From assembly GCA_014730055.1 (NCBI GenBank), contig WJIV01000108.1, positions 1-25,426 of the forward strand: a stretch of 25,426 nt of DNA, given 5' to 3'. Under the pieces are notes generated by a model that was not told the origin of the DNA, searched no databases, and was given only the letters and a program-made list of their open reading frames with translations. This stretch comes from Candidatus Bathyarchaeota archaeon (GTDB lineage: Archaea; Thermoproteota; Bathyarchaeia; TCS64). Numbering within the stretch: position 1 is the first letter of the stretch; each line of letters opens with the position of its first letter. Shown piece by piece: positions 1 through 25,426 of this stretch. A program made the position numbers and the translations under genes.

Positions 1-64
1 AAGTAAAGAATTAATTTCAAATATATTTTGTAAAAATAGGTTAATTCCGAATCTTGCAGAGTTT

Positions 65-82
65 TTTACAAAAATTTGTAAA
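65..82. repeat. Perfect TTTACAAA/TTTGTAAA inverted repeat
   Basis: Two perfect 8-bp arms are separated by AA. A third half-site, TTTGTAAA, lies at 27-34. The stretch is AT-rich and lies past the 3' end of the HhH gene. It may be an operator or part of the regulatory region of an off-window gene, or a minus-strand termination region. The symmetry is seen directly; any function is inferred. Confidence 0.5.
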
Positions 83-108
83 TAAGAAATCTTAGCGAGT
101 TATGGGAA

Positions 109-627
109 TTATGAAGTTTTTGATTTTGCTTTTTCTACCCAATCTTCTACATTCTCAATTCTAGGTGGTCTTTTAGTAATTTCCTCTCTTTCATTTACCT
201 CGTTCATTTTTTCTAAAAGATCTTCTGGATCTTCTTTAGCTAGGGCAGATATGCTATTTATTTCCACGGCTCTAAGCAGTCTCTGATATGTTGGTCCAAT
301 TCCTTCAAGTTCTTCAAGATCCTCTACCGGTTCTTCCTCAATATCTTCTGCTACGGGTTCTACTGGTTGAGGTTCTTCGATTTCTTGTGCCTCTTCAGAT
401 TCTGGCTCCTCTTTTTTTCTCATTTCCTCGACTTCTTCATCCCACTCCTTTGCTTTGATTACTTCTGGTTCGGCTCTCTCTATTGTCATAGGTTCGATTT
501 CTTCCTCCAGTTCTCTTTCTTGATATAGGAAATACAATAGGAGGGCCAACAATACAACAAATCCCGCAACGATAACTATGGTCTGCATATTGATCAATTG
601 AATATATGTTAATGTAGTAAAAAACAT
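109..627 (-). CDS. Membrane-anchored acidic protein with C-terminal HhH-like domain
   Basis: The 172-residue protein has one N-terminal membrane helix (about residues 15-36). A long Glu/Pro-rich acidic linker follows (about 38-100). The C-terminal globular part (about 103-170) starts with LEELEGIGPTYQRLL, typical of the helix-hairpin-helix fold seen in DUF4332/COG3743-like proteins. HhH domains usually bind DNA or mediate protein contacts, so it may tether something to the cytoplasmic face of the membrane. This is inference. A second start at 588 (MQTIVIV...) would give 159 residues and a more usual membrane-anchor N-terminus. Neither start has a Shine-Dalgarno. A TTTAAA box at about 659-665 predicts transcription from about 636, which favours the start at 627. 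The gene is divergent from the cation transporter. Confidence 0.7.
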   Translation of the reverse strand: MFFTTLTYIQLINMQTIVIVAGFVVLLALLLYFLYQERELEEEIEPMTIERAEPEVIKAKEWDEEVEEMRKKEEPESEEAQEIEEPQPVEPVAEDIEEEPVEDLEELEGIGPTYQRLLRAVEINSISALAKEDPEDLLEKMNEVNEREEITKRPPRIENVEDWVEKAKSKTS

Positions 628-658
628 TGAGTGCGCCTTACTAACGATACTGTGATAT

Positions 659-665
659 CTTTAAA
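659..665. promoter_or_regulatory. TTTAAA box between divergent genes
   Basis: The palindromic TTTAAA lies about 36 bp before the minus-strand start at 627 and 62 bp before the plus-strand start at 727. It could serve as a TATA box in either direction, but spacing best fits the minus-strand gene. Confidence 0.4.
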
Positions 666-726
666 TGTACGAAGGCTAAGATTGTTCGGGACCCTTTGGG
701 GTTACCGTGAATGAGTATGGGGCGTA

Positions 727-1962
727 ATGTTTCATGGGGCAACCTTAGCCGTGAAGGGGCGTTTAAGCCAATTCTTTAACACTGTCCCAGGTCAAACCTT
801 CTTAGCTCTTTCCTTTAATATCATTAGTTTATTCGCAGGAGGATTGATGGCTGTTTTTACTCCTGAGTTTAAAGCTTCACCCTGGATTCTTGCACTCTTT
901 CCTCCAGTATTGACCGTTAGAGGTGGAATTGGTGGCATATTCAGTGGAAACCTTGCGACAATGCTTCATCTAGGTCTTGTAAAACCACAGTTGAGGGAGA
1001 ATACAGAGAACTACTATTCATTGGTCAAGTCCGTAATGGTGATAACCGTATTTGATGCCATTATTCTTGGTGTCGTTTCTTTTTTTCTCAACTTTATTTC
1101 CGGGAATACCTCATTTCAAAATTGGTTTATATTCATCCTCGTGCCTGCCGTCGCCTGTGTACTCGCTGTCTCAGTAAGTATTCCTCTAACAAGCTACATT
1201 GCTATTGTAACTTATAACCGTGGGCTTGATCCGGATATCCTCGTTTATCCAATACTTGCCTCCTTGAATGATATAATAGTTACATTATTTTTTGTTGGCA
1301 CGGTCTTACTAGTTTTGTATCAGGGCATTTGGGTTAGAATATTAGTCCTAATTTTTATACTGATAATAGGGGGGTCTATTTATTTAATTAGAAGTAGTTG
1401 GGTAGATCGTTTCTTCCAGCAGACGTTGAGGGAGGGTACTTTTATTGTGATAGTCTCGAGTCTATTTGGTAGTGTAAATGGTCTACTTCTCTCTAGATTA
1501 GGGAACATATTGGCTAGGCACCCCGGTTTAATGGCGATGTACCCTGCGCTTACAAATTCTCTCGGAAATATTGGTAGCATAATTGGATCGAAGACTACAA
1601 CCGGGATGGCATTAGGAGTAACAAAAAGCGCAATTGAAGATATTGAGGGTACTTTGCGAGGAATAATGGAAGTGGAGGTACCGGCAGCGTTTATGCATGT
1701 AATCTTTGCTATAACTGGTTATTTTATTACTGGTCCAGGAACCCATGGAATTTCTCTCGCATTTCTCTTATTAACTGCTCTAGGAACAAACCTGTTAAGC
1801 TTCTTGTTTATAGCCGTCTTTGCGATCTTCTCTGCCAACCTAGCTTATAAGAGAGGGCTTAATCCGGATAATATTGTTATACCCGCTATCACGACCTTAT
1901 CCGACACAACAGCCACAGTTTGTTTATCCCCTGCCGTAATGCTCGCTATACTCATACTTTAA
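727..1962 (+). CDS. SLC41/MgtE-like divalent cation transporter
   Basis: This 411-residue polytopic membrane protein consists of two homologous halves. Each carries the signature seen in the membrane domain of MgtE/SLC41 Mg2+ transporters: GNLATMLHLG with YPILASLNDI in the first half, and LTNSLGNIGS with PAITTLSDTTAT in the second. Known family members move Mg2+ or related divalent cations across the cytoplasmic membrane. The fused two-repeat form without the N domain and CBS domains of bacterial MgtE resembles eukaryotic SLC41 and archaeal homologues. The ATG at 727 is the first possible start after an in-frame TGA at 712, and only a weak GGGG precedes it. The end is followed after 44 bp by the likely start of the PrsW-like gene, so they may be cotranscribed. 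Substrate is inferred from family only. Confidence 0.82.
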   Translation: MFHGATLAVKGRLSQFFNTVPGQTFLALSFNIISLFAGGLMAVFTPEFKASPWILALFPPVLTVRGGIGGIFSGNLATMLHLGLVKPQLRENTENYYSLVKSVMVITVFDAIILGVVSFFLNFISGNTSFQNWFIFILVPAVACVLAVSVSIPLTSYIAIVTYNRGLDPDILVYPILASLNDIIVTLFFVGTVLLVLYQGIWVRILVLIFILIIGGSIYLIRSSWVDRFFQQTLREGTFIVIVSSLFGSVNGLLLSRLGNILARHPGLMAMYPALTNSLGNIGSIIGSKTTTGMALGVTKSAIEDIEGTLRGIMEVEVPAAFMHVIFAITGYFITGPGTHGISLAFLLLTALGTNLLSFLFIAVFAIFSANLAYKRGLNPDNIVIPAITTLSDTTATVCLSPAVMLAILIL

Positions 1963-1996
1963 ATGATACTGTAAATCCTTTTTACAAGAATAATCT

Positions 1997-2002
1997 GGAG
2001 GA
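1997..2002 (+). promoter_or_regulatory. Strong Shine-Dalgarno GGAGGA before an ATT/ATA codon
   Basis: GGAGGA lies 4 nt before an in-frame ATT (2007) and 7 nt before ATA (2010). There is no ATG, GTG or TTG between an upstream in-frame TTG at 1920, inside the transporter gene, and the zinc-ribbon cysteines. The site argues for initiation at ATT or ATA. Confidence 0.6.
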
Positions 2003-2006
2003 AAAC

Positions 2007-2999
2007 ATTATACAAACTTGTCCTAATTGTGGAACTCAAGTCGAGGAAGAGGATCACTATTGTACATGTTGTGGAATCAGCTTAGAGGAAAAGATGGATG
2101 AATTAGAAAAACTAGAACCCTCAATAGACGCATCTCTCGGATCCATGATTAAGGAAGCCTTCAAGAGCCTGATCAATCCAAGTCCAGTACTAACCACGCC
2201 CAATAGTTCAATTTATCTTGAGAGGCCACATAGCCCCCTCTATCCTTACATGTTCGGAGCCGTAATATTTCTATTCACAGGTCTTGGCGTTGCTTACGGC
2301 GGGCAATGGCTAGCTTATTTAGGTTACACCTTAGCAGGTTACGCCGCCCCACTATATCTATTAGTTTGGATGTTTCGTAATGATAGATTTGAGAGAGAGC
2401 CAGTAGCACTTATTGCCTACACTTTTGGATGGGGGGCAATATGTGGCATAGCGGCCGGGATTCTTAACCAGGTTGTAGCCAGACCTATCTTCGGGATCCC
2501 TGGTGCGGGCCTCATAGAGGAGCCTCTGAAGGCTTATGGTGTTTTTCTGATCGCCAATAACCGTAGAATAAACTCCGAGTTTAATGATCATCTTGACGGC
2601 ATGGTCTATGGAGCAGCCGCTGGTGCTGGTTTTGCTGGTCTTGAGAACTTTTGGTACATACAGCAGATGGTCGTAAATTATCAATATCCCGCTATATTGG
2701 CCATATTCATCAGGAGTATAACTGCTTTCATGCATATCGCTTGGACAGCTAACGCTGGTAGATCACTAGGCCTTGCAAAGGTTAAGAAAGGATACATTAA
2801 CCTCCGTGATCTTATTCCAGGAGTGCTTGTTTCCGCATTAATACATTTTATCTGGAACGCATCTAGTCCTCTAATTGCCTTCGCAATCCTATTTCCTATA
2901 ATGACTAATGCTATTAGGGTCCAGGTCAAGACTGCTTTGGCGGATGAAAGAAGATGGGGATATGCCTGCTTCGCCCCTGATGAGTCTGACGGTGAATAG
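2007..2999 (+). CDS. PrsW-family intramembrane protease with N-terminal zinc ribbon
   Basis: Counting ATT 2007 as residue 1, a zinc ribbon comes first (CxxC at 5/8 and C19/C22). A polar linker follows, then about seven or eight membrane helices. PrsW hallmarks are present: an EE pair with a lysine (E171, E172, K175 in LIEEPLKAY), a third Glu in GLENFWY (E213), and histidines in FMHIAW (H243) and LIHFIWN (H280). In Bacillus, PrsW performs site-1 cleavage of an anti-sigma factor. The archaeal substrate is unknown. The start is unusual: the only standard upstream in-frame start is TTG 1920, which overlaps the transporter by 43 bases and has no Shine-Dalgarno, while GGAGGA is placed for ATT/ATA. 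The next gene starts 3 bp after the TAG stop, suggesting an operon. Confidence 0.82.
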   Translation: MIQTCPNCGTQVEEEDHYCTCCGISLEEKMDELEKLEPSIDASLGSMIKEAFKSLINPSPVLTTPNSSIYLERPHSPLYPYMFGAVIFLFTGLGVAYGGQWLAYLGYTLAGYAAPLYLLVWMFRNDRFEREPVALIAYTFGWGAICGIAAGILNQVVARPIFGIPGAGLIEEPLKAYGVFLIANNRRINSEFNDHLDGMVYGAAAGAGFAGLENFWYIQQMVVNYQYPAILAIFIRSITAFMHIAWTANAGRSLGLAKVKKGYINLRDLIPGVLVSALIHFIWNASSPLIAFAILFPIMTNAIRVQVKTALADERRWGYACFAPDESDGE

Positions 3000-3002
3000 T
3001 AG

Positions 3003-3389
3003 TTGGGATATATGCTGGTAGGTTCAAAAGTTAGCCTACTACTAGGCTATGCCGCGTTACTTTCAATAATATTGGCAGCTACACTTTTCATTTTGAACCG
3101 CATAAATCCGATGCAAGGAAAGAGCAGGATAATGATACACTGTTTTCTAGGCTTCTCCGGGCTGATCTGCTCAGGTGTGAATGTTTACCTTGGTCCAGAG
3201 AATGCTAAAATAATATCAAATGTATCTTTCGGTTTGATAACTATCGTAGTACTTACGGGATTTCTACTAAAATATGTTAGAGCTGCAGGGATACTTAGGT
3301 ACCAGAGTTCAACAATACATCCGGGTATAGTTTTGGCTCTTTTTGTTATCTTGTTATTCAACTGGCTGAGTAGTTACGGTATAGTATAA
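3003..3389 (+). CDS. Small four-helix membrane protein of unknown function
   Basis: The 128-residue protein has four hydrophobic segments (about residues 8-31, 43-63, 70-90, 104-125). The TTG start at 3003 is preceded 7 nt upstream by GGTGA inside the end of the PrsW-like gene, so translation is probably coupled. An ATG at 3012 is an alternative. Helix 2 contains IHCFLG and helix 4 begins IHPGIV. Two membrane histidines recall small cytochrome b-like haem proteins, but this is only a suggestion. I do not recognise the family. It is likely cotranscribed with the protease and may be a partner or regulator of it. Confidence 0.6.
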   Translation: MGYMLVGSKVSLLLGYAALLSIILAATLFILNRINPMQGKSRIMIHCFLGFSGLICSGVNVYLGPENAKIISNVSFGLITIVVLTGFLLKYVRAAGILRYQSSTIHPGIVLALFVILLFNWLSSYGIV

Positions 3390-3427
3390 GGGTTAACCCT
3401 TTATTTCATTCTAGTGTTTCTCTGATT

Positions 3428-4363
3428 ATGGAACTTTCAAGCGAGAAAAAGTTGGATTTGTACCGGGAAATGGTCCGAATAAGGACCTTTGAGAACGGTG
3501 TCAGGCAGCTAATCCAGGAGGGAAGAATAGGTCATGTATCTTTTTCAACGGGGGGTGAGGCGGTGGCAGTTGGCGTCTGTGCTCATTTAAATAACGATGA
3601 TCAGATTGGGAGCACTCACAGACCTCTTGGTCATCTAATCGCTAAGGGTTCGGACCTTAGTAAGATGATGGCCGAGATAGCGGCTAAGAAGACCGGATAT
3701 AATAAGGGAAAAGGCGGCCCATACCACCTCTTCGCACCAGAGGTCGGAGCACTGGGAGCAAACGGTATAGTTGGTGGAAGTGTACCCATGTGCGCAGGAT
3801 ATGCTCTAGCTAACCAGTTAAAAGGGACAGATAATGTCTCAGTGAGTTTCTTCGGTGAGGGAGCAAGCAATCAGGGAGGAGTTCAGGAAACACTGAATCT
3901 GGCTGCCTGCTGGAATCTACCGATAGTTTTCGTCTGCGAGAATAGCAGCCCTGAGGTTCAGACCATGTTAGGGCACGAGATAGACTATCCTCAGCTTAGC
4001 ATAGAGAATGTGAGTGATAGGGCCATTGCTTACGGAATGCACGGGTCAAGTCATGATGGATGGGATGTAATAGAAGTATATTCTGCAGCGTCTGAAGCTA
4101 TACAACGCGCAAGGGATGGAGGGGGACCAACCTTGCTGGAGTTCAAGATTCACAGGATAAGCCCTGATGAGGAAACAAAATTTGATCCAGTGCGTTCTTA
4201 CAGGGAGAGTTTGATTGAAGAAGGAATCCTAACAAAGGAAGTTGATGAGAAAACACGTGAAAAACAAGCTGAAGAAGTTAAGAAAGCAATAGACTACGCA
4301 ATCGGCAGTCCTGAACCAGAACTCCTTGATGCTTGGAAAGACATTTTCGTGGAGGGTTCCTAG
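3428..4363 (+). CDS. E1-alpha subunit homologue of 2-oxoacid/acetoin dehydrogenase, altered active site
   Basis: The 311-residue protein is homologous along its length to the ThDP-binding alpha subunit of pyruvate, branched-chain 2-oxoacid and acetoin dehydrogenases (AKKTGYNKGKGGPYH, GASNQGGVQETLNLAA, LPIVFVCEN). It is shorter than most at the C-terminus. Key residues differ. The metal-binding GDG is GEG (E144). The second Asn of the ENN motif, which ligates Mg2+ in family structures, is Ser (S173). RGHGH is RPLGH (66-69). The phosphorylation-loop HGHS region reads HRISPDEE (242-249), so the usual loop His is absent. It forms an operon with the E1-beta gene next to it. The protein may have changed reaction, use the cofactor differently, or act structurally. 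No E2 or E3 gene is nearby. A likely box near 3399-3406 suggests a leaderless transcript. Confidence 0.85.
   Translation: MELSSEKKLDLYREMVRIRTFENGVRQLIQEGRIGHVSFSTGGEAVAVGVCAHLNNDDQIGSTHRPLGHLIAKGSDLSKMMAEIAAKKTGYNKGKGGPYHLFAPEVGALGANGIVGGSVPMCAGYALANQLKGTDNVSVSFFGEGASNQGGVQETLNLAACWNLPIVFVCENSSPEVQTMLGHEIDYPQLSIENVSDRAIAYGMHGSSHDGWDVIEVYSAASEAIQRARDGGGPTLLEFKIHRISPDEETKFDPVRSYRESLIEEGILTKEVDEKTREKQAEEVKKAIDYAIGSPEPELLDAWKDIFVEGS
4351..4355 (+). promoter_or_regulatory. GGAGG ribosome-binding site for the E1-beta homologue
   Basis: GGAGG ends 8 nt before the ATG at 4364, and the E1-alpha TAG stop immediately precedes that ATG. This fixes the start and indicates translational coupling. Confidence 0.8.
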
Positions 4364-5335
4364 ATGAGCGATCGTTCAATAACATATGCCGAGGCCATCA
4401 ATGAAGCTCAGCGCCAATCAATGAGAAGAGACGAAGATATCATCATTTTCGGTGAGAACGTTTCTAGCAATTGGAGGGCAGCTACCAAGGGCTTAAAGGA
4501 GAACTTCGGTGCAGAACGAGTAAGAGATGCCCCCATAACAGAGACCAGCTTCATTGGTGCAGGCGTAGGTGCTGCAATCGCGGGTTTAAAGCCAATAGTT
4601 GAACTCATGCTTGTTGACTTCAGTTTAGTGGCCATGGATCAAATTCTAAATCAGATGGCCAAGACCACCTATATGACCGGGGGCAGTGTCAACATACCCA
4701 TGGTTCTGAGAACAATATATGGTGCAGGTGGCGGAAACGCTGCGACTCACAGTGAATCCCTCTACGGATTGTATGCTCATATGCCGGGAATGAAGATTAT
4801 TGTCCCAAGCTTACCTTATGATGCCAAGGGACTTCTGCTCCAGGCAATCGAGGACCTTAATCCTGTGGTTTTCTTCGAGCATAGATTACTATACGGAACT
4901 GAAGGTAGAGTACCAGAGGAAGAGTACACTATACCCTTTGGGGTAGCGAATTTGCTCAGAGAAGGAGATGATGTGACTGTCGTTGCTGTTGGTAAAATGG
5001 TCCATGAGGCGATCAAGGCAGCGGATGAGTTACGAGGAGAGGTCAGTGTCGAGGTGATCGATCCCCGTACTCTCGTTCCACTGGATGAGGAGAGAATATT
5101 AAACAGCCTAGCAAAGACGGGAAGATTGGTTGTTGTTGATGAGGATTACGAGCGATGTGGGTTCAGCGCAGAGGTAGCTGCTATTGCCGCAGAAAAGGGC
5201 TTTCAAAACCTTGAGGCACCTGTCGTCAGAGTTGCAAATCCAAATATCCCCTTGCCCTTCAATAGAAGTCTCGAGCGCCATGTCCTTCCAGACGCAGATA
5301 AGATCATCCGGGCTGTCAGGAATATAGTATTTTAA
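4364..5335 (+). CDS. E1-beta subunit homologue of 2-oxoacid/acetoin dehydrogenase
   Basis: The 323-residue protein is a full-length transketolase-like E1-beta. The conserved Glu that activates the ThDP aminopyrimidine ring is present (E60 in APITETSFIGAG), and so is an active-site His (H129 in THSES; usual family form QHSQ). DFSLVAMDQILNQMAK, PGMKIIVPS and PYDAKGLL are typical of the family. The C-terminal domain (about 195-323) carries the usual VIDPRTLVPLD strand. It starts directly after the alpha stop codon with a good GGAGG. Unlike the alpha subunit it looks largely conventional. Together they should form an alpha2beta2 heterotetramer. A lipoyl E2 partner is not encoded here, so the substrate and acceptor are unknown. 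Confidence 0.87.
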   Translation: MSDRSITYAEAINEAQRQSMRRDEDIIIFGENVSSNWRAATKGLKENFGAERVRDAPITETSFIGAGVGAAIAGLKPIVELMLVDFSLVAMDQILNQMAKTTYMTGGSVNIPMVLRTIYGAGGGNAATHSESLYGLYAHMPGMKIIVPSLPYDAKGLLLQAIEDLNPVVFFEHRLLYGTEGRVPEEEYTIPFGVANLLREGDDVTVVAVGKMVHEAIKAADELRGEVSVEVIDPRTLVPLDEERILNSLAKTGRLVVVDEDYERCGFSAEVAAIAAEKGFQNLEAPVVRVANPNIPLPFNRSLERHVLPDADKIIRAVRNIVF

Positions 5336-5343
5336 TTTTTTTT
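5336..5343 (+). terminator. Oligo-T terminator after the E1 operon
   Basis: Eight consecutive T residues immediately follow the TAA stop of the beta gene, between two convergent genes. Archaeal RNA polymerase terminates at such T tracts. Confidence 0.6.
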
Positions 5344-5349
5344 CAAGGT

Positions 5350-6768
5350 TTATACCTTTGAAGCTTTTCCTGCTTCATACGGTTTCAGGAAGTATCCAAG
5401 TATCAGGGTTACAATGATGAGTGAGCTTGTGACTAATGCTGTTGTCCTTAAACTGAATTCTAGAAGGTAACCTATAAGGATGCTCGATGGGATGTTTCCG
5501 ATCCAGCTGAAACTCATATACATTTGGTATACTGTGCTACTTAGTGCGAGTGGGGTGGCGTCTGCCATCAACGCGAAGACAGTGCCTGTCCAAAATCTCT
5601 CCATAAAGCTAGATATCATCGCGACAATGATAAACCAAGTTACCGCACCAGGTTGGAGTGTAGTCCATAGCAATCCCGCGCCGGCAAATACTAGAGATGC
5701 AATTATGAAAGTTTTCTTATGACCGAACCTATCAGCTGTATTCCCTCCAAGTAGTGACCCTGGTAAACCAGCAAGAGTTGCAGCAAGTCCTAATGTTGAG
5801 ACCAGACCGACATCCGCTCCTACTACTTCTCTTATTGTAAAACTGAACATACCCCCAAGAGGAGCGGTAATTTTCATAACTGTAAATGCACGGGTGAACA
5901 TCAATAGAGCCGCCAGTATTACAGTCACCTCAGTGAAAGTAAATGCTACGGCTTTCTTGCTAAAGGACCTCTCCTCCTGAACCTCAGGTTCCTTAGCTGT
6001 CAGGAATAGGAAAGAGGTTAAACCTGTCAGACCAGCTAGTGTAAAGACCAGCTTATATCCTCCTATGTTCAGTAACCAAATTGGAAGAATAGTTGCCAAG
6101 GCAGATCCAAGACTCTGACCTGAGGTGCTCGCGCCCCCAATTATCCGCGCATGGTACTCAGGGGGAGTCACATCTATTGTGTAACTGTCAGCCGCCATAT
6201 CATAGAATGCACCTGCTGTAATAATCGACACAACAGCGGGGAAAAGGACCTTCCATACCGGGGCTGTCTCAAAGTCGCTTAGGATCATGATAATGATACC
6301 TAAGAGATAAAGTGTACCAGTAACCACGAACCAGGGCATGCGCTTATAGTATTTTCCATGCCACTTTATTGGAAAGATATCCGCTACAAGCCCAATGAAC
6401 ATCTTCCAACTCCACGAGACGTACATTAGACCTACAAACAAGCTTGCCTCTAGGGTAGTGACACCAACTACCTCTAGTAGAAATATTGGCACCCAGAGAC
6501 TAAAGGTTGTTCGCACAAAGCCATTGCTGAAGTAACTCACACCATACAGAAAAGCCACCTTTTTAGGCTCCCAGGTCGGTGTCATTAATTCCTCCATACG
6601 AAGCTCTTTCGAAGATTCCCAGTAGGTTATACCCTCTGCTTCAAATTCTCTTCTCCATTTCCGACCCAATAGGAAAAGAATAAGGTACGCTGAGACGGTG
6701 AAGGTAAAAACCGCAATTCCCAGTTTGTAGTTGAAGCTGAGTGCTTGAAACCACTGGATTATGGACAT
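5350..6768 (-). CDS. Major facilitator superfamily transporter
   Basis: The 472-residue polytopic protein has a first helix (about residues 14-35) and a charged cytoplasmic linker with the Trp-Glu pair WESSKELRMEEL. The 12-helix MFS core follows (from about residue 68). MFS signs include LVADIFPIKWHGKYYKR after TM2-3 and the repeat-2 motif GGNTADRFGHKKT, a good GxxxDRxGxKK match. The N-terminal extra helix plus linker is unusual. It resembles sugar or drug exporter MFS groups in archaea, but substrate cannot be read. It lies 24 bp downstream of the HAD hydrolase gene on the same strand, so the two are probably cotranscribed. No Shine-Dalgarno is visible before ATG 6768. Confidence 0.82.
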   Translation of the reverse strand: MSIIQWFQALSFNYKLGIAVFTFTVSAYLILFLLGRKWRREFEAEGITYWESSKELRMEELMTPTWEPKKVAFLYGVSYFSNGFVRTTFSLWVPIFLLEVVGVTTLEASLFVGLMYVSWSWKMFIGLVADIFPIKWHGKYYKRMPWFVVTGTLYLLGIIIMILSDFETAPVWKVLFPAVVSIITAGAFYDMAADSYTIDVTPPEYHARIIGGASTSGQSLGSALATILPIWLLNIGGYKLVFTLAGLTGLTSFLFLTAKEPEVQEERSFSKKAVAFTFTEVTVILAALLMFTRAFTVMKITAPLGGMFSFTIREVVGADVGLVSTLGLAATLAGLPGSLLGGNTADRFGHKKTFIIASLVFAGAGLLWTTLQPGAVTWFIIVAMISSFMERFWTGTVFALMADATPLALSSTVYQMYMSFSWIGNIPSSILIGYLLEFSLRTTALVTSSLIIVTLILGYFLKPYEAGKASKV

Positions 6769-6792
6769 AGGTCAATAATCCGTGTTATTAAG

Positions 6793-7491
6793 CTAAGATT
6801 GTTTCGAATTTTCAAGTCTTTTTAAGAAATCTGGGAGTTCACAGATACTGACAATTGAGTAACCATCCCAATATGGTTGATCGGGTGTTCTAATCCAGAT
6901 ACCAGTAATCCCCGATTCTCGTGCTCCGTACATATCAGCTTCGACGCTGTCTCCTACATGTACTGTAATTCCAGGTGTTGTATCAAGTTTATCAAGAATG
7001 ATCTTGAAGGCCTCTGGGTTTGGTTTTCGTACACCGATGTCTCTACTACAGACTATGACATCGAAATATTTGTCGAAGCCTGAATCATTAAGTAGAAGGT
7101 GTGGTTGGTCACTAATAGTATTACTTAGGAGAGCAACTTTGTATTTTTTACTAAGTTTCTCTAGAACTTTCCCTGAACATTCAAAGAACTTTGATTTGTA
7201 CTGTTCCTTGAAATTATCATGAAGCAATACCAGCAGTTCTTCTTCAGCTGCTATTCCTAATCTATCCAGGAAGTCCTCATAAATCTCCTCAAATGTCAAC
7301 TCCTTCCCCGTTGCTCTTACCTCATGAAGTTTATCTAAAGATAATCCTAATTTTTCCCTTATCTCCTCCATGGAGACATCTTCTCTGAATCTCTCGAGTA
7401 GACTTTTAACTGTTTTATGATAATGACCCCACTCTATTCCACCTTCTACTAAGGTACCTCCAAAGTCAAGTATAACCGATTCAACAATCAA
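6793..7491 (-). CDS. HAD-superfamily hydrolase, DxGGT variant
   Basis: The 232-residue protein has all four HAD motifs: I, LDFGGTL with nucleophile D9; II, LLSNT with S123; III, RKPNPEAF with K156; IV, HVGDSVEAD with D181 and D186. The helical cap between about 20 and 100 is type C1 (HAD-IA). The second Asp of motif I, normally the acid/base, is Gly (G11). This variant occurs in known HAD phosphatases such as the YihX group, so activity is still possible. The substrate is unknown, perhaps a small sugar phosphate given the linked transporter. The start is TTG, with no ATG near it. A box at 7516-7526 predicts a start point around 7495, so the mRNA is essentially leaderless. Confidence 0.83.
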   Translation of the reverse strand: MIVESVILDFGGTLVEGGIEWGHYHKTVKSLLERFREDVSMEEIREKLGLSLDKLHEVRATGKELTFEEIYEDFLDRLGIAAEEELLVLLHDNFKEQYKSKFFECSGKVLEKLSKKYKVALLSNTISDQPHLLLNDSGFDKYFDVIVCSRDIGVRKPNPEAFKIILDKLDTTPGITVHVGDSVEADMYGARESGITGIWIRTPDQPYWDGYSIVSICELPDFLKRLENSKQS

Positions 7492-7515
7492 TTTGATCTG
7501 AAGATGTGTCCTGAT

Positions 7516-7552
7516 CTTATATTTTTACTCTTCCTAATGAAATCATATATAG
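7516..7552. promoter_or_regulatory. Divergent promoter region between HAD and AN1-M50 genes
   Basis: Minus-strand AAAAATATAAG (7516-7526) lies about 29 bp before the TTG at 7491. Plus-strand CATATATAG (7544-7552) lies about 32 bp before the ATG at 7580. Both spacings fit leaderless archaeal transcripts. Confidence 0.55.
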
Positions 7553-7579
7553 GGTACGCTGCGCTATTCTCCGAAGAAT

Positions 7580-8347
7580 ATGGTCCAGTGTGACAAGTGC
7601 GGTAAGGAAACATATATGCCCTTCAGATGTAAATACTGTGGGGGGTATTTTTGTGATGAGCACAGGCTTCCTGAGCTCCATGACTGCACTGGGTATTATA
7701 GATATAGCCGAAGCACAACTGGTCAAAATGATTACAGGGCCCCTGGTTATAGCTACACCCCTCCAAGAAGTAATAGGATCGGTTTCAGTGAGAAAGAGAT
7801 AAGAGATCTTGCTATCGGTTTAGCAATAATTATTGCTATTCCTTTGTTTACGAGGCTTGGGTTACTACTGAGCAGGCCATTCCTGATGCTTGGATTTGTC
7901 GTGGTTTACGGGCTGGCTTTTATACTACATGAATTTGCACACAAATTCATGGCTCAAAGACTCGGTTATTGGGCAGAATTCCGATTAAATCAGCAGGGAT
8001 TATTATTAACTCTTTTATCCTTCATCTCTCCCATTAAAATAATCGCCCCTGGGGCAGTGATGATAGGCGGAGTCATGAGAGGAGATGATTATGGGAAGAT
8101 CAGTATTGTGGGCCCCTTGACCAATATTGGATTAGGTTTGATATATCTCCTTATTCTTTTTTACACTCGAAATTCATTTATCGCTTCTCTCGCATGGGTT
8201 GGAATATTAATTAACAGCAGCTTGGCGCTATTCAACCTAATACCTTTCGGGGTATTTGACGGTGCAAAAATAATGAAGTGGAATAGAGGTGCTTGGGTTG
8301 CTGCGTTTCTATCCGCTCTTGCGTTATTCCTTTATGCTAACTTATAG
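7580..8347 (+). CDS. AN1 zinc finger fused to site-2 protease (peptidase M50)
   Basis: The 255-residue protein begins with a complete AN1-type finger (C4, C7, C17, C20, C25, H28, H34, C36). A Tyr/Arg-rich linker comes next, then membrane helices from about residue 75. The protease motif HEFAH (H117, E118, H121) and the second metal-site motif NLIPFGVFDG (219-228, D227) are intact. Site-2 proteases cleave membrane-embedded regulators within the bilayer. The AN1 finger faces the cytoplasm and may select ubiquitin-like or other protein targets. The fusion is known in archaea. The start is ATG, without Shine-Dalgarno. The gene ends with TAG and a T tract at about 8351-8358. Confidence 0.9.
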   Translation: MVQCDKCGKETYMPFRCKYCGGYFCDEHRLPELHDCTGYYRYSRSTTGQNDYRAPGYSYTPPRSNRIGFSEKEIRDLAIGLAIIIAIPLFTRLGLLLSRPFLMLGFVVVYGLAFILHEFAHKFMAQRLGYWAEFRLNQQGLLLTLLSFISPIKIIAPGAVMIGGVMRGDDYGKISIVGPLTNIGLGLIYLLILFYTRNSFIASLAWVGILINSSLALFNLIPFGVFDGAKIMKWNRGAWVAAFLSALALFLYANL

Positions 8348-8350
8348 TTG

Positions 8351-8359
8351 GGTTTTTTT
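8351..8359 (+). terminator. T-tract terminator after AN1-M50 gene
   Basis: GG followed by seven T residues lies 4 bp after the TAG stop and before the next gene's start region. Confidence 0.4.
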
Positions 8360-8385
8360 AATTTCACAGACTCCCTTTTAATATA

Positions 8386-9273
8386 ATGATATTAATACCC
8401 GGCCCAGCTTCTGAAAAACTTGGAAGGAAGATTGCTAGTATTCTTAAGATTAACCCTCACCCAGTTAAACACCGTATTTTTCCTGATGGTGAAAGTTATA
8501 TTCGATTTACATCTGAAGATCTGAGTGATGATGTTTTACTTATCCAGACTACTGCACCTGATCCTGATCGAAAAATAATGCAGCTTCTAATGATGGCTAA
8601 AACTGCAAAGGCAATGGGTGCTAAGAGCTTGATAGCGTGTGTACCCTATCTTAGCTACAGTAGGCAAGATAAACGCTTTAGGGAGGGAGAGGTTTTCTCA
8701 CTGGATATAGTTCTGGGTTTAATGGACTCTTCTGGAATTGATGATCTTATAGTAATTGATATTCACAACAAAGAGAATACTCTAAAACTTTCAGAAAAGT
8801 ATGATATGTGTGTCCATTGTCTTGATGCTATTCCAGCCATTGCCAACTATCTCAAGGATAATAATTATGATGGAGCTTACAGCATCTCCCCAGATATTGG
8901 TCGAAAGGAATTGGTTCAAAGCGCTAGCAAGATACTCGGAGGGGGTTTCGGTTACTTCGAAAAGATCCGAGACCTAGAGACAGGAGAGATTGTAATGGAA
9001 GTACGCGATCTAGATATAATTGGAAGAAAAGCTGTTGTTTTCGATGACATTATCAGTAGTGGTGGAACAATGAGTAGAGCCATAAAAGGTCTAAAAGATC
9101 AGGGGGCTACTAAAGTTGCCGCAGCTTGTACTCATGCGCTCTTGATGGAGGGGGCAGAGCAGAGACTAAGAGAAGCGGGTGCTGAGAAGATAATTGCATC
9201 CGATACAATTCAAACGGATTATAGCGAAGTCACAGTTGCCGAAATAATTGCTAAACATATCATATCGATATAA
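8386..9273 (+). CDS. prs: Ribose-phosphate pyrophosphokinase (PRPP synthetase)
   Basis: The enzyme makes PRPP from ribose 5-phosphate and ATP for purine, pyrimidine, histidine and tryptophan synthesis. The 295-residue length fits the short archaeal form. The two phosphoribosyltransferase-like domains are clear: FPDGESYIR (32-40), SYSRQDKRF (90-98) with the flexible-loop residues, the DIHNKEN site (125-131) and the PRPP-binding loop VVFDDIISSGGTM (217-229). ATG 8386 gives MILIPGPAS, the normal N-terminus. It lies in an AT-rich leader without a clear Shine-Dalgarno. Transcription seems separate from the protease upstream because of the intervening T tract. Confidence 0.95.
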   Translation: MILIPGPASEKLGRKIASILKINPHPVKHRIFPDGESYIRFTSEDLSDDVLLIQTTAPDPDRKIMQLLMMAKTAKAMGAKSLIACVPYLSYSRQDKRFREGEVFSLDIVLGLMDSSGIDDLIVIDIHNKENTLKLSEKYDMCVHCLDAIPAIANYLKDNNYDGAYSISPDIGRKELVQSASKILGGGFGYFEKIRDLETGEIVMEVRDLDIIGRKAVVFDDIISSGGTMSRAIKGLKDQGATKVAAACTHALLMEGAEQRLREAGAEKIIASDTIQTDYSEVTVAEIIAKHIISI

Positions 9274-9317
9274 CCGATACCTATTTCACTAGGCATCATT
9301 GGGATCATATATACAAG

Positions 9318-9662
9318 ATGATAAGCAGCAAGATAAAACTCAAAGTACAATCGGTGAAAGCAGTAAAAGATCCTGAGAATAGAGAAGCCTTCCAAATTGA
9401 CTTCGTGGAAGTTAGGACGAAACCCCCAATGGTTATGATGAGTAATCCTGAGGTTCCAGAAGAGATAAACCAGATGGTGGTACAGGTAACCAAAAGCTTC
9501 CAGGGCTTGATGCCTGGGACTCAGTCTGGAACTTATGAGCAGCGAAAACTCACATTAATCCTAACAGGAGAGGAACTTGAGAGCTTCAACTTGAAACCTT
9601 ACCCGAATCAGACTTACACATTAACGATAACCGATAAGGAACTATTATTTGAGGAAGTCTAA
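9318..9662 (+). CDS. Small conserved-looking protein of unknown function
   Basis: The 114-residue acidic soluble protein seems to be mostly beta, with a central helix (PEEINQMVVQVTKSFQGL). It has no Cys, signal peptide or membrane helix. I do not recognise it with confidence. Its outline (beta strand, PxxPEEI, a helix, then KLTLILTGEELESF) recalls the small Arcadin-1-like archaeal proteins, but there is no actin gene nearby, so that label is weak. The ATG lies 44 bp after the PRPP synthetase stop. TATATA at 9308-9313 is too close to be its TATA box, so it is probably cotranscribed with prs. Confidence 0.6.
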   Translation: MISSKIKLKVQSVKAVKDPENREAFQIDFVEVRTKPPMVMMSNPEVPEEINQMVVQVTKSFQGLMPGTQSGTYEQRKLTLILTGEELESFNLKPYPNQTYTLTITDKELLFEEV

Positions 9663-9726
9663 CCTGTTTTAGAAGATTATAGTTAGAAACTTATTGGTTC
9701 TTGAAAAAACTAGAGTGAAAATTACC

Positions 9727-10635
9727 ATGAAGGTCGTCTTCTTAGGAACAAGCGGGAGCATGCCGACTGCTGAACGGAGCAGTAGTTCAACCGTGATCAA
9801 GATTGGAAGAGATCTAGTCATGTTCGATTGTGGTGAGGGTACTCAAAGACAGATGGTAAAGGCACGTGTTGGCTTCAGGCGGGATATGATTATTCTTATC
9901 AGTCATCTACATGGTGATCATATCTTAGGGATACCTGGCTTACTCCAAACTATGAGTCTACTTGGCAGAGAGAGACAGTTGGAGATATTTGGTCCAGTAG
10001 GGCTTGTTGATTATATAAGATCCTTCTCAGAAACCCTCGGGGGGCCTTCTTTTCCAGTTATTATATACGAAATACAAGAATCAGGTAAAATCCATGAGGA
10101 AGACCGTTTTAAAATCATTGCAGTACCAGTTGAACACAGGCTTGCTGGGTGGAGTTATGGATTTATTGAGGAGCCCAGACCTGGTCGTTTTTACCCGGAG
10201 AAGGCTAGAGAATTGGGAGTTCCTGAAGGGCCTCTTTGGCATAAACTCCAGCATGGAGAAAGTGTTGAGATAAATGGGAGCACTGTAAATTCAAGCCAAG
10301 TGACAGATCCTTCTCGACCAGGCAGGAAGATAGTCTATAGCGGAGATACTAGACCGACTAACGATGTTAGAAACCTCTCCGACAGAGCTGACTTATTGAT
10401 ACATGAGGCGACCTTTATGGATGAGTTAAGGGATAGAGCCATTGAGGACGGTCATACTACCGTTAAAGAGGCTGCAGAGTTGGCCAGGGAAGCGGGAGTG
10501 AAAAAGCTGGCTCTCACTCACATTAGTTCACGGTATCCTGATTCTGAGCCTTTACTAAATGAAGCTAGATCTGTTTTTAAGCGAACGATTATTGCTGAAG
10601 ATCTCATGGAGATAGAGATACCCATACCTAGATGA
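9727..10635 (+). CDS. rnz: Ribonuclease Z (tRNA 3'-processing endonuclease)
   Basis: This metallo-beta-lactamase fold enzyme removes 3' trailers from tRNA precursors. The metal motif is SHLHGDH (H60, H62, D64, H65 from the chosen start). Other ligands fit VPVEHRLAGWSYGF, YSGDTRPT and LTHISSRY. The exosite region is short, as in archaeal tRNase Z. ATG 9727 is chosen because MKVVFLGTSG is the classic N-terminus. The open frame continues upstream to TTG 9694 and GTG 9715, which would add up to 11 residues. At the 3' end the gene overlaps the convergent isomerase gene by 8 bp. Two tRNA genes without encoded CCA occur in the same window. Confidence 0.95.
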   Translation: MKVVFLGTSGSMPTAERSSSSTVIKIGRDLVMFDCGEGTQRQMVKARVGFRRDMIILISHLHGDHILGIPGLLQTMSLLGRERQLEIFGPVGLVDYIRSFSETLGGPSFPVIIYEIQESGKIHEEDRFKIIAVPVEHRLAGWSYGFIEEPRPGRFYPEKARELGVPEGPLWHKLQHGESVEINGSTVNSSQVTDPSRPGRKIVYSGDTRPTNDVRNLSDRADLLIHEATFMDELRDRAIEDGHTTVKEAAELAREAGVKKLALTHISSRYPDSEPLLNEARSVFKRTIIAEDLMEIEIPIPR

Positions 10636-11398
10636 GAGCATTCAAGTAATTCATACTTTTGTCAATATCTCTGTATGATTCAATAACTATCCAATTATCG
10701 AAGCCCGTAGCCTTTATTGACTCAACTACTTTTGGCCAGTTTATTTCTCCTTCCCCAATTGGCAAGTGTTGATCTTTTTTCCCTCTGTTATCACTGATAT
10801 GTATGTGCTCAATTTTTTCACCGTGTATACTCAGAAACTCGAAGACCTCCGATTGAAGATTTGCATGAGCAACATCAAGAACCATCCTCATGTCTATCTG
10901 CTCCTCTTCGAAAAATAGGTTAAAGTCTTCAACAGTAATCAAAAGATAAGGAGTAGGCGGAGGGACATTCTCAATTAGTAGAGGAACACCGTACTCCTGA
11001 CTATATCTCTGCAACCAGTGCAGGCTTCTGATGTTAAGTTCCCAAGCTCGTCCTTTCATGAATCTATCCGTTGCTGTTGTCCAACCCGGGTGGATGACAA
11101 CACATCTAGCCTCTAAATCACTGGCAAAACGTATACTATATCGTATACGTTTTAGAATCCATTCACGTATCAGGTCGTCGTCCGCGGAAAGATTTGTATC
11201 CGCATAGGGGGCATGAATGCTATATTCCAGATCATAAGAGGCCCTAAGCTCTTGAAGCTGCTCCGCGATCTTTGGGTTCAACGCATGGTGACCGCTGTCA
11301 GCGATCTCGATGTTTTTAGTCCCTAATCTTACCAGCTTGTGCCGGACCTCAGTTAACGGTCTATCCAGTAAATGCAATGTAGAGGCAGCTAGCTTCAT
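10628..11398 (-). CDS. Sugar phosphate isomerase/epimerase-like TIM-barrel protein
   Basis: The 256-residue protein has the AP-endonuclease-2/xylose-isomerase-like TIM barrel. Metal-binding elements are visible: SIHAPY after strand 3, VVIHPGW, LLIENVPPP with a glutamate ligand, VLDVAHAN, HIHISDN and IVIES near the end. Members epimerise or isomerise sugars or act as endonuclease IV; the SDNRGKKDQHLPIGEG run is typical of the isomerase/epimerase side. ATG 11398 gives MKLAASTLH, the normal first strand. A longer in-frame start at 11467 would run into the divergent flavodiiron promoter. Substrate is unknown. Confidence 0.82.
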   Translation of the reverse strand: MKLAASTLHLLDRPLTEVRHKLVRLGTKNIEIADSGHHALNPKIAEQLQELRASYDLEYSIHAPYADTNLSADDDLIREWILKRIRYSIRFASDLEARCVVIHPGWTTATDRFMKGRAWELNIRSLHWLQRYSQEYGVPLLIENVPPPTPYLLITVEDFNLFFEEEQIDMRMVLDVAHANLQSEVFEFLSIHGEKIEHIHISDNRGKKDQHLPIGEGEINWPKVVESIKATGFDNWIVIESYRDIDKSMNYLNALI

Positions 11399-11467
11399 CT
11401 TGGATACCCTATTTGCTACTTGGTTTAAGATAAGCCTTTTATCTCGTCCTTCGAAATTCGATTCCAA

Positions 11468-11474
11468 AGGTGAT
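11468..11474 (+). promoter_or_regulatory. AGGTGAT ribosome-binding site that fixes a TTG start
   Basis: AGGTGAT matches the complement of the archaeal 16S rRNA 3' end and ends 3 nt before TTG 11478, the chosen FprA start. No ATG or GTG is available at this position. Confidence 0.7.
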
Positions 11475-11477
11475 GTT

Positions 11478-12650
11478 TTGACTAAAGTTATAGATGGAGT
11501 TTACTGGGTTGGCGCAGTCGACTGGGATGTTAAGAACTTCCATGGTTATATCACTCACAGAGGAACAAGTTACAACGCATATGTGGTTAAAGGAGAGAAA
11601 ACAGCAGTTGTTGATACTGTGAAGGAGAACTTTGCTGATACTTTCCTTCGTCACATTAAAGAGATTGTAGAATTTGAGGATATAGATTACATTATCAGCA
11701 ACCACGCTGAGCCAGATCACAGTGGTTCATTAAAGGCCTTGATAGATGTGGCCCCCCAAGCGGAGGTTATAGCAAGTAAGAGAGGTAAAGATTCTCTTCA
11801 GAAATATTATGGAGAGCTAGAGATTACCTCTATTGAAGAAAAGCCCCAGGTAGATCTAGGTGGTAAGACCTTAGCTTTTGTTGCTGTTCCCATGGCTCAC
11901 TGGCCAGATAGCATGGTAACCTATATTCCTGAGGATAAGCTTCTGCTTAGCAACGATGCCTTCGGCCAGCATCTTGCCTCAAGTGAGAGATTCAACGATA
12001 TGGTTGACCAGGATCTTCTATGGCATGAGGCTACCGCCTATTATGCAAATATACTTTTACCTCTATACAGGAGCGTAAGTAGGGCCATAAAGGCTCTTGA
12101 AGGAGTAGACATAGAAATCATCGCTCCTAGCCATGGTGTAATTTGGCGCGATAAACCCATAGAGGTTATCGAGAAGTACCTCGATTGGGTTAATGGTGTA
12201 ACAAAAGACCGTGTAGTTATTGCATATGATACCATGTGGAAGAGTACAAAGAACATGGCATACGCAATAGCAGAGGGAGCAGGCAGTACAGGAGTCGAGA
12301 CGATGGTATTTAACCTGACTGAGAACCATAGAAGCGATGTTATGACCGATATCCTAGAAGCTAAAGCAGTCCTTGTTGGGAGTCCGACTTTGAATAATCA
12401 CGTATACCCCACGGCGGGAGGATTCCTAGCTTATATGAGAGGCCTAAGTCCTCAGAAGAAGATTGGAGCGGCCTTTGGCAGCTACGGTTGGGCAGGAGGC
12501 GCCAAAAGATTCATAGAGGAGCAAATGAAGGCTGCAGGAATAGAGCTGATAGAAAACGATATTGAGTTCAGCTATAAGCCAACACAGGAAGAGTGGAAAA
12601 AAGCATACGACTTTGGTAAAATGATTGGGGAAAAGATAAAATCTTCCTAA
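11478..12650 (+). CDS. fprA: FprA-type flavodiiron protein (A-type)
   Basis: The 390-residue protein has an N-terminal diiron metallo-beta-lactamase domain (about 1-245) and a C-terminal flavodoxin domain (about 250-390). Iron ligands in the usual order are HAEPDH (H76, E78, D80, H81), H141 in MAHWPD, D160 in LSNDAFGQH and the His in SHGVIW. The FMN phosphate loop is YDTMWKSTKNMA. Archaeal FprA proteins reduce O2 to water with F420H2 or NO with rubredoxin, protecting anaerobes. The start is TTG 11478, supported by AGGTGAT. The open frame upstream to 11310 reads into the divergent isomerase gene and is not protein-like. Presence suggests an anaerobe exposed to oxygen pulses. Confidence 0.93.
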   Translation: MTKVIDGVYWVGAVDWDVKNFHGYITHRGTSYNAYVVKGEKTAVVDTVKENFADTFLRHIKEIVEFEDIDYIISNHAEPDHSGSLKALIDVAPQAEVIASKRGKDSLQKYYGELEITSIEEKPQVDLGGKTLAFVAVPMAHWPDSMVTYIPEDKLLLSNDAFGQHLASSERFNDMVDQDLLWHEATAYYANILLPLYRSVSRAIKALEGVDIEIIAPSHGVIWRDKPIEVIEKYLDWVNGVTKDRVVIAYDTMWKSTKNMAYAIAEGAGSTGVETMVFNLTENHRSDVMTDILEAKAVLVGSPTLNNHVYPTAGGFLAYMRGLSPQKKIGAAFGSYGWAGGAKRFIEEQMKAAGIELIENDIEFSYKPTQEEWKKAYDFGKMIGEKIKSS

Positions 12651-12654
12651 AACT

Positions 12655-12665
12655 TTCTTTTTTTA
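12655..12665 (+). terminator. T-tract terminator after fprA
   Basis: A pyrimidine run with seven consecutive T residues directly follows fprA and overlaps the end of the convergent PAP2-like gene. Confidence 0.45.
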
Positions 12666-13253
12666 GATAAATACATATTTTACATAGAACGCCATTTGGA
12701 ACCAGGTTAATAGCGTGCTTATTAGTGCACCCATTGTAACTTGGAGTTTATCATGTGCATTGAGCTCTACCCTGGCCCATGCAACGGGTATGAAGAGCAG
12801 AAAAAGTGGTAACAGCCTTGTTCCAAGAAGATACACTAGAGCAGTAACAGGGCTTGTGATACCTGATGCATGGATGCTTATCTTCCATTTGAATGTTATC
12901 AGTAATAGTACTATTCCGTTTACTAGATAACAAGCCATTAGGGCCGTTATGGGGGCTGGTGCATTGACGAGTATAAGGGATATTGTGCCCATTGTGTAAC
13001 TCGCTATTGTTGCTAGGAAGGGTATGAATCTCTCCATTCTTTCACGCGCATAAAAGTCGCTAATTATTCCTTTTTTCAGCATATAAACGACCATTAATAT
13101 TGGAAGAAGACAACCGAAAACACTTGTTATCATCAGTAGCTGTAATGTTGAACCATTTCCATACTTGAATGCAAGTGGTATGAACGTAACTAGCGTTAGC
13201 AGTGGAGCATTCATTATTGCGGAGACCGCCTCAGCTAGCTTCTTCTTATCCAA
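12663..13253 (-). CDS. PAP2-like polytopic membrane protein
   Basis: The 196-residue protein has about six membrane helices. The C-terminal half shows a PAP2-superfamily pattern: lysine and SIHASGITSP (about 125-137; an altered PSGH motif), then WARVELNAHDKLQVTMG (about 158-174; an altered SRxxxxxHxxxD). Members are membrane lipid phosphatases or transferases. The altered motifs make the assignment moderate. Start ATG 13253 has GGAG at 13264-13267 on the minus strand and a TATATAAAA box around 13299-13307, which overlaps the stop of the 44-residue Cys protein. It is therefore expressed from its own promoter inside the end of the isc operon. Confidence 0.65.
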   Translation of the reverse strand: MDKKKLAEAVSAIMNAPLLTLVTFIPLAFKYGNGSTLQLLMITSVFGCLLPILMVVYMLKKGIISDFYARERMERFIPFLATIASYTMGTISLILVNAPAPITALMACYLVNGIVLLLITFKWKISIHASGITSPVTALVYLLGTRLLPLFLLFIPVAWARVELNAHDKLQVTMGALISTLLTWFQMAFYVKYVFI

Positions 13254-13301
13254 GATCTGCTGCTCCTATTAAGTTAACAAGCTACTACCTGCTTATATCT
13301 T

Positions 13302-13436
13302 TTATATATGTTCTTTATGTAGATTCTCGCAGCAATATTTAGTTTCTTTACCGTTCTCTTCAATCTTCACTCTCATGAATTCGCAGTCTTCATCTTCCGC
13401 TGCTTCACATATCATGCATTTTATTTTCTTACTCAT
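13302..13436 (-). CDS. 44-residue Cys-rich protein coupled to iscU
   Basis: This gene is read by hand from the minus strand. The 44-residue product starts MSKKIKCMICEAAEDEDCEF and ends CCENLHKEHI. It has a CxxC pair (C7, C10), C18 and a CC pair (C35, C36), and is charged and soluble. The ATG overlaps the IscU stop as ATGA, so translation is coupled. The CxxC...CC layout looks like a small zinc ribbon or an Fe-S/sulfur-binding peptide. Position suggests a role with IscS/IscU, for instance as a sulfur or iron partner, but this is inferred from location only. I do not recognise a named family. Confidence 0.7.
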   Translation of the reverse strand: MSKKIKCMICEAAEDEDCEFMRVKIEENGKETKYCCENLHKEHI

Positions 13437-13804
13437 TCTTTTTTCTTCTCTCTGTAGTTTTTAATTGCCTCATGAAGTGCATCAGCAGCTAAGTTACTGC
13501 AGTGCATCTTCACTGGAGGTAACCCTTCTAGGGCTTCTGCTACTTCCTGCTTTGTGATGTTCATTGCTTCGTCCAGAGTTTTACCTTTAGCTAGCTCTGT
13601 GGTCATGCTGCTTGTAGCTATGGCAGCACCACATCCAAATGTCTTGAATTTTATATCTTCAATTTTCTCGTCTTTAACCTTGATGTACATCGTCATCATA
13701 TCACCGCAGACCGGGTTTCCAACTGTTCCTTCCGAGTCCGCGTCCTCCATCTCACCCACATTCCTTGGGTTCTTGAAATGATCTAAGACCTTTTCACTAT
13801 ACAT
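13433..13804 (-). CDS. iscU: Iron-sulfur cluster scaffold IscU/NifU N-domain
   Basis: The 123-residue scaffold has the three conserved cysteines C33 (NPVCGD), C58 (FGCGAA) and C102 (HCSNLA), plus D35 that controls cluster release in IscU proteins. Fe-S clusters are assembled here and passed to apo-proteins. ATG 13804 directly follows the TAA stop of iscS, and GAGGAG inside iscS lies about 10 nt upstream, so expression is coupled. The IscU stop overlaps the ATG of the 44-residue Cys protein. In A. fulgidus an IscS-IscU pair with the same layout forms an (IscS-IscU)2 complex holding a [2Fe-2S] cluster. Confidence 0.95.
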   Translation of the reverse strand: MYSEKVLDHFKNPRNVGEMEDADSEGTVGNPVCGDMMTMYIKVKDEKIEDIKFKTFGCGAAIATSSMTTELAKGKTLDEAMNITKQEVAEALEGLPPVKMHCSNLAADALHEAIKNYREKKKE

Positions 13805-14980
13805 TTATTTCAGCTCCTCAGGGGTTAGGGGCGACATAGATCTGAGCCTCTTTACTACCCCCGGTAGTTGATTGACTACGTATTCCACTTGTTGGTTGTT
13901 ATTATTTCTTCCTAGAGTAAAAACTAGGCTACCATGTGCTTCCTCATGTTTTAGGCCACAAGCGAGTAATGTGTGGCTTGGCTCTAGGGTCTTTGCCGCG
14001 CAAGCTGATCCTGATGATACCATTATCCCTAGCTCGTCAAGGCTCATAATCAATGCCTCGCCTTCTATATAGCTGAACCTTATATTGGCGTTGTTTGGAA
14101 GTCGTCTATTCGGATGCCCATTCAAGTAGCTGTCAGGAATCTCCAGTAATCCATATATCAATCCATCTCTAAGCTTGGTCAATCTATTAGACTCTTCTTT
14201 CATCTCTTTGATAGCGATCTCTGCTGCTTTTCCCATACCAACCATCCCTGGGATATTCTCACTACCTGAACGTAAGCCCCTCTCCTGACCACCACCAATC
14301 ATCTGAGGTTTAACTCTGATCCCTTCTCTCATATAGAGAGCACCCATGCCTTTGGGTCCGTATATATCATTGCTGCTTAGGCTCATGAGATCAACATCCA
14401 TATTCTTGGAATCTAATTCTATTTGTCCTATCGCGGCAGCTGCGTCGCTGTGAAATAGAGCGTCATTATCATGTGCAATTTTAGCTGCCTCTTTAACAGG
14501 CTGGATGGTCCCTATTTCACCATTGGCGACCATTACAGAGACTAGCATAGTATTTTTATCGACCATTTCATCAAGTTCTTCTAGATCAACTGTTCCAGTG
14601 TTACAAACAGGACATGTTTCAACTACAAAGCCTTGCCGTGTAAGCTCTTTACAAATATTTATTGTTGATATATGTTCCACTGCTGAGATAACAACTCTTT
14701 TTCCTTTTTTGCTGTAACGTCCAGTTGCACCTAGTATTGCTAAGTTGGATGCTTCAGTAGCACTTGATGTAAAAATTATCTCTTCTGCGCTGGCATTAAC
14801 TAGCTCTGCGACTTTAGTCCTAGAAGTATTCATTGCTTCTAATGCCTCGAAGCCTTTAGAATGGAAACTTGCTGGATTACCATATTTCTCTGTGAAAAAT
14901 GGGTTCATTTCTTCGATAACCCTAGGATCCACTGGTTTCCCAGACCCATGATCCATATAGGCGGTCAGGTGATTGGACAT
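13805..14980 (-). CDS. iscS: IscS/NifS cysteine desulfurase homologue lacking the PLP lysine
   Basis: The 391-residue protein has the class V aminotransferase fold and all desulfurase landmarks, including the mobile-loop cysteine C327 (VSSGSACAAK) and the stacking histidine H103. The PLP-binding site is changed: the usual HK before the GPKG loop is N204-D205, and the Asp-x-x-Gln that holds PLP is DAAA (D179, Gln replaced by Ala). The codons for N204-D205 are AAT GAT at 14371-14366, so this is not a translation slip. A. fulgidus IscS is known to carry Asp in place of this Lys and to lack desulfurase activity without repair. Here IscS may act as a cluster-assembly partner supplied with sulfide. 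The gene heads an iscS-iscU-Cys protein operon; its box at 15008-15015 predicts a leaderless start. Confidence 0.93.
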   Translation of the reverse strand: MSNHLTAYMDHGSGKPVDPRVIEEMNPFFTEKYGNPASFHSKGFEALEAMNTSRTKVAELVNASAEEIIFTSSATEASNLAILGATGRYSKKGKRVVISAVEHISTINICKELTRQGFVVETCPVCNTGTVDLEELDEMVDKNTMLVSVMVANGEIGTIQPVKEAAKIAHDNDALFHSDAAAAIGQIELDSKNMDVDLMSLSSNDIYGPKGMGALYMREGIRVKPQMIGGGQERGLRSGSENIPGMVGMGKAAEIAIKEMKEESNRLTKLRDGLIYGLLEIPDSYLNGHPNRRLPNNANIRFSYIEGEALIMSLDELGIMVSSGSACAAKTLEPSHTLLACGLKHEEAHGSLVFTLGRNNNNQQVEYVVNQLPGVVKRLRSMSPLTPEELK

Positions 14981-15007
14981 AATTACGTATCACGGTTGAT
15001 TCGGTTA

Positions 15008-15015
15008 ATTTAAAT
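15008..15015 (-). promoter_or_regulatory. TATA box of the isc operon
   Basis: ATTTAAAT is centred about 31 bp before the iscS ATG at 14980, predicting a transcript start within a few bases of the ATG. Confidence 0.6.
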
Positions 15016-15102
15016 ATGTTCTAATTTTTAGAAGATATAATAGAAAAAAACTGATTATTTTATATGTTTTAATTTATAAAACTCTAGAGCCTAACACACG
15101 AA

Positions 15103-15116
15103 TTTAAATATTTAAA
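15103..15116 (+). promoter_or_regulatory. Overlapping TATA boxes of the secreted-protein gene
   Basis: Two TTTAAA motifs lie in tandem. The second (15109-15116) is centred about 28 bp before ATG 15141, predicting a leaderless mRNA beginning at or near that ATG. Confidence 0.5.
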
Positions 15117-15140
15117 GCATCCCTTTTGAATTAACAAAAA

Positions 15141-15800
15141 ATGTTTTAGAAATACTCAAAGATTTCACTGATCTTTTTGTTACTTTTATCCGCCTTAGGA
15201 TTCAGATACTTTTCATTCGCTAATGAAGGCACCAAGTTATCTGTTGAGTTTGGAAGCCATAATACAAATACTGTTGATATTGGTGTTGGTGATTTATTTC
15301 AAGTTCAGATTTCTATCAGAAATATATCAGGTATTATGCGTAATTTTGCTTTTGATAATTTATGGGATTCTTCACAAATACAATATGTAAGCACTGAGAT
15401 CAATCCTTTACCAGATTGGAGTATAGCCTTCGATGACTCCAAAGTTAATGCGGGGATTTTAAACGATATTGGAGGGAGTGGTTCAGTGACAAATGAAGAT
15501 CATATATGGCTTGTTTTGAATATGCGTTGTATTGGTCCTGGAGTATCTGAAATTCATTTCAATGAAACAAGTTGGTTCGAAGAAAATTCCGGTATGACAC
15601 TGAGTTTTAACGAAGAGACCAATGGCACAGTAAATCAAAGACTCTCCCCCGTAGGAGGTGTGATCAGCCCTTCACTTTTCATAATAAGTCTAGAGAAGAT
15701 TATTATCATATTTGGCATAGCATTCATCTTATCATTAATCTATATAATCAAATTAAGATTGAACGGGCACTTTGTTAAAGCAATTAACTGCAATCATTAA
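15141..15800 (+). CDS. Secreted, C-terminally anchored cohesin-like protein with amber codon 3
   Basis: ATG 15141 is followed by TTT, then in-frame TAG (15147), then AAA TAC TCA AAG and a hydrophobic run. If TAG were decoded, the protein would start MFxKYSKISLIFLLLLSALG, a near-perfect signal peptide. If not, translation could begin at TTG 15177 (207 residues), which cuts off the positive n-region. The mature part is a beta-rich domain (about 35-165) with cohesin-like pattern (NTNTVDIGVGDLFQVQISIRNISG), followed by a C-terminal membrane helix (about 170-192) and a short basic tail. The role is unknown, perhaps surface binding. The gene could be a recent nonsense mutant: a single AAG-to-TAG change would explain it. 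Other genes here use TAG as stop. Confidence 0.6.
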
Positions 15801-15810
15801 TAAAAAAGGA

Positions 15811-15816
15811 TTTTTT
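15811..15816 (+). terminator. Oligo-T after the secreted-protein gene
   Basis: A run of A6GGAT6 follows the stop codon; it could form a weak hairpin ending in T6. The gap to 15932 is otherwise AT-rich with no gene. Confidence 0.35.
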
Positions 15817-15932
15817 GTTTTAAAGAATTTATAATTTCAACAAATTCAATTATTTATTTACTACTACAATAATCTAATCGAAATAATTAACTAAATCTAT
15901 ATAGGCACAGAATTAGATTTTTACTTAACAAA

Positions 15933-16157
15933 CTACTTTTTAATATAGAGTATTACCTGTTCGTCTCCTTTTTCTATCTCGAGGACTTCGTGTCCTAATC
16001 TCTCAGAAAGTCTTTTCAGATCCTCTTCAGCTGCAGGGTCATCAGCCACAACCTTGAGAACCTGTCCTTTTTCCATTTGATCTAACGCCATCCGGGTTCT
16101 GAATATGGGTTCGGGGCAGTATAATCCTAGACAATCTAACTCCTTGTCGATCTTCAT
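15933..16157 (-). CDS. TusA/SirA-family sulfur carrier protein
   Basis: The 74-residue protein has the TusA fold signature, CLGLYCPEPIFRTR, with the sulfur-carrying cysteine C14 in the CPxP motif and an extra C9. These proteins carry persulfide sulfur between desulfurases or rhodaneses and acceptors in thiouridine, molybdopterin and sulfur-energy pathways. ATG 16157 has AGGA about 8 nt upstream. It is divergent from the TauE/SafE permease across 148 bp and lies close to the isc operon, giving a sulfur-handling neighbourhood. Because the local IscS lacks its PLP lysine, the donor of its sulfur is unknown. Confidence 0.92.
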   Translation of the reverse strand: MKIDKELDCLGLYCPEPIFRTRMALDQMEKGQVLKVVADDPAAEEDLKRLSERLGHEVLEIEKGDEQVILYIKK

Positions 16158-16305
16158 CTTATTTTCCTGTAGTTATTTGATTTTAATAATAGGATTTAAG
16201 TTATTTCCAAAAACCTGTAATTTACAAAATATTGACTTTCAATTATAAATAATCTTACAAACGATTAGGATTAAAATATATTTTCTATTTATCAGCTTAA
16301 TCTTC

Positions 16306-17202
16306 ATGATAAACCCTTCAATAAAATTAATAAATTATAAGATATCAATCTGGTCCATGACTCCGCTATTTATGCTTATCGCTTTACTTATCGCTTTGGT
16401 CTCTGGTTTTCTCGGAGCTCTTCTCGGTCTCGGTGGCGGAGTCATAATGGTCCCCTTGCTGATATTCATACTTGACCTTCCAATTCATATCGCAGCTGGT
16501 GCCAGTATATTGGCAGTCGTGGCTACAAGCAGTGCCTCAGCAAGTGTTTATGTCCGGGATGAGATCACAAATATGCGGCTGGGAATGTTTCTGGAGCTGG
16601 CAACAACCTTCGGTGCAGTAACAGGTGCATTGATTGCAGCTGACGCGAGTGAGACGATTCTCAGAACTGTTTTCGGTTTGAGTCTACTATACGCCAGTTT
16701 ACTTATGTATCATCAAATGAGGAAAAGTAACAGAAGCTGGGATCCAAGAGAGAATGATAGTATTGCTGAGCGTTTACATCTGGGAGCATTCTATTATGAT
16801 TCCGCTAGGGGAGAGACAATAAATTACGGTGTATCAAGGTCCCTACCAACGTTTTGCATAAGTTACGTTGCGGGAGTATTGTCGGGACTTTTAGGAATAG
16901 GTGGCGGAGGGATCAAGGTCCCAGCTATGAACATTGTGAGTGGTATACCCATGAAGGCCGCGGTTGCAACGAGTAACTTTATGATAGGTGTCACAGCTGC
17001 TGCAAGTGCTCTCGTCTACATACGTCACGGATTTTGTGATAGCCTAGTAACAGCACCTGTAGTACTTGGAACTCTTATTGGGAGTTTCATTGGCGCACGT
17101 TATGCATTACATATTAGAGGGGTCGTCCTGAAGAAAATATTCGTCTATGTACTTTTGTTACTCGGGATCAGGATGGTTGCATCGGGAGTCGGTTTATTTT
17201 GA
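16306..17202 (+). CDS. TauE/SafE (TSUP) family permease
   Basis: The 298-residue protein has two homologous membrane halves. Each begins with the family glycine motif: GALLGLGGGVIMVPLL (first) and SGLLGIGGGGIKVPAM (second). TSUP proteins move sulfite, sulfonates, thiosulfate or other organic anions. A central hydrophilic segment (about 140-180) links the halves. ATG 16306 follows a TTAAAATATATTTT box at about 16271-16284, fitting a leaderless mRNA. A later ATG at 16357 is possible. The stop TGA overlaps the TTG start of the DUF1634 gene, so the two are coupled. Divergent TusA suggests a sulfur-compound substrate, but the sequence alone cannot show it. Confidence 0.88.
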   Translation: MINPSIKLINYKISIWSMTPLFMLIALLIALVSGFLGALLGLGGGVIMVPLLIFILDLPIHIAAGASILAVVATSSASASVYVRDEITNMRLGMFLELATTFGAVTGALIAADASETILRTVFGLSLLYASLLMYHQMRKSNRSWDPRENDSIAERLHLGAFYYDSARGETINYGVSRSLPTFCISYVAGVLSGLLGIGGGGIKVPAMNIVSGIPMKAAVATSNFMIGVTAAASALVYIRHGFCDSLVTAPVVLGTLIGSFIGARYALHIRGVVLKKIFVYVLLLLGIRMVASGVGLF

Positions 17203-17540
17203 ACATTAGAAAAATTGAGGTCTTCATATCCAGCATTCTGAGATATGGTGTCGAGCTCAGCGGTTTTCTAATAATGATCGGGATATCCCTATTCTTGTGG
17301 ACCGGGGATGATAGCTGTGTATTCGGGATCCTGTCCTGGGACTGGATATTATGGGGTAGCCCCTTTCTCGAGCCAAGTCATATCCTATTCATAGGTTTCT
17401 TGATCTTAATAGCGACCCCATTAATTAGGGTAGTAGCTAGCGTAGTAGCGTATAGCATTAATCATGATTGGACCTATACTATCATAACTGGCTCGGTATT
17501 ATTGATATTAATGATAGGTATTATTCTAGGTGTAGGATAA
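17199..17540 (+). CDS. DUF1634 small membrane protein coupled to TauE/SafE
   Basis: The 113-residue protein has three membrane helices (about residues 16-34, 58-83 and 91-111), fitting DUF1634 proteins commonly found beside TSUP permeases. The TTG start at 17199 overlaps the permease TGA (TTGA), so translation is coupled. GGGAG lies upstream within the permease gene. It is probably a subunit or accessory of the permease. Its exact role is not known. Confidence 0.8.
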   Translation: MNIRKIEVFISSILRYGVELSGFLIMIGISLFLWTGDDSCVFGILSWDWILWGSPFLEPSHILFIGFLILIATPLIRVVASVVAYSINHDWTYTIITGSVLLILMIGIILGVG

Positions 17541-17574
17541 ATTTTCGAGATTTTATTTTAAGAATTTAGAAAAA

Positions 17575-17646
17575 TGGGCCGGGCAGGGATTGAACCTGCG
17601 TCCCTCGCCACGTCAAGGCGATGTCATACCACTAGACCACCGGCCC
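17575..17646 (-). tRNA. tRNA-Val (anticodon GAC)
   Basis: The minus strand folds to a full cloverleaf. The acceptor GGGCCGG pairs with CCGGCCC, followed by discriminator A. The anticodon stem TCGCC/GGCGA carries loop TTGACGT (GAC), and the T arm is GCAGG-TTCAATC-CCTGC. The length is 72 nt, with no encoded CCA and no intron. A CTTTAAACTAT box about 30-36 bp upstream is a likely promoter. Confidence 0.95.
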
Positions 17647-17685
17647 TTATGCGTTCATATAGGGAACATTGCTATAGTTTAAAGG

Positions 17686-19698
17686 TTATCGGTCATGTAT
17701 TTTAATCAGATTCATTTTTTCTAAGTATCTGAAATATTTCATTAGGTACTCCAGGTTTGTTTTTCCCGTCTCTAGTTCCACTAGCTCGTTTATTTCCTTT
17801 AGGTTTCGATTTCCATCTGTCCAGTATAAAGCCAATGTTCCGAATGTTCTGCAGTTTTCGTAGTCTTTTCCGAGTTTTCTGAAGCCTTCTCTATCCTCTT
17901 CTTTCATCTGGCGTTCCCAGTATCTGGTGCTTACTGGTCCTCTGTATATTCTCTCGGGTACCATCTCTGTAGCATCTTTCATTAACTCCTTATCTGGAAT
18001 CTCGTGGGTCTTAGGTTTAACAGCGGAAGCCTTCATGACTTTTTTCATGATTTTCTGACCGATTTCCAACTGGTCTTTGATGGTTGATTCAAGATCCTTG
18101 ACCATTGAGTTTATTTCCTTATCCAGTTTTTCACTGTTATGTATTAGGGTTTTAACTGATTCTATTGCCTTACTAGACTGGTCTATCCAGTAGTTAGTTC
18201 GTTTTACCAGAGTTTCTTCCTTTGAGGGAATACTATCTGGGTTGTTGGCTGCCTCATTGATTTCTCTCTGAAGTCTTTCCGTTACTAATTGTTTCTCTTT
18301 GCTATAGGTTTGAGATGCTATCCAGAGTGCTGTGGTCTCGTCTGCATTCGCAATTGTATATGCATATGTCGCGGTGAGTAGTGCAGCTTTTTTCAGCATC
18401 TCAGGGTCAACTTTGTCCATGGTGTCAAAGCTTGTGTGCCAGTATTTATCTGGCCACTGGATTATCATCGGGCATGGGACTTTGACTGTGGGGTCACTGT
18501 ATATATAGTGGTCGCTGCCTCCACTGAAGGGTGTGACCGTATGCCTGAATAATGCGTATTTTCCGCTCCCACCCAGGTTCTCGACATCCATTTGAGTTTC
18601 CTCGAAAATTGTCTCAAGCAGGCTGTTCACATAGCTTGGGGTTGCCTCTGGAGTTCTTTCTAATATGAAGGAACTCGCTGTCTCGCTCTGTTTTTCTCCA
18701 ACCATGTCGAGATTAATAGCCGCCAGCATCTTATCGATCTTTTCTTCATTTGCAGCTAGATGGGTATAGCTCCCACTCATCTCAGGTACAAGTGTAATTC
18801 TTATCGTCTTTTTTGGCTTCTCCAGAACTCCCTGATCTATTAGTTTCTGTAATGCTCTTGCAGCCTCCATCGCGGCGGCTGAACCTGAGGCATTATCGTT
18901 ACAACTTGGCTGTGGATGGCAGATATGAGCTATAATTACTACCTCTTCGTCAGTCACCCCTTGGATTGTTGCTACTGCGTTGTCAAGAGTTCCCTCATAG
19001 ATTTCGCTATCAATGTGAGCTTGAACTTTAACGGGCTTTTCTTCTAACAGATCTCTAAGCCATCTCCCCTTCCTCGGGGTAAGAACAAAACCAAGTCCGG
19101 GATTTTCCTCGCCGCTCCACCAGAAACTGGTGTACTTTAATGCGTCATCTAGCTCTCCCTCGGGGAGAACAGGTGGGCGAATCCAAGTACCATAATATAT
19201 TAGCCCTAGAGCTCCTCGCTGCTCCACGGCTAGCTCATGAACCCTAGACACATCCCCGTTGCATAGGACCATTTTTCCTTTTACGTCGATATTTTCATAG
19301 TCCTCATTCTCTTCACCTTTTCCGACGTGTACTACCTCAGCCTCTAATCCTCCCTGAGGAGTAGGATAGCTTCTCTGTATTAGGCTTAGTTTAGATTCGT
19401 CCCATCTTGCTAGAAACTGTGAATTCTCCTCCGGCTCAACTAGCTTTAAGGTGGCGTTGTCGCAACTCCACTCCTTGAACATCAGACTGCTCCACACAAA
19501 ATCCTTGCCATTTGCAGTGTAGCTCTGCACCTCAGCTTCAAGTCCATTTTTTCTAAGTGTATCTACTGCGTAATTGACCGCTGATCTTAAACCGGGACTG
19601 GCTTGGATACGGTGGTCCCTGCTTATCTCGTCTACATAGTTGTACGCGATCTCTCCTGAGATCTCATTTTCTAGGGCATCGTAAATCTTCTTGAACAT
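17686..19698 (-). CDS. M28-type aminopeptidase (DUF4910-like) with C-terminal extension
   Basis: The 670-residue protein has an N-terminal part with a PA-like insertion (about 110-230), an M28 catalytic domain (about 240-450) and a helical, coiled-coil region (about 455-570). A C-terminal winged-helix-like tail (about 610-668) follows. Two-zinc ligands fit H261 (IAHICHP), D268 (CNDNASG), E306 (LVPEMSGS), D331 (INLDMVG) and H421 (YWHTSFDT). No signal peptide is visible, so it is cytosolic. Archaeal DUF4910 proteins are annotated as aminopeptidases of unknown substrate; a wHTH tail could serve dimerisation. ATG 19698 is followed by a good N-terminus. A box at about 19720-19727 fits a short leader. 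Confidence 0.85.
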   Translation of the reverse strand: MFKKIYDALENEISGEIAYNYVDEISRDHRIQASPGLRSAVNYAVDTLRKNGLEAEVQSYTANGKDFVWSSLMFKEWSCDNATLKLVEPEENSQFLARWDESKLSLIQRSYPTPQGGLEAEVVHVGKGEENEDYENIDVKGKMVLCNGDVSRVHELAVEQRGALGLIYYGTWIRPPVLPEGELDDALKYTSFWWSGEENPGLGFVLTPRKGRWLRDLLEEKPVKVQAHIDSEIYEGTLDNAVATIQGVTDEEVVIIAHICHPQPSCNDNASGSAAAMEAARALQKLIDQGVLEKPKKTIRITLVPEMSGSYTHLAANEEKIDKMLAAINLDMVGEKQSETASSFILERTPEATPSYVNSLLETIFEETQMDVENLGGSGKYALFRHTVTPFSGGSDHYIYSDPTVKVPCPMIIQWPDKYWHTSFDTMDKVDPEMLKKAALLTATYAYTIANADETTALWIASQTYSKEKQLVTERLQREINEAANNPDSIPSKEETLVKRTNYWIDQSSKAIESVKTLIHNSEKLDKEINSMVKDLESTIKDQLEIGQKIMKKVMKASAVKPKTHEIPDKELMKDATEMVPERIYRGPVSTRYWERQMKEEDREGFRKLGKDYENCRTFGTLALYWTDGNRNLKEINELVELETGKTNLEYLMKYFRYLEKMNLIKIHDR

Positions 19699-19753
19699 GC
19701 ATCAATGAATGTCAACCTGTTATATTGTTTCTTCGGTGAGAGATTAGATAATA

Positions 19754-19760
19754 CTTATAT
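19754..19760 (+). promoter_or_regulatory. TATA-like box of tRNA-Phe
   Basis: TTATATG lies about 33 bp before the tRNA 5' end, the usual place for an archaeal tRNA box. Confidence 0.5.
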
Positions 19761-19789
19761 GGCGTTTATCAGGTGTGTATAGAGTACAA

Positions 19790-19863
19790 GCCGCCGTAGC
19801 TCAGCCTGGGAGAGCGCCCGGCTGAAGACCGGGGTGCCGAGTGTTCAAATCACTCCGGCGGCA
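19790..19863 (+). tRNA. tRNA-Phe (anticodon GAA)
   Basis: The cloverleaf is complete: acceptor GCCGCCG/CGGCGGC, D arm with GCTCAGCCTGGGAGAGC, anticodon stem CCCGG/CCGGG with loop CTGAAGA (GAA), T arm GAGTG-TTCAAAT-CACTC. The discriminator is A. It is 74 nt long, with no intron and no encoded CCA. T8 tracts at about 19914-19933 probably terminate transcription. Confidence 0.95.
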
Positions 19864-20458
19864 CTTTATGTTTCTAATTTTAAGGCTTTTTAGGGCTTCT
19901 TTTATTAAAATAAGTTTTTTTTAACTTTTTTTTAATTTTTATTATATGGAGGTATATATTTTTCGTTTGAACACTCGTTTAGATACTCATGCGTGCATTT
20001 AGTACATGCTTGCTGTGGGAATTAGATTTAATTCATTTTTAAAAAAAACATAATCCAATAGAATGTAAAATCAGGATTACAAGCATGTATGTTTTCATAA
20101 TCAAGAATTATTAGTTTCAGTTATTTTAAATGAAATAATGTATCTCTCCAGTGGCAATTTTATTTCTCTTTTTAGGCAGTTTTAGATCCCATTTTATCAA
20201 AATAACCCTAGTTATAGTTTTTTCATTACTCAACTTTTTGTTAGCGCTCTCTGTTGACAAGAAATCGCACTAGGAGTAATCTTAAGCTTATTTTATTGTG
20301 ATGCATGCACCGTTTTCTATCCATCGCTAGCTGAACTTATACCTGATATGTATATAATAATAATTTTTTGAACGCTCAACACGCTTAGTCAAGGTTTCTT
20401 GATGAATTGATGAGAGGCAGATTTCTGTGCAGTGAAACCAATTTAATCGTTTCAAAAG
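19864..20458. other. AT-rich 595-bp intergenic region, no convincing gene
   Basis: This stretch begins with two T8 tracts (about 19914-19922 and 19926-19933) that would end the tRNA-Phe transcript. After that it is AT-rich with stops in all frames at short intervals. A hydrophobic 40-codon frame at 20151-20273 starting with GTG is the best candidate but lacks a Shine-Dalgarno or promoter. It may be decayed coding sequence. Confidence 0.5.
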
Positions 20459-21262
20459 TTAACAAAATCCGAGGGCATCCCCCTTAAACAACTCTCCTGT
20501 GCATACATCAACATAGTATAAACCTGGAGGCGGTATCGAAAACTCACCTAATGATTTTTGAACAGTAATTGCCCACACATATCTATACGTCATAGTACCT
20601 AATGCCCCTGAATGACCCCCAGGGTTTGTCGTATTGTACTCAAACCTCGGAGAGTAATCACTTACAGAATGGTTAACGTTTCCTAAGTAGTCCCATCCAT
20701 ACTCTTTACCATTATTAGATACCCAATGTCTAATGTAGATTAGAGAGGTAGATATCTCCATACCGCGGAGTCTTGATGAAGTCCATCCATCGCTTACCAG
20801 AGCTTTGGATACTGCCTCAACCTTTGAAATTGGTGTCGTATAGTTAGAGTCAAAGAGTTTAGAGTATTGTATCTCTTTTCTTAGGCTCAGATTATCTCTG
20901 TAGAAATATCCGTTTAACAACGTTGAGGTTACTAGTAGTAAGATTACTATTATGCTCTGGATGTTGTTTAGTTTAAGCAACTGTTTATTGAGAGAGTTCT
21001 CCTTCGGAGTCTCTACTCTCTCGATCACTGAGAGTCCTGCTGATCCGAATTCTGAGAGCCTGTATTTCTCGTCTTCTCCTTTTGCTAGAAGCTCCTGCAG
21101 GTTCTCTAGGTGATAGTTCAGTAACCCGTTATCGATTCCCAGCTCGTTAAGTATCTCTGTGTAGGTCATCGGGTTATCGTTTAGCATCCTGAGTATTCTA
21201 CGTCTTATCGGGTGTTTCAGCGCCTGGAATATGCTTGAGTAGGTGTCTTCTTCCATCCCCAT
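20459..21262 (-). CDS. Membrane-bound winged-helix transcription regulator
   Basis: The 267-residue protein has an N-terminal ArsR-like winged helix (about 8-80; LKHPIRRRILRML, then TYTEILNELG and LLNYHLENLQ). A single membrane helix (about 103-122) follows, and an extracytoplasmic C-terminal domain (about 125-267) has the pattern of a small ligand-sensing fold (YYVDVCTGELFKG at the end) with two cysteines. It is a one-component sensor that could bind DNA from the membrane. Start choices are GTG 21265, ATG 21262 and ATG 21256. A TTTTTAAAT box at 21285-21293 predicts transcription near 21263, so ATG 21262 is preferred as leaderless. The upstream 240 bp hold repeated motifs that could be its own operators. 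Confidence 0.8.
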   Translation of the reverse strand: MGMEEDTYSSIFQALKHPIRRRILRMLNDNPMTYTEILNELGIDNGLLNYHLENLQELLAKGEDEKYRLSEFGSAGLSVIERVETPKENSLNKQLLKLNNIQSIIVILLLVTSTLLNGYFYRDNLSLRKEIQYSKLFDSNYTTPISKVEAVSKALVSDGWTSSRLRGMEISTSLIYIRHWVSNNGKEYGWDYLGNVNHSVSDYSPRFEYNTTNPGGHSGALGTMTYRYVWAITVQKSLGEFSIPPPGLYYVDVCTGELFKGDALGFC

Positions 21263-21284
21263 CACAATTTCCCTGAGCCTTTTG

Positions 21285-21293
21285 ATTTAAAAA
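21285..21293 (-). promoter_or_regulatory. TATA box of the winged-helix regulator gene
   Basis: TTTTTAAAT on the minus strand is centred about 26 bp before ATG 21262. Confidence 0.55.
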
Positions 21294-21311
21294 GGGTTTT
21301 CGAGAAGAAAC

Positions 21312-21456
21312 CTTACCTAAACAAGTTGATTCAAAAGCTATCTTAGAAAAGAAATCTTACCTAGAAAAAATTTAGTTAAAATAATTTATCAATGCATATC
21401 TTGTTATACTGCTGGAAATTCCATATACCTTTACATGAAAGTATTCTTACCTGAAA
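21312..21456. repeat. Repeated CTTACCTRRAA motifs upstream of the regulator
   Basis: Three close copies occur: CTTACCTAAA at 21312-21321, CTTACCTAGA at 21356-21365 and CTTACCTGAAA at 21446-21456. Start-to-start distances are 44 and 90 bp. A related TTTACATGAAA lies at 21430-21440. The first two copies are embedded in longer similar stretches (AGAAGAAA or AGAAAAGAAA before the motif). They look like operator sites for the neighbouring regulator. The repetition is seen; binding is inferred. Confidence 0.5.
21401..21440 (+). repeat. 40-bp direct repeat, copy 1
   Basis: It shares 37 of 40 positions with 25364-25403, including TTGTTATACTG, GGAAATTC and ATATACCTTTACATGAAA. Weaker similarity continues upstream (TTATCAAnnnnATATC). 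It lies downstream of the ClC gene and upstream of the regulator. Confidence 0.85.
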
Positions 21457-21475
21457 GGCATAAGAAAAGTAAAAT

Positions 21476-21483
21476 AAAAAAAA
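21476..21483 (-). terminator. Oligo-T terminator after the ClC gene
   Basis: Eight T residues on the minus strand follow the stop codon by about 24 nt. Confidence 0.45.
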
Positions 21484-21506
21484 TTTGAGTTACGTGTTAA
21501 AATAAA

Positions 21507-23963
21507 TTATTCGTATTTTTCATCATAAGCGGTTAATAACTTCAATAAAGCAGACCGGCTTACCATACCTAGAGGACGATTGCTCTTATCCAGTACCGGC
21601 AATCGTTTCAACTCATTATCTATTAAAACTCTAAGAGCAACAACAGCATTATCATCACTACAAACCGATAAAACAGGAGACGTCATAATATCCCTCGCCA
21701 AAAAAGAGACATCAACTCCTGTAGTGGAGAACCCAGAAAGTCTATCAACAACAAAAATTCTATCGTCCTCACTTAACCGAGTTATTAGATCATTATCCGT
21801 GATAATTCCCTTAATCTTGGCATCAGCATCCACAACTAGAACTCGTCTAACCTTATTCTGAATCATTACTTCAATTATTTCCCCAACATCGGCGTTCTCG
21901 TCAACTGAAAATGGACGCTCTAACTCAGCTAACCCAACGGGTAATTCACAACAAATCATATTACATTCTTGTAATGCAACCATATCGGAAAACACTAAAA
22001 ATCTGAGAATATCTGAACGCGTTATGACACCAATTAAATGATGATTATCATCAACAACCGGAACCCTCTTTAAATTCATCTCATTAAAAATGTTTACAGC
22101 ATCACCCAGTCTATCCTTAATACCCAAGCAAATAACAGGAGAACTCATAATATCCTTAACTGAATAATCAAATACACCTTTGAGAACTTTTAATCGTTCA
22201 ACTTTAGATAACTTCATTAGATGTGTAAGACTAGGAACCCCAATCTTTTCAAGATCATTATCCGTAACAAAACCAACAACATGATTTTCTCGATCTATAA
22301 CAGGTAAGCCACGAACACCTTCACTTAAAGCAGCCTCAACCAGAGAATTTATAGAAGTATCCAAATTAACACTAACCGGTTTTCGCGTCATAATAGATGA
22401 AATAAAACGATTAGAGATATCGCCCTTAAGCCCAGGTATTGCAGGCAACCACCCAGTATCCATTCTCTCAATATACTCCATTAAACTCTCATTAGGACCA
22501 ACCTCAACATAAGGTACCTTTGGTACTTCAACCCGTTGAGTCCCATAGATACTTCTATGCCCAGAAGCAAGATACGCCATATAACAGCTGATTATCACAA
22601 AAGAGGTAATTTCACCTCCAAACAACTCAACAGCCATTATACTACATGCAAGAGGGGTATTACTACACCCAGCAAAAACAGATACAAAACCCACACTAGC
22701 CATCAAGGTAGGATCTACACCAAAAATACCGCCAAGGGCGTACCCTAATGTACTACCAATGACAAAAAGAGGAGTCACCTCACCGCCAAGATAACCAGAG
22801 CCGAGGGTTATAGCGGTAAAAATGATCTTTAACAGAAACGTATACCATTCGACTCCCGAGCCATCCATGGTTTTAGTGATTAATGGTAGGCTAAGACCTA
22901 GATATTCAATTGTTGGAAATAGATATACCAGTATAAGTAAGGTTAATCCTCCAACAACTGGGTGAAGGGTTTTCCATTTCAATCTTAGATTTAAAACATG
23001 TTTTATTCCATGAATTAACTCGATAAACATTATGCTTGCGAGACCAAAAACTAACCCCATTATAGCTAGTTTAATCATAGTAACTGCGTCCAAGCTTACC
23101 TGTGAAATATGAGGATAATGACTATGTGTAGCACCAAGAGCTCTGGTAACAAAATCCCCGATAAATGACGCAACCAGACAAGGTATTAACCCATCGTACT
23201 GAACACGGCCAAGTTTTTGAACCTCCATTCCGAAAACGAGACCAGCCACAGGGGTACCAAACACTGATCCAAAGCCTCCACTTATCCCCGCCATAATCAT
23301 AAGCCTTCTATCCTCTTTTCCTAAACCAGCTAACCTTCTGAAACCATCGGCTAGACTTGCCCCCATTTGTATCGCGGTTCCTTCCCTTCCCGCAGATCCT
23401 CCGAATAGATGGGTCGCAACAGTCCCCAGATACACTAGGGGAGCCATTTTTAGAGGAATCTGGTTTTTATTTGAATGAATTTCCTCTATTACAAGGTTGT
23501 TTCCCAGGGCAGCTATCCCAGCGTATCGATTATAAACATAGCCTATGATCAAGCCTACTAGAGGAAGAAGGTATATGAGGCGGGGATTAATAATCCGGGC
23601 GTTTGTTGCCCAGCCTAGGCTAATTAGAAATATCGCTGAAGCGGTCCCACTGAGTACCCCGATAAAAGATCCGATTATAGTCCATTTGATTAAATTCTCT
23701 AGTAAATTTCGGAAATCAACTAGGTTTAGATTGAATAAATTATCAATTATCTTGTATATTTTTTGCTTTCGGGCCTCGTTTTTTATTCTTTTTTTTGCTT
23801 GTTTTTCCCTCAGTTTAATTATCTTTTCAGGGTCATTAGCGTCTAATCCGCACCAGATGCATTTACCTTTATTTCCCCATTGTTTGCACCTAGGGCAGAC
23901 CATGAATGTTTCATCGAGTTCCTCGTTTTTGATCTTCCACCATTTTTTTAGTTTAGCTAGCAT
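21507..23963 (-). CDS. CLC-F-like fluoride/chloride transporter with zinc ribbon and four CBS domains
   Basis: The 818-residue protein begins with a cytosolic zinc ribbon (C23, C26, C35, C38) and a basic helix (about 45-70). The ClC membrane domain follows (about 90-490) with GSAGREGTAIQMG (the gating Glu), GSVFGTPVAG, GGEVTPLFVIG and GCSNTPLACSIM; the GREGT and GGEVTPLF forms are those of the fluoride-exporting CLC-F branch rather than classic GREGP chloride channels. Four CBS domains fill the C-terminus (about 520-580, 605-660, 680-740, 758-815) and usually sense adenine nucleotides. CLC-F proteins export fluoride in exchange for H+. The fluoride riboswitch directly upstream supports this. 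ATG 23963 has AGG 7 nt upstream. The zinc ribbon plus four CBS domains is a large regulatory addition compared with bacterial CLC-F, which usually has none. Confidence 0.9.
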   Translation of the reverse strand: MLAKLKKWWKIKNEELDETFMVCPRCKQWGNKGKCIWCGLDANDPEKIIKLREKQAKKRIKNEARKQKIYKIIDNLFNLNLVDFRNLLENLIKWTIIGSFIGVLSGTASAIFLISLGWATNARIINPRLIYLLPLVGLIIGYVYNRYAGIAALGNNLVIEEIHSNKNQIPLKMAPLVYLGTVATHLFGGSAGREGTAIQMGASLADGFRRLAGLGKEDRRLMIMAGISGGFGSVFGTPVAGLVFGMEVQKLGRVQYDGLIPCLVASFIGDFVTRALGATHSHYPHISQVSLDAVTMIKLAIMGLVFGLASIMFIELIHGIKHVLNLRLKWKTLHPVVGGLTLLILVYLFPTIEYLGLSLPLITKTMDGSGVEWYTFLLKIIFTAITLGSGYLGGEVTPLFVIGSTLGYALGGIFGVDPTLMASVGFVSVFAGCSNTPLACSIMAVELFGGEITSFVIISCYMAYLASGHRSIYGTQRVEVPKVPYVEVGPNESLMEYIERMDTGWLPAIPGLKGDISNRFISSIMTRKPVSVNLDTSINSLVEAALSEGVRGLPVIDRENHVVGFVTDNDLEKIGVPSLTHLMKLSKVERLKVLKGVFDYSVKDIMSSPVICLGIKDRLGDAVNIFNEMNLKRVPVVDDNHHLIGVITRSDILRFLVFSDMVALQECNMICCELPVGLAELERPFSVDENADVGEIIEVMIQNKVRRVLVVDADAKIKGIITDNDLITRLSEDDRIFVVDRLSGFSTTGVDVSFLARDIMTSPVLSVCSDDNAVVALRVLIDNELKRLPVLDKSNRPLGMVSRSALLKLLTAYDEKYE

Positions 23964-23968
23964 TTAGA

Positions 23969-23974
23969 CGCCTA
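23969..23974 (-). promoter_or_regulatory. Ribosome-binding region complementary to riboswitch P1
   Basis: UAGGCG ends 5 nt before ATG 23963, and its AGG is the best Shine-Dalgarno present. It is the exact complement of CGCCUA at 24025-24020 inside the aptamer. Confidence 0.55.
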
Positions 23975-23988
23975 TCTTTGGTTTTTAT

Positions 23989-24037
23989 GGTAGAAGCTAT
24001 TAGCTCACTTTGAGCGGTTTAGGCGAGCCTCATCGCC
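23989..24037 (-). ncRNA. Fluoride riboswitch (crcB motif)
   Basis: On the minus strand the 49-nt element begins GGCGATGAGGCTCGCC, followed by the linker TAAAC and hairpin GCTCA-AAG-TGAGC, and ends TAATAGCTTCTACC. This is almost the layout of the Thermotoga petrophila fluoride aptamer (GGGCGATGAGGCCCGCCC, then AAAC, a hairpin and TGATGGCCTCTACTG). P1 is GGCGA/TCGCC. The loop GAGGCT can pair with AGCTTC near the 3' end as the pseudoknot, with one G-U pair. It lies 25 nt before the start codon of the CLC-F-like gene, as expected for a fluoride-controlled exporter. Fluoride riboswitches are known in bacteria and archaea. Confidence 0.93.
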
Positions 24038-24062
24038 GATAGACAATGAGAATAACAATATC

Positions 24063-24069
24063 ATATATA
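24063..24069 (-). promoter_or_regulatory. TATA box for the riboswitch-ClC transcript
   Basis: TATATAT on the minus strand predicts a start point near 24040, a few bases before the aptamer begins at 24037. Confidence 0.6.
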
Positions 24070-24110
24070 CATTTTTCTTACAAATATGGAATTAATCCCT
24101 ATAATATTAA

Positions 24111-25324
24111 GAGGATTTTGATTATCTTTTGTTTCATGGTTTTTGACTGTTTTTGTCATCTAGTTCTGTTGATAGCAGCCCCAGAAGGAATGAAAAATCA
24201 TACTTAACTACCCCGTAACAGCCTCCAAGCCACCAGAGGAGCCCCAGATCACCCCTTTCACTCCTCCCAGCGCCCTTCTCCACGACGAGATCGATAGCCC
24301 ACGCTGTCAGCCACCGCCCAGCGCCTTCAACTGAACCAGATTATAACAAAAACACGCGAACACCATCTTAATGTGAACCCGTTCAACAGTGGTCACCAGC
24401 ACGTGACCTGAGCCAAACACACGCTTAACAACGGCGAAAACTCTCTCAATGGGAGCCCTCTTCCTGTTAATCCGCCTGTTACGAAGCCGGTCCCGTATAC
24501 CCAGCGGGTGACCCCGCGTCCCACGCTTCATAGTAGCATCATAGCCCCGAGGCTCCACACCGAAGAAACCCTTATCCCGGTACACCACCTCACCAGGCAG
24601 GGAGAGATCAACCTGGCTGTCATGAACATTCGCCGGCGTCGTCTCCAGATCCCTGACCAAGCGATGATCCACGTCCGTCTTAGCGTGCAGCTTATACCCA
24701 TAGCTGGACTTGGCTCCCTTTTTAGCCCACTCACCGTCCCTGCTCCTCCGGGTCTTGGCCTCCTCACCACGGGGCTCCTCAGCCGGCGCGTGGCCCGGGT
24801 CACTGGTGATAAAGGTGGCGTCCTGAGCCACGCCCTTCCGGACAGTTAACCCCTTCAGGTCAAGCTGGCGCTGCAGCTCAGCCCACACCAGCCTGTCCCT
24901 GCCCGTCTCGGCGAGGCGCTCCCTGAAATACCAGACCGTGCTATAGTCAGGCAGAGAGTCAGGGAACTCGAGGAAGTGCATGAAGCTTATCCTGTCGTTG
25001 ACCTGACGCTCTAGCTCAGGGTCGCTGAGCCCGTACCACGCCTGGAGCACGAGCATCTTCACCATGATGACCGGGTCGATGTTGGGGCGGCCTCCCATGG
25101 GTCCCTGGTTGTCAAAGATGGGCTGGATCACTGGCCTGAAGGCGTCCCAGTCGATGAGAGGCTCCACCTCAGCTAGCTTGTCACCTAGTTTAAAGATCTT
25201 TTTGTACTGTTGATGGAAAAAGTATGCCGCTAAGGAGCTCATATTTACAGCTTATCACGGTGATCTATAAGTTTAACCCCAGGGGGCGAAAAACACCACA
25301 AAACAGAGGTTAATCAAAATTCTC
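24111..25324 (-). mobile_element. Complete IS5-family insertion sequence, 1214 bp
   Basis: The ends are imperfect inverted repeats. Left GAGGATTTTGATTATC and right (reverse complement) GAGAATTTTGATTAACC agree at 13 of the first 14 positions, with patchy similarity for about 20 bp more (TGTTT..TGGT.TTT). Both ends are flanked by TTAA (24107-24110 and 25325-25328), a 4-bp target duplication that fits the YTAR target of IS5-group elements. The interior is markedly richer in G+C than both flanks. One uninterrupted transposase gene fills most of it. Length is usual for the family. The intact reading frame and repeats suggest fairly recent arrival. Confidence 0.85.
24307..25242 (-). CDS. IS5-family DDE transposase
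   Basis: The 311-residue transposase has the N-terminal IS5 domain (about 45-125; GRPNIDPVIMVKMLVLQAWYGLSD) and a DDE catalytic core. The acidic triad fits D141 (AQDATFITSD), D223 (VYRDKGFFG) and E266 (APIERVFAVVKR), with the IS5 Y-R-K style motif APIERVFAVVKRVF. The C-terminus CFCYNLVQL is typical. The frame is intact, so it may be active. Codon use is GC-rich compared with neighbours, showing horizontal origin. A TTAAACTTATA sequence about 30 bp upstream of ATG 25242 may be its promoter. Confidence 0.93.
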   Translation of the reverse strand: MSSLAAYFFHQQYKKIFKLGDKLAEVEPLIDWDAFRPVIQPIFDNQGPMGGRPNIDPVIMVKMLVLQAWYGLSDPELERQVNDRISFMHFLEFPDSLPDYSTVWYFRERLAETGRDRLVWAELQRQLDLKGLTVRKGVAQDATFITSDPGHAPAEEPRGEEAKTRRSRDGEWAKKGAKSSYGYKLHAKTDVDHRLVRDLETTPANVHDSQVDLSLPGEVVYRDKGFFGVEPRGYDATMKRGTRGHPLGIRDRLRNRRINRKRAPIERVFAVVKRVFGSGHVLVTTVERVHIKMVFACFCYNLVQLKALGGG

Positions 25325-25363
25325 TTAAGTTTATAAAAAGAATATATCAAAAGATATCGTCCT

Positions 25364-25403
25364 TTGTTATACTGAGGGAAATTCAATATACCTTTACATG
25401 AAA
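25364..25403 (+). repeat. 40-bp direct repeat, copy 2
   Basis: It matches 21401-21440 at 37 of 40 positions in the same orientation, 3.96 kb away, just beyond the IS. Its end is part of a perfect inverted repeat, TTTACATG-AAA-CATGTAAA (25393-25411). Confidence 0.85.
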
Positions 25404-25411
25404 CATGTAAA
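25393..25411. repeat. Perfect inverted repeat TTTACATG/CATGTAAA
   Basis: Two 8-bp arms flank AAA at the window's right end. This could be an operator for an off-window gene. Copy 1 of the 40-bp repeat has only the first arm. Confidence 0.5.
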
Positions 25412-25426
25412 AGCGATAGATTATAG

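Follow-up and report, generated by a model that had tools for sequence, protein, structure and literature searches.

A fluoride riboswitch aptamer upstream of a CLC-F antiporter gene on a probable archaeal contig, with a candidate competitor of its pseudoknot in codons 7-10

Introduction

A 2010 paper described crcB RNAs from both bacteria and archaea, many of them with predicted terminators that overlap the motif (PMC2864571, in excerpt). A characterization of 1901 fluoride riboswitch sequences likewise has terminators as its focus in the available part of PMC13273304. Within the archaea, a crcB RNA is transcribed upstream of TK0513 in Thermococcus (excerpt of PMC4247193). A Thermococcus fluoride riboswitch, attributed to Speed et al. 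2018, is cited in the accessible passages of PMC8241225 and PMC8814607, and the first of these, a 2021 paper, names it in those passages as the only natural archaeal riboswitch determined by experiment.

Natural archaeal riboswitches that have been tested experimentally are few. The element that Speed et al. described in 2018 is said to come from Pyrobaculum. The locus described here bears on how an aptamer common to bacteria and archaea exerts control where bacterial-type terminators, and often Shine-Dalgarno sequences, are absent.

The Thermococcus fluoride riboswitch resembles the locus described below in being archaeal and presumably translational, but it belongs to a different lineage and precedes a different gene (excerpt of PMC8241225). 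Synthetic theophylline riboswitches made for Haloferax volcanii also operate in an archaeon and bury the AUG when the ligand is missing, as may happen at this locus; they differ in being engineered, and both the Shine-Dalgarno sequence and the AUG are buried directly in secondary structure (same excerpt). Among the matches listed from titles and abstract openings in the open-licence literature, there was no fluoride riboswitch from Bathyarchaeota and no coding-region platform for fluoride riboswitches.

Results

The window is the whole stretch of DNA that was analyzed, 25,426 nucleotides in length. The aptamer and its parts were located as follows.

23984..24046, minus strand: fluoride riboswitch aptamer (RF01734), core 24037-23989; from cmscan
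24022..24037, minus strand: P1 hairpin, GGCG 24037-24034 with CGCC 24025-24022; from the Rfam match and the sequence
24026..24031, minus strand: 5' pseudoknot strand GAGGCU, complement of AGCUUC 23998-23993; from the Rfam match and the sequence
24015-24011 with 24007-24003, minus strand: P3, GCUCA with UGAGC; from the predicted fold
23993..23998, minus strand: 3' pseudoknot strand AGCUUC, followed by the conserved UAC; from the Rfam match and the sequence

The presence of a fluoride aptamer, far above chance, was confirmed with cmscan against Rfam. The match to RF01734 has an E value of 1.3e-11 and scores 51.0 bits, where the gathering threshold is 34; the alignment spans the full model (1-64 of 64), and this is the single fluoride aptamer in the window. 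An earlier, sequence-only reading of this DNA had recognized the fluoride motif; the Rfam comparison bears it out, and P1, the pseudoknot, and P3 are all legible in the sequence. The pseudoknot formed by GAGGCU and AGCUUC has six base pairs, one of them G-U, and joins the loop of P1 to the 3' strand. The conserved CUAC at the end of the aptamer can also be read, and the start codon of the CLC-F gene follows 26 nt downstream. The locus is a fresh archaeal example of an already known riboswitch class, and the RNA would be expected to bind fluoride with Mg and to change its fold.

The gene that follows the aptamer, and its start codon, are these.

21507..23963, minus strand: CLC-F type fluoride/proton antiporter, 818 aa; from Pfam, the best solved relative, and signature motifs
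23961..23963, minus strand: AUG start codon of the CLC-F gene, inside the loop closed by helix B (see below); from the sequence and the alignment of homologues

The protein was matched to Pfam PF00654 (E 2e-69), carries CBS domains in four stretches, and has an N-terminal segment with CxxC...CxxC. The closest solved relative is the CLC-F structure 6d0j (E 3.2e-60), whereas the best chain of ClcA, a Cl-/H+ exchanger, reaches just 1.4e-11. The signatures GNNLI/GMGLI, GREGT/V, and GEVTP are given for CLC-F proteins in the available part of PMC11139923; the translation (P0001) contains GNNLV, with V for I, together with GREGT and GEVTP. By homology the gene product is of the CLC-F type, as had been proposed, and would exchange fluoride for protons; the RF01734 aptamer thus lies upstream of a fluoride-resistance gene.

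The contig most likely belongs to a Bathyarchaeota-like archaeon, judging from two of its proteins and a TATA/BRE-like site (see below). Among the best 120 matches listed for the RNase Z of the window, a taxon is named for four: two from Candidatus Bathyarchaeota (66% and 62%), one from Thermoproteota (63%), and one from Promethearchaeota (61%). The window also has a gene for an Arcadin_1 protein (9318-9662). For the CLC-F protein, the ten matches with a named taxon among the best 120 of 4349 all fall in Chloroflexota groups, and P0002 alone is close (72%). P0001 and P0002 form a pair with 100/100 support on a long stem (0.66) in a 68-protein tree whose bootstrap had not settled and which does not fix the place of the pair among the Chloroflexota-type proteins. 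By plain alignment the nearest of 58 other aptamers is L164, from the phylum of the Nitriliruptoraceae genome G006, followed by L001, the leader of an Anaerolineales clcF gene. A scan of genome contigs returned at least 80 loci, and the 80 retained are bacterial by title. The scan of viral contigs with P0002 returned no relative; an aptamer pattern occurred there in 59 stretches, none of which fits the fuller pattern, and the plasmid search gave no DNA match. Sequence comparison suggests that the CLC-F gene may have been acquired from bacteria.

One promoter element was found upstream of the aptamer.

24064..24075, minus strand: TATA box TGTATATA at 24071-24064 with upstream AA (BRE-like); from the sequence and a pattern search

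The TATA/BRE-like pattern, which was written after the site had been seen, matches nowhere else on either strand of the window. Archaeal transcripts begin at a characteristic spacing from the TATA box, and the start is therefore predicted near A24040, three bases ahead of P1, in agreement with the earlier placement of the start just ahead of the aptamer. Archaeal RNA polymerase is not expected to read bacterial-type terminators. The 190 nt that begin at 23989 contain no U-run of length four or above; termination at a U-tract was rejected on this ground, and control at translation is likelier than control at termination. The earlier proposal of translational control by fluoride is supported as to the level of control. 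The idea itself is not new, because a Thermococcus fluoride riboswitch that presumably acts on translation had already been published (excerpt of PMC8241225).

The 3' pseudoknot strand was found to be complementary to a segment of the coding sequence, and the duplex is referred to here as helix B.

23987..23996, minus strand: 5' arm of helix B, CUUCUACCAU, overlapping the 3' pseudoknot strand, the conserved UAC, and the tail; from duplex calculations and folds
23934..23943, minus strand: 3' arm of helix B, AUGGUGGAAG, in codons 7-10, which encode Lys-Trp-Trp-Lys; a candidate to compete with the pseudoknot; from duplex calculations, shuffles, and folds

Helix B has ten base pairs, one of them G-U, and a duplex energy of -14.9 kcal/mol. 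Six RNAs were folded at 37 C, using two starts (24040 and 24046) and three ends, and four of these include coding sequence. Where both arms were included, the predicted mean pair probability of helix B was 0.984-0.990 at 37 C (four folds) and 0.948 in the single fold at 60 C. P1 was retained at 0.82 or higher in the folds with helix B, except for 0.22 in the longest RNA from 24046. The helix encloses a 43-nt loop that holds the leader and the start codon.

The modeled cost of opening the start region depends on how much of the coding sequence is included. Opening positions -20 to +30 costs 16.2 kcal/mol with the 3' strand free versus 6.5 kcal/mol with the pseudoknot and UAC held, whereas the values for -20 to +19 are nearly equal (5.3 and 5.2, respectively). 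The AUG is unpaired at 0.12 with the strand free and at 0.18 with it held, hardly any change in the model, and a small hairpin over the AUG (GGCGU/AUGCU) persists in both states. If the hold is limited to the six pseudoknot bases and does not extend to UAC, helix B persists in part and codons 7-10 are unpaired at 0.40. Because AUG pairing and the opening of -20 to +19 barely change, a block of translation would require that the loop sterically exclude the ribosome.

Several homologues begin at the same alignment column as the ATG at 23963. A start at codon 21 is a possible alternative: it has a better anti-Shine-Dalgarno score (-5.9 versus -2.4), and the homologue P0019 begins at that Met. The start at 23963 was retained because a segment of about 20 N-terminal residues is common to P0002, P0003, P0006, P0010, P0017, and others. 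With translation from codon 21, helix B would lie entirely within the leader.

The strength of helix B was compared with several chance controls. After dinucleotide shuffling of the 70 nt that follow, -14.9 kcal/mol was reached with the 3' strand in 21 of 5000 cases; wider targets gave 5 of 300 (90 nt) and 3 of 100 (110 nt). When the aptamer side was randomized instead, the duplex was matched by 15 of 4000 random pseudoknot strands and tails (CUAC kept) and by 76 of 4000 random tails joined to the native pseudoknot strand. The ends of other natural aptamers matched it in 3 of 58 substitutions, and two of these three outpair the native end. Synonymous recodings of codons 2-20 paired as well or better in 1887 of 5000 trials; the protein sequence dictates much of helix B, because the two Trp codons have no synonymous alternatives, and of 19 aligned proteins 7 have Trp-Trp. 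When the partner may lie anywhere in the aptamer, the strongest duplex formed with the next 70 nt has an energy of -18.0 kcal/mol, a value reached by 1214 of 2000 shuffles, so that the chance estimate for helix B depends on naming the 3' strand in advance. From these controls, the aptamer end seems fitted to the codons, whereas the codons themselves do not give the impression of having been chosen.

The locus was then set beside other fluoride riboswitches. Like the RF01734 class, it has a full-length aptamer with P1, P3, and the pseudoknot, a fluoride exporter downstream, and a possible downstream competitor of the 3' pseudoknot strand. It differs from the class in that its best competitor lies in codons 7-10 rather than in a terminator or Shine-Dalgarno sequence, and in having no U-run. 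Helix B would draw on the strand that is contested in bacterial fluoride riboswitches: the best complement of the 3' pseudoknot strand was equaled by at most 3 of 300 shuffles in 17 of 23 bacterial loci. By our reading of the sequences, 13 of the 23 complements lead directly into a U-run and one (in L051) is the Shine-Dalgarno sequence, with nine left unclassed; the duplex is stronger than helix B in 21 of the 23. A mechanical survey covered 59 distinct aptamers, that of the window and 58 others. With start codons guessed by rule, it assigned the best complement to a terminator in 28, to upstream sequence in 13, to the Shine-Dalgarno sequence or start in 11, and to the open reading frame in 6, the window included, with 1 unclassified. 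When at most 1 of 100 shuffles was allowed to do as well, these counts were 26, 3, 3, 0, and 1, respectively. One of the five other cases within an open reading frame (L182, whose downstream frame is presumably CrcB-like) has AUGGUGG at a similar offset, equaled by 4 of 100 shuffles.

Two clcF leaders deserve individual comparison. The aptamer of L001 has GCGATGAGGCTCGC and TTAATAGCTTCTACC-like ends in common with that of the window, and its transporter is 57% identical in the best segment; unlike the window, L001 has a strong terminator-like hairpin (-21.2 kcal/mol) that runs into a U-run. In the leader from Erythrobacter (L051), which we read as translational, the 3' pseudoknot strand is contested at the translation start as it would be here, but the competitor AAGGAGGAAUC includes the Shine-Dalgarno sequence. 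Five Chloroflexota clcF loci were viewed in all: L001, L002, and L146 have an aptamer and a terminator, and L003 and L007 gave no fluoride match.

Discussion

A switch built on helix B would operate as follows. Without fluoride, CUUCUACCAU (the 3' pseudoknot strand with UAC and the tail) would leave the aptamer and pair with AUGGUGGAAG in codons 7-10. The AUG region would then be held in the 43-nt loop, and entry of the 30S subunit would require the opening of ten base pairs. When fluoride is present, the 3' strand would stay in the pseudoknot, helix B would be blocked, and the gene would be translated. The computations show the aptamer, the identity of the gene, the complementarity, the predicted dominance of helix B, and the lack of a U-run; fluoride binding, the transcript start, the ribosome block, and the ON direction are inferred. 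That fluoride turns on the CLC-F exporter in this manner, most likely at translation and through competition by helix B, is a tentative proposal to which we give a little under even weight. The more specific claim, an archaeal expression platform inside the coding sequence in which codons 7-10 compete the pseudoknot away and an AUG lacking a Shine-Dalgarno sequence is trapped in a loop, is possible, and we lean against it. Competition with the pseudoknot from within the coding sequence is nevertheless the best mechanism at present.

Two alternatives place the decisive pairing in the leader.

23969..23974, minus strand: UAGGCG, the proposed masked ribosome site; from the sequence, shuffles, folds, and the anti-Shine-Dalgarno test
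24020..24025, minus strand: CGCCUA, the proposed masking strand (3' strand of P1 plus linker); from the sequence, shuffles, and folds
24038..24044, minus strand: GUCUAUC, complement (one G-U) of GAUAGGC 23976-23970; from folds

The sequence-only reading had proposed that CGCCUA masks the AGG of UAGGCG in the absence of fluoride. The exact complementarity over six base pairs is real, and in one 37 C fold (start 24040, RNA ended at the AUG) the helix formed with a probability of 0.126 and, when forced, lay just 1.1 kcal/mol above the best fold. The corresponding gap was 6.7 kcal/mol for the RNA from 24046 ended at the AUG and 9-13 kcal/mol in the four folds with coding sequence, and the probability was 0.0 in all five remaining 37 C folds. 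P1 would be lost to this pairing, which is equaled in 541 of 5000 shuffled leaders. The AGG itself, taken to be a Shine-Dalgarno sequence, has an anti-Shine-Dalgarno energy of -2.4, no better than the median of random 19-mers from the window (-2.6; 5% point, -7.5). Of 18 gene starts checked, 2 (4364 and 13804) score -9 or better. No Shine-Dalgarno sequence above chance was found to be masked by an alternative helix, and folding, the chance control, and the anti-Shine-Dalgarno test together disfavor such masking here. Because the energy gap is small before codons 7-10 are made, the CGCCUA:UAGGCG helix might form briefly during transcription and could be displaced once these codons appear; as the switch itself it is highly improbable. 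The 5' flank GUCUAUC (24044-24038) offers another partner for the leader: pairing with GAUAGGC would give a closing stem around the aptamer and cover the leader. This stem was predicted at 0.998 in the RNA from 24046 ended at the AUG, but the complete helix requires a start at or upstream of 24044, whereas the TATA-like site points to about 24040, from which its probability was 0.003 or less. With codons 1-13 present, helix B wins even from 24046, and we consider control by the closing stem very improbable.

The alternatives that treat helix B as incidental, or that dispense with regulation altogether, turn on different evidence. The aptamer may regulate by another route, such as local folding beside the AUG, mRNA stability, or termination factors, with helix B being a by-product of the Lys-Trp-Trp-Lys codons. 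The synonymous recodings, the frequency of Trp-Trp among the aligned proteins, the lack of excess pairing with the aptamer as a whole, and the unchanged pairing of the AUG in the model all argue for this; the scarcity of random and natural strands that equal helix B argues against it, as does its dominance in the predicted ensemble, whatever its origin. On balance a by-product is rather unlikely, and it has to be taken seriously. It could also be that the riboswitch no longer regulates and is a remnant that came along with the gene from a bacterium, perhaps a Chloroflexota-like one. The transporter groups loosely with Chloroflexota-type proteins, and the U-rich terminator that accompanies the aptamer at L001, L002, and L146 is absent here. 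A decaying RNA should drift, however, and the aptamer of the window scores above those of L001 (22.6 bits) and L146 (38.6 bits), which makes a remnant very improbable.

Conclusions

The locus provides a concrete alternative to the masking of a Shine-Dalgarno sequence, and a reading centered on such sequences can overlook a stronger pairing that involves early codons of the gene. If competition between helix B and the pseudoknot is correct, codons of the transporter would double as an arm of the switch, replacing the terminator used by its Chloroflexota relatives.

CLC-F and its genomic setting

The CLC-F protein (21507-23963, minus strand) has four CBS domains and, at its N-terminus, a CxxC...CxxC segment. 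The named taxa among its listed homologues are Chloroflexota groups, whereas RNase Z, the product of a neighboring gene in the window, looks archaeal. The following features were annotated in the window.

3428-5335, neighboring genes that resemble those for pyruvate-dehydrogenase E1 alpha and beta, on a contig that looks archaeal
9318-9662, Arcadin_1 family protein, adjoining RNase Z
13433-14980, NifU_N gene and adjoining NifS-like cysteine desulfurase gene
24100-25335, insertion-sequence-like unit, a transposase between inverted repeats
24307-25242, transposase (DUF772 / DDE_Tnp_1) within this unit

The inverted repeats that flank the transposase are 45 nt long (24100-24144 and 25291-25335, 80%), and the CLC-F gene's promoter-like elements are found approximately 25 nt downstream of the end of the unit. 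Among the 18 listed gene starts, that of the nifU-like gene is one of the two that score best for pairing with the anti-Shine-Dalgarno.

Comparison with bacterial loci

The clcF leaders of three bacterial loci (L001, L002, and L004) contain an aptamer-like sequence and GGGTAGA(A/G)GC-T(n) terminators. None of these three sequences was reported by cmscan at E 0.05, and the L001 aptamer scored 22.6 bits; variants of this kind therefore escape the model. The fluoride aptamer at a fourth locus, L146, scored 38.6 bits and accompanies a CLC-CBS homologue in which GREGT is replaced by ASVGT, and thus the transport mode of this homologue is in question. At L182, the early codons (UUAUGGUGG...) of a reading frame that we take to be CrcB-like are complementary to the 3' pseudoknot strand, CUCCUACCAU, and the offset of this complement resembles that found in the window, where the 3' pseudoknot strand complements codons 7-10 of CLC-F.
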